Made by a program: the position numbers and the translations under genes. A model generated the notes under the pieces. The model made no database searches. It was not told the DNA's origin and saw only the letters and a program-made list of their open reading frames with translations. Shown here in pieces: positions 1 through 64,000 of a stretch of 64,000 nt of DNA. The stretch comes from Gossypium raimondii (lineage: Eukaryota; Streptophyta; Magnoliopsida; Malvales; Malvaceae). The stretch covers positions 3,906,001-3,970,000 of the forward strand of contig NC_068569.1 of assembly GCF_025698545.1 (NCBI RefSeq). The letters are read 5' to 3'. The number at the start of each line of letters is the position of its first letter. Within the stretch, counting starts at the first letter, position 1.

Positions 1-603
1 TATATTCAAAACAATCATTTTTTTGTTGTTTATAGTGATTTATTGTGATATGTAATCTATATCATATCTATATACTAATCCACTTTTAGTTCCTATTAAT
101 GAAAAGTTTTGGTTGTCACTCATTGGCTTAGGCCAACGATGCTTTGCTTCGCTATCGTTTGTTGTTCTCATTGGTCGTTGCTTGTTTCTATAAATGTCTC
201 AAATTTCAACAGTAGCAATGTGAGATTCAATGCTTTCTAGGTCTGCATCCAACGATTAGGGGGAGTCTCCCTCTCATTGTCGGCTCACAAATTTTCAAAT
301 CGATGATCTTGCTCAATTCAACGTGTCTAATTACTTGAATCTCCGATCGAATATGCCAATCGTTTATGTTTAGGTTCTTAGTCTTAGAAATTTTTATTGT
401 TTCACAGTGGTTGAATCTATGGGCGTGGAACAGCCAACCACCATCATTTGTATTACCCCAGGTTTTGTTTTAATGTCAGACTCCAACTATTTTCTTTTTA
501 AATCATCTTAATAATATATTTTTTGTTGGCCTAAGGTTTCAATCATGATTTAGGGCCATGCGGTAATTGTTGTGACACTCGAGTCTTGTTGTGCTGGGGT
601 TTT
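1..603. other. Intergenic sequence, no gene seen
   Basis: No open frame of convincing length, no splice-linked coding blocks and no recognisable protein similarity on either strand. The sequence is moderately AT-rich and looks like decayed intergenic DNA flanking the LTR-like block that follows. Confidence 0.5.
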
Positions 604-1787
604 TGATGTTCACAAATTAATTATAAATACGACTAAGGCAAGTGCACCTATCAAACAATAGTATAGTTATGGTGAGTAGGGAATATCGTATCCACGAAGA
701 CTAAAAGTACCAGTAATTACTACTTTTCTATTATTTAGCCTACAAATTGGAATGATTGTTTTTAATCTAAAATTACTAAACTAATTTACTAATAAAGCAG
801 CAGAGAATAAAATAGGAAAATTATCGAAGATACTAATGAGATAGAAAATATCCAAGAAAGAATCCACCTAGACTTTACTTATTATCATGAATCAATTAAA
901 TGATTTATTCGCTATGCCTTGTTGTCTAGGTTAATTAATTAAAATATCTTTCTAATTAAAACCCCTATTGTCGCATTAACTCAATTTATGGATTCACTTA
1001 TTAGATTTGACTCTAATCTGGTAGATTTATGTTGTTCTATCTCTAGGATTGTATGCAACTCCTCTCAATTACGCTTGATATACTCTTAAACAGGGACTTT
1101 TGCTCCACTGAAATAAGCACATTAAACATGAATTAATATCCTGAAAATATTAAAACATGAAATAAGCATACATAATTGAGAACAAGAATCAAATATTTAT
1201 CATGTAAATCAAAAATCAAATAATAAGATTCATCCTAGGTTTCATCTTCCCTAGGTATCTAGGGAATTTAGTTCATAATCCTAAATACAAACATCTCAAA
1301 GTTAGGATAACAACAAGACATAAAGAAACTCAATAAAACTTCAAGGAAATTAAATGGAGATCTTCAATCTTGAAAGAGATCTGCTTCTGAGTTAATTCCG
1401 ATGGTGTTCTTCGAGTCTTTTCTTCAATCTTCTCTGAATACCCCCTTAGATATTCTTCTAGTTGATATTTGTAGACTTTAGAATGTTCAAAAAGCCTAAA
1501 AATTAGTTTTTTCCGCGTGTTTGGGAAATGAGGTGCGATATCGACATGGGCTGGCACATGGGCGTGTGGCCAGCCCATGTGGAAGTGCCCAGGCCGTGTG
1601 GATTCTGGAAACAGCTCTATTTGTCCGATTTTTTCTCGTTTTTCGTTCCTTTTGCTCCCAAATGTTCTCCTAAGTATAGAAACGTGAATTTAAGATATTA
1701 GGAGCATCAAATTCACTAATTTACATTATTAATCATCCAAAAATGCATTAAAAATGAGATTAAATATGTTACTTTTATAGCTTATCA
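604..1787. mobile_element. LTR-like block, possible solo LTR of a Ty3/gypsy-type retrotransposon
   Basis: The block begins TGATGTTCACAAATT and ends GCTTATCA, so it has the TG...CA ends of an LTR. Inside are stretches I recognise as common in plant gypsy-type LTRs: 'aagtgcacctatc' near 640, 'gaatatcgtatccacgaag' near 681 and a G-rich 'ggccgtgtgg' near 1592. No gag or pol coding sequence follows on either side, so it would be a solo LTR or a fragment. A clean 5-bp target duplication is not visible (upstream bases are T-rich, downstream is ATTTC), so the ends are approximate. The 82-residue frame at 1330-1578 lies inside this block and is not considered a gene. Confidence 0.4.
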
Positions 1788-3160
1788 ATTTCTCTAAGTC
1801 CTTGGTGATTTATGGTCCATAGAGTTTCTACAAAAACTCGATTTGTTTGGAGCTCTTTTGCATCCGTTGTTTCAAGTAAGAGATGTTTCCACTACCACAT
1901 GAGCAATGATTTGTATGGAGATTTGCTACATCGTGATTTTTATTGATGGTTGAGAGTGTCGTTTGGCTGAAAGGGTTGTGATAACATGCCAGCGTCTTTA
2001 ATTATTTATGATTTAAATAAGGAGGCCAAATTCAAACAAAGAAAGCTTGTTTTATTCCTCATAAATTTTAAGTTATTTTTCCTTTTGGGGCTATGTTTAG
2101 TTCGAGACCGAAATCTGCGACTACTTTCTCCGTTTTATATAACTAGATTTTTGACTTTGCTGGCCATTGTGTATACGATGGCAAAGTTTTCTAACTCCAC
2201 AAATAAAAAAAACTGCTACTTGTCTTATTTAATTAGTTTTTATTTTTTAAAGTATAGTTTTATTTTTTAAAGTATCATATAATTATCGATAAAAATATTT
2301 AAAAGTAAAGTAACTTTAGGAGTTGTTTAAATTACAAATTAAGTAATTGATTTTTAGGTTAAATTTTGCTATTAATCCTCGTATTTTGTAAAAGTTATGG
2401 ATTGAGTTCTAATACTTTAATTTGATCATTTTAATTTTATACTTTTAAAATTTAAAATTGATGATAACTATTAAATTCATTAAGTTAATTTTATTATTTC
2501 TAAAATTTAATGCGCTAAACATAATATCACATGTGTAATGTCATGTCACTTGTTATTTTCACATATTGTTTACTAAAATCTAGTTAATGGATTAACAATT
2601 GTCATTTGGGTTGAGATTGAAATTTTAAAATTTGCGATTTAGAATGATTCAATTGAAAATATGAATTAAATCTATAATTGTAGAAGACTAATAATTAAAT
2701 TGAAACAAATAAATATAATGGTTATTATTTAATTTAGACTAAAATTTCAAAATTAAAGAAAAAAATAGGGGAATTTAATATATTGTTTATTAATTTGTTT
2801 TAGAGAATAAAAGAAACCATTCTCCACTGTTTAATTTTGATTTTATTTATGAAATTTCGGATTTCCGAGTGGGAGACGAGATTCGGCAGTTCGACTCATT
2901 AATAAGCGAACAAATGTAATGATAAAAAATTGTTGGAAGAGGAGTTACCAGATTTGACTTTCCATTGACCGAGCACAATTCATTACAAGAAATCCTAGGA
3001 GACCGCTCTGCTTAGTAAACCGAATGGGATTTCGACATCTATTTGTCCATTTGATCAAAGCAAACAAAAATCTTTTTTTCTTTTTGCTTAGCGGTTGAGA
3101 CTTGGAAAATAAGCAATTTTTACCAGTCTTCTCACCGCTGTGGCTATAATTCCCTCGTTG
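1788..3160. other. Intergenic region and probable DCL4 promoter / 5' leader
   Basis: No gene is supported here. Positions about 2340-2800 are very AT-rich and resemble decayed dispersed repeat DNA (phrases of the 'ttaatcctcgtattttg' type that are common in plant MITE-like repeats). The last 200-300 bases before 3161 are less AT-rich and must contain the DCL4 promoter and leader, but no clear TATA box or known operator could be singled out. Confidence 0.45.
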
Positions 3161-6100
3161 ATGCCGGGCGGCGAATTGTCCACCGACGGGACCGAGCCGT
3201 TCATGGCCTCTAAAGTTAAAGCCTTTTCTACTCCGTCGCCGATCGTTGAAATCAGCCGAAAAGATGAACCTATAATGGAAAAGAAAGAGAAGGATCCACG
3301 AAAAATTGCTAGAAAGTTAGTCTCTCTTTCACTTCCCTATACATGTAAATATCTATGCTTATTTGCTCCGGTTTTTTCTTTATGCAATGTGGCTTTGCCT
3401 TGGTTCTCTTTATTTATTTTTTTATTTCTTTGCACGAGTTCAGTTAAATTAAACGAGAGCTATCTGTTTGGCTTGAGGGAAGTGGGAAGATGGGGGAAGG
3501 GGGTTGGAGGGAAAACATGAAAAATAAAAAACCTTGTTAGATGTTTCTGTTTCAAAAACATCGAAAGCCAAAAAAAAAAAAAAATGCACTGTTTATTTGG
3601 AGTGCTGTTTCCGACAACCTGTGAGAAGCTTTTATATATTTAATTTAGTTTTTATATATTTAAAAATCACGTCGGGTTTTATGCTTTCATTTAAGGTATC
3701 AACTGGAGTTATGCAAGAAAGCCATGGAAGAGAACATAATTGTTTATTTGGAGACTGGTTGTGGGAAGACCCACATCGCAGTTCTGCTTATTTATGAGCT
3801 TGGCCATTTGATACGGAAACCTCAGAATAGGGTATGCATTTTTCTTGCTCCCACAGTGGCTCTTGTTCAGCAGGTGAGCTACTTTCTATGATTTTCTGCA
3901 TTAATACTCTATTGTCGGGAATTATTAGTTTATAATATTGTTTTGGCTAAGTTTGGGATTTAGGAACCAACTTGGATCATCATTCGTCAATTGTGGATTC
4001 TTTGCAGCAGTGGACCATGCATGGTTTTTAATGGAATTTGTTATTGTTTTATAGCAAGCCCGGGTTATAGAAGATTCTCTTGATTTCAAGGTTGGGACTT
4101 ATTGTGGTAACTGCAGACACTTGAAGAACCATCATGACTGGGAAATAGAGATCAAAGAATATGAGGTTATTATGTTCTTTGATTGACACAAGTTTATAAT
4201 TTATCCACGTGTTGTTCAACATCCTATGTTGTCCACGTGTCATTCGACATCCTATGTTGAAAGCTTAACTATAAAGAGATATGTCTTATGAAGTTTACCA
4301 ATTTTAATTTATTACACTTGACCAAATATGTTATCGGTTTTTCTTCCTCCACCCCCCTCCCCCTTATAGAAGATTTTTAATTAGGATTATGGACCCTCGA
4401 GCTTTCATCATCCTCGCCTTATATTTCTATTCATGTTGAATTTTTTGTACAGGTTCTTGTTATGACTCCCCAAATACTACTTCGTAGCTTATATCACTGC
4501 TTCATCAGGATGGACTTAATCGCTCTTCTGATATTTGATGAGTGTCATCATGCTCAAATAAAAAGCAACCATCCTTATGCAGAAATCATGAAAGTAAAGT
4601 GCTACATGAAGTCACATTTGTATTCTCAATGATAAATTTATATTAGTCTTTATCAGTTGATGTATTTTGATTCTGTAGATTACTTGACAATCATGTAGGT
4701 TTTTTATGATAAAGCTACTGCATCAATGCTTCCTCGTATATTTGGAATGACAGCATCTCCCGTTGTTGGTAAAGGTAATTAAAAATTGCATTTCTTTTGA
4801 AACAAAAGTCTGAATTATTACATGGATCAGCCATCTCCTTTTCAATTCCTTTCGGTACAAAAACTTTTCCCATTGGAAGTACGAGAAATTAAAGGTGTTT
4901 TGAAATGTGTTGTGTGTAAAGGCAGAATCAATCAAGAAAATAAATTCGAATGCCTACTTTTTTATGGAAAATGTGTTTGGTAAATGAAAAAAAATGTTCT
5001 TTTCTAAAAATGTCCGTGAAATATGTTTGATATCACTAAACATTTAAAAATGAGAGGAAAGGTTAAAGAAATAAATAAAATATCCAATGATATTATTCTT
5101 GATTTCAAATTTCTCAACTTTTTCTTTTGTAATTTTATAAGCTTTTGTTAAAGAGATTTGAGTAGACAGGAACAAATGAGATTGTAAATAGTTCAAGATG
5201 CCTCTAGAGACAAAAAAGGAAAAAGAAAGCAGTTAAGGGAATAATTACTGCTAATGGCTTCTAGTTATAAATATTAACATATATTATTAATTAATGGCTT
5301 CAAATAGTGTTTAATTATGAGTCAACTTAACTTGCAAAGTGCCAAGCAAAGAAGTAATGGACATCCCGCGTTTTCAAAATTGAAAAGATGTCTTTTTTTT
5401 TTGGTTGTTTATTCTCATATTTGAACCCATTTTCATTATTGTTTTCTAAAAACTTGTTTCCGTTTTCAATTATGCTACGCTTTTCAGTTTATATGATACA
5501 AATATATTGGATGATATTGCATCTTGTAGTGCTCTTCAATGATATATTTTCCTCTTTAATCGATAGGCTGTTTTAGTTATTAGTTGTTATCTCATCTTTT
5601 GATAGCTACTTCTTTGATTACCTTATCTTACGCATTCAGATGCTTCCAGTCAAGTAAATTTACCTAAAAGCATCAACAGCCTCGAAAACTTGCTTGATGC
5701 TAAGGTGAGTCTTTGAAACTTTCACTTTGTGAAATCTGGTTTGGTGCAATCTCTTGTTTTCCTTCTAAAAACTAATTATGGTTGAAGATAGGGAGCTAAG
5801 TTCAATCATAATTCCTACATGATGAATAAAACTCGTAAACAGCATTTCATGTATGTCATGGGAAGATGTTTGGTGCCTAAACGTTTCCTTGTTAAATTAG
5901 AATAAATGTAGCTTGTGAAGATACTATTCTTAGTTTATGTAGCTGGGTTTTTGTAATGCTGTTTGAAAATGCTATGCCTACTTAACTTGTGTTTGTTAGC
6001 CTGAATTGAGGACTTTGGTTCAGTCAACCTTTTCCAGACTTTCATAAGCTGGAGTAGTGGCAGGTCATAATTCATCTTGATTTAGTGAGTCAATGAGGAC

Positions 6101-9100
6101 AAGAAGATCTATTTGGCTTTCTGCCTTCTCACTTGAGTGCAACTGATCCCAATTTACTTGATCTCACTAACATATATGTTTAGCTATAGGAGAACTGTCT
6201 GTTTCTTCCGTTTGGTGGACAAATGTGTTTGGTCCTCTTCATAATTGCGCTAATCAGTCTTCCAGTAGAACTGCTTAGGTTGAAGTACAGAAATATCTTA
6301 CCTTGAGTCATTGTGGTCAGTAATGTTACTATAACTGTTTTAAGGATTCAAGCAACCACTGTAATTTTGGCCAGGTGGAGTAATGTTTATTGTTGTCATA
6401 TCGTCGTAATCATTTTCTTTCTCTTCCTCTTCCCCTTGCTCTGTGTGACTGTGCTACCATATATCTTTGGAGATGCAAAAACCAAAGTTTCCTTTTCAAT
6501 GAGGAATGTTTCCATAAACTAGACTTTTTAGTTATAATCAAAACCGGGGAGGGGGGGGGGGCGGATTCTTTTCTTAAACCAATTTCTGTTCTGATATAGA
6601 TGCTCAGAGTAGTCAATTTTCTAATATTTCACATGCCGCAAATTGTAGGTATATTCAGTTGGAGATAAGGAGGAATTGGAAAGCTTTGTAGCATCTCCTG
6701 TGGTTAGAGTATATGATTATGGTCCTGTCAATTTTGGTTCTTCTTGTTCCACCATTATCTATTGTAGTAAACTTGAGGAGATTAAGCGCCAGGTGTGTTT
6801 CAGTGACACATTTGCACTCTCTTGATTATCTTGGAAGAAGTTGTATTTATTTATTCATTTATTTTTTCTGTTTCTTTATGGCAAGAGCAGTGCATACCTT
6901 TTGTCAGGAAGAATGGTGATATTCAATCTGCCAGGAACACAAAAAAGCTGCTCAACAGAATGCATGATAATATAATCTTTTGCTTGGAAAATTTGGGCAT
7001 TTGGGGAGCATTGCAAGTAAGATCTTGTGAAAACAATTGAATTTCTTGGTTCTGTTAATTTGCAGTTGAGAGCCTTTCCCTTGCAATTAAATAATCTGCT
7101 ATTAGTGTTACTTTGATTCTTATTTCATATTCTGCAACTTTTTTCTATTTATCTGAATTATATTCACAAACTCTGTACTCTGGCAAAATCATGTTGGAGA
7201 ATACCAAATAGAGTAGAACATTAGATTCACATGCTATTTAATAAGGCTTTATTTTTATAAGGTGTCGTATTCATAGGTCATTACTTGCTACTTTTTTTTT
7301 TGTGCACTGCCAATAAGCAGTGACTAATTATTTTTTATTCTTTCATTTAATTTGTATCAGTTCTAGCTTGTTGCAGACTTGCAGGTAGTTGCTGATTAAA
7401 GTATCCAAGGAAATTCTGATTTATTTCCACCTTCTGCATTTTGTAGGCTTGCCGACTTCTTTTAACTGGTAATAACTCTGAGAGGAATGAATTGATAGAA
7501 GATGAAGGGATTTTAAGTGACGACTCTGTATGTGATCGATATCTTGTTCATGCTGCTGATGTTTTTGCTTCAGATTGTACGAGAGGTATAATCTTTTTAG
7601 GCCTTTTAAATTCTAGCTTCAACTTCGTTGTAGCTATTGTCTGGTTTCTTGGTGGCTCTATACCCAATTATGTGTTCATCAAAGTTCAGTTATGCAGGAG
7701 AGATATGGGATCAGTGTAGGGACTTTTTAGTAGTAGCTTCAACTTAATTCTGCCTTCTGTCTCTGTTAATTGATGGCCGCATTACGATTTGCTACACCAT
7801 TGTAACTTGTATGTATTAAACTTCTAGTAATCAGTGGGATTTTTTTTTTGGGTAAATGGAGATCCTTAGATTTTTGAATTTATATGCTCTGCTTATTGTT
7901 TCAGTCAACTTGAGTAAGAATCTGAGCTATTAGTCTTTGTTGCTGATATTGTAGATGGATCTGCAAACGATTTATCTGATGTAGAGATTTTGAAGGAACC
8001 ATTTTTCTCGAAAAAGCTGCTACGTCTTGTTGGAATTCTTTCCACCTTCAGGTTTGTATTCAAGCATGTATAGTGGTTTTTGGTTATTTTATAGATATAT
8101 TGCATGGAAACTCTATCGGACCATTTCAATGGTTATAGTACTTGGTAAACAAATATTATGACTTATGTAGTTCTTGCAACACTAGGAGGCAAGAGAAGGG
8201 ACTTAATGCATGAGGGGTGATGTACTGATGTTAATTCATTTTAACTATGTTGACACGTCTCATTTCTTTCTATCTGGTTACTTTCAAACAAACTCTACTG
8301 CTGCATTTTTTCATGCCTTTAAGCTTTTTGCTTTTCTCATTATTTAACTAACAAGGTGTATCATACACATATTTCTCTCACAAACTTCTATAATTACTTT
8401 TACAGGTTACAGCCAAATATGAAATGCATAATTTTTGTGAATAGGATTGTTACTGCAAGATCCTTGTCATACATACTGCAAAACCTTAAGTTCCTATTAT
8501 TTTGGAAGTGCCATTTTCTTGTGGGAGTCCACTCTGGACTTAAAAGTATGTCAAGAAAGACAATGAAAAACATTCTTGAGAAGTTCAGAACAGGAGAGGT
8601 AACCCTTCTGTTAGTGTTAATATTCCTTGGTCACTCAGCTCCTTCCAATTCGTGAATTTTCACATCATTGAATTGTTACTTTTATCTCTGCATTTTAGCG
8701 GACTAGCTCAGTTTATCCTTTAGGCACAATGTGGGCAGATTTTGTGTTTTTTGACATCCACATATCATTTCTATAAATGTTTTCCTAAGGAAGTGCATTT
8801 CCTAATGTCTCGAAGTTATTATGAGACAGAAGCTCATTCATTCAGTCTTTGTTCTTGTAATTTGAGCCTCTAGTTCTAGTTGGTTGTAGCTTATGTGATG
8901 TTTGAAGGATAATGGTAACAATTAGGAAAACCTTGTGTAAGTATTGTTAACGGTTCTGTGTCAGTTGAATTAATTTATTCCAATGTTTAAAAAACTGGAC
9001 TAGACGTCAAACCAGTGAGACCTCCGTTTATTGGTTCAACTGGGCAGACTGGTTGAACTGGCTAGTTGTGCTAAATAATTATTGAATATAGTAAATATCT

Positions 9101-12100
9101 AATAAAACTGATTTAATGTTGATTCAAGGGAATAAATGCTCTAATCTCATCACATACGATAAAATTTAGAAAAGTCCAACATCTGTTTTTACGTTTTTTA
9201 CTGGTTAAATGGGTTTTATATACTGGACCAGACAGGCAATTGGTTCCTGGTTCAACCAGTTTGCCTGGCAGGTCTGTCTGGTTTTTTTACACTAATTTAT
9301 TTTTGATTCCTTGAATGCTGACTTGGCAGTTGAATCTTTTGATTGCAACTAAAGTCGGTGAAGAAGGACTTGACATTCAGACATGCTGCCTTGTGATACG
9401 TTTTGACCTTCCAGAAACTGTTGCGAGCTTTATCCAATCAAGAGGACGTGCAAGAATGCCTCTCTCTGAGTATGCATTTCTGGTGAACAGGTGCTATTCA
9501 TAAAAGTATATGCTATTTGAAGGTCTGTCAATTTGGTTCTCTTTCTGTAATTGGGAAAAAATAAGATCTCTTTCTCTTAACTTTGCAGTGGGAACGAGAA
9601 GGAACTAGATTTGATTAAAAATTTTAAGAAAGATGAAGATCGTATGAATGTGGAAATTTCTTTCAGAACATCTACTGAGGTTTCTATTGGTCTTGAGGAG
9701 AGAATCTATATGGTTGATTCATCTGGTGCTTCCATCAGTTCAGGATATAGTATCTCTCTACTTCATCATTACTGCTCAAAACTGCCCCATGATGAGTATG
9801 CCTTACTTTTTCGTTCTTACCTGCTTTTGAACTTATAATGTCACTATATATGTTTCTTGTGGAAATTCATTTACTAATTTAGATTATCCACGTGAATATA
9901 ATTTTCAGGTACTTTTTCCCCAAGCCAAGCTTTTATTATTTTGAAGATTCAGGAGGAACAATCTGCAATATAATATTACCTTCGAATGCTCCAATAAATC
10001 AAATTGCCAGTACACCTCAATCTTCAGTTAATGCTGCCAAAAAAGATGCTTGTCTAAAAGCAATTGAAGAATTGCATAAATTGGGAGCCTTGACTGACCA
10101 TCTCTTGCCACTGCAAAACAGTGTTCTTGAGGAGGAAACATTGCTGGTGTCTTCTGATTCTGGGAGCTCTGAAGGTTGATGCAGAGCAACTTTGTAGTCT
10201 TATTCTTTTCTTCTTCTTTTTGGTTGGGTGACTGGTATAGAATTAATCACTTTTGCTCGTCTTTAATCTCAGCAAAATTTGATTTTGGTTTTCAGCAGAT
10301 GAGGATTCACGAGGTGAACTACATGAGATGCTTGTTCCTGCTGTGCTTAAAGAATCATGGACTAACTTAGAGAACTGTGTCCTCCTTTATGCTTACTATA
10401 TAAAATTTAATCCGAATCCTAAGGACAGGAGCTATAAAGAGTTTGCTCTCTTTGTCAAGTCTCCTCTCCCTAAGGAGGCTGAGAGAATGGAGCTGGATCT
10501 TCACCTATCTCGGCGTAGGTCGGTGATGACAAAGCTTACCCCATCTGGAGTTGCAGAATTTAAGAGAGAAGAGGTAACAATGTTTTGTTTCTGTCAGACT
10601 TTGTTCTAATTATCTTACTACCAAAACTCACTGTGTATCTGTGCATATGCAGATCATGCAGGCACAGCATTTTCAAGAAATGTTCTTCAAGGTCATCCTT
10701 GATAGATCAGAACTCCTTTCTGAATTTATTACTTTAGGAAATGTCTTTCTTTCATCAAGCTCCTCAACATTCTATTTATTGCTTCCTGTTATTCTCTCCA
10801 ATTGTGAGAATAAAGTGACAGTGGATTGGGGGATTGTCCAAAGATGTTTGTCGTCTCCACTTTTTAAGCCTCCTGTTGCAGCTGCAAAGATTGAAAATTT
10901 CCCTTCAGATGTTTGCTTGCACCTTGTAAATGGTTGTAGGAGTATAAGAGACATTGAGAATAGTTTGGTGTATGCCACACACAAGAGGGCCTTTTACTTT
11001 ATTACTAGCATTGTTGGTGAAAAAAATGGTTACAGCCCATATAGAGATTCAGGCACTTTAAATCACGTGGAGCACTTAAACATGTTGGTAGCTCCACTCT
11101 TGATTCACAACTGTTATTAACGTTATCAGAATAGTTTATGGGGAGGTTATGCTCACCAAGTTGTTTAGATTAGGTTTTTATCTAGTATTCAATTGATAAA
11201 GTGTTAACTTGAATGTTGTCAATCAGGTCTGGCATTCATCTTAAGTACCCTGAACAACCTCTTCTGCATGCAAAACCACTTTTTAAGTTGCACAATTTGC
11301 TCCACAACCGAAAGCCGGAGGATTCAGGTAGCTTCTCGTTTGCTTTGCTTTCATTCTTGTCATTGTTCCCTTTTCACTAAGTATGTTGCTTGTTATACTG
11401 GATTATTTGTGTTCAAGATATGATATTCTAGACCTTGCTACCATCTTCATGGGTATATTGCTATTTGTTTTGTCAGATTGCATTATTTTTTCATGATGGG
11501 AACAAGATTTATGGTTCATTATTGATAGATTAGTGCTACATTGCCTGTAATTGACATGAAATGCCTGATTTATTGTTAATTATTTGTTAATGATTGTCCT
11601 TTTCTGATTTTTCTTCTTCTTCATCAGAAAACACTAGAAAACAAGAAATTACCAATTTGAAGTAGTCTTATAGCCATGCAGCTTATTTGATGTGCAAGAG
11701 ATATCTTGAACTGTATTCTTTTGGAAATGAGAAATGCTCAAGTTGGGCGATTGAGTGAGACTATGAGTTCTCACATGGCGGTGAAGATTGAGGATTAATC
11801 TTTCTTTTCCAATCCTAGACTTAAGGATTACTAGCTAGTAAGTAGAATCAGGCTATTGCAACAATAAAACGCTTTACAACCGGCCTTGCTGGCCATTCTT
11901 TAATCTGCTTCAGCACTTGGATTAATGGGGCTATTGGTTTTTGTCTGAATCTTCCCTGGAAATATACTAGTATATCGTTAAAATGTTATCTTTAATACAA
12001 CCTTTTTAGTATCAAAAGCTTGAGTCATTCTGGATCCCCCCTGCCCCCCAAAGGAAAAAAAGGTCCTTCTCATTTTCTCTATCAGTAAATCAAACAAAAG

Positions 12101-15100
12101 GGAAATATGTTTTGTTGATTTTCTCTGTCTTTTCATTTCTTAAGGCTGTTCTTTGTTGTAAACAGAAGCAAATGAACTGGAAGAATACTTCATTGATTTG
12201 CCTCCTGAGCTTTGTCAGCTGAAAATAATAGGCTTCTCCAAAGAGATAGGGAGTTCGCTTTCTTTGTTACCATCAATTATGCATCGCCTGGAGAACTTGC
12301 TTGTGGCTATTGAACTGAAGCATGTTTTTTCTGCTTCATTTGCCGAGGGAGCTGAAGTTACTGCCCTTAGGGTAAGACCTAAGTCCACGTGATATTATGA
12401 CTAGTGCTTTTGGTTAAGTGTCTGTTAAGTTAGTTACTGTGCTAGTCCAATCATTTAATCAAGAAATGCAAGCATCTCCATGAATGTTATCTATGACTAA
12501 CAGTTTGAAATGGTGTTAGGTCCTAGAAGCACTTACTACAGAGAAGTGTCAAGAGCGTTTTTCTCTTGAAAGGCTTGAGACACTTGGTGATTCCTTCCTC
12601 AAGTTTGCTGTGGCCCGCCATCTTTTTCTTTTACATGATGCACTTGATGAAGGGGAATTGACTAGGAGAAGGTCTAATGTTGTAAATAATTCTAATTTAT
12701 TCAAGCTGGCAACAAGGCGAAATTTACAGGTTTGATTGTGTTTTAGAAAGTGATATTCTTATACAGAAGTTTTGACTTCTGTTATGAATAGCATAATTGT
12801 TATATTTTTGAGAAATTTTACCTGTTGGTCAACATACTATTTCAAACATAGAACATTTTTACGATTCCAGTCTGCCATTCTTCACTGCTAACAAATGTGG
12901 AGTAGTTGCATTAAATGCTAAGGTGCATGTTCATGTCACTCATCCAATATGGATAAATTATCTTAGACCTGTAGACATAGAAGATTATAGAAAAATGTGG
13001 TATTTACTAAAATGATTAAACTAAGAAACAATGTGTGTAGTTAGAACCCTCTCCTTGATTTTGGAATTGTTAGCATCAGCCGTTGAAGGAGTTTCGGGTG
13101 TATTCAAATGCTTTACGTTCATGCCACTTGGAATGGATAATTTGAACCTAAGAAGATTTAATATGTCTATGTCTATTTGGTGTTTTAAGATAAATAATTA
13201 ATATTTACGGTTCTGTGTTTCCACTAAATTTCAGGTTTACATACGTGATCAACCTTTTGATCCTTATCAGTTCTTTCCCTTGGGCCATCCCTGCCCAGTA
13301 ATTTGTACAAAAGAAACTAAAGGAACTGTTCACCCACAATCTAGTTGTCAAGTAGATCATACAAAGAGTGAAGTCAAATGTAGTAGAAATCACCATTGGC
13401 TACATAAGGACACAATTTCTGATGTGGTTGAGGCTCTTGTAGGAGCATTTATAGTTGATAGGGGCTTCCAAGCGGCAACAGCATTTCTTAGATGGATAGG
13501 CATACGAGTGGACTTCCAAGGTTCTCAACTTAATAGTATTTGCGCTGCAAGCAAGAGATTTATGCCACTTTCCTCCCTATTGGATATTGGAGATCTTGAA
13601 AATTTGTTGGGTTACCAGTTTCTTCATAAGGGTCTCCTCCTTCAGGCGATTGTGCATCCTTCTTTTAATAGGCATGGGGGAGGCTGCTACCAGGTATGCA
13701 ATATGTCTGCTTTTCTACTTAAGGAAATCAGACTCTCTTTATGTTTTGTATTTTTCACCTGCCTTGTCATTTTTATAACATTCTATTTTCTGATGCAACA
13801 ATTAATAATACTTTGATACTTTTCCAGAGATTGGAGTTTCTTGGAGATGCTGTCTTAGATTATTTAATTACATCATATCTGTTTTCACTGTATCCAAAGT
13901 TGAAACCTGGTCAGTTGACTGATTTGAGATCAGTGTCAGTGAACAACAAGTCCTTTGCCAATGTTGCAGTGGACAGACGCTTACACAAATTTCTTATGTG
14001 TGACTCTTGTCACCTCAACGAGGCCATAGAAAAATATGTTGACTTCATCACATCATCATCACCAGACAGGGGATTGTTTGAAGGGCCAAAATGTCCGAAG
14101 GTAAGAATTACTAGCTGTTGTATCTTATGCCCCCTGATGCATGCTTTCCTCTTTCCCCCCAAGATATAATGAATTTTAGCCATCTTTATATAATGCAAGT
14201 TACAAATGCAAAGCTTTATTCCTAACCTATGATCATTGGATTTTCTTTTTCCTTTTAATTTAAGTTAACGAGGTCTAGGTGGAATACAATATTCTAATTA
14301 AAGCTTGCAACTAAATTATGTTCATGCTTATTGTCTTATTTGTTTAAGAGAATACATATGCTGGATTATGATAAATTTAAAAAATAATTATGAGCATTTG
14401 GTAGAATGCAGTATAATAATCGAAGCAAATCTTTTTTGGAGCTGATTATGCTATTTTCTTGTTTGAGGACGAAGATGTGGGTGGCTGATTTTGATTCTTT
14501 GAGTTTGATTTATGAGAGCTAGGTGGAACTGATATTATGATAAAAGCAAATCTGTGTAAGAACACAATGCTGCTGCACAATACTTCAAGAAGGGTTTTTA
14601 ATTTAATAGCTTTAATGTATTGATACAGGCTCTTGGTGACTTGGTAGAGTCTTGTTTCGGTGCTATTCTCCTTGATACAGGGTTCAACTTGAACCGTGTT
14701 TGGAAGATAATGCTATCCATTCTGGATCCAATCAAGAGCCTTTCAAGTGTGCAGCTCAATCCTATCAGGGAAGTACAGGAGCTTTCCCAGTGTTATAACT
14801 GGGATTTGCAGTTTCTAGTTGCAAAAGTTGGTAGAAATTTTTCAGTGGATGCAAAGGTAAATGCAGGAGATGTACCTCTATGTGTTTCTTACAGCAACAT
14901 TAATAGAAAAGAAGCTATCAGAACTACTGCACATCAACTATATGTAAAGTTAAAGGTAACAGGTGCCCTGCATACTTTCCTATTCCCTCTTCTTGATGCC
15001 ATTAAAACATGATGCTTTTTGAATATGTACTCATATTTGGTTCCTTTTAGAAGTTAATATCATTTATAGCCCAGTCTTAGTGTAGGTATATTCCAAACTT

Positions 15101-16017
15101 GTGAAGCTTGCCTTATATTGCAGGTCGATAAATGATTGTGAATTTGCGACTTAATCCCCGTCTCTTCTTGTCTTTGAATGTACAGGCTCTAGGATATGCA
15201 CCCAAATCAAAGTCCTTGGAAGAAGTTTTGAAGGGAAGCCCCAAGAATGAAGCCAAGCTGATTGGATACGATGAAACACCCATTGATGTCAGTGTTACTG
15301 ACATAGTTGGATTTGAAAACATGAAATTGCAAGAATCTCTTGTGAATGATTTCAACCCCAAAACTCGTTCTATTAAAAGGACAACTTCTAGCGGTGTATC
15401 TTGCATCTCACCTGGTAGCAGACCTCCACCTTCTTTTGAAGTAAAAGCAGCAAGGGGTTCAGCCTCTGGTATTGAAGCCAAAGGCAAACCCCCCAATTGC
15501 TCCATTGTGGATCCTAGTTGTGGGATTGACTCGCCATCCAAAGGTAAATGATTGTTACACTTTTTGTGACTAGTCAGTGTGGAGCAATTATCTTATTTGC
15601 CTCTTAATTTCTCAGGTGAATCACATGGTCGTACTGCTAGATCACAGTTATACGAAATCTGTGCTATCAATTGCTGGAAACCCCCTTTGTTTGAATGTTG
15701 CAAAGAGGAAGGACCAAGTCATTTGAGATCGTAAGTACACGACGCATATATACTAGAAAAGACAGCTGAAAAGTCTCCATTAGGACAGTTCGAAAGATGG
15801 GAACTTCAAACTACATCCCTCTTGAATAATTTTACTCAAATCCTATATATTCAAAATCTTTTGCAGATTCACTTACAGGGTAATAGTTGAAATCGAAGAA
15901 GCTCCAGATATGATATTGGAGTGCTTCAGCAGTCCTCGGACCACAAAGAAGGCAGCAGCCGAGCATGCAGCGGAAGGTGCACTCTGGTATTTAAAACATG
16001 GAGGATACTTACAATAG
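3161..16017 (+). CDS. DCL4: DICER-LIKE 4 (RNase III endoribonuclease), 25 exons
   Basis: Encodes a protein of about 1655 aa that cuts long double-stranded RNA into 21-nt siRNA in the plant nucleus (trans-acting siRNA and antiviral silencing; known for the family). Exons: 3161-3315, 3696-3873, 4055-4165, 4453-4593, 4699-4774, 5640-5704, 6649-6792, 6891-7016, 7447-7585, 7955-8051, 8406-8598, 9330-9490, 9589-9795, 9909-10174, 10296-10573, 10653-11083, 11227-11327, 12166-12371, 12520-12729, 13235-13693, 13828-14100, 14629-14955, 15186-15543, 15616-15730, 15867-16017. Order of domains: helicase (GCGKTHIA in exon 2, DECH in exon 4, QSRGRARM in exon 12), DUF283 (exons 13-14), PAZ (15-17), RNase IIIa ([13 protein letters not shown], exon 19), RNase IIIb ([13 protein letters not shown], exon 21) and two dsRNA-binding domains (exons 22 and 24-25). 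The pre-helicase sequence KDPRKIAR and overall match indicate DCL4 rather than DCL1, 2 or 3. The first ATG in frame is 3161. No disruption was seen. Confidence 0.95.
8980..9292. mobile_element. 313-bp MITE-like insertion in DCL4 intron 11 with perfect 9-bp target duplication
   Basis: The direct repeat TAATTTATT occurs at 8971-8979 and again at 9293-9301, exactly flanking the block. The ends are loosely inverted: the left end reads AATGTTTAAAAAACTGGAC and the complement of the right end reads GTGTAAAAAAACCAGAC. The interior has repeated 'ggttcaac' and 'aaccagt' motifs in both orientations. A 9-bp duplication fits Mutator-like elements, but the terminal repeats are weak, so the superfamily is uncertain. 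It carries no coding sequence and lies between the two halves of the helicase C-terminal region, leaving both splice sites intact. Confidence 0.6.
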
Positions 16018-16978
16018 GTCAACTTAACCGACTGAACCTCATTGCTAGACATAATGGAGATCAAGGTTTGAATTTAGTCATTTTGCTATCTCAGTTCAAT
16101 GGCTCTAGTCTCTCTCTTCATCCCCTATTTAATGAACTTAAAAACCAGCATTTTCTTTAAAAGTCGAATAAAAGATGATTTAACAACAAAATTAAAATTT
16201 TGCTTCGAACTTGTTAACGTGGCATTTTTGGTATGTCCATGTATCCAACAAGGAGCCCAATTTAATTCAATCCATGTATCTGGTGCTGTGTCATGAAAGT
16301 GTAAAGATTAAATTTATTAAACTCGAGATAGAGGATTAAAGCTATTCAATTGAGATAATAAGATGATCGAATTTAGATTTCAAACTCAAATATGTTTGAT
16401 GATGTCTATATTGATGGCTGTTAACTAAAACAAACTCGAACAGTATCAAAATTTGATGTTTTTATTTTATTTTATTTTTCCTTTTCTTGGGCGTTTGTTA
16501 ACTAAACAAACTCGGGACAAAATATGGATAATATGCATTTTAAGACAAATGGACAATGATAAGTATTGATAAAAAATTTGTTTGGTTTATTAGACAAACT
16601 TCGATAATCTAAAACTTAAAATTTTAATGTATCGATTTCAATCACATATCTACAAATTTAAAAAAGAAAACATTATACAATCTAATATAGAATATAATTT
16701 GATGCAAAATTATCAGCTTCCCCTGTGTCGTCTTCAATGGTGGCATCTCAAATCTAACCTGATTCTAACATAGAATGATAACTGCTGATATGGAAAAAAA
16801 TTCATTACTTGAGTAAAAAATAAAGACGAAAATAATCTCATATCGAGGAGAAATAAGAACAAAAAGAAACATTTTCGCCATGCGATTCCTTGACGGGCAC
16901 CATCAAATTTTATTCAGCGAACCAGTTAATCCAAATTCAATCTTTAGTCACACGAGTTTATCGCACGTGTGAGCCATG
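16018..16978. other. DCL4 3' flank and intergenic DNA
   Basis: Follows the DCL4 stop codon and should contain its 3' UTR and polyadenylation site. Reading frames here are short and lack family similarity. No repeat boundary could be defined. Confidence 0.45.
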
Positions 16979-16979
16979 T

Positions 16980-16990
16980 CCCCGCCAAAA
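16980..16990 (-). promoter_or_regulatory. E2F-like site upstream of the MCM5 remnant
   Basis: The complement reads TTTTGGCGGGG, matching the plant E2F consensus TTTSSCGS. MCM genes are classic E2F targets at the G1/S transition. It lies about 114 bases before the old MCM5 start codon, so the duplicated piece probably carried its promoter. That is an inference from one short match. Confidence 0.4.
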
Positions 16991-17103
16991 CTCCATCACC
17001 TTCCTGCCGAAAACATCAAGGAAAAGGAAACGTCTCAGAAGGAGCGATTTCGCTTCTTCATTTCAGAGAGAGCGAAAATAAAAAATAATCCTAGTAGAAA
17101 AAG

Positions 17104-18363
17104 ATGTCAAGATAGGACGAAGGAGGGGTGCATTACAGCAACCAGACGCAATTCACAGATGCCTCCTCGGAAGCGGAAGTGCCACCGCATCGGCCACTTC
17201 GAGTCGCCATTCCGTGCTCCTTAAATTCAAGGAGTTCATCAGAAACTTCTAGAAGGAGAAGAACGTGTTCCCTTACAGAGAAAGCCTCGTGAATAACCCT
17301 GAACTTCTAGTGGTCAATCTTGAAGACCTTCTCTCCTTCGATTCTCTCCTTCCGATTATCTGCCTCTGGTAAAACACTCTTGCAAGTATTAGTATCAATT
17401 CTATCAAAACACATTCTATTGCTTATTAGTTTTAGTTAATAATAACTGTTTTAGTTTGAGCATGGTATTAAATTGCGGCCGCAATAACGGTTTTGAAGGT
17501 CTCTGGGACGCAATATTGGCGCAACGCGATGACATCAGAATGCCACCCTCGCCTTTCAGAAGCTGCTTGTGCTAAGCTTCAGAGTGATTATGTTGATATC
17601 AGAAGGGTAATCTCAAACTTTGGCTATAAATGAGTATTGTCTTAGTATGTTTGTGCCTAAATTAAACTAATAAAAAAGGCTCCCTAACTGCCCATTGACA
17701 CCAGAAGTTGAAATATATTTTAGAATAATAATCTCAAGGTTATTTAATATGCTAACTAACATTAGTCATCAACAGGAGTTATTCTTGTAGGAAATGAGGC
17801 AGCAAGCAAATGAGACTGGAGAAGCTGCTGCAATTCCCATCACTGTGATGCAGTTAGAGGCCATCATAAGGTTAAACGAGTCTCTTGCAAAAATGAAATT
17901 GTAAGCACTGATTTTAGCTAATCAAGTTGAGTTGTGAATGCTTAAATTTAAAATTCAAACTGGAAGAGTGACATTTTTTAACTCTATTTTGATATAACTA
18001 GATGAAAATTTTGCCCCCTTTTAACAGTTACCTAAAAATGTGTTTTAGGTCACATGTTGCCACTGAAAGTGACGTAACTGAAGCATTAAGACTTTTCAAA
18101 GTTTCTACAATGGATGCAGCACGCTCTGGAATAAACCAACACATTCATTTCACTCCTGATATGGATAATGACATCAAGGTTTGTAGACATTAGTACCAAT
18201 CCTTTTACATTATTGCTGAATTTTTTTCTCATATTTTAGTTAACGAAGTCTGATGTATACAGCAAGCAGAAAACTAGATACAGAGAAGATTGGGAATTGG
18301 AAATCACATATCCGAAAAAAGGTTGATTGATGATCTTACTAGAATGGGTATGAATGAGTGAAT
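17104..18363 (+). pseudogene. MCM5: MCM5 (replicative helicase subunit) pseudogene, middle of gene deleted
   Basis: MCM5 is one of six subunits of the replicative DNA helicase. The first exon survives at 17104 to about 17367 (MSR-stop-DEGG, later KFKEFIRNF and NVFPYRESLVNNPELL, as in plant MCM5). It has stop codons at 17113-17115 (codon 4, Trp in functional genes) and 17250-17252. The next recognisable coding block is near the C-terminus: CHPRLSEAACAKLQSDY (about 17541-17606), then 17791-17900 ([20 protein letters not shown]), 18049-18178 ([17 protein letters not shown]) and about 18262-18363 (RRLIDDLTRMGMNE). Introns with GT..AG ends remain, so this is not a processed copy. The last block has an extra base followed by TAG near 18276, and a TGA after MGMNE. 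All of the AAA+ ATPase core is missing. It cannot make MCM5. Confidence 0.9.
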
Positions 18364-18914
18364 GGTAAGTAACTTAAATCTAGATGTTCTCACCATTCAT
18401 CATAATGCTACTTGCAGCAGCAGCAGCCTTTTCAAGTCGAGGTTTACTGTATTCGAGCCTTTTTATATTCACTAATGTATTGCATGAGATGCATGGCCTT
18501 AAAGGCTTTGGCATGTAAATTTTATCTGAAGATGACATGGTAACCCAGTTAATTTTAATAAGTTAAATATATTTATTTGTTGATTTATTTTCTTTGAGCG
18601 AGTTGAACCACACCCAAACCCAACATGTACAATTTTCATTCCTTTGTACATTACCACATAGCTTTTCATGTAATTGTTATATTAAAATCAAAATGATGAT
18701 GGATATTTTTGTTTTAAAGGGATGTACATCAATATCCTCCCAAACATTGTCTGTATTGTTGTTTGGAACGAGATATCTTAATTATACTACTTAACATTCC
18801 CTTTCTTTATTTCACATTTTTGAAATGGCACTCAACAACGGTAACTATTCCCACGACCTTTTTTCAGGTGAAAATGGCATTCTGCCAATTTAATAATTTT
18901 GTTTAAGCCTTCCA
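18364..18914. other. Gap between MCM5 remnant and H+-ATPase 3' end
   Basis: AT-rich. The part next to 18914 should hold the 3' UTR of the minus-strand H+-ATPase gene. Nothing else is recognisable. Confidence 0.45.
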
Positions 18915-21900
18915 TTATACAGTGTAGTGTTGTTGGATTGTATCAATATCTATCCCCTTCAACTTCACCACTGATTCAACATGACCCTTGAGTGTGTGGA
19001 GCTCCCTCAGCCTTCCAAAATCAAAGCCAAACTTAATTAATTTGTGCGTATAGTTTTAGAAAGAAAATAAACAAAAGCTTGCATGCTTCTAAACAATGGT
19101 GATTGTTTAAGGAAATTACCTTGCAATCTCAGCACGCTTCTTAGCCTGCTCAGCTATTTCTGACAACTCGTGGTGGTCCTTCTCATTGGTCCAGCTGGTT
19201 TCTGGGGGTGAAAGGCCGTGAAGGGTACGTTGATCTGCTGCCCATTGTGCCTCCCTCGCTTCCTTTCCATAATTCTTCTTTGTTGTGAATGCGGCCTTAA
19301 TTTGTTAAACCAGAAAAAAGGAATTTAGTCAAAATCAAAATTAAAAAAAAAAAAGAAAAAGGAAGGAAATTAATGTCTTAACAAAGAAAATGTGGTTGAC
19401 CTTTTTCTGAAGCAGATTGTCCCAGGCTTTGCCGGTCAAAGAGTAGCGGATGATGAACTTGAGGATATCAAGAGGGATGTATGTAATAACGCTAAATAAC
19501 CAAATAACACCTGCCCATTCCCATCCAATGCCTTCGATCCTGGCAAACCCCCAGTTTGCATACACCGCAATACAAGTAGCCACCTTGTTCAACAAGTAAC
19601 AAACACTTGTTTTAACATTCAAATTATCTTTAATTATACATAAACAATGCATAAAACTGAAATTTGGAAATATAACATCATATTATGCTGACCAACTGCG
19701 CTGCGAGGAAGGCTCCAAGAAGCAAGAGACCAGGGAGTTCAACAAAGGACCAGCTCCTTGACCTTGTCACGAATATGAGTGCTTGACTGATGATACTCAC
19801 TTGAAGGTAGAGAGCTGAAGTTAACTCATTTGCGTTTTCGTTTATCGGTTTCACTCCAAACTTCTCCTGCAAATATGGAAGAAAATGTTCACTTTTTGTA
19901 TTTTTCGTTTTCCCCTCTTGGTTTGGTTGATTTTTTTGGTCAGTGTGATTCACTTACAGTGAAGAACAGCGTGTCGTGGACCAGCCAGAAAAATATCACG
20001 CTCACAATCGCCATGTAAGCCCCGAGGACGACCCCAGTGATGAAGATTTCCTTCAACTTCCACGAGTCGGGTGTAGGAGATGGTTTGACCCTGTCCTTGG
20101 AGATAGTCATGATGGTTCCATCATTGAGGATGGCAATGATCAACACCATGAATGGTGAGAAGTCAAACTCCCAGATGAGAGCAATCAGCATGAATCCCAT
20201 TACGATACGGATTGTAATGGAAACGGCATAGATTGTGTAGTTCTTCATCCTCTGGAAGATGGCTCTACTAGTCAAAACCGCGCTCACGATCACACTCAAT
20301 CCTGGCTCGGTCAAGACTATGTCCGAGGCACTCCTCGCAGCATCAGTTGCATCAGCCACTGCAATACCGATATCCGCCTTCTTAAGTGCTGGGGCATCGT
20401 TGACACCATCTCCTGTCATGCCACATATGTGCTTCAATTCTTGGAGCCTTTTAACAATCTCGTACTTGTGCTCTGCACACAACAAATTGTAAGTAATTAA
20501 GTAATTGACCTTACAAAAACATTAAATCTACTATGAATATAGTTGGTTCTTTTTATTTTTTAGACTTAAGATGATTATTCAATTACCAGGGAAGACTCCG
20601 GCAAATCCATCAGCTGTCTCAATGAGCTCATCGACGGGAATGGTAGCAATAGCCTCATCCTTACACTGGCCAAGGAGGGAGGAAGAAGGATACATGTTCG
20701 TCCCCATTCCAAGTCTGCGACTCGTCTCTTTTCCGATGGCAAGCTGGTCACCTGTGATCATCTTAACATTGACACCAAGGTCAAGAGCCTGTCGAATAGT
20801 CTCGGCACTATCGTGCCTTGGGGGATCAAAAAGAGGCAAAAGGCCCACGAACTCCCATGGTCCTCCAGCACACTCCTTTTTTTTCTCTGGAATTGTCTGT
20901 GCAAAGACCAAATAAATTAGTTAGAGAAGTGGTTGATCTTAATATACATATTCATGATGAAATCATTTAGCTTTAGGGTCATCCACCTGTCTAGCAACTC
21001 CCAAGGACCGAAGGCCACGGCCAGCAAAACTGTCAATGACATGATGCGCCTTTTGCCTCAAGCCACCGGTGAGCTCACATAGCTCAATTATCTGGTACCA
21101 ACCCACATGATAAGATTTTGAATTCAGGAGCCAAACTTGTGTAACCGGTGATTACTCTGAAGATTAGAAATGAACTACAATGGCAATTCAGTTGATGTAC
21201 TATCTTACCTGCTCAGGAGCACCCTTGCTACAACGATGCCACTCACCATTTCTGTCAATGTAGGTGATAGCTGTGCGCTTATCCACGGGATTGAATGGTA
21301 AGAAGTGTACCTCGGTGATTCCGGCCCTTGCCTATAGTTTCATAAGCAGCAAAATCAGTAACACATGCAATGGCAGAGATATTACAGGTGGTATGAATGG
21401 AAATGTGAATTGTATCAGATACCTCTTTGGGGTCTCCCAACATCCCTACAATCGAAGCATCAATGGCATCCTGGTTTTCAACCCTGGAAGCCCTTGCAGC
21501 AATCAGTACAAGGGCGTCTGCATCCATGTCACTTACAAACACCTGCGGATACAAATACCGACTTCATGCTCATGAAACCATGTTAGAAAGATAGGAAAAA
21601 TGCTAATAACTTACCTCAATGAGACTCTTGTCTACTGTTAGCTTGTTGAGGGTGAGAGTCCCGGTCTTATCGCTGCACAAAACATCCATCCCTGCCATTT
21701 CTTCAATGGCAGTCATCCTCTTGGTGATGGCTCCTTGTTGTGACAAGCTGTGAGACCCAATAGCCATTGTCACAGACAAGACTGTGGGCATGGCTATTGG
21801 AATTCCTCCGATGAGAAGCACCAAAAGGTTGTCAATACCGTCTCTGTATCTCCTGTGCTGGATTGGGTACATCACCAGGATCTCAATGAGCATTCCCACA

Positions 21901-22942
21901 GCAATCGAGCAGATGCAGAAGTTACCAATGGCTGCCAATACCTGTACCAATAAGCAGTGGGTTATTAAATAATCCAAACATGATGGATTTACATCATAAT
22001 ACCTAAACAACCATGATTAAGGTACCTTTTGGAAGTGACCAACATTGTCGGTGTTGTCAACAAGGTGAGCAGCCTTGCCAAAGAAGGTATGGACACCAGT
22101 GGCAATGACAACAGCCTCGATCTCACCTTGTTTGCAGGTGGATCCCGAGAAGACCTCATCACCTGGATTCTTGGTAACAGGCAGGGACTCACCAGTTAGG
22201 GCCGATTGATCGATCTTGAGTGCATCGCCTTCCAAAAGACGAGCATCCGCCGGGATGATGTCTCCCAACTTAACATTAATTACATCTCCTGGTACCAGAG
22301 TTGCAGCTTCTTGCTCACCCCATTTGCCATCTCTCAACACCTACAAAGTGAACCATGAAGTTGATGGAACCTAGAAAAGGAACTCCAGACAAGCAATAGA
22401 CATACATGTATGGATCAGCAAACAAAATATACCTTGGTTTTGGGTGCAAGACCAGCCATCAAAGCAGCTGCGGCATTGCCGGCATTATTTTCCTCGATGA
22501 AACTGATGGTTGAATTGATGAAAAGCAAGGAAACGATACCGATAAAGTCAGGCCAGTCTGGAGGCTTGCCACCTCCATTGGCCAAAACAATGGCCATAAT
22601 AGCAGCAGCCTCCATCACCCAAGACAGAGGATTCCACATAAAGCCCAAGAACTTAAGAAATTTGCTCTCTTCTTTCTCTTCAAGCTTGTTAGGGCCAAAG
22701 ATTTGGAGCCTTTTCTCTCCTTCTTCTGATGTCAAACCCTCTCTTGTACATTTCAGCTGCTGAAAAACCTCCTCCACAGGGATTCTCTCCTAATAAAAGC
22801 AAACACAAAGTACTGTAATTTAGTATCTATTCTTTCTAAAAAAAGCAACATGAAAACCAATAAGAATGGAATCCAAAATGCCTACAAGATCAACAGTCTC
22901 GTTCTTGATCTGCTCCAAAGAGATATCACCATTGGAAGCCAT
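18915..22942 (-). CDS. Plasma-membrane H+-ATPase (P3A-type proton pump), 13 exons
   Basis: Pumps protons out of the cell using ATP and so energises nutrient transport and sets membrane potential. Exons, in gene order: 22886-22942, 22433-22789, 22026-22340, 21615-21941, 21423-21542, 21209-21331, 20987-21091, 20587-20896, 19958-20472, 19693-19866, 19401-19583, 19120-19295, 18915-19011; 952 aa, the usual size. Seen: actuator motif TGES, phosphorylation motif CSDKTGTLT, hinge motif [27 protein letters not shown] in the nucleotide domain, ten expected membrane spans, and a C-terminal autoinhibitory tail ([19 protein letters not shown]) ending QQHYTV. The terminal YTV is the 14-3-3 binding site whose penultimate Thr is phosphorylated to activate the pump. 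Residues such as [13 protein letters not shown] and HICGMTGDG are closer to the AHA6/8/9 group than to AHA1/2, from memory; pollen-type expression is therefore only a suggestion. No damage was seen. Confidence 0.95.
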
Positions 22943-23005
22943 TGGCAATGAGATGATGAGTTTAGTTATTATTGGAAGTGTTATTTTGGCTTGAATGAAC
23001 TAGTG

Positions 23006-23013
23006 TTTATATA
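23006..23013 (-). promoter_or_regulatory. TATA box candidate of the H+-ATPase gene
   Basis: TATATAAA on the minus strand, about 65 bases before the start codon at 22942, a plausible position for a short leader. Only a sequence match. Confidence 0.4.
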
Positions 23014-23488
23014 ATTAACCCGAGCTTCGAAAGCAAATGAGAGAGGGAGACAGTAACGACATTGAATTTTGGACTAGTTTCTTTGGAGGCTCTGTGGTTT
23101 GCCATAAATTGCGCTGTTTCTAGTTTGCATGAACTGTTTCATCACATCACCCAACTGCCTTTTATATTAAAGAAATGACTTGTCCATGCAGTTTTGAACG
23201 AAGTTTTGTGTCGTAGAAAATTGCCACCCTCCCAAATTCCTTTTCAAAGTCAGAACTAGCTTAGAAGTTAAAACCGATGTTTTGCTTTTTATAGGGTTCT
23301 GCTGACTGCCCACTAAACTGGAAAGAAACACTGAATTCAGCGCAAATATTTTTAGCAGAACTGAATAGAGGGTTTACTCTTTGCATCTTGTCTCTAATTA
23401 ACACTAGAGGAGTACGGATCCGGTCAGACCACAATCCAATTTACCTTCTTCTTTCCTTATTCAAGCCCATTTATTTTTTTAAATAAGG

Positions 23489-23984
23489 ATAAACTATACA
23501 CAATGTCATTAAACTATTACTAAGTTTACATTTAGATCACTCATTCAATTTCAAAAAATTACAAAATAATGATTGAATTATTCAAAAAATTTTATTCAAG
23601 TCCCTAAACTATTCAAAAGTTTTTATTTAAGTCACTAAGCGGTTAAATTTTTTTTTTCTAAATCCGACTAACGAGCTCTAAGCAATGATTCAACAATTAG
23701 TATGATAGGTGAGTACCCATCGAAGACCTGTGTCAAAAATCGAGAAAGAGAGCTATTTGAATTTCAATTCATAGATTCATGACATTAAAAATTATTTTGT
23801 GAAAAATTTTTATTATAAAAAAGGAGAAGAAAGCTTTCAAATGGTATGCGAATAAAAAAAAGCCATATAACATTAATTTTAATAACCCAACGACTTAAAT
23901 AAAAACTTTCAAATAATTCAATGACCATTTCGTAACTTTTTGAAATTGAATAATCAAAATAATTTAGTGATTTTGTGTAGTTTA
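23489..23984. repeat. Inverted-repeat (foldback/MITE-like) element, about 495 bp
   Basis: The left arm starts at AAACTATACACAATGTCATT (23491) and its complement appears at the right end as AAACTACACAAAATCACT (near 23984-23967). Both arms contain CATTCAATTTCAAAAA / GATTATTCAATTTCAAAAA and TTTTTATTTAAGTC blocks. Arms are roughly 150-180 bp with many mismatches, around a centre near 23730. No coding sequence. It lies about 550 bp upstream of the H+-ATPase start codon. Target duplication not resolved. Confidence 0.6.
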
Positions 23985-25550
23985 ACTTTAACTAAATGTA
24001 AATACAAATACAAATTTTAATTATTAAAAATTTTATCCAAAACGCAGGTCGAATCAATTAAGATCAAACCAAGCCGAACAGATGGCTCATGCACGCCAAA
24101 ATTACGATATTCGGATAATTGAATAGAGACAGGTCAAAATTTCATCCTTATTAGTTGATATTTCATTGTTGTGAAAATGATAACCGAGATGGCTAGAAGC
24201 CTGCTATAGAATAACAATCCTACCATTCCTGACATCTTGATTTTAATAACTTCAACCGCACATTCCACTCCACTGATCCATCATAGTCAAGCTCGAAATT
24301 TTGATTCAGCAAACTTGAAAATGCTTCGTAAACAAGGGCACATGCGCTGGTGCTCACACTTAGCAGGAAGCTGGGTAGCGGACAAATCTTTTCTATACGA
24401 CCCATTTAAGCAGACGAATAAATTACTTTTCCTTCCATATAAGTGCAATTCAAGTATTATTACATCCAGTTATCATAACTGCAATTCAAGTATTTACATT
24501 GGTAACCAAGCTCATCATGTAAAAATTACTTTTCCTTCCATAAAAGTGCACTCTGTTCCTCAAAAACATCATAAACACACAAGCCATCAATCGACTGTAA
24601 CCATCATAAACGTGCCTATCATGTAAAGACCATTACAACCCACCTCCGTAGTTCCACTTCATTACTTGTTGCCTCGTACACTAGTTTATAAACTCTTCAT
24701 TTCCACAACACCTGCAGACCATATTAACGTTAAACCTTCCCTTAATCAAATGATTCCCTCAAAATCATTTTCCATGTCAAATTACCTAAATGATCTCCCC
24801 GTCTAGAAGCAACAATGCATACAAGGCATAAATCTCTTCCTTTCTAAACTAAAGTCTTGTGTCTTGTCATGACCAGACCCAACCCGCTTAACCACATCAT
24901 GAGACAAAAACCAAGTACCCACGAATCCCTCAAGGTTTTATTACCTTCATATTCGCTTACAAATCCTCAAACTCCCCAAGAGAGCTGTGGGCGCCCAAAA
25001 GGACAATTTTGGCTTGCATCTCACAACACAGCTCAGTAGGCTGGGTCAGGTCATTACAAATCTACCCTATATATTGTCTCTAATAGTTAATCTTACCACC
25101 AACAGATTTTTTCGCTAGCATGTGATATGATCAACACTGCTCTCTAGAACTCAATACAACAAGCCATGTCACTCAAAATTCTGCCTTAAAGAAAAACCAT
25201 ATTACCTAACCATTTCAAGATCATTAGTTCATAATACCACAATGGTTCAGTTAAAATAAAGTAATAAATTTGATAAAGCCACCCTCAAGCACATAGCTAT
25301 CATGCAGGTGAGAATTGTTTAACATATAAGGTAAATTAAAGCAATTACCAAAAGAAAGTTCAATACCATGCACTCACATTAAGATGAGATAATATAAAAT
25401 CAAACTAAAACAAAGTCACTAACAATCTCATCAAAATCCCTAATACAAAGATTCTCGATGGCTCCCAATATTAAATCCCAAATAAAATAAGTCCGAAAAT
25501 AAACTTAGAAAACTTAAAGAAAATACTGGAAACAAATAAGCCCATCGAAC
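23985..25550. other. Intergenic region between H+-ATPase promoter side and RPL39 3' end
   Basis: No gene supported. Two imperfect copies of a phrase starting 'ttacttttccttccata' occur at 24424 and 24526. The part nearest 25550 should contain the RPL39 3' UTR. The longest plus-strand frame (24237-24626, with no splice partners) has unbiased, low-similarity sequence and is not taken as a gene. Confidence 0.45.
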
Positions 25551-25874
25551 TTAGAACCCTAGCTTGGTACGGCGCCAGTGCCTACGCTTAGCATTGTACC
25601 TTCAATCAAAAAAAATTTGAAAAAAAAAATCAATAAATAATCTGAATAAACCTTAAAAGTGAGACAAAAACAAAAACTTGTAAGCATGTTTGAGCAAAAA
25701 AAATGAAGCAAATATAGACCTAATGGTGTTGTCGGTGCGCATTCGGATCCAGTAAGGAATGGGCCTGTTTTGCCTCATCTTCTTGGCCAGCTTCTTCTTG
25801 ATCATGAAGGTCTTGTGCGAAGGCTGTCAAATTAAACCTTTCAAAATTGAGACTCAACTGTTCTTTGCACATAC

Positions 25875-25922
<48 letters not shown>

Positions 25923-26045
25923 CCAAACATTTTTGCAAAGGGAAAATGAAAGCAAGAACCACAGCTATTAAAGCTTAAAAATGAATAGCACAACTATTTT
26001 CTAACGTAAGGAAGAAAGGAAGGTAGGGGGGAGCGCGATTACCAT
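25551..26045 (-). CDS. RPL39: 60S ribosomal protein L39 (eL39), 3 exons
   Basis: A 51-aa, very basic protein of the large ribosomal subunit that lines the peptide exit tunnel. Exons: 26043-26045 (only the ATG), 25720-25823, 25551-25599. The product starts [20 protein letters not shown], continues through [19 protein letters not shown] and ends [11 protein letters not shown], matching plant eL39 over its full length. The first intron follows directly after the start codon, an arrangement I recall from other plant RPL39 genes. That intron contains a (TA)n microsatellite. The gene is divergent from the DCN1-like gene, with about 1.46 kb between start codons. The whole protein is too short for most ORF finders and is visible only after splicing. 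Confidence 0.95.
25878..25921. repeat. (TA)n microsatellite in RPL39 intron 1
   Basis: An uninterrupted AT/TA dinucleotide run of about 44 bases. It gives rise to an artificial IYIYIY reading frame in both directions, which is not a gene. Probably length-polymorphic between individuals. Confidence 0.9.
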
Positions 26046-26163
26046 TTTCGGCACTTCAGCTGTTGAGAGGGATGCGGCACTAAGGTTCTCAAGCTGCTGG
26101 GTGAGAGCTTTAAAAACAGGAAGCGTGAAAAACCTAACAATTTTGTACTGAATCTGGGATTTC

Positions 26164-26289
26164 TAGGGTTTACCTTGTTGGGCCATACGTGGACTATGAA
26201 TTTGGGAATGTTGACTTTTTTATGACTTTTGGACCAAGTGATTCTGGGATTTGCGCTCCAGTGGATCACTTCTCTTCATCGTTTGGGCC
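26164..26289 (-). promoter_or_regulatory. Telo-box and site II elements of the RPL39 promoter
   Basis: On the minus strand AAACCCTA (26164-26171) is a telo-box. GGCCCA (complement of TGGGCC) occurs at 26179-26184 and again at 26284-26289, matching site II (TGGGCY). This combination is the known hallmark of plant ribosomal-protein and other growth-linked promoters bound by TCP-type factors. The elements lie 120-245 bases upstream of the RPL39 start codon, the expected place. Confidence 0.65.
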
Positions 26290-27503
26290 TTCTCCAATTT
26301 TCATTTTAGTTTTTCTTAATTGTGAATTTTATTTTCATCTTTATATTAATTCAAGAAAATTTATATACGTATTCATTTAATAACTCTTTTTTAAAATATA
26401 CATTATTTTTATTTGAGACCTAGTTGGGGAATAAAATTATACACTAATTTAAAGGCTGAAGATCAATGGTAGATGAAAAATTAAAAAAATCAATATTCGT
26501 TGTTGAGGGTAGAGTAATTTAAAGGCTGAGTTACTCATTTAATTCAATGTTTAATAATTTAAAAAGTAAGTATTTTAAATAATAATAATTGAAATTAAAA
26601 TTTTAAGTGCAGAAAAATTAAGTATTAAATTTTACTATTAAATTTTATATGAGTTGAATTTATATTGAAAAGTTGTTTGGTAAATTAATAAATATAAGTA
26701 TTGAATATGGTTGTTTGATAAAAGTAATTTTTTATTTTTAATCTTATTAATATAATATATTATATTTTTTTATAGCTTTGGACGAAAGATAAATATAATC
26801 ATTTAAATATTTTATTTTTTATAAATAGATAATTTATATTTTAATAAAATAAAATTAAATATTTATTAGTGTAGAAAATATGATTCTTCACCCTCAATTA
26901 TAAAAGAAAAAATTGAACATGACTTATTGCATGTAGCAAATACTCGCGAGGCGTACAAAAGTCCGCGTCACATGTTTCATGTATTCTGTGTTATTTTTAT
27001 ATTTTTTAATTTTTTATAAATTTTAAATTATTTATTGATGTATATTTTTTAATTAAATAGTTATATAAAAAGTCCTTAAAATAATTTATCACTCCATTAA
27101 ATATACAGTACAAGATTTAGAATATTTCAGTCAGTCCTTCCTAATTAGTATTTAATAAAAAAACATTCTAATTACTAAATAGTAATTTCCTTTCTCCGAA
27201 GTTCAAAAACTTAACCTCCACTCGCAGCGGATAGTTGCGTGGCGCGTGCAAAAGCCTCTCTATTTCGATCTTTAAATACTACTGATTAATCTCTTTCTAT
27301 CTCAAAAGCTACTCCAATTATATCTCTATCTCTATTTTGTGTTAGTCTGTTGTGTTAGTACAGTCTCGCTGCCTCTCTCTAAATATCATTGGATCTAGGG
27401 TTCTGGGTTTCTTTTTCCTCTTCAGTCAATTGGTCATTGGTCATCAAATCGAGTGGCTGTGGTTGTTCCATCATTGGCTTCAGTCCGATCTCTTTTGTCA
27501 CCA
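26290..27503. other. Shared 5' region of RPL39 (-) and DCN1-like (+) genes
   Basis: Mostly AT-rich spacer (26380-27200) of repeat-like character, then a pyrimidine-rich CT leader from about 27290 that probably is the 5' UTR of the DCN1-like gene. No coding sequence is supported. Confidence 0.45.
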
Positions 27504-30500
27504 ATGCCTCCCCGCGCATCTAAGCGTAAATCTGCCCCACCCAATTCCTCATCCGTCACATCATCCGACGGTCGTTCTGGTACATCCCTCTCCTTTTCTT
27601 ATTTTATTTTTTCCCTTAAAAAAAGTGATTTTTATGTGTTTTATTGTTTGGTAACCGAGAAAGCGCGGGAAAAAGATCAATGAAAGTAAAAGAATTTAAG
27701 CGAAAATCGTACAATACCCGATTATTTCTTAACAGTAATCATTGTTATTTACTCTCTTTTATTTTATTTTGGCTTGTCGGTGTGTGAATGACGACTGCTC
27801 CACTCAGATTAACTTCTCAGAAACCGCGGGAAAAGAGAATACGTTAAATTGAAGAATTGTGCACTAACTATATTTTAATCATCTTCTGTTAAATCTTCTC
27901 CTTTTTTAGGCTAGGAAGCTTCTTAGGATACAGTCTAAATCAATCGATGGCCATATAAATCTGATTCGTTCTTTGATTGAATTATTGAACATATCTCCTG
28001 GGATTTATCAATATTATAATTAATATTACAGGTTCTTTTTCACAGCAAGTTAGGGAAAAATAGCGTATGAGGGAGATAAAAAATAGGGCCTTTTAGCATT
28101 AGAGCTGAAAGTTAATGCTAGGAGTGAGGAAGACAAAGGTTCAAACTATTGAAAAGGACTTTGCTTTTTGTTCATGATGGTTCTCTATGTAATGAGCCCA
28201 ACTTGGACTCGTTTTCCTGTTGTCAGTAGGATTCGTGTCTTTTCGGTCCCCTAACTGGTGTGTGAATAGCCTTATAGGGTTAATAATAACTAAAGTGGCA
28301 TTCTGAGAAGGTTGATATGTAGAATATTGATAATTTTTATAGAGAATTAAGTGCATGGCGTTTGCTTCTGAAAATGACATGAACCGGCATTCAAATTGCT
28401 ATCTGACTTGAATGTTAGTTGGATACAGTAATGGTAATGATGGTCCCCTAATATTTAATCGACTAAGTTTTCGGGTTTTTCTTGTGAGGTGCCCGGTATT
28501 CTTATTAGATAATGCTACTCTTTGTTTCAGTCTCAAGTAAAGCTAAAATAAAGGGGCTGGAAAAAATAGATCGCTTGTTCAATACATATGCAAATAGTTC
28601 CTTGGGCATGATTGAGTAAGTACATTTTGTCTATATTCTTTTATATTTTTAGAGTTACTGATATGGTGATATGAACTTCTTGCTCTTGCTCAATGATCAA
28701 TTGGTGTAATTATTTATAAATACAAAAGAAAATGTCAAATAAAATTATTATACTTATCCAAATCAAGCTGCTATCATTTTTCAAGGTCAAGCATCTCTCT
28801 CAGCTTTTGGTTCTTAAAGGAATTACATTATTCATAATTGTTGTTTGAACATAATGTCTCATATGTTATTGCATGATACATAGAGTTATATTTCATATCA
28901 AGGTACTTACCGACGAATGCTTAGGACTTCCTTTTGTCTGATTAGTTTGATGTGAGGTCACACAGTTGCAAACCTAATTTGTTTGAAACAATTGAAGACA
29001 AGTCCCATGGATGCACAAAGAATGATTTTCTTTACAGAATTACATAGATATCTTTTTTTTAATACCCTTAGTTTGCTTGAGCAGTCCAGAAGGTATTGAA
29101 GCACTCTGTTCAGATCTAGGAGTGGACTACACTGATGTAAGGATATTGATGCTCGCTTGGTATGTTCTATTCTGTGGACCATGACTGGGCCTAATGTTTG
29201 GTGAGAGTTTCTTCTAACAAATGTGTTCTGGATATCTCAGGAAACTAAAAGCTGAAAAGCAGGGCTATTTTACCCAGGTAAGCAGAAGAACTACTTATAT
29301 GACTCGCTACATTCAACAGATGCCTTAATAGAAAAAGTGAACTGACATTAGATGAGCCATTCTTTTTTTTTTTTTACTTGCACTGAACCAGGATGAGTGG
29401 CAAACAGGCCTTAAAGCATTGGGGGTTGATTCACTTAGCAAACTAAAGAAGGCGCTCTCTGATTTGGAGAAAGAGGTATGTTGCAATGGCTATTACAATC
29501 ATTGTAAAGTCATTTTCTGATAGAAAAGTTGATGTAGGAAATGGAGCCCTCGACTCATAAATAGAAAATAGAACCCTAGATAGATTGATTTCCTAACTAG
29601 GATATCTCCATTTTCCTTCTGAATTAAGCAATTTAGTTGTAGTACTGATTTGATCTTTTATATATCTGAAAAATAGGTGGAGAAGCCATCCAATTATGAG
29701 GATTTCTATACCTATGCATTTCGATACTGTTTGACAGGTTCCTATTAATTGAATGAAAGCAGCCTTTTTTTTCCTCAGTGCACAGATTCACTTTTCTAGG
29801 ATTAGTTTTTAATAAAAAGCTAACACTTATCCTCTTCCCCAGAGGAGAAGCAAAAGAGTGTGGACATAGAAAGCATCTGTGAATTGTTGAATCTTGTTCT
29901 AGGGGTTCAATTTCGTCCTCAGATTGATTCACTAATTGAATATCTGAAGGTAGGCAGCCAATTTTGTTTGAGGCTGTTATTCTTTAATTTTTAGCAAAGG
30001 AAATGATAATTAGATGCACTGTTTTTTATTGGAGCATATATTCCATGCGTGCTTATGATATTGGGACTTGATTTTCTAGGTCCAGAATGATTACAAAGTA
30101 ATAAATTCAGACCAGTGGATAAATTTTCTACGTTTTTGCAAGGAGGTAAACCTTTTGGAAATGCACAAGTTTGCTAATTTTATTTTCCCATTTGCCGCCA
30201 TAACTCAATACCATAAAGTTTCTTTCCATCTGCATTGGAAGTCAGTGTTGGCTGCCAGAATGAAGAAAAACTAAGAAAAGAAAATGACATGTAAAAATAT
30301 GAATAATTCATGCTAGATTTCACATGCTTGACGTATGTACTTGATATTTGATGAAAAGGCATTAGTTTCTTTTATTATCATAATTTTCTTTTTCCTCAAG
30401 CAACCTTGAGGCATCTATAATAACTTTGAATCTTTGCTAGAACAGATTAGCTTTCCAGATCTTGAAAACTATGATGCAACCCAAGCTTGGCCCTTGATCC

Positions 30501-30541
30501 TTGATAATTATGTTGAATGGATGAGAGAAAAGCATAGCTAG
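27504..30541 (+). CDS. DCN1-like protein (cullin neddylation co-E3, PONY/DUF298 domain), 9 exons
   Basis: DCN1-family proteins bind cullins and the NEDD8 E2 and speed attachment of NEDD8, which activates cullin-RING ubiquitin ligases. Exons: 27504-27579, 28531-28615, 29085-29159, 29241-29277, 29392-29475, 29677-29737, 29843-29949, 30080-30145, 30446-30541; 228 aa. The N-terminus MPPRASKRKSAPP is basic and may act as a nuclear signal. Conserved family segments: GIEALCSDLGVDYTDVRILM, AWKLKAEKQGYFTQDEW, NYEDFYTYAFRYCLT, SVDIESICELLNLVLG, and the C-terminal acidic cullin-binding portion AWPLILDNFVEWMREKHS. No UBA domain precedes the PONY domain, so it is the short class (as in Arabidopsis At1g15860, from memory). 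The start was put at the first true ATG; upstream in-frame codons are not ATG. Confidence 0.93.
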
Positions 30542-31107
30542 TGTTGCCATTTTTTGTATGTCTTGCAGATTGCTGATTTCATATGGTAAATGCTTTCTCT
30601 GTGTGTCCCTTAGATGTTATGCCCTTGAATGTATTAAAGAACTATAAAATTTTCATTTTGATTAATTTGTCGACAGGACAAGACCTTGTGGAAAACCTAA
30701 CCACAGCAACCTTGGAGCTTGGCTCATATCATAACTGATTAAACTGATTTTACTGAACCTTTTTCTCTGGTTAAAGCTGCAATTTTGTTGTCCTCCGATG
30801 GTTTATACATTCTGCATTCATTAATAGTTCCTTTTTCCTTTTTACAGTTCGTTATTTTAAGCAAAAAAAATAAAGAAAAGAAAAAGATTTGTTACTCAAT
30901 GAAGGATATATTAATATATAGTTTTAAACCATGTTTTGTTTATCACAACAGTTTCATTCTGGTAGTACTAAAGAGACCAAGGAAGCTTCAATCTTCATTC
31001 ACCAAGAATCCACGCTCTTGAAGCTGCAAAAACATCAACCAAAGAACAGTAAATTGTTAATTAACTAAATCAGAATAAGAAGAGTGAAAAATGTTCCAAC
31101 TTTATTG
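30542..31107. other. Convergent 3' ends of DCN1-like (+) and GH18 chitinase (-)
   Basis: The two genes point at each other and share this 566-bp gap, which should contain both 3' UTRs. The 78-residue frame at 30785 is low complexity and has no similarity that I recognise. Confidence 0.5.
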
Positions 31108-32229
31108 TTAGTTGTTACCTTGTTTAGAGATTTTCCACTCACTATCAGAGCCTAGAGCCCAAAAGAAATAGCCACGAATTCCAAGTGCTTGTGCAAACCC
31201 AATCTTCAACGTCGCTGTTATATCATCATCATATCCAACCCAAGATGAACCAACATAAGAATATGTCGAGACACTGTCCATGTCATGTACTACAATGGCA
31301 CCGTTCTTCTTATTGAACTCCTCTATCTCCAGAAATGTCATCGTTCCATTATCTCCTGGCCCTACTGCAACAGCGGCTGATCCTATCTCATGAAAACTTG
31401 GGTCCTTTAGTTGCCAACTTCTTCCATAAAGTGGCAATCCCATAACTAGCTTGCTTCTAGCCACCTCAGCTTTGATCCATGATCTAAGCCCATAACTCGT
31501 AGTCACATTACTGCTCGAGTCATAAAGCGCTGCATGAGCTCCTGTCACTGAAGTGTTCCATCCTCCATGATAATCGAAACACATTACATTAACCCAATCC
31601 AGATTTTTATCCATAGAGTTCGCTGGGTATTTTCGGTAGACTCCATCAAAGTTAACCTCGACTGAGAAGTACACGGCCGCCGTGAGAAGTAGAGGTGCTC
31701 GGCATGTTGCTTTAGCCTCAACTTTGATAGCTCGTCGCCATTCCTTGAACAAATGGCCTAAGTTCTTCATATCTTTCGGGTTGTTGGGGTATTCCCAGTC
31801 CAAGTCCATCCCATCAAACCCAAACTTTCGTGCCACCTCCATAGCTGAAGCTATGAAAGCTTTACGTGACTTTGGCTTTGAAGCCATGCGAGAAAATTGA
31901 AGGGAATCGGAACCGCCACCGCCGATGGAGAAAAGGGTTGCGGGCGGAGGATTCATGTGGCCCAGGGTGGTAGTAAAATTTGACATCAGTAGGGCTGTTG
32001 AATTTGATATTTCGAATTTGTAGGTGACGTTGCTTGGCATGAGAAAAGCATAGTGAATATGAGAAAACAAGGATGTATCTATGGCTGATGGTGGGAAAGT
32101 TGAATCTGAAGGCCAATAAGCTGCTTTGATAGCCGGTGCAAACGCAATGGCAACTGATCTTGTAGGCAATGTTAATAAAACGATATTAAGAATGGAAAAC
32201 AGCTGAAAATATATGATGAGGGCAGCCAT
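31108..32229 (-). CDS. Secreted class V (GH18) chitinase, single exon
   Basis: A 373-aa GH18 protein, single reading frame without intron. Residues about 1-28 (MAALIIYFQLFSILNIVLLT and on) form a signal peptide, so the enzyme should be secreted to the apoplast or cell wall. The catalytic motif DxxDxDxE is intact as FDGMDLDWEYP at residues 138-148, with Glu146 as the expected proton donor; SIGGGGSD (about 101-108) is the other conserved strand, and MCFDYHGGWN and GLPLYGRSW are typical class V motifs. The family hydrolyses beta-1,4-GlcNAc polymers (fungal chitin). Several NxS/T sites suggest N-glycosylation. It is the nearest neighbour, on the same strand, of the chitinase-related receptor kinase and shares the fold of its ectodomain. 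A (TA)n run at 32273-32291 could supply a TATA box. Confidence 0.93.
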   Translation of the reverse strand: MAALIIYFQLFSILNIVLLTLPTRSVAIAFAPAIKAAYWPSDSTFPPSAIDTSLFSHIHYAFLMPSNVTYKFEISNSTALLMSNFTTTLGHMNPPPATLFSIGGGGSDSLQFSRMASKPKSRKAFIASAMEVARKFGFDGMDLDWEYPNNPKDMKNLGHLFKEWRRAIKVEAKATCRAPLLLTAAVYFSVEVNFDGVYRKYPANSMDKNLDWVNVMCFDYHGGWNTSVTGAHAALYDSSSNVTTSYGLRSWIKAEVARSKLVMGLPLYGRSWQLKDPSFHEIGSAAVAVGPGDNGTMTFLEIEEFNKKNGAIVVHDMDSVSTYSYVGSSWVGYDDDITATLKIGFAQALGIRGYFFWALGSDSEWKISKQGNN

Positions 32230-32272
32230 TATTACAGAGGCTTTTCACAATATACGGCATAAAAACACACAC

Positions 32273-32291
32273 GTATATATATATATATATG
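32273..32291. repeat. (TA)n run upstream of the chitinase, possible TATA region
   Basis: About 19 bases of alternating TA, 45-60 bases upstream of the chitinase start codon at 32229 on the minus strand. It may serve as the TATA element; no other evidence. Confidence 0.5.
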
Positions 32292-33566
32292 GATACACAG
32301 TTAACTGTTCAAACAACACTAAATATAAAAAATAGAACAAATACTTTAATGGTCAGTATGTGCTTGAACCTTACATAATGGCCTTTCGTTTTTGTCTGGG
32401 CACTAACGTCTGCTTGCGGAGATGAAATGAACGCAAGTGTGAAGGCAGTGACAAGTGGAGAAGTCTTTATATTCTATATTTCAAAATTTTGTCAAATGAA
32501 AATTTTGGTCAAAGTATTGGGAAGTAATGTTAATCCCTCTATTTTTAAATGATCTCTATATACTATTAAAAATAAAAATAAGATTAATTATATAATATAA
32601 TTAAAATTCACTTTATAAAAACTATCCTGAAAATTATATTTTTTTTCAATTGCATTCCAACTTCATACAAAAATCTCATTTAAGAAGGAGAATGTATTTA
32701 AAGAGGTAGGTAGGGATTTTGGTCCCTCAAAACAAAAAATTGCTATTTCGGTTACCTTATAAATAATGAAATTAAAAATAATATATATGGTAAAATTACA
32801 CTTTGTCCCTCAAAATAAAAAAATTTATTTTTAACGTATTAAAATGATGAAATTATAAATGATAAAATTATGTTTTAACCTCTCAAAATTTATAATTAAT
32901 TTTCAGCCCTCTTAAAAATTTCTAGATTTGCTCATTTCGAACCATAAAAATTTAAAAATATTATTCTGTTAAACAATAAATAATATTTTTGAATAGTAAA
33001 TATGAACTCTATTTTGATTTAGATTATTTTAATAAAATTCATTTAATAATAGAAGGCTTGATTTAATCATGGTTTAAATATGTTAGTCGTCCTCGAAATT
33101 TAAAATTTAATTTTTATACAAAATTTTCAAATCCAATAAAATATCAAAATTTAATGTCTCAAAAGTAAAATATAAGATAAAATTTTAAATTTTAAAAGAG
33201 TATAAAACTCTCAAACATATTTAAACCAATTATAGAACCTCTTAGGTACCTTCACTGAAAAATTTGAGTAGGAGGGTTACGGGTTACCCTTTCACTTTTC
33301 AAGATCCATGAAAGCAATTATCACATGAAGAAGCAGGTATATGCGTACGTAATAATTAAGATATTTTTTCTCATGTTGCATTATTAATAAATGAAATTTT
33401 CAAGTACTTGGTCATTGAAAAAAATGATAAAAATTTATGAACAAGTCATGTATTAGTATTAGCTCTGAAATTATTAACAATGAAAAATGTAAACAACAAA
33501 AAAAAGACACTGCAAATAATTACAAGGAAATCAACAATCATCTGTTGTCATTGTTTGCAGCGGCAA
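32292..33566. other. Spacer between chitinase promoter and receptor-kinase 3' end
   Basis: AT-rich. 32740-32960 contains phrases such as 'tttgtccctcaaaataaa' and 'aacctctcaaaattt' that are typical of decayed plant MITE-type repeats; no boundaries could be fixed. The end next to 33566 should hold the receptor kinase 3' UTR. Confidence 0.45.
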
Positions 33567-36500
33567 TCATCGGGGTTCCAATTGTGAAATCTGAGGGTCA
33601 TTGAATGAGCAAATTTCTTGTTGTGATGCAGACGTACTTCCTGTATTTTTATCTGCTTTTACAGAGAAAGCTGGCCTTCTAGGCGTAGTTGCCGCCATTG
33701 AAGCATTCTTAAGCATACTGAAAACTTCTAACATGGTTGGTCTATTCTCTGGATTTTCTTGCACACAAAGCAATGCGATTTGCATGCATCTCATGATTTT
33801 ACAAGTTGAAGATGAATCATCAAGTGATGTATCGATGAATTCTGTCCCTCTATCATCACTCCACAACTCATATGCCTGCAAATCATCAAAAAAGAAAAAA
33901 AAGAAAGCCTATTAATGTCATTCATTCAGTAGCTTAAATGGGTTTGTTTTTGCATTTGGAAAAACCTTGAAAGTCTAAACATTAATGAATTCATGGTGAT
34001 TAACTTACATATTCAAGAAGGTTTAAGTTCTCCTGTGGGCCATAATAACATGTATTCCTCTTGCCACTTATAATTTGCAGAAGAAGAACTCCAAAGCTGT
34101 AAACATCATACTTCATGGAGTATATACCTTTTCTTACATATTCAGGAGGAACATAGCCACTGAATTGAGATTTGTTTGTCATTAAAATGCTAAGCAATAT
34201 ACATCAAATCAAACAAAAGGAAACCCTGTTTCGAAAAAGGTTTAACTTACTATGTTCCAACAATTCTACCAGTGTTTGCTTCATTTACATCCTTCTTGAA
34301 AAGTCTAGCCATCCCAAAATCTGATATCTTGGGGTTCATATCACAATCCAGTAATATGTTGCTAGCTTTTAAATCCCTATGAATCACCGTAATATTCGAA
34401 TATTCTTGAAGATACAACAGTCCTTGAGTAACCCCTTCAATGATCCTCACACGCTTTTCCCAGTCTAAAACATACCGCCTGACTGGATCTGCAACAACCC
34501 CACACTTTTGATCATAGCATCAAGTATAAAATTGTGACCAATATGTGCTTTAAACTAGAATTAAAGACTTAAAATCAACTTAATAGCATACCAAAGAGAT
34601 AGAGTTCTAAGCTTTTATTTGGCATGAATTCATATATCAGCAATTTTTCCTCCTTTTCTGTGCAATATCCCAACAGCCTTACTAGATTTACATGTTGAAG
34701 CCTGGCTGTCAATGTAACCTCATTTTGAAATTCCTCATGTCCTTGAGTAGAAGTTCTGGAAAGTCTCTTCACTGCAATTTCCTGGCCTCCTGGTAATTTA
34801 CCCTATCAAAATCCAAAAAGGATACTAAATCATCATTTGCTGGTGCCTGCAACTTTGCTTCAGCACTGAATGTAAATGCTATTGACCAACCGTATACTGT
34901 TTATGTTACCTTGTACACAGGACCAAAGCCACCTTCTCCAAGCTTATTTGCACTTGAGAAATTATTTGTAGCCCCTTTGATGTTAGCAAACTTGAACACT
35001 TGCAAATGGGAAGCATCACTGCCAAAATTTTCAGCAGCTGGTGCATTAATTCTTGGGCTAGGAATGCTCGTTAAAACCATTTCCGCTGTAAAAAGCAACC
35101 AAAAAAATGTATAAGGAAAACTCAGAAAAAAAAAAAGAATCTTTCCTTTTATGCATTGCTATCAACCAAAACATTTGCTCCAATTCCTATCCTCAAAGTT
35201 GAAGGCCATTTACCTTCTGATTGAACCTTTCTTCTACGCAAATAAAACAGTAAAGCCACAGCAAGGATAACAATGAGAGATACTGGAAGGATGATTTTAA
35301 GCAACAACTGCTGCTTGTTTGCTTGATTTTCCCCCTCTTGAGCTGCCAATGTAGTTTAGCAGCAACATTAATTAGGATCTGTCATCAAAGTTGATGCACT
35401 TTTATTTATCTACTTTGTTTACTTTATGTAAAGATTGATTTGGCTAAAAGTTATGAAGGTTGTTTTTAGCTACACAAAACAAGCAAACAGAAACCAAATC
35501 CTAGCTCTCTAGTGCAGAGTTTTTAAGCTCAAAAATCTTCTGAGATGGTTGAAAATACCTACCTGCCCGTGATAGCACCCAATTATCATCATTGGAAAGC
35601 TGAAAAGCTTTGAAACCAATAAGCTTTTTCTCCTTTACATAGGACATTTTTGCTTTGATAGTCTCTACATCATCAAAATTGATCCAAATTGTTGGGGTAG
35701 TTAGTAAGTTCACTACATAAGTTGCATTGTATACACTAGTAGCTCCATAACCATAATCTCGAATATATGATTTGATAGCTTTATAACCCATGGAACCATC
35801 AATGTTGACAGCAGGACCTGAAGATGGTGCACCAATGGCATTATCTTGACTGCTCACCAATTTCCATGCATACCCATGGTAAGGCAAACCCAAAACCAGC
35901 TTGCTAGGTGGCATTCCTTTATTTAACCATTCCCTAATCCCAAAATCTGTATTGACATTACTAGATGGATTATACAAAGCAGCATGAAGGCCTGTAAAAT
36001 TCTCCCTTGTCGGCAAATGATAGTCATATGCCACAACATGAGCCCAATCTACATTTCTTCTTATGGAATCGATTGGATAACTTACCATTTCAATTGTTGG
36101 CAAGTAACGAATGGCTAGTGTTAAGATCAATTGCGACTCACCTGGCTGTCTCTGCTCTGAATTAATGGCAGCTCGCCACTCATCTAATAAAACACCAATA
36201 TTAGACAAATCTGTACTGTTAGGCCAGACCCAGAACAAGTCCATGCCTTGAAAACCATAACGCCTAGCTGTTTTTATAGAGGAATCAATGAAAGACTTCC
36301 TTTTAGAAGATGCTGAAACCATTGAAGATAAAACTGAGTCAGTAACATTTTCACCAGCAATAGATTTTCCAGTTGCAGATATTCCATTCCAGATGGATAA
36401 CAGTGGTTTAACCGATGGGTTTCTCCGTTTGACTATGGTTGGAAAAGTGGACAAATATTGTTGAGAGGCAGAGGGGATAAGGAGCTGATAATTTGAGGCG

Positions 36501-36679
36501 TTCACATCAGCAAAAGCGTATGAAAGATGAGTGAACAAGGCAGAATTTATGTCTTGTATGGGAAATTCACCACTGGCATACCAGTACCCAGCTTTAACCA
36601 AAGTTTGTGCTCCACACAAGTGGAATTGAGAAGAAGGGAATAAGATGAAAAGAAAGAAGAAGATAATTTTGGATGCCAT
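33567..36679 (-). CDS. Chitinase-related receptor-like kinase (dead GH18 ectodomain + TM + Ser/Thr kinase), 7 exons
   Basis: Exons: 35563-36679, 35214-35342, 34910-35085, 34592-34802, 34251-34488, 34009-34159, 33567-33875; 776 aa. Layout: signal peptide (about 1-24), GH18 domain (25 to about 370), membrane span [19 protein letters not shown] followed by RRRK, then a kinase. Kinase motifs are intact: [16 protein letters not shown] (catalytic Lys), [25 protein letters not shown] and [11 protein letters not shown], resembling the cysteine-rich/S-domain receptor kinase class. In the ectodomain the catalytic motif is [10 protein letters not shown] (residues 143-152): the third Asp is Phe149 and the catalytic Glu is Val151, so it cannot be a chitinase. 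The architecture equals tobacco CHRK1, whose ectodomain also lacks catalytic residues. Probably a plasma-membrane receptor that binds a glycan or protein ligand; the ligand is unknown. Confidence 0.93.
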
Positions 36680-37134
36680 GGAAACTTAAAAGGCAAGATC
36701 TCCTACAAAGCTAAAACTGATCTTCAAAGTCAATATACCATCATGTGTCAACGGTGACTATTACATTAAAGAGGCTTCCCGATTTGTAAACTGGCAAATA
36801 CAATATGTACTACAATTACCCTTCGCTTGAAAATTGAAAACCACGCTCCAAAGTCCATTCCAAACCCCATTTTCTAAACGTTACAACGGTATTAACCGGC
36901 CCGTCAATGGTTCCTGCAATGAAAGAGGAAGCCACCGCAGCTTCTTCTACATTCTACATCGACAAGACTTTGGGTTTTTGTGGGTGGCTGTCATAGGACC
37001 TAACTCAATCAATTCTATATTGAATTAAGAGAGCAAGGGAGTTCTTTGACATTTGATGATGGACACTTGTACAAAAGAAGTAGAAAAGATGTTTTGACAG
37101 CTACCGTTTAGCTAAAATATAATAAAATGTTGAG
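36680..37134. other. 5' region of the receptor kinase
   Basis: Contains the promoter of the minus-strand receptor kinase. A 64-residue plus-strand frame at 36834 has no supporting similarity or splice context. Ends at the foldback element; AATGTTGAG at 37126-37134 is its target-site copy. Confidence 0.45.
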
Positions 37135-38561
37135 GGGTTTTTTACAAAAATATTATAAAAAAATAAAAATTTATCAAAATATAATCTTTTTTTTATTTAC
37201 TAAAATATTATAATTTTTTTTATTTATCAAAATATACCAAAAAAACAGAAAAAAAAAATTGACACAGCCTGATCAGGCCAATGCCATTGGCGGCACCAAT
37301 GTGCCAAAGGACTAAAATGTGACCACTTGTAGTTTCAAGGATCTGACATGCAAATTTACCATTTTAAATTTTGAAAGTGAATGGCTGCTGTTGTGCGCAC
37401 TAAAAGTGAAATGTGGCTAATTGCCTTCTAAGCCCTCCTTATTTATTATTTATTTTTTATTCCCTTCAACTCATTTTTTTATTTAATAAACAAGCCCTTA
37501 ACCTATTTTTGTAGTTAAATAAGCTCTTAATCTATGATTTTTACTCATAAAAGCCATTTATTTTATTATTAAAGTAAATATATTTTACCTAAAGTAAAGC
37601 TATTTAAAAAGTATAAACTAATTAGCATTTTATGTATTATTTTCGTAATTTGATGAGAATAGTTTATTTAAAAATTTACTAAATTTGATGAGAATAGTTT
37701 ATAATAGTTTATTTTTCAATAAGGCATACACGGTATTTCTATTAATTTAAAATATAGTTATTAAATGAGAATAGTTTATTAAATTAAAATAGAGTTATAT
37801 TAATTTAAAATATAGTTATTAAATGAGAATAGTTTATTAAATTAAAATAATAACGAATATTTTATTAAATTAAAATAGAGTTATTACTTAATTAGAATTC
37901 TAAGTATCTTAATTATCACTTAATTATAAGTAATAATAAAACGATCACCTATAAATGTAACCCAAATAGAAAAATAAAGTATAATTATAAAATATTCTCA
38001 TCAAATTTAGTAAATTTTTAAATAAACTATTTTCATCAAATTACAAAAATAATACATAAAATGCGAATTAGTTTATACTTTTTAAATAGCTTTACTTTAG
38101 GTAAAATATATTTACTTTAATAATAAAATAAATGGCTTTTATGAGTAAAAATCATAGATTAAGAGCTTATTTAACTACAAAAATAGGTTAAGGGATTGTT
38201 TATTAAATAAAAAAGTGAGTTGAAGGGAATAAAAAGTAAATAATAAATAAGGAGGGCTTAGAAGGCAATTAGTCACATTTCACTTTTAGTGCCCACAACA
38301 GCGGCCATTCACTTTCAAAATTTAAAATGGTAAATTTACATGTCAGATCCTTGAAACTATAAGTGGTCACATTTTAGTCCTTTGGCACATTGGTGCCGCC
38401 AATGGCATTGGCCTCATCAGGCTGTGTCAATTTTTTTTTGTTTTTTTCTGTTTTTTTTGTATATTTTGGTAAATAAATTTTTTTATAATATTTTAGTAAA
38501 TAAAAAAAAGATTATATTTTGATAAATTTTTATTTTTTTATAATATTTTTGTAAAAAACCC
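37135..38561. mobile_element. Foldback transposon, 1.43 kb, Mutator-like (9-bp TSD, long terminal inverted repeats)
   Basis: The left end starts GGGTTTTTTACAAAAATATT and the right end is its complement, finishing TTTTGTAAAAAACCC at 38561. The arms are about 560 bp each (37135 to about 37700 and about 37990 to 38561). In the best stretch, CCAATGCCATTGGCGGCACC to TTTACC, only about three of 90 bases differ. The centre is an AT-rich loop with internal direct repeats of the 'gagaatagtttatt' type. Direct flanks AATGTTGAG (37126-37134) and AATGTTGGG (38562-38570) differ at one position and form a 9-bp target duplication, the length typical of Mutator-like elements. There is no transposase or captured gene, so it is non-autonomous. 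Confidence 0.85.
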
Positions 38562-38570
38562 AATGTTGGG

Positions 38571-39168
38571 AGTTTTCATGGATTTTCCGCCATGATATAA
38601 AATTAAAAGTTAAAAGGTTGTGGAGCAGTGAAGCAAGCAAGCTTAGCAGCAGCAGCCTACTATACAGAGAAACAAAAGTAATTACAATCTCGTATTCTAG
38701 ACGTATATTACGTCAGTTTTATCTGCATGACACAATAGTTATCGCATAACGACATTTTAGTGTGAATTTTTATTTCTTTTACTTCCGAGAAAAACAATCC
38801 ACCTACCAAATTTGTGATACATTTTACTTATTATATAAAATTTCTTGAAAGAAACAATCACTAAACTTTAAAAATTAATTTTCATTAATCATAAAATAAA
38901 CCTAAAAAATACTTTGATTTCAACAAATTAAAATTATTTTCTGAAAGAAAAAAAAATCATGAAATCGAAAAAGTGCCGTGCCTATTATGCCAGAGTTTTC
39001 ACAAACTGAACAAAAAATCGGACGGCCAGTAATGATTGAAATTGGACGGCCACAAGGGCTCCTTACATTACTTATTTATTAGATAACAAAGGGTTGACTT
39101 TCTTTGTAGTCAGCCTATCAACTATTGCCAGTAAATTATAACCGGGAAAGAGGAGTACCATAAAACAA
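38571..39168. other. Promoter region of the metallophosphoesterase gene
   Basis: Between the foldback element and the next start codon. AT-rich to about 38990, then less so. No TATA box stands out. No coding sequence is supported. Confidence 0.45.
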
Positions 39169-42100
39169 ATGCTTAGCGCGTTTCTCCACGCGCCTACTCT
39201 AAGTTTTCTTTGCTCTTCATCTTCTTCCCCTCAACCTCAGCCAAAGCCCCGCCCTTGTCTCTCTTCCATGGCTTCCTCTTCCCTGGTTCGAATCGCTGTT
39301 GTTGGTGACGTCGTAAGTTGTCGGTTTTCCTCTTCTTTATTGAATCATATGTATCATATTGAAATTTCCTTTCCGTTTATATTTTTTTTAACTTGGGCTT
39401 TTTTTTGAAGCACGATGATTGGGACCTTGAAGAAGATGCAAACGCCCTTCAATTTCTTAAGGTAAAGATTAAATTTCGTTAAAAAAAAACCTTCGGATTT
39501 TTAGATAAGTAAAAAAAAAGCGCTAAGGGTTCTGCTTTAATGTGAAAAATAAAAATAAACATAAGAGGAATTCAATAATATAATTTGCTTATCGATTTGG
39601 GTGCTTTTAATTAACTCGGCACTCTAGCTTTGGGAATTTTATTCTCAAATTCCCTGATTACATGTGTTCAATGAAACTGTACAAGTTGCCAGACTACATT
39701 TTCACAGATCCCATTGATAGATTTCAAGTTCCCGTTAAATTAAAGATTTGTCTTCTTAGTGGCTTTTTTTTGGCTTTATATGAACTCTTCTGATGTTTAA
39801 AAGTGTCATATGGATCTCAAAAACCTATCTGATAAGACACTTCGTGGAAATGCAGCCGGATTTGGTGCTCTTCACAGGCAGGTTCCTCTTTCCTCTTTAT
39901 CCAACCAATGTGTGCTATGATTATTCACTTTTGGAGTCTTCCCTCTAATATTTTTCCAGATCCAATAGGTGAGTCATGTTGAAAAGAAACATGTATTGTA
40001 AGTTGTAACCATGTTGTGGCTAGACTCTGGCTTCATTTCACACTCTCGGATATGTCTGAGACACTCTAGAGTTGTTCATTCATTTAAAAGAAATTAGATA
40101 ACTGTAGCTTATGTGCCTAAATCATGCAGCCAATGTCTAGCTCTAGCGCTACCTGAACAACCTGTTACATCCGTCAAGCTTGCTTCTCCCCTTTTTTCCT
40201 TGTTCACATGCTTTTGCTTCATTCAGGTGATTTTGGTAATGAAAATCTCGAACTAGTTCAAGATGTCGCTGCTCTCAACTTTCCCAAAGCAGTTATTTTG
40301 GGGAATCATGATTCTTGGAGCACTCAACAGTTTTCTTCTAAGTGAGTTACTTATGCCCGATGGATTGACTAATATGCCTGTTGGGTGTGTTTGGATTTTG
40401 ATGTGGTGGTTCTTGTTCATGTCTTAAGTTGCTAGCTATGCATTAGACAATCTAATGATTTCTAATTCAGCACATCTTTTCTTGTTTAGGAAGAAGGATC
40501 GAGTTCAACTTCAGCTAGAATGGTGAGCTTTGCTGACCTATAAAAAGGAATTTTGAGAATGCATGCTTCTGTAATTTTCGCTGTTCCTTTTATTCTTCCA
40601 TGTTAGATGGTAACTGTGAAAATTTGAGGCTTGGATTAGTCCAGTACATTTGTTTCAAATATCAATATAATCTCTTGGCTATAATGATGTTCTGTTGCCA
40701 AAAGTTAAAAATGAGAACATATGGATAAGGACTTTGGCTACTGACACAGTTTATTGTATGTGTCATCATATGGTCCTTTTGCATATTATAATCATTTGTA
40801 AGTTGTAGCGTTTGAAGGGCATCAGTTGATAATAATGTTCCTTTCACATTATAGTCTTGGACAGGAACATGTAGGTTACAAACGTCTGGACTTTCCTTTA
40901 CTAAAGCTCAGTATTGTTGGTGGACGGCCATTTTCGTGCGGTGGTCAACAAATATTTCGGAAAAGGCTTCTGTCTGCAAGGTAGTATTGCATAGTGGCAG
41001 CTGTTTGTTAATTTACTACCTGTTTTGTTGACTTTTCATACTTTTCTCGTGTTGTATGTTTGGTTACTTTTACTCTTTCCCCACAATGACTCACTTTTCT
41101 GCAAGGTTGTATTTCACCCTTTGTCTACTATTTCCTTTCTTAGATAAATCTTGTTTGGCTTGTCTGTTAACTCTGCAAAACACTTGAATCGACTTTATTA
41201 GATTTAAACTATTCTGTAATCTAACAATCTAATAAGTTAAGCTGGCTGTGCTAATGGGATTGTTAATTGTGGAATTTGGCTCTCGTCTTACAATCTTTAT
41301 GCATGTTGCAATTTACCAAATTGGAGTGCCATTTAGGTATGGAATCCAAGATATGGAAGGAAGTGCCAAGAGAATCTATGAAGCTGCGCTTGGGACCCCA
41401 GAAGATCATCTAGTTATACTTCTTGCACATAATGGACCCACAGGTGTATGGACTTGCCAATTCAATCATTATTTAAGACCAATTGGGTTTTCCTATAAAA
41501 GCATTAGGCGTTACTTTTTGCAGGTCTTGGCAGTGAATTGAATGACATTTGTGGAAAAGACTGGGTGTTTGGTGGTGGTGATCATGGTGATCCAGGTAAT
41601 TTATCAGAGTTAGGCTCCTTTCAATACAGTGTTTTACCTGCCCTTCAAAATAATTTAATTATCTCACTCTGTTTTGTGCTTGAAAAGATCGGTGGAATAA
41701 TATGAAGCTGAAGACCAGATGTAGGAGTGTCAAAACTAATAAATCAAATGTCCTTCCTCATGCAACTATGTTTGTCTATGTTTGAAATAGATTAATGGCC
41801 TTATTTTGTCAAAGCTAACAAAAATATCTTTTGGTACAGATCTAGCACAAGCCATCTCCAACTTGAAAGAGACTACTAACGTCTCCATTCCACTTGTTGT
41901 GTTTGGTCACATGCATAAGGAATTGGCACATGGGAATGGTCTTCGTAAAATGATTGTAGTCGGGACTCACAACATCATATACCTGAATGGAGCCATAGTT
42001 CCCAGGGTTAAGAGATCCACAAATGAGACCTCCCTGCAAGCATCCAATTCTGATGGCACCTACCGAGCCTTCACTTTAGTTGAGATATTGAATGGACAAG

Positions 42101-42201
42101 TGAATAAAATCTCCGAAAGTTGGGTGTCTGTTGTTGGAAATGAGACAACATTAGAGGAGGAGCACATACTATTCAAATCGAACGGACAGTCTTCTCGCTG
42201 A
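39169..42201 (+). CDS. Calcineurin-like metallophosphoesterase, probably plastid-targeted, 9 exons
   Basis: Exons: 39169-39312, 39411-39461, 39856-39877, 40227-40341, 40490-40522, 40855-40980, 41337-41443, 41524-41595, 41840-42201; 343 aa. Metallophosphoesterase motifs in order: AVVGDVHDDW (GDxH), VLFTGDFG (GDxx), ILGNHDSW (GNHD), ILLAHNGPTG and FGHMHKEL (GHxH), which together hold the two metal ions. The first about 40 residues are rich in Ser, Pro and Arg (LSFLCSSSSSPQPQPKPRP), like a transit peptide, and a second Met (MASSSLVRIAVVG) starts right at the fold. A plastid location is therefore inferred. The family occurs in cyanobacteria and plants; its substrate is not known to me. Exon 3 is a 22-nt microexon whose downstream intron begins GC instead of GT. 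Confidence 0.9.
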
Positions 42202-45101
42202 TTGGTGTTGAGTTTGACTTCTTACACTCTTTAGAGACCAGCAACAGAATTAATCTGCTAAAATCTAAATAATAGTCTTGAATCTTGCTTACTGGTCATC
42301 CGTATGTAGCAGGAATATGACTTATCTTCACTGGTAAACATTTGTTAATGTGATATGGAGAGTTCTGGTTTATATGTTTGGAAATGATAAAAAAAAACTG
42401 CTAGCTTTCAGCTTGTAGTTTTCTTAACAACCTGAAACAGGGTCCAGGGCGCTCATCCAATCTCTGACCGATAGGATTGTAAATAAAAACAGAGCATTTG
42501 ATAAACGGTTTATGAACAGCTTGGCTCGATTTTTTTGCTGTTCAACTGGCTGGTTTAACTTTGCAGGGGACTAGATATCATTTTGCTTATGCTCCCTCAA
42601 AACAATCCTATTCTTTGGCAAGAGTGTGGTGAAAGGAAAGACAGGTGGCAACGGCTGACCAATTAATTTATGATTTGATGTGCTCACAGTTTCATCTTGA
42701 TTCAGTACTCCGTAACCATTTCTATAACGTTGATATATTCCATCTTCTCATAAAATATAGTCATACATAGACCTGATTCCTGAAGGATAATATTATCCTA
42801 TTTTATGTTCAAATACATTGAATTGAAAAAGTAGCAGTAATAAGACTGTTACCATAACCTACTAGTTAATGATGGCCAAGGTAGAGAAATGGATTAAAAT
42901 AATCAATTATATTTGGCAATGAAAAAGGGATTTGTGCACATGAAAGTGATGATCCATTACCTAGATTTCTTCAATCATGATTATAGGCTTATAGCATATA
43001 TTGTAAAATATTGGACTCTTTCTTTTGTTAAACACTTTTTAAACAGGTCACTTTTCCTTTCCCTTTTCTTTTTCTTTTATTCTATTGCATATACTTAACA
43101 TATTTTCAGACTAAGCTTTATTCTCTTTCTTTAGTCATACTATTATAGCACCTTTAACTTAAGACCTGCCACTTTCTCTTTCTTTTTCATATTTATCTGT
43201 GCACCAACTTATCTTATATTCTATGTCCTTTTTGACTCACTCTCTTCCTTTCCTTTGGACCGAAGCTAGATCCAGTTTTCTGTTATCATGACATTTTTGT
43301 TATTTTCATTATTTCGTAATTATGTTTTAGAATGTATTATATTAATATAAGATCGTCTAGATTCAAATTTCAATTTTAATGTCAATTAATACTTTAAATT
43401 AATTATCACTGACATATTTATATATAATAATTTATTTGTACTTTTAGTAAGAGTAATCTTGGCTTCTGCATGGAACTGTAGCCTCTCTTCTTCTTTTTTT
43501 ATAATCATTTGAGTGTTAATTAAGGTAGTAATGAATAATTAGATTCAGTTTTAGTAATTGCCGAAGTATAATTATGGGGGGATCTCTCCAAAACCGTTCA
43601 TTTTCACTAGCTGTGGATATTGATAACATGGCAGAGACATCCTAGGAGGACCACTACCTGTCCCTTGGTAATGCCATCATCCATTCTTTTTTGAAAGCCG
43701 AAAGACAGACAGGCAAAGGCCAATCAATTAATTTTAGTTTCTCCCAATGTCACTCCATAATCCCCATGTTCACAATTTCACTTCCAACATTCATCATAAT
43801 TAATTAATTCTACGTTATCTGAACTTCAATAATTGAGGATACACCTATCTCTATTTAGTTATTAAAACCACTCAAAACCCCCACTTGTTTCTTAGACAAT
43901 CACTAAATTTACTACAATTCTATATTTTCTCTCTTTTCCTTTTTCATATAAAAATCCATTCTCCAGTGGAGACCCAAATTTTAAGTAAAAAGTTGAAATG
44001 AAAAAGAGTAGTAAATTTTGGAGATGACCAAACAGTAAAAAAGGTTGTTGGTAAAAATGGTCAAAGTTGGAAGACGCTTGTTACAAAAACATGGGCTGAA
44101 ACTGAACTCAACAAAGCAACGAAAGGAAAAAGAAATGTCGGATTCTGACAAATTTTTTTATTCATTTTTTTCTGAAATCTTCTCTCCTTCCTAAAGATCC
44201 CCACCTGCCTTTGACCGAACCTCAGCCGTCCAAATTTACAAATTTCATTTTCTCTTTAATATCTGTTCCGTCCAACTCTAGAGCACTAGTTTTAAGAACA
44301 ACCCATTGTTTTGGATAAAGGGAACATTCAACTTTACAATTTAAATGTCAAAAACACCCTTCATTTTTTTAGCATGAATTTGTTATCAGATATTTATAGG
44401 TGTTAATTTATTATTATAGAATTTTGTTTACATTTTTTAATCACAACATTTTTTTATATTTTGTATCCAAATCATTTTTTTGGGATAATTGTTCAAATAA
44501 AGACAGCACTAATCTTTAATTTCATTCAAAATTAAGATCAAAATACTTAATTAGTAAAGGGTAAGGTGGTAAAATTCCAAAACTAGGTATTGTCAATCAG
44601 AAAATGAAAGAAGGAAAAGAGTCCAGATCATGTTGAAGACATCCATGGCTTCTAAGTAGAGTACTTGGAAAAAAAAAGCTTATTAGCTAGCAATAGTATA
44701 GCTATATTTCTAGGCTTATGTTCCTCTCCAGCAACACTTCCAGCTCAGACCCGCTTAGATCGGATCCAATTATCCTTTGATTCTTCCCCTTTATTTGGAT
44801 TTTGGCATTTCATCATCCTCAGTGTAACCAAGTAATAAAACAAACAAAAACCCTCCAAAAAGGAAAAACCAAATAAACCACCAATTCACCTATCACCAAT
44901 CACCAAAACCCAACGGAAATTCAAAGACAAAACTCTCAAGGAAACTCAACGGAAACAATACCCTTTCGAACCAAACACCATAAAACAAATTCTCGCCTGC
45001 CTGCCTGCCTGCCTGTATGTTCATTGTATGTATTGTCCAGTTTCGTATCTGAAGAAAAGGGAAAGAAACTGTGCCTTTCGTTCTCTTCCGTTGTCTTGTT
45101 A
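42202..45101. other. Intergenic region upstream of ABHD17-like gene
   Basis: 2.9 kb without a supported gene. It starts with the metallophosphoesterase 3' UTR and ends with the pyrimidine-rich leader of the ABHD17-like gene. Within it are only short, low-complexity frames. A (CTGC)n run occurs near 44996-45014. Confidence 0.5.
44996..45014. repeat. Tetranucleotide (CTGC)n microsatellite in the 5' leader
   Basis: Five near-perfect units of GCCT/CTGC about 90 bases upstream of the ABHD17-like start codon, so probably transcribed in its 5' UTR. Likely to vary in length. Confidence 0.75.
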
Positions 45102-46948
45102 ATGGGGAACGTAACGTCAAGCGTGGCCGCAAAGTTTGCGTTTTTCCCACCAGATCCACCAACGTACGAAGTTTGCAAGGATTCAGATGGGAGGCTGGTT
45201 TTGCCTGGGATCAGAGATGATTTGAACATGGATGTTCATTTGCTCGATACCAAAGGCGGCAATAAAATCGTAGCCAACTATTGGAAACACCCTATTGCCA
45301 AGTTAACCCTCTTGTATTCCCATGGCAATGCCGCTGACTTAGGCCAAATGCATGAACTCTTCATTGAGCTCAGAGCCCACCTCCGCGTCAATATTATGAG
45401 GTACCTTCCTTTATCTTTTTATTCGTTTCTCATCTTTTGCTTGGATTTTGATTATGTTCAACTCTTCTTCTCTCTTTTTTTTTTCTTTTTTTGCCTTTCG
45501 AGTTTAATGTATTTTGAGTTCGGTAGTTCTGTTTTTGTTTATATGTTTTGTACTATTTTGTTTTCAGCATAAAATTTGTCAGAAGGCTTATGATAATTGC
45601 TGTTGAAGCAACATGCTTTTGTCTTATGGAATTCTTTTTTAATTTGTTTTTCTTTTTGTCTTTGCATATTTGAGAACCACCAATCTTGTTTGTCAACTTT
45701 AAATTATTATTATTATTATTAAAACCAATTTCAGCCCATCATTGTTTTGCTTGCTTCAATTACAGGTCGGCCGGCTATCACTTTTCCTCCCTTAAAATAT
45801 AAATAATTTGTAATTTTAAGTAATGTTTGAACACAAAGCTTTTCATGAAAATGGCTTCAATTCTGTTTGTTTGCGTTTCACACCCATGTGTTTGACCATA
45901 TTCCAATTATCTTATGAATTGTATGGGGAAAGTAGCTAAAATGGTTTTTTAAAGGCAAAACCTGTTAGATATTATTTATTTATTTTCCTTTTCATTTTGC
46001 AGTTATGATTATTCAGGATATGGAGGATCATCCGGTAAGGTAAATAGGTCTTTGGGTTTGTGTTTATTCGTCTTTTCTTTTTCCATGTCTTTCTCTTTCC
46101 TTTGAGGGTCAACAACACCACAACATTGTGGATTAGTTTTTTACTTGTATGTCTAAATTTATGTCTGATAAGCTGCTTCCTTTTTTTTCCCTGAAATTGC
46201 GACAGCCAACAGAGCTGAACACATACTATGACATAGAGGCAGTGTACAATTGTTTGAAGAAGGAATATGGGGTTACGCAGGAAGATTTGATAATATATGG
46301 CCAATCGGTTGGAAGTGGACCCACCCTACATTTGGCTTCTCGTTTACAGAGACCAAGAGGAGTTGTTCTTCACAGTGCCATACTTTCGGGCATTAGGGTC
46401 CTTTATCCTGTCAAGATGACATTTTGGTTTGATATCTTCAAAGTAAGTTCCATTTTCACCTTCCTCTGAAACTCTAAATCTCTTCCTTTCTGCTGCAATC
46501 CTTAAAAATCATTTGGTCCGAATATTTGCAGAACATAGACAAAATACGACGAGTCAATTGTCCGGTTCTAGTTATACATGTAAGCATCCTTTCCATTGCA
46601 TCATTGTTCTGGTTACTTTGCTTAGTTACTCTTCTTTAATTTTAGTTATACAAATGTTTGCAGGGCACGGACGATGAGGTTGTCGACTGGTACCATGGGA
46701 AACGATTGTGGGAGCTTTCGAAGGAAAAGTACGAGCCTTTATGGGTAAAAGGTGGCGGCCATTGCAACCTGGAAACTTATCCCGAGTACATTAAACATCT
46801 ACGTAAGTTCATAAACACCGTGGAGAAGATTTCCATTACGAAACTAGAGAAAGAGCTCGATTCTAAACCTAGTTTTACAGAAGAAGAAACTAAACACAAT
46901 AAATGCTTGAGACTTAAGAAGAAGGTAGCTGGTTCCAAAAAGGAGTGA
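45102..46948 (+). CDS. ABHD17-like alpha/beta hydrolase (probable protein depalmitoylase), 5 exons
   Basis: Exons: 45102-45400, 46003-46039, 46206-46442, 46532-46579, 46664-46948; 301 aa. Serine-hydrolase triad: Ser in GQSVGSG (exon 3), Asp in the GTDDEVVD segment (start of exon 5) and His in GGGHCNLE (exon 5). [14 protein letters not shown] and [13 protein letters not shown] match the ABHD17 family, whose animal members remove palmitate from Ras and PSD-95. Animal ABHD17 is membrane-anchored by an N-terminal cysteine cluster; here the protein begins MGNVTSS, with Gly2 and Ser6, a candidate N-myristoylation signal. The basic C-terminus ([15 protein letters not shown]) could also bind membranes. 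Its 3' three quarters were duplicated 8 kb downstream. The plant substrate is unknown. Confidence 0.92.
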
Positions 46949-47335
46949 GGCCTTGGAACAGGTAGATAATATTATTATTCATTTGTCTCCTAGAATTCAT
47001 TCACCGAGGGACTGGCAGCCATGGTTCCTTGAGCTTTGATGTTGATCGATTTCTATGAGACATTGTGAGCTGATAGGAACCATAGATATATGTAGTCTCT
47101 TTGATTTTGAACCATTTATGGTCTGATAGAAAAATATCACTGAGAACGTATGGTTCTTGATCTAGGGTTTCGTGTATAATTTTACAAAGTGAAATATAAA
47201 TGCTCCTCGAAATTTCCCTGGTCCAAGGTCCAAACCTCCATTGAAGAGGGCCCAATATGTGCATAAATTATTGTATTCTATTTCTACCAATTCTTCAAAA
47301 TCGGGGCCGACCCATTATTTCAATCTTTGTAACAA
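45527..47335 (+). repeat. Source copy of the ABHD17 segmental duplication
   Basis: From intron 1 of the ABHD17-like gene (GTTCTGTTTTTGTTT at 45526) through its stop codon and 3' flank (CCGACCCATTATTTC near 47307). The same order of sequence reappears at 53436-55690 on the same strand with about 85-90% similarity by eye in the aligned blocks. Confidence 0.85.
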
Positions 47336-50300
47336 GTTCATTTGATTTATTAAATTTTATAATATTCATTATTAAAAATGATTTTATAATTAAATTCAAA
47401 TAATAATTTGATTTGTTAATTCTAATAAACTAAAATTTCTACTTTTATTAATTGATAGTTAGACTACAAGGTGCTTGGTAAATAGGGTTTTGAGATTTAG
47501 GCACAAATAGAAGATTGAGTAGTCAAACCCTTTGATTATAGCGTTTGGTAGATGAAGGTTAGTTTGAGCTAAAACCTCCAAAACACATAAGACAGGGATG
47601 AACTACTTTTTCACAATGGATTGGGAATGAGATATGTGGAATGATATATCTGATCATACTTGTCCAAAAATTACTCTCATTGTCATATGCTCTCAGATCT
47701 AATAGGGGTGTCAAGATATTAGTATCATCTATTCTCTCATTTTCACTTTCATCTCTAAAATCTAAAGTTTACATACTAATTTATCACTAGGAACATGACA
47801 TAATTATCACTAATTTACATATTAAGAACATGACATAATTATCACTTGAGAATATAGTGTGCAATTATATCGATACACTATTAATATTTATCAATTTCCA
47901 CAAAGTTAATGTTTGCAAATAATGAACTTAAGAAATTTGTTTATTTAAAATTTCAAAAATATTCTCTAATTAATTTCTATAATGAATGTTTTAATTCCTT
48001 GGTAATAATGTTTTATTTCAATTATTTCACCCAATAAAAACTAAAGTATTATAAATAAATAAATACTTCACAATAAAATGTATCATGTTCTTATTTGTCA
48101 TTTTACACATATCAATTTTTCAGCTATTAACTAAGTTTTTCTAAACATTTTAAATAAAATTAGTTGGTCAAATCAATTAATAGAATCAATCGGTCAAACC
48201 AACCACCGGAATCAACTATAATAGGCAGTGTGTATAACATAATTTCATTACAACAACACATCTATAACATCATCTAACTGTAACAACTAAATTTGTTGTA
48301 AAACCACTTTTTATGTTTTACTTTTACCTTTAATAACAAGTTTTCATTTATAACAAGAAGTCAAGAACAATAACAAGGTATTTATTAAATTAGTTTCTAT
48401 AACAGCCTCTTATATTAAAATTTAGTAAATTTAGTTTTAATCTTAAGTGAAACGAAAATAATAAATTTTAGTTAATAAAATGTTTAAATTTTATATAAAA
48501 ATATATCAATTATATTTTATTAAATGAAAATAATATTTAATAGATGAAGTTATATTTGTAAAATTTATTAAAGATATAATCTAAATCTCAATATTTAAAA
48601 TGTTATTAATATATTATAGTTTTTAATTTGAATTTTAAAAAATTCAAATATGATTTAAATCTCAAATATTGTTATAAGTGTCTCGAATGTTGATATAGGT
48701 GTATAACAGTCTTCTCTCAGTAACATTCAAAATATTGTTATACATGCAAGGTTGTTATAAAGAGGATTAACTGTATAGATCTAGAATCCATCTTCACCAA
48801 GCAAATCATCATGATCTACGTAATTCTCATCGAATCAATTACTATTAAAATAAAGATACAAAGTATTGAGATAAATCTTTATAAAGTCAACCCATATATT
48901 ATTGTGATTGCATGTTATTGAAATAAATCAATAAGGATAAAATAACTTTGGTAAAATATGCCACAAATAAGAAAAGTTTATGAATCATAATATGTATATA
49001 TTGTAACTATTATTGTGATTGCTCAAAAAATTATTGTAGAGTTAAAATATGTTTCACTTATTATATCATATATATCATATAATAACTTTAATTTTTGGCC
49101 TAATACCAAGAATATTATATTACAGGCATGAAAGTTGGGCTTTAATTCTAAGCAACTCCTTTCCTCCTCTCCAATTATCAAAAAATATTATTTTAACTTT
49201 AAAATATAATACGTTAATTATATTTCTTAAAATAATATTTTTATTTATAATATTTTGAAATATTTAATGGTAATGATTATATAAATATCATATATTGATT
49301 TTTTAAAAACAATTTAATTTTTCATTATAAATTAATTTTTTATCCCTTGTGATGGATGGATTTGGCTGTATAGATAAATTAAAATATATTATATTCATTT
49401 GTTAAACTTTTGTTACAAAATTTACAGCATCTCAAAAATACTATAATTGAGAACTTAATAAATAATATAAGTGTTTAATTTTTAGAATATTTATGTCAAA
49501 TATTAATAAAAAACATTTATACAAAAATTGTTTAATATAATTTGTTTTATAATTTTAGTTAAAAATCTTTAATTTTTAATTTGATTTTTAGTTTTTATTT
49601 TGTAATTCTTAAAAAATTAAGATTAATGTATATATTAGATTAAATACTTCTTTTTATTGTTTAATATTTATTTAATTTAATTTATTTAAATAACGATTGT
49701 AAATTTTAAACATATTTTTATTGTTTTAAAACTGTATTATTAATTTTAAATTAAATGTTCTTAAATGTTAAATCCTATATTTTTTGAAAGATAAATTCAT
49801 TAATTCATTCAATTAATGAACCATACAATTCAAGGAAAAAAATAACAAACACTTGTTGTAGATGGTGAAGGACAAGCTCTATCAACACAACAAATGTTTT
49901 AGTCTCAACATCAATAAAGCATTATCACATATTAACAATTATTTTATCACAACTCAAGCACGACATATCTGGAGTGATTGCAAGCACTTAATACGATGAA
50001 TAAATTAACCCTAGATAGTCCAAAGCGGCAAGCAAAAAACATAAATATTTTAATGAAATTGTTGGAAGGGGCAACTATGAACCATAAAATCGACATGAAT
50101 AACACCAAAAAAATTATGTCATTAAAATGTTCATTCTGCCTATATTTAATGACTTGTTTAAAATATATTTTAAAATATATGAAAATTTTATTATAGAAAC
50201 ATTTTAAAGTTTTTCTTTCTTTCTTAATTGTATTTGAACAGGAGTTTTAAATAAATATTTTTTTCAACTTTTTTCCTTATAAACTTATTTCAAATATTCC

Positions 50301-51140
50301 CAAAAATTATTTGGATTAATATTTTAAAATTTAAATATATGTTAAAACTATATTTTTAAAGCCGTTAAAAATAATTTAAATGTTTAAAAGATACACGCCA
50401 TTCATACGTTATATCAAATGTCATATAAATATAATGTAAACATAACTATTTCATTAAAACCTCGTAATATAACATATATTATTTTTTTGTGATATACTTG
50501 ATTGTATTTATTAATTAAATTATAATTTATTTTTAATTTAATATTTAAAAATTTAAAAGAATTGAAGAAAGTAAAAGCATAAAAAATGTTAAAATGAGAA
50601 ATTAAAATACTATTCTTTAAAATAATTTTATACAATAGTTATGGACATTTATATAATTTTTTAGAACTTTTAAAATAAAAAATATATATCTATTTTTATT
50701 TAAATTAAATAATTTATATTATATGATAATTTTAAATTTAATGAAATATTTAATAATAATTATCCAAGTATTAATTTAATTTAATTTTTTAATTTTTATA
50801 TAACATTTAATATAATTTTAAATTAATAATAACATTTAAAAAGTAAAAATAATAATGATGTTACACCACATTTGAATGAAATATTTATAAAACTGTTAAA
50901 TTTCTGTAGGATAAACCCAAATCCACGGTTAAGATTACTTAATTGATCGAGTCATAGGGCAGATATAGTAAAGTCTGTTATTTATAGTACTAGAATTACT
51001 TATCATTTTAATTGCAAAGCTTTACTTTTTCCTTTTCCACCATTTCAGTTTTGTTTTGGCTATCTGAGTTTAGATAGGCACAGTCGATAAACTTGACAAA
51101 GATTGTATCTGGGTGGGTGTTTGGATCCCTTATTTTATCA
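46949..51140. other. Long AT-rich intergenic region
   Basis: 4.2 kb with no supported gene. 46949-47335 is the ABHD17 3' flank. 48210-48790 is enriched in 'ttataac' and 'ttgttata' motifs in both orientations and looks like a decayed MITE or Mutator-type fragment, without definable ends. 49000-50850 is extremely AT-rich. The last about 150 bases carry the response-regulator leader. Confidence 0.5.
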
Positions 51141-53521
51141 ATGACCCTGCAGGAGAAAAGGGGTGGTTCCAATGGTGAAGATGGTGGTAAGGACCGGTTT
51201 CCAATTGGCATGCATGTTTTAGCAGTTGATGATGATCCTGTTTGTCTCAAAGTTTTGGAAAATCTCCTTCGTAAATGCCAATATCATGGTTAGTGGTTGT
51301 TTTTGTTTTCCCTTTTGAATGCTCTTGAAAATTTTTCTTTATTCTTATCTCAAAGGTTGAAATTTACATCTAGATTCTGCTCACAAGTTACGTGTTTACT
51401 GTTCTGTTTATTCTCAATCTTTAACTCAAAGTTTTATTTATTGTTCTCAAAATGTTAAATAAATGCTTCTGTCAGGAAGATCTGTGTGAAGTGATTAGGG
51501 TCTTTGTAATTGTAGAATGCTAGGTTGACTTGTAACAATGCTAAGACAGTGGGCTTCTTTTTGACATATCATGCATGTTTTCTTTTTCTGCAGTTTCCAC
51601 AACCAATCAGGCAACTACGGCCCTCAAAATGTTGAGGGAAAACAGGAACAGATATGACTTGGTTATTACTAGTGTTAACATGCCAGACATGGATGTCTTT
51701 AAGCTTCTTGAACTCGTGGGGCTTGAAATGGACCTACCTGTAATCAGTAAGTATTTACCCCTTTTTTCCATTTTATGGCACTGAATTATTCCCATTTGAT
51801 TTTGCTCTTTCCCCTCTTTTGTCTTTTGAATTATTTGTGGAATGAATGAAAATTTTTTTTGGGTAAAGTTTGATGGTTTTATAAACCCATAATTATTCTG
51901 GATCTAAATTTGAATAGTAGATTAGAAGTGTTTGAGAGCGATTTATACCATATTATCTCATTCTTGATGAAATTCCAGTGTTGTCAACTCATGGCGATAC
52001 AGAGCTTGTAATGAAGGGGATTACTCATGGCGCTTGTGACTACTTATTGAAGCCAGTTCGCATCGAGGAGCTAAAAAACATATGGCAACACGTTGTGAGA
52101 AAAAACAAACCTGACTTTAAATATCACGTTAATGCACTGAACCAAGATAACGGACACGAAGATGAGGATCCCTCGATCCAGGAAAAGCCTCGAGTTGTTT
52201 GGTCTGATGAGGTGCATAGGAAGTTTGTTTCAGCTGTCAACGAATTGGGTCTTGATAGTGAGTTTTATGCTGTTTAGATTAGTGTCTCTTACTGTGACGC
52301 AGCAGACCAGCTTCATTTTTAGTTTTAATTTTTCATTTTCTCTTTATTTAAATGATTCAGAGGCTGTTCCGAAGAAAGTTCTTGACCTTATGAATGTTGA
52401 AGGCCTCAAAAGGGAAACTGTAGCAAGCCATCTACAGGTAATGTCCTTATGAATGCTGAGGCTCACAAGGGAAAACGTAACAACCAATCTGCTAGTTTTA
52501 GTGGAGTGTTTTGTTACCATTTTACTCCTTGTTAGAATTAGCACATTGTTAATGAAGTTATTGCAACTTCAGTTCAAGCTATTGTAAGAGTTAGGTTGGC
52601 CCATACACATGGGAGAATTGCATATACTTGAAGTATGAGCTTTTATAAAGTGTGCAGTATTTAAGCTTACTATCTTATGTTGTCTTGCAGAAATATAGGC
52701 TTTACATAGGACACAGCATTGTTGCTGCATTAGGCAGTAAAGATCCGTCTTACTTCCGCATGGGTCCATTGGACGGCTTTGGATATTTTCACACATTGAC
52801 TGGACCTGGAAGGATTTCAAGTGCCTCTCTGCCATCTTATCAACCAGGTGGAATGTTTGGGAGACTGAACTCCTCAGCTGCTTTAAGCCTACATGGGATT
52901 TCTTCTAGCGTGATTCAACCTGGACATTGTCAAACATTGAATAATCCGATCAATGGTTCTGGGAAGATCCAGCCAGCCGTGGTACCTGCAAACCAGAAAA
53001 AAAATGGAACTTTGTTTCAAGGGATCCCAACATCGGTAGATCTCAATCAACCGACACAGAACAAGCCCACCAACGGTTGTGGAGAATTTAATCGTGTTAA
53101 TGATCCGAACTTCCAAGATGCCAGAATGGCGGTTGGTGGCTCGTGTAATACTCTACATGTTTCCTCAGGCAACCCTTTGTTGTTACAATCAAACACACAA
53201 CAAACGAAACATAGTGGTACATTTGGAAATCAAGCATCCCTTAGTAACAGCCTTCTTGATCTTTATTCTTTCAAGGCAAAATCAGCAAATTTGGGGGACT
53301 CTAAAGGAGACATCTCCAATGTTGGCCTAAATAATTATATCATTCTGAATATTGATTATGCAAAAAAGCAACAGTGGGGAGATAGCAGACACGATAATAA
53401 CGGCAATACGAATCATTCATTCTGCCGAGCGGATTCCCTGGTTCTGTTTTTGTTTGTATGTTTTGTGTTATTTTGTTGTGTGTATAAGATATGTCAGAAG
53501 ACTTATGATGCTTGGTGTTGA
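51141..53521 (+). CDS. Type-B response-regulator-like protein, pseudo-receiver + GARP/Myb domain, 3' end replaced
   Basis: Exons: 51141-51288, 51594-51746, 51979-52257, 52361-52437, 52691-53521; 495 aa. Type-B regulators are nuclear transcription factors of cytokinin signalling, switched on by phosphorylation of a receiver Asp. The receiver (about 24-140) keeps the acidic triad in LAVDDDP (30-32), Ser103 and the Lys of LKPVR (125), but the phospho-acceptor site reads VITSVNMP with Ser76 (codon AGT at 51671) where Asp is expected; MPDMDG is MPDMDV and the usual MSADDS is LSTHGD. The DNA-binding GARP domain is intact: [20 protein letters not shown] ... [14 protein letters not shown] ... TVASHLQKYRLY. 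The last about 27 residues, from codon 468 or so, come from duplicated ABHD17 intron DNA and are strongly hydrophobic. Exons that normally follow in this family are absent. Whether it is expressed or a decaying gene is unknown. Confidence 0.85.
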
Positions 53522-55690
53522 AGCAACATGTTCCTTCAACGCTTTCTTTTTTTAATTTGTTTTGCTTGCTTTTAATTTCAGGTTGGCCGGCTGTAACTTC
53601 TCCATTTTATCTTCTTCCCTTAAAAAAATAAAAATGGATAAATAAATGAATTTTCATTTTATTTGATGTCCGAACACAAGCCCTCTTTTTTTTTCCTCAA
53701 AGAGCCTTTCATGAAATGGCTTAAACTCTTCTTTGTTTGCATTTAACACAAATGTGGTTAACCCATATTTTAATCCATCTTATATAAGTAAATAGAAAAT
53801 AAAATTAAGGATATTTGAGAAGAATTTATGCATGTTTCCGATACTCACGGTGCTCCTATAGCATAAAAATGAATCCTCAATATATTTTTTTAATTTATGT
53901 CCAATTATCTTATTTGTGTTATTCCTTTTGTTATTATTATTGCTTCAATCTATCCCATAAAAAAATGAAGATTTAGTTATGATTTGAAATACATTTTCTA
54001 TTTTATCTATTAATCTTTTCCTCATACTTATTCGATTGAAAGTATTGATGCAATTGAAAAAAAATTATGTTTTGTAATTTTATAATTTAATTTTTAGTTA
54101 GAATATAATTAAATATATATAATTTAATTGGCCTTAAATCCAAATAGCGATGATCTATATTCTTCCTCAAATCTTTCGTTGAGAGGTAAATGATTAAATT
54201 CTTTTAAAAAATAAAATTTTGTTCGAATATAAATCAAATCGCTTAACTCTTAGAATTAATAAAACGAATCACACTTTTACCACTAAATTATACCCGCTAG
54301 AATGCTATTTATTTTGCAGTTATTATTATTCAGGACATGAAGATCTTCCCGCAAGGTAGAAGAGTCTTTAAGTTTGTATCTATTCGTCTTCTTTCTTTTT
54401 CTTGTCTTTCTCTTTGTTTTGAGGGTAAACAACACTGCAACATTCCGGATTTTTTTTTTAATTATCTCATTATACAATGACTAAAATTATTCATAATTTC
54501 TTTTCAATGAACTCGAGCGCACGTATTCTTGTATTGACAACAATGTCTATATCGATTGAGTTAAGACTCAATCGACGAATGTCCGTTGATTTTTAAATTG
54601 ATTGAAAATTTTATTTGGTAGAAAAATGTTTTTGCCTGTATGTATAACTTTCTATATGATAAGTTGCTTTCATTTCCCCTTGTAATTGCAATGGCCAACA
54701 GAATTCATCACGTATTATGACATGAAGGCAGTGTACAATTGTTTGAAGAAGGAATATGGGGATATGGCCAATCTGTTGGAAGGGGAGCCACCCTTTCGGG
54801 CATTTTGGTTTGATATTTTCAAAGCATTTTTACCTTCCTCTAAACTCTAAACACTTCCTTTCTGCTGCAATCCTTAAAAATCATTCGGTCGGAATATTTG
54901 CAGAACATAGACAAAATACGACGAGTCAACTGTCCGGTTCTAATCCAGTTATACATGTTAGTATCTTTTCCATTGCATCATTATTTTGGTTACCTTCCTT
55001 AGTTCTTCACTTTTAGTTATACAAATGTCTGCATGGCAAAAACGTTGAGGTTGTCGATTGGTATCATGCGAAACGATTATGGGAGCTTATGAGGGAAAAA
55101 TAGGAGCCTTTATGGGTGAAAGGTGGCGGCCATTTGCAACCTGGAAACTTATCCCGAGTATATTAAACATCTACGCAAGTTCATAAATGCCATGGAGAAG
55201 AAATCCATTACGAAACCAGACAAGGAGATTGATTCTAAACCCAGTTTTACAGAAGAAGAATCTAACCACAATAAATGCTTCAGAACAGGTAGATAATACT
55301 ACTCATTTGTCTCCTACAGTTCATCCGACTCACTTCATCACCGAGGGACTGGCAGCCATGGTTCCTTGAGCTTTGATGTTGATCGGCTTCAATAAAACAT
55401 TGTAAGCTGATAGGAACCATAGATATATGTAGTCTCTTTGATTTTGAACCATTTATGGCCGCCCAAGTGTTCCATCAGAAAAATATATCACGGAGAACAT
55501 ATGGTTCTTGGTCTAGGGTTTCGTGTATAATTTTAAAGTGAAATATAAATGCTCCTCGAAATTTCACTGGACTAAGGTCCAAACCTCCATTGAAGAGGAC
55601 CCAATATGTGCATAAATTATTGTATTCTATTTATACCCAATTCCTCAAAATCGGGGACCGACCCATTATTTCTATCTTTGGAACAAACTC
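53436..55690 (+). repeat. Segmental duplication of the ABHD17 3' region
   Basis: Runs parallel to 45527-47335. The left edge is at about 53440, where GTTCTGTTTTTGTTTGTATG in the regulator's last exon matches 45526 onward; both continue through GTTGAAGCAACATG, GGCCGGCT, coding remnants and a 3' flank ending near CCCATTATTTCTATCTTTG. The copy has extra DNA at about 53800-54280 and 54480-54650 that is not in the source. Exon 1 and the promoter were not copied. Confidence 0.85.
54320..55297 (+). pseudogene. ABHD17-like pseudogene (exons 2-5 only)
   Basis: Remnants of exon 2 (about 54320-54355), exon 3 (54693-54824), exon 4 (54904-54955) and exon 5 (55035-55297) in the same order as the functional gene at 45102-46948. 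Damage seen: no exon 1 or start; the AG before exon 3 has become GG and that before exon 5 is AT, so both acceptors are lost; two internal deletions in exon 3 remove much of the region around the nucleophile Ser; a 5-base insertion in exon 4; GTDDE is changed to GKNVE, losing the acidic pair; and AAATAG creates a stop at 55101-55103. No protein is expected. Confidence 0.9.
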
Positions 55691-58134
55691 AGGTTTGAAG
55701 ACTAAACGAGCAAATATTAATGATTATAGTTGTAAACGAGCAAAGAGTGCTATCTCAGCTACTCGAGACAAGAAGTGGCTAAAGAATTAAGATTTCGGAG
55801 TTTTTTTTTTTTTCTTTCTAATATGATATGATTACTATTTTTGATTAAACAAATAGTGAAGATTGCGTTGCATGGCTGGAACCGAGCTAGTTTTGTGGCA
55901 AATTGGATAATGATTTGTAAACATGTCGCCCACAAATCAGCGACCATATACACTAGAAAGAGACGGCTATAAAGCAAACTAGAAAATTAAACATGTAGAG
56001 AAGGTTTGCTTGAAATCGATGATTTACAACTATAATCATTAGGGAAAAAACCCTCTTTCTCAACCATGGATTTATACATGACATTAAAACAAATTCGAAT
56101 AAAATAAATTATTTGATTTATTAAATTTAAAAAAAAAAAATTTTAGAATTATATTCAAATAATAATTGGAATGAACTCAAATTTATTAGTATCAAAATAA
56201 GATAAGTTTAGGGTTACTGGACTAAAATTGATTTTATAAATTTTTTTAACAGTAAATGGATCACGGTCTTCCTTTTCTATCATTTCAGTGTTTGATGTAG
56301 GAACAACAAATGACAGCTAGCTAAGCTAGATTTGCGGTATCTACAACCAAGAAGATACACGTTCCAATTAATGTTTCAATAATTTTATACAATTTTTCGT
56401 TACTGTTCTTTAATCAACATCTTAGCACTTCACCTCCACCCCCCCCAGAAAAAAACAAATTATTCATTAATAATTTGTATCAGTCATTATTAGCTCCTAA
56501 CTCTAAGATTTAAGATAATGTTTAGAGTAGTATTTTAGCTACAATTAAATAAACAATTTATGCTTAGGTATTAGTTAAATATTTCTTTTTATTGAATTCA
56601 TCATTTTTATATTTGTTAAAGATTATGTGACACGAATCCTGTCACTTGTTGAAAAAATAAATACAGTGATAAAATAAGGGGATCTGTGGGAGCTGGGGTG
56701 TGGACCATTAAGCACAAAACTGGATTGGGGTTGCGACCGGATGTGGGGGTGGAGCCCTCACGGTACGGACCATACCGCACAAGTTGAGTCCGTATAAAAC
56801 TATACTTCTACTATCGGACTTTGATTAGAATTGAGTTTTTCAACCCTTAAAATAGATGTGGTTAAAACTCTTCTGCCCGTGATTTTTTTCCCAAAAAAAT
56901 TTCCACGTAAAATCTGTGTGGCCTTATTTTTTTTCTTATTGCTTTGCAATCTTCTACCATCATTATCGTCTTTAATTATAACAATATTAATTAGAAAGAT
57001 AATAATTTAATTAATTGAGTCTTAGTTCTATTGACATCGGTGTTATTGTAATACATTGAAGGACGTGAAATTAAGCGCATTTATGCGTATAATAACTTCA
57101 ATTTAGAGATTTAAAAAAATATTAATAGTTTAAAAAGTTGTATAAAAACATTAATTGCATTTTTATAATAATATATGATTAACACTTCTATTAAATAAAC
57201 AAACTGCCAACTTCCCCACCTTTAAGGATTCCAAATTTTTAGTGAAATGCTACATCTGTATTTTGCTTTTAGACTCGTCACGTGGCTAAGGCTAAGTTAC
57301 ATTAATTACTTTATTATAAAGTTTATAAACATTTATGCATTAAAATGGAAGCTCCTAGGAAGCCCACTTCTCACTATGCCATTAACTATAATGTGGCAAT
57401 AGAGAATATTCTTGTGAAAGACACTGACAACATTAGGGCAATTTCTATTTTCAATTTTTTTATAATTAACTCCAATGCTTAGAATCATTAATCAACAAAT
57501 TAAAAGGTTAGTAATATTTATTATTAAATGGACTTCGTTTTTGAAATTTACAAATATCATTGTAACTATTATAACCACATTATTTATTTATTTAGACGAA
57601 AATATTATACAGTTACATTTTTTAAAAATAATGGTGAAAACTTGTCGTAAACTAACATTTAAATATATCACAGAAATAGAAATAGAAAAAAGAAAAAAAA
57701 AACATCCATATGTGAGTCAAATGCATGTCAAAAAGAAAAAGCATGTAGTGTACGAGAAATTCCTACACCAGGGAACATGAAAGTTTTTGGAAGACATGCA
57801 GACAAAACAGCATAGATTCTTTGACGCCACTGGCAATGAATACCAAGCAAATGAAAGCCGTAACCAACAGAAGATATCATCATAAAAGGAAGGTAACATG
57901 AATTCTTTTTTCTTTTTATATAAATTTATATATTAATGATGGAATAAATTTATGCCGATCTTATCAAAAATAAAATTATTCTTATTTAATTTTTTAAAAT
58001 TTTATTAAAATCATTTAGTTTAATGTAAGTTACGTGGAGATTATGTTACCTTTAATATTATATCATTTAAATTTTAATAAAATCATTTAGCTGAATCATT
58101 TATACTATGGCATGAATTTGAACTGTGTTTCTGT
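55691..58134. other. Intergenic, no gene seen
   Basis: AT-rich apart from a GC-richer stretch at about 56680-56800 for which I have no explanation. Frames here are short and compositionally random. The 101-residue frame at 57475 is Lys/Ile-rich with no similarity. Confidence 0.5.
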
Positions 58135-59272
58135 CACCCAATTATGCCTGTGTTTCTGTTTTAGTCGCTTAACTTTAAATTTTTTTTAATTTGGACACTA
58201 AAGTTTGAATTTGTTACTGTTTTGGTTACTCATTGTTAAATTGATAACGGAAGGTCTTTTTCTAATTGGTATAATAACACATTTAGCCCTCAATACTTTC
58301 ATATTCTATCAATTTGATCATAATTCTAAACAGTTCAATAAATTAATCCTTCACATTTACAAATTCTATCAATTTAGTCCTCAAACTTCCTAACTAAAGC
58401 TTTCAAATTTTTGAAACAGAGGCATTCCACTTCTATTAATTATTTTATTTATGGTTGAAATTATCTAATTCGATACATAACTCTTTTGTTTATATTTCTA
58501 TGAAGTTAGTGTTAGAAATTAACTAAATACCATTAAAATAATAGAAAATAAAATTTAAAAATATAATATAGGTATATATAATAAAATTATATAAATAATT
58601 TAACATTTGTAAAAAATAATATTTTTCACTCTGGCTAGCATAATTTTAAAGAAAAAAATAGAGAAAATCGGTTCAATCGTCAAATTAATGAAATTTTTAG
58701 TCCGACTCAATTGGTTCGCGGATTGATTGGCTCAATCTTTTATTTCGAATTAGGACCTTGATAGGTTCTAGATCCAACTTCTTAAAAGATATTTCTAAAA
58801 TTATGCTAGTCAAAGTGAAAATTATTTTTAAAAAAATATTAAATTATTTATGTAATTTTATTATATATATTATATTTTAGAATTTTTATTTTCTATTATT
58901 TTTAATGGTGTTTAGTTAATTTCTAATACTAACTTCTTAAAAATATAAAAAGGGTTATATACCGAATTGGATAATTTCAACCATAAATAAAAAGAATAGT
59001 AGATGTGAAATGCCTCTATTTTAAAAGCTAAAAGCTTTGGTTGAGAAGTTTGTGGATGATACAAATTGTAAATGTGAAGGGTTAAATTTATTGAATTATT
59101 TAGAATTAGGATCAATTTGATAGAAAATGTAAGTATTGAGGACTAACTGTGTTATTGTACCAGTTAGAATAAGGCTTTCCATTATCAATTTAATCGCGAG
59201 TGACTAAAACATGAACAAATTCAAAAGTTAAAGGCTAATTAAAAAATTTTAAACCAAACATAATTGAGTAAC
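58135..59272. repeat. Long palindromic (foldback) element, about 1.14 kb
   Basis: The left arm (58135 to about 58650) and right arm (about 58793 to 59272) are inverted copies. For example GCTAGCATAATTTTA (58633) pairs with TAAAATTATGCTAGTCAA (58797), TTTATGGTTGAAATTATC (58449) pairs with GATAATTTCAACCATAAAT (58971), and CTATCAATTTGATCA (58308) pairs with GATCAATTTGATAG (59110). The outer ends resemble 'ggttactcaattatg'. The spacer is about 140 bp. There are many mismatches, so it is older than the 37 kb element. No target duplication was resolved and it contains no gene; the two frames of 62 and 67 residues are mirror images of one another. Confidence 0.75.
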
Positions 59273-60590
59273 CATTTGTAGAGTTTACTCTTCTATTTTT
59301 GTTCCCATTATCAAATTTTTATTTTCATTTTCACAACTTTGAAAGCGTAAATTATAACTAAGCACACTTAAAAAGCGAGTTATGCCTTTAAAATTTGCTT
59401 CATTTCAAATATTTCTTTTTTGATTTATGTACATCTATTTTGAGGTCCGTGAGTGCCCCTCCTAATAATATTGTCTTTAAAATCGGAACCACATTTTCTC
59501 TTTGGTATCAGTCCAAATATTATTGATTAATTGCGTGTTAATCTATTCCTTGTTCATTAATGACATTCACATTAGTTACTTTCTAAAAAAAACAGGAACA
59601 TGTGATCCAACCCGTTATGTAGTATACTAACTATTACTTAAAAAAGGACTTCCACTTTGAAAAAGTGTTACTTTTAATAGAAAAAGTAATCTTTATTAAT
59701 AGCAAGCACGTTAGAAAGGATGGCTTACAACAAGCAGCAACAAATTGGAAAAAGAAAAGGGAAGATACCCCAAGCCTAGAACGGATACAAGCTTCTTTCA
59801 AATAAATAATATACATGATAGTATATGAGTCTCACATTTTTTATATAATATTTATGTATTTACATTTGATAAAAGTTACATATTTTGATACTTTAATGTT
59901 TTAGTGTGTAAAGTTAATTTGATGAAAATATCTTAAAGATTGTATTTGACAAATTAAACATAAAATTAAATAAATTCATGATTAACACTAAATTTATTTT
60001 ATTAACAAATAATGAAAAATTCAAATTTAATAATATTAACAATCAATTTTTAATAAAACCCGAATTAAATACTAAAAATTACTATTTTATCTTTAATTAA
60101 CAAAACATATAATTTTTATTAAATACAGTAACCGATTTGTCATTTCTGATCATCACGTTTTGGTTTGACATATCAAAATGAAAAGTCATCCTTCATGTTG
60201 TTTGCTCCCTTATGTTGAGCTTAGCTCTTATGGTTTGTAAATGGATTCCGTTTCTTCAATAAAAGAGCTTCCCTGCATAAAATAAAATAATAAGTCATAA
60301 GCATTCAAGTGTTTGATGATTTGTTCACAATCACATCCACTTTGCTTTACTTCACTTTTTTAAAAATTCACCAAACAAGTTGTTTGAATGTTTAATTACA
60401 ATTCCATTCTCAAGTCATAATTTTATTTTGACACTTAATATTTAAATTACTGTTTTATAATATTTATCCTATTTTTAAATATATGTTATATATAAGTTAA
60501 AAGACAAATTGAAGGTTAAATTAGTCATATATGTAAAAAAAAGTATTGATCAAATAAGTCGATTTTTTGAAAATTTAGGAAAATATTTTT
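59273..60590. other. AT-rich intergenic DNA
   Basis: Nothing recognisable on either strand. Confidence 0.5.
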
Positions 60591-60593
60591 TAG

Positions 60594-60715
60594 AGTGTGT
60601 GAAAGCGTGTTCTAAACAAGCTCTCTTTGTAATTATCGAAAAATGCATTCAACTGGACACACTTTCCCTGACATGTCAGCAGGAAAGCTTGTTTAGCTGA
60701 GCACGCTTTCACACA
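60594..60715. repeat. Hairpin with about 30-bp imperfect stem
   Basis: GTGTGTGAAAGCGTGTTC followed by TAAACAAGCTC at the left (60596-60623) is repeated inverted at the right as AAGCTTGTTTAGCTGAGCACG followed by CTTTCACACATC (60686-60718), with one three-base bulge and a loop of about 60 bases. Transcribed RNA would fold. It looks like part of a dispersed repeat rather than a gene. Confidence 0.6.
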
Positions 60716-61619
60716 TCCTCTCCCAAAACGACCTATTTCAGTAAATCAAAAAAATGGATAAAGGACGGGTTGAAAATGTAAATTGTAATTAGGAACACAC
60801 CCAACTATGAATTATGATCTTAATTAATGAGAAAAATAAAAGGCTAATATTTTCTATATAAAACTGTAAATTTTAACTGAAAAAGGTTGTAATCATTAAG
60901 ATAATTTTATATGATCCACAATTAAGGGAGAATGGAGTAAAAAAGTGATAAATTACATGATTCAGATTCAAAGGAGAAAATGGAAATTTTGATAAAATTA
61001 TAAAGCTTGCGAGGAATTTAATTTTAATAAAAAAGAGATAACCAAACTTTTTTTATTTGGGATTAATTATGATAGTTTCATGGATCTGTTTAATGTTTCC
61101 ATGAAGTGCATCACCACTCATATGGACCAATATTAGTAGCTTTACTTTTGTTGTTGTATTACTTAAAGTGAATTGAAAAATCAAAATCTCACCCAACTTT
61201 TTTGCTTTATTAATTTTATCATTAATCTCACAACCTTCCATCAGTTCATTGAAAAATTTGGAATTATATCCATGTTTGTTGCACGTCTATGATAAAAAGA
61301 TGGCCAGATTGTTCCATGAAATTGAGTCTGCCCCACAGCCCTAGTATGATTGTTACCCCTCAGATCCCATCATAAATTTTTGGCTACAGCTGGACCAATT
61401 TGAATTTGATCAATTTTTTTTTTTACAGTAAAATTATTTGTTGAAACACGTTTTGATCTGTTACGGTTTTTTTGTATTCTTTGAGTTTTTGAATTTTATT
61501 TCTTGTTTTTTTATATCTGATATTTAAAAAATAAAGTTCAATCAATAATCATTTTCAAAGAATATGAATAAAGCAAAAACTCGAAACAGGTCACCAAGAT
61601 AATGTGAAAATTGTTGTGG
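60716..61619. other. Intergenic, no gene seen
   Basis: AT-rich with short frames only. Confidence 0.5.
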
Positions 61620-61790
61620 GCATAGACCAACCCTCTTTGTCGGCCTGCAGCACCCGTAGCAGCTCCTCCGGCGGGTGTTGAACCAGCTGTAAACCCATTC
61701 CTCGTTCAGTGGCTAGTTTAGCCACGAGGTTTGCCGCCTGGTTACCTTCCTGATATATGTGCACAACCCATACCTGTCACTCTAGCTTTA
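61620..61790 (-). mobile_element. Non-LTR retrotransposon remnant, C-terminal RNase H (RVT_3-type) domain
   Basis: On the minus strand the translation reads VWVVHIYQEGNQAANLVAKL then ATERGMGLQLVQHPPEELLR and VLQADKEG. This is the end of the RNase H-like domain found in plant LINE-type reverse transcriptases (pattern H-x-Y/F-R/Q-E-G/A-N-xx-A followed by a PPEEL segment). A TGA interrupts the frame just upstream, near 61776, and no reverse-transcriptase sequence could be followed beyond it. It is a dead fragment. Confidence 0.65.
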
Positions 61791-64000
61791 GTAAGTCTTG
61801 AAACCCAATAACTAATTTTCCATATTCTATAGGCTCATTAAGGGATAAATGCTGACCACGAGTTTTAAAGCTACTCTATACCCAATAGGGAGATTGAACC
61901 CTCAACCATTAGTTAAGGTAGGAGAGACTTTTGCCACCTCAACTAACTCCCGCAGTTAATAGAATGACTAATTTTAGTGATGAATTAGATTATATTAGAT
62001 TAAGATTTGTTTATCTAGACAATAAGTTGTCCCTTTCTTATTAATTTCCTGTAGCTTGCTTTACATTGGTATAACACCTCACTTGAAGTTTTCAATTATC
62101 AAATCAAACAGCAATGCTGCGTTCCTAAATTAAAGGCTAATCCAACCACCAAATATATTCAATTAGACTAATTGTATCTCAATCCAAATGAAGCCATGGC
62201 AAGGACTAATTTGTGAGTTTGAAAGAAAGACTTGACCCGTAGGCTAATAATAATATTATTATAATTCATAATAAAATAAAGAAAACCAATCAAAGCTTTG
62301 CTGTATTTAGCTGGATGGCAACCAAAGTTGTGAAAGATTTGTCATGGCATTAAAGTATTAATTAATCATTAAGCAACTTGCTTCATCACATTATACATTT
62401 CTCCCCTTTGTTGGTGTCTATTATGAATTGTTAATTATTATGACATGACCCATCTTAATCTTTCATTAGCATTTCTAAGCTATGGCTACTTTCTACATAT
62501 GCAATATAATATTATTACTTTGAGGTTAATTTGAGGTTCACATGAATAATAATGTCAATCTCAACATATTTCTATACGTCACTTGTAGGTTGTTGGCATG
62601 TAATTAAAGGTTGTTTTAGATCTCTAGTTAGGAACACTTCATTATATTAAAATTATTGCAACCTAAGATCTAAAATAAGGTGTACAATATCCCTCTCTAT
62701 ATATAAACAATAAAACCATTTCAATCTCTAGTTTATAATTCCTTTAATTTCTCTATCTTATGTCATTAATTTACTAATTTTATAACTTAGAATTAAGATT
62801 TTTGGTATTGATATTATTGTCAGCATAGGAGGAAGTGTATTTAAGTGTGTTGAAACACATTATCTTCTTATTTAAGAGTTGAGGAATAAGTATAGATGAC
62901 TCAAGTCATTATATAAAAAAACAAATAGAGACTGACATCAAATCTAATACAGTATATACGTATTGTAATACTATACACATACGAGTAGTGTGGAGACTGA
63001 GAGTTCCAAATTCCCAGCAAACTTTAAGTCTCTGATATCCTGCGACCGATGTGTCATTATCAAAAAAGGCTGCAACAAGCATAGCATTCATTCTGAGGGT
63101 GGGTCCCACCTATAGACGGTTTAAGCCAATAAATTGTGAACGTGGGTGATAGCAGGGCAAGGGGGCTACCCCCCTGTCGTACACCATAAGGGAGCATCCA
63201 AAAATAAAGTGTACTTTTTTTGTGGTACTTTTGGTTTGAGGGCATGCTGACCTATTCCCCCAAGAACACTAGGGTAGGGTCTCTCTTCTTTTCTTATTGC
63301 CTGGGAATTGCCCCGCCCCCTGTTTGTTTCTGTTTTTACAAAAGTAATTTTGACTAATTTATAATCATAACCATAATTATTTGGTATAGTAACGGTGATG
63401 GAAGTAAATCTGTAGTGCATCTTGTCTAGATATCTAAAAGAATTTATTAAATATATTGTTATTGAAAAAGTAAAAAATTCAAAATAAGATTAAAATGATG
63501 AGTGTCTTAACTATTTATTTATTTTTAAATATATTTTATTTGAAATTTAATTATTTTTACAAAATAAATTATATTATTATATGAATGTTTTAGATTTTAC
63601 ATAAAATTTTATAACGTAACACCATAGTTTTTAAATTTTTAACTTTATAATTTCAACTTTTCATAGATTATAATAATAAAAATTTTATATAAATTTTTTC
63701 ATGTCGTAAGTATATCACAATTTAATAGTCTTAAAAATTTAAATAAATGAAAAATATATAAGTTTTAAAATCCACTCGTAGAATTGAAATAAATTTCATA
63801 TTTAAGATGTTAGGTAATAATCTTAAAGGATAAAATATATTATAAGTTCATGTACTTTTTAAAATTTTGAAATTTAATTTTTATATTTTCGTTTTTAAGA
63901 ATTTTAGATTTTAAAGTTTAAGTTCAATTATTGATATTGTTAATTTTATTATTAAATTTGTCGGTATGACATTTAAAAATAAACTCACTTGATAATTATG
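61791..64000. other. Gene-poor end of the window
   Basis: No gene supported. 62900-63420 is less AT-rich and has three overlapping minus-strand frames of 61-84 residues; their sequence looks non-random in places (for example GQHALKPKVPQKKY) but they are frame-shifted relative to each other and match no family I know, so a decayed transposon ORF is the best guess. The last 580 bases are very AT-rich. Confidence 0.45.

Follow-up and report, generated by a model that had tools for sequence, protein, structure and literature searches.

Within the 64 kb window (the whole stretch of DNA analysed, C5:3906001-3970000), an ABHD17-like alpha/beta hydrolase gene is followed in the same orientation by a chimeric type-B response-regulator gene, RR1, which runs directly into a half-copy of the hydrolase gene that has no 5' part; a second, intact type-B regulator, RR2, starts 3.1 kb beyond the window end (Table 1, where positions past that end continue the window numbering). 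Genome searches took in the 750 Mb assembly of 281 contigs, 13 of them 48-63 Mb long. The hydrolase product matches Abhydrolase_1 (3.3e-11) and Hydrolase_4 (7.3e-11) in Pfam, which supports the fold family only, and ABHD17 is the name that we presume for it. Exon 1 of this gene has three matches genome-wide (C5, C7 and C6), one of them at this locus. Self-comparison of the window also revealed a 1.4 kb stretch (37135-38561) that matches its own reverse complement at 88%, and is thus a long inverted repeat, and a 1.1 kb stretch between the half-copy and RR2 (58174-59253) that does so at 77%.

Table 1. Features of the locus and of related loci elsewhere in the assembly, in window coordinates unless a locus is named
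Feature	Position	Strand	Basis or remark
Intact ABHD17-like alpha/beta hydrolase gene, parental copy	45102-46948	+	Exon joins, open frame, 301 aa
ABHD17 exons (5)	45102-45400, 46003-46039, 46206-46442, 46532-46579, 46664-46948	+	
ABHD17 intron 1	45401-46002	+	
Left breakpoint of the duplicated unit, within ABHD17 intron 1	45526	+	Identity to 53441 onward starts here
Upstream stretch common to RR1 and RR2	50872-50937 (RR2: 66393-66456)	+	83% over 66 bp
RR1, 5' copy of the type-B response-regulator gene fused to intron sequence	51141-53521	+	5 exons, 495-aa open frame
RR1 exons	51141-51288, 51594-51746, 51979-52257, 52361-52437, 52691-53521	+	GT/AG borders, stop-free translation
RR1 slice also present inside three transposon-like elements (C3, C10, C13)	51323-53437	+	RR1-specific changes shared
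Codon at the phosphoacceptor position	51671-51673	+	Codon comparison: Ser (AGT) in RR1, Asp (GAT) in RR2 and the C7 copy
Joint of the duplication, where the regulator exon passes into ABHD17 intron 1	53440-53442	+	Three-way comparison; 2-base overlap (GT)
5'-less ABHD17 half-copy, from intron 1 into the 3' flank	53441-55726	+	Collinear blocks
Intron-derived coding tail and TGA (53519-53521)	53443-53521	+	Contains the hydrophobic stretch, the first two residues of which are at the joint
Repeat insertion in the intron remnant of the half-copy	53935-54309	+	Multi-copy in the genome; best matches 81-85%, 40 of 414 candidates scored
RR2, intact type-B response regulator	67092-70115 (C5:3973092-3976115)	+	6 exons, 697 aa
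Slice-bearing loci	L013 3500-4861; L014 (minus strand); L015 1558-8808; L069; L070		

A preliminary description of this DNA had proposed a chimeric reading frame, and the five exons indeed form one stop-free frame of 495 aa; the 27 additional open codons that it had counted are 26 residues and the stop. The RR1 receiver domain is recognized (Response_reg, PF00072, 1.8e-22, 80 bits against a Pfam cut-off of 30.2), while the GARP/Myb-like region scores 22.6 bits for Myb, below the cut-off of 24.4 and against 35.1 in RR2, and RR1 has lost 27 bp immediately after the Myb-matched part. The codon at the position that we take to be that of the acceptor Asp lies in a stretch that aligns with ARR1. Directly upstream, RR1 has 124 bp where the corresponding part of RR2 has 574 bp, and the copy of the regulator on C7, described below, aligns with RR2 at 66656-67134, which covers most of the upstream part that is shortened in RR1. 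As a separate observation, the intron after exon 4 contains a partial repeat of the end of that exon (52386-52490), as it does in RR2 (68491-68537).

RR2 has the receiver domain with its Asp, the GARP domain and the full C-terminus, and in a search of the PDB set residues 1-289 were matched to ARR1 with an E value of 4e-93. Past the position of the joint, RR2 continues through the remainder of exon 5 and then exon 6 to 70115, a normal 3' end, whereas in RR1 the regulator sequence stops at the joint and the normal C-terminal region and distal exons are absent. A 301 bp piece of the distal regulator sequence has two matches in the genome, RR2 on C5 and one on C8, and none adjoining RR1; this search missed the more diverged C7 copy, although a copy as close as RR1 and RR2 are to each other (80-85%) should be detectable.

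The joint itself is sharply defined. That the regulator exon runs uninterrupted into DNA of ABHD17 intron 1, from 45526 onward, had been read correctly in the preliminary description: 53441-53567 matches 45526-45654 with 80% identity (E 3.7e-25 in the 64 kb self-comparison), and the three-way comparison agrees. In 20 bp windows, identity to the intact regulator copy drops from 16-18/20 left of 53440 to 4/20, and identity to ABHD17 intron 1 rises across the joint from 3-8/20 to 18/20, while the RR1-RR2 alignment stops at 53442/69705, exactly the joint. The transition therefore lies a few bases to the right of 53436-53440, where it had first been placed. The 2-base overlap found there is what end-joining would leave. 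The end of RR1-RR2 identity is also the first base of the half-copy, whose collinear blocks span exon, intron and 3' sequence and extend up to 47374 in the parental gene and to about 55726 in the half-copy.

The coding frame of the half-copy is broken by stops and frame changes. This bears on the suggestion that a cryptic donor near the joint lets RR1 pre-mRNA splice to ABHD17 exons 2-5, giving a regulator-hydrolase fusion. GT sites do lie just downstream of the joint, and elsewhere an arrangement of this kind, in which the 5' portion of a gene precedes the 3' portion of another, gives fusion transcripts (PMC5460883); since the half-copy exons are broken, however, no full hydrolase part is possible, and we regard such a fusion as very unlikely.

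Considering this arrangement, we conclude that the RR1 chimera very probably arose by one tandem duplication. In the proposed event, a head-to-tail duplication would have started in ABHD17 intron 1 and ended within the large exon 5 of a downstream type-B regulator in the same orientation, turning an ancestral order a1-a2...r1-r2 into a1-a2...r1|a2'...r1'-r2, such that RR1 would be r1, a 5' stump running straight into ABHD17 intron 1 and fused to the 5'-less half-copy, and RR2 the downstream, intact regulator copy. A single event of this kind predicts one joint, two intact parents, one 5' stump and one 5'-less half-copy, and intact parents do flank the chimera in the same orientation, ABHD17 (301 aa) upstream and RR2 (697 aa) downstream. 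Noncoding divergence is 153/1008 (15.2%) in the ABHD17 half and 147/858 (17.1%) in the regulator half (p 0.28 for the difference; a stricter alignment of the regulator noncoding part gives 106/770, or 13.8%), and this similarity is consistent with one event. The spacer was also considered as proof of a single event and was dropped for that purpose, the background being AT-rich and the wrong strand nearly as good: its best match scores 97 bits against 81 on the wrong strand, with 60 shuffles reaching at most 58. Clear alignment is confined to the ABHD17 3' flank and to 66 bp ahead of the regulators, and since most of the spacer has no convincing alignment, collinearity in the middle rests on the two ends and the 66 bp stretch.

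The preliminary description had instead pictured a segmental duplication that truncated the gene by overwriting its 3' end, with both breakpoints and the donor in the window. The duplication, the junction and the donor gene all stand. The mechanism, on the other hand, appears to be tandem duplication, by which RR1 would never have been complete: the later regulator exons said to be gone are absent from RR1 because they were never part of that copy, and they are present in RR2, 3.1 kb past the window. The joint is then the internal boundary of the tandem duplication and the single novel one, the outer ends of the unit being ancestral sequence. Insertion of an ABHD17 fragment into a once complete RR1, replacing its 3' end, would leave a local junction identical to the one seen; but it requires a duplication of the regulator plus a separate insertion that ends exactly where RR1-RR2 identity ends, RR2 and the half-copy are ordered as expected from a single duplication, and both halves are similarly diverged, so that we consider this sequence of events most unlikely. 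That the arrangement is an artefact of assembly, in favour of which nothing was found, is less probable still, to the point of being negligible, given that the copies lie 15-17% apart in noncoding sequence, far above assembly error.

A block on C7, which is paralogous within the same genome and not an orthologue, presents the two genes in an unduplicated arrangement. There, an ABHD17 match is followed about 14 kb on by one regulator with its 3' end in place, the relative orientation of the two being the same as here; this regulator has an open frame whose alignment with RR2 extends past the position of the joint. Between the pair no further match to either gene is listed, the interval 50641000-50650060 being covered by the match search alone.

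Part of RR1 has also travelled. The slice given in Table 1 recurs in three elements, of which the one on C13 covers only part of it, and these dispersed copies carry the RR1-specific deletions in the parts that they hold as well as the Asp-to-Ser change (Ser in 3/3). The elements share a 5' flank, with eight genome matches of more than 540 bases, the three elements included, and, on the 3' side, a tail about 620 bp long that aligns among C3, C10 and C13. The possibility that this tail is a diverged RR1 tail was rejected: among the matches listed, those to 53438-54100 did not exceed chance, and the element family of the tail is also represented on C6 and C4, where no regulator slice was found. 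By eye, the C3 element has two ends that are similar in inverted orientation, with TAA adjoining, and we take it to be a PIF/Harbinger-like element with a captured gene fragment. The slice is a gene fragment taken up into a DNA-transposon-like family, by one capture common to the three elements, and it was later interrupted by insertions. Its right end (53437) lies only 3-5 bases from the joint (53441), a closeness for which we offer no explanation beyond chance. Two side observations concern these copies: the C3 and C10 slices appear to be without one unit of the exon 4/intron repeat, and the 5' flank of the C3 element (L015 820-960) contains, by eye, an apparent exon of another plant gene, with some resemblance to a PPR protein, so that the C3 element may carry several gene pieces.

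What became of RR1 after the duplication was assessed from lineage-specific codon changes, with the C7 copy as outgroup and only at codons where sister and outgroup agree (280 for RR1, 243 for RR2); 52386-52495 was excluded because of the partial repetition of exon 4. Nonsynonymous changes number 43 in RR1 and 10 in RR2, synonymous ones 19 and 12; omega is accordingly about 0.87 for RR1 (p 0.67 when tested against no constraint) and 0.35 for RR2 (p 0.018). The two genes do not differ significantly in these counts (p 0.07). By part, omega in RR1 is 0.57 in the receiver, 1.02 in the GARP region and 1.85 in the C-terminal part, none of them significant, and it is 0.58, also non-significant, since the transposon capture. 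RR1 contains no frameshift and no stop where 2.4 would be expected without constraint (chance 0.09). Moreover, the four coding deletions of the RR1 lineage (105, 27, 21 and 216 bp) are all multiples of three, as against 2/25 noncoding indels (p 6e-4), or 2/13 of those of at least 3 bp (p 0.006), in a comparison that is post hoc, with uncertain event numbers and with lengths derived from alignments and from exon and block lengths. Since the dispersed copies that cover the deletion sites show no indel there relative to RR1, these deletions predate the capture. Between RR1 and the dispersed copies, exons differ by 10.0-11.3% and noncoding sequence by 7.3-8.4%, and this greater divergence of the exons argues against continued constraint.

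We infer from the sequence that RR1 is or was translated, as its frame stayed open through in-frame deletions while the ABHD17 half-copy decayed; the duplication was probably followed by a period in which the frame was maintained, with weak or no constraint since, as far as these small counts can tell. RR1 has lost its phosphoacceptor and its distal exons, together with part of the GARP region and much of the immediate upstream sequence, so that it is most likely a chimera in decay, or one with weak function at best, and not a working cytokinin-response factor. Whether it is already a dead pseudogene whose open frame survives by chance, a matter of its fate that is compatible with an origin by tandem duplication, is to our minds evenly poised. 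An omega so close to neutrality since the duplication, exons that evolve no more slowly than noncoding sequence, the lost acceptor Asp, the DNA-binding score under the cut-off and the shortened upstream part all speak for such a pseudogene; against it stand the missing stops and frameshifts, the in-frame deletions, the lower though non-significant omega values of the receiver and of the time since capture, and the fact that stops do occur in the three captured copies, numbering 7, 3 and 4 over 400, 398 and 284 codons.

The one feature that could lift RR1 above a degenerate chimera is the hydrophobic tail that makes up part of its last 26, intron-derived residues. The frame of this tail and its stop are likewise open within the ABHD17 intron itself, so that the tail was probably present from the moment of the duplication. 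Its length is ordinary, 482 of 2361 start points (20%) in nearby introns staying open for 26 codons. Its hydrophobicity is less so: the 15-residue stretch has a mean Kyte-Doolittle value of 3.38, which none of the 2361 start points reached, and 18 of them reached 3.0, the best lying in the ABHD17 source stretch itself. It is conceivable, though quite improbable, that RR1 is a translated, phosphorylation-independent variant whose tail would anchor it to a membrane and titrate partners in the cytokinin pathway away from the nucleus. A literature search that combined type-B response regulator, transmembrane and membrane-tethered found nothing, and among the matches listed for chimeric genes with intron-derived ends most concern human disease or human cells.

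Finally, several known systems offer a comparison. As in the type-B regulators ARR1 and ARR10 (PDB 8xat, 1irz), the receiver and a GARP/Myb-like region are recognizable in RR1. Unlike these proteins, RR1 has no acceptor Asp, its GARP region is cut short at the end, its distal exons are missing and a foreign hydrophobic tail has been added. Tandemly duplicated type-B regulators are described from rice and Brassica rapa (PMC5975490), and these resemble the present copies, except that a chimeric joint was not found in the accessible part of that source. A survey of four cotton species states that it detected no tandem duplicate RR pairs (PMC9380331), and the accessible text of PMC10102465 contains nothing on this RR1/RR2 pair; provided that the present genome is likewise that of a cotton, the locus suggests that gene-family surveys can miss tandem copies like RR1 and RR2. 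The mechanism, standard tandem duplication, is an ordinary, known route to chimeric genes. In Drosophila yakuba, tandem duplications that ignore gene boundaries make chimeric genes and recruit non-coding sequence (PMC5460883), and the present case is like these in that the 5' portion of a gene ends up joined to a neighbouring gene's 3' portion, or to formerly unexpressed sequence. It differs from the cases given there in that the RR1 break runs from exon to intron, so that the frame enters intron sequence and not a downstream exon, and in that the duplication is old (15-17% noncoding divergence) and known from sequence alone, where those segregate in a population sample. Such an exon-to-intron break can add a hydrophobic tail in one step. 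With both parents, a joint defined within 3 bases and an unduplicated paralogous block, the locus is an unusually complete case of its kind, in which the three transposon-carried slices put part of the decay of RR1 in order.
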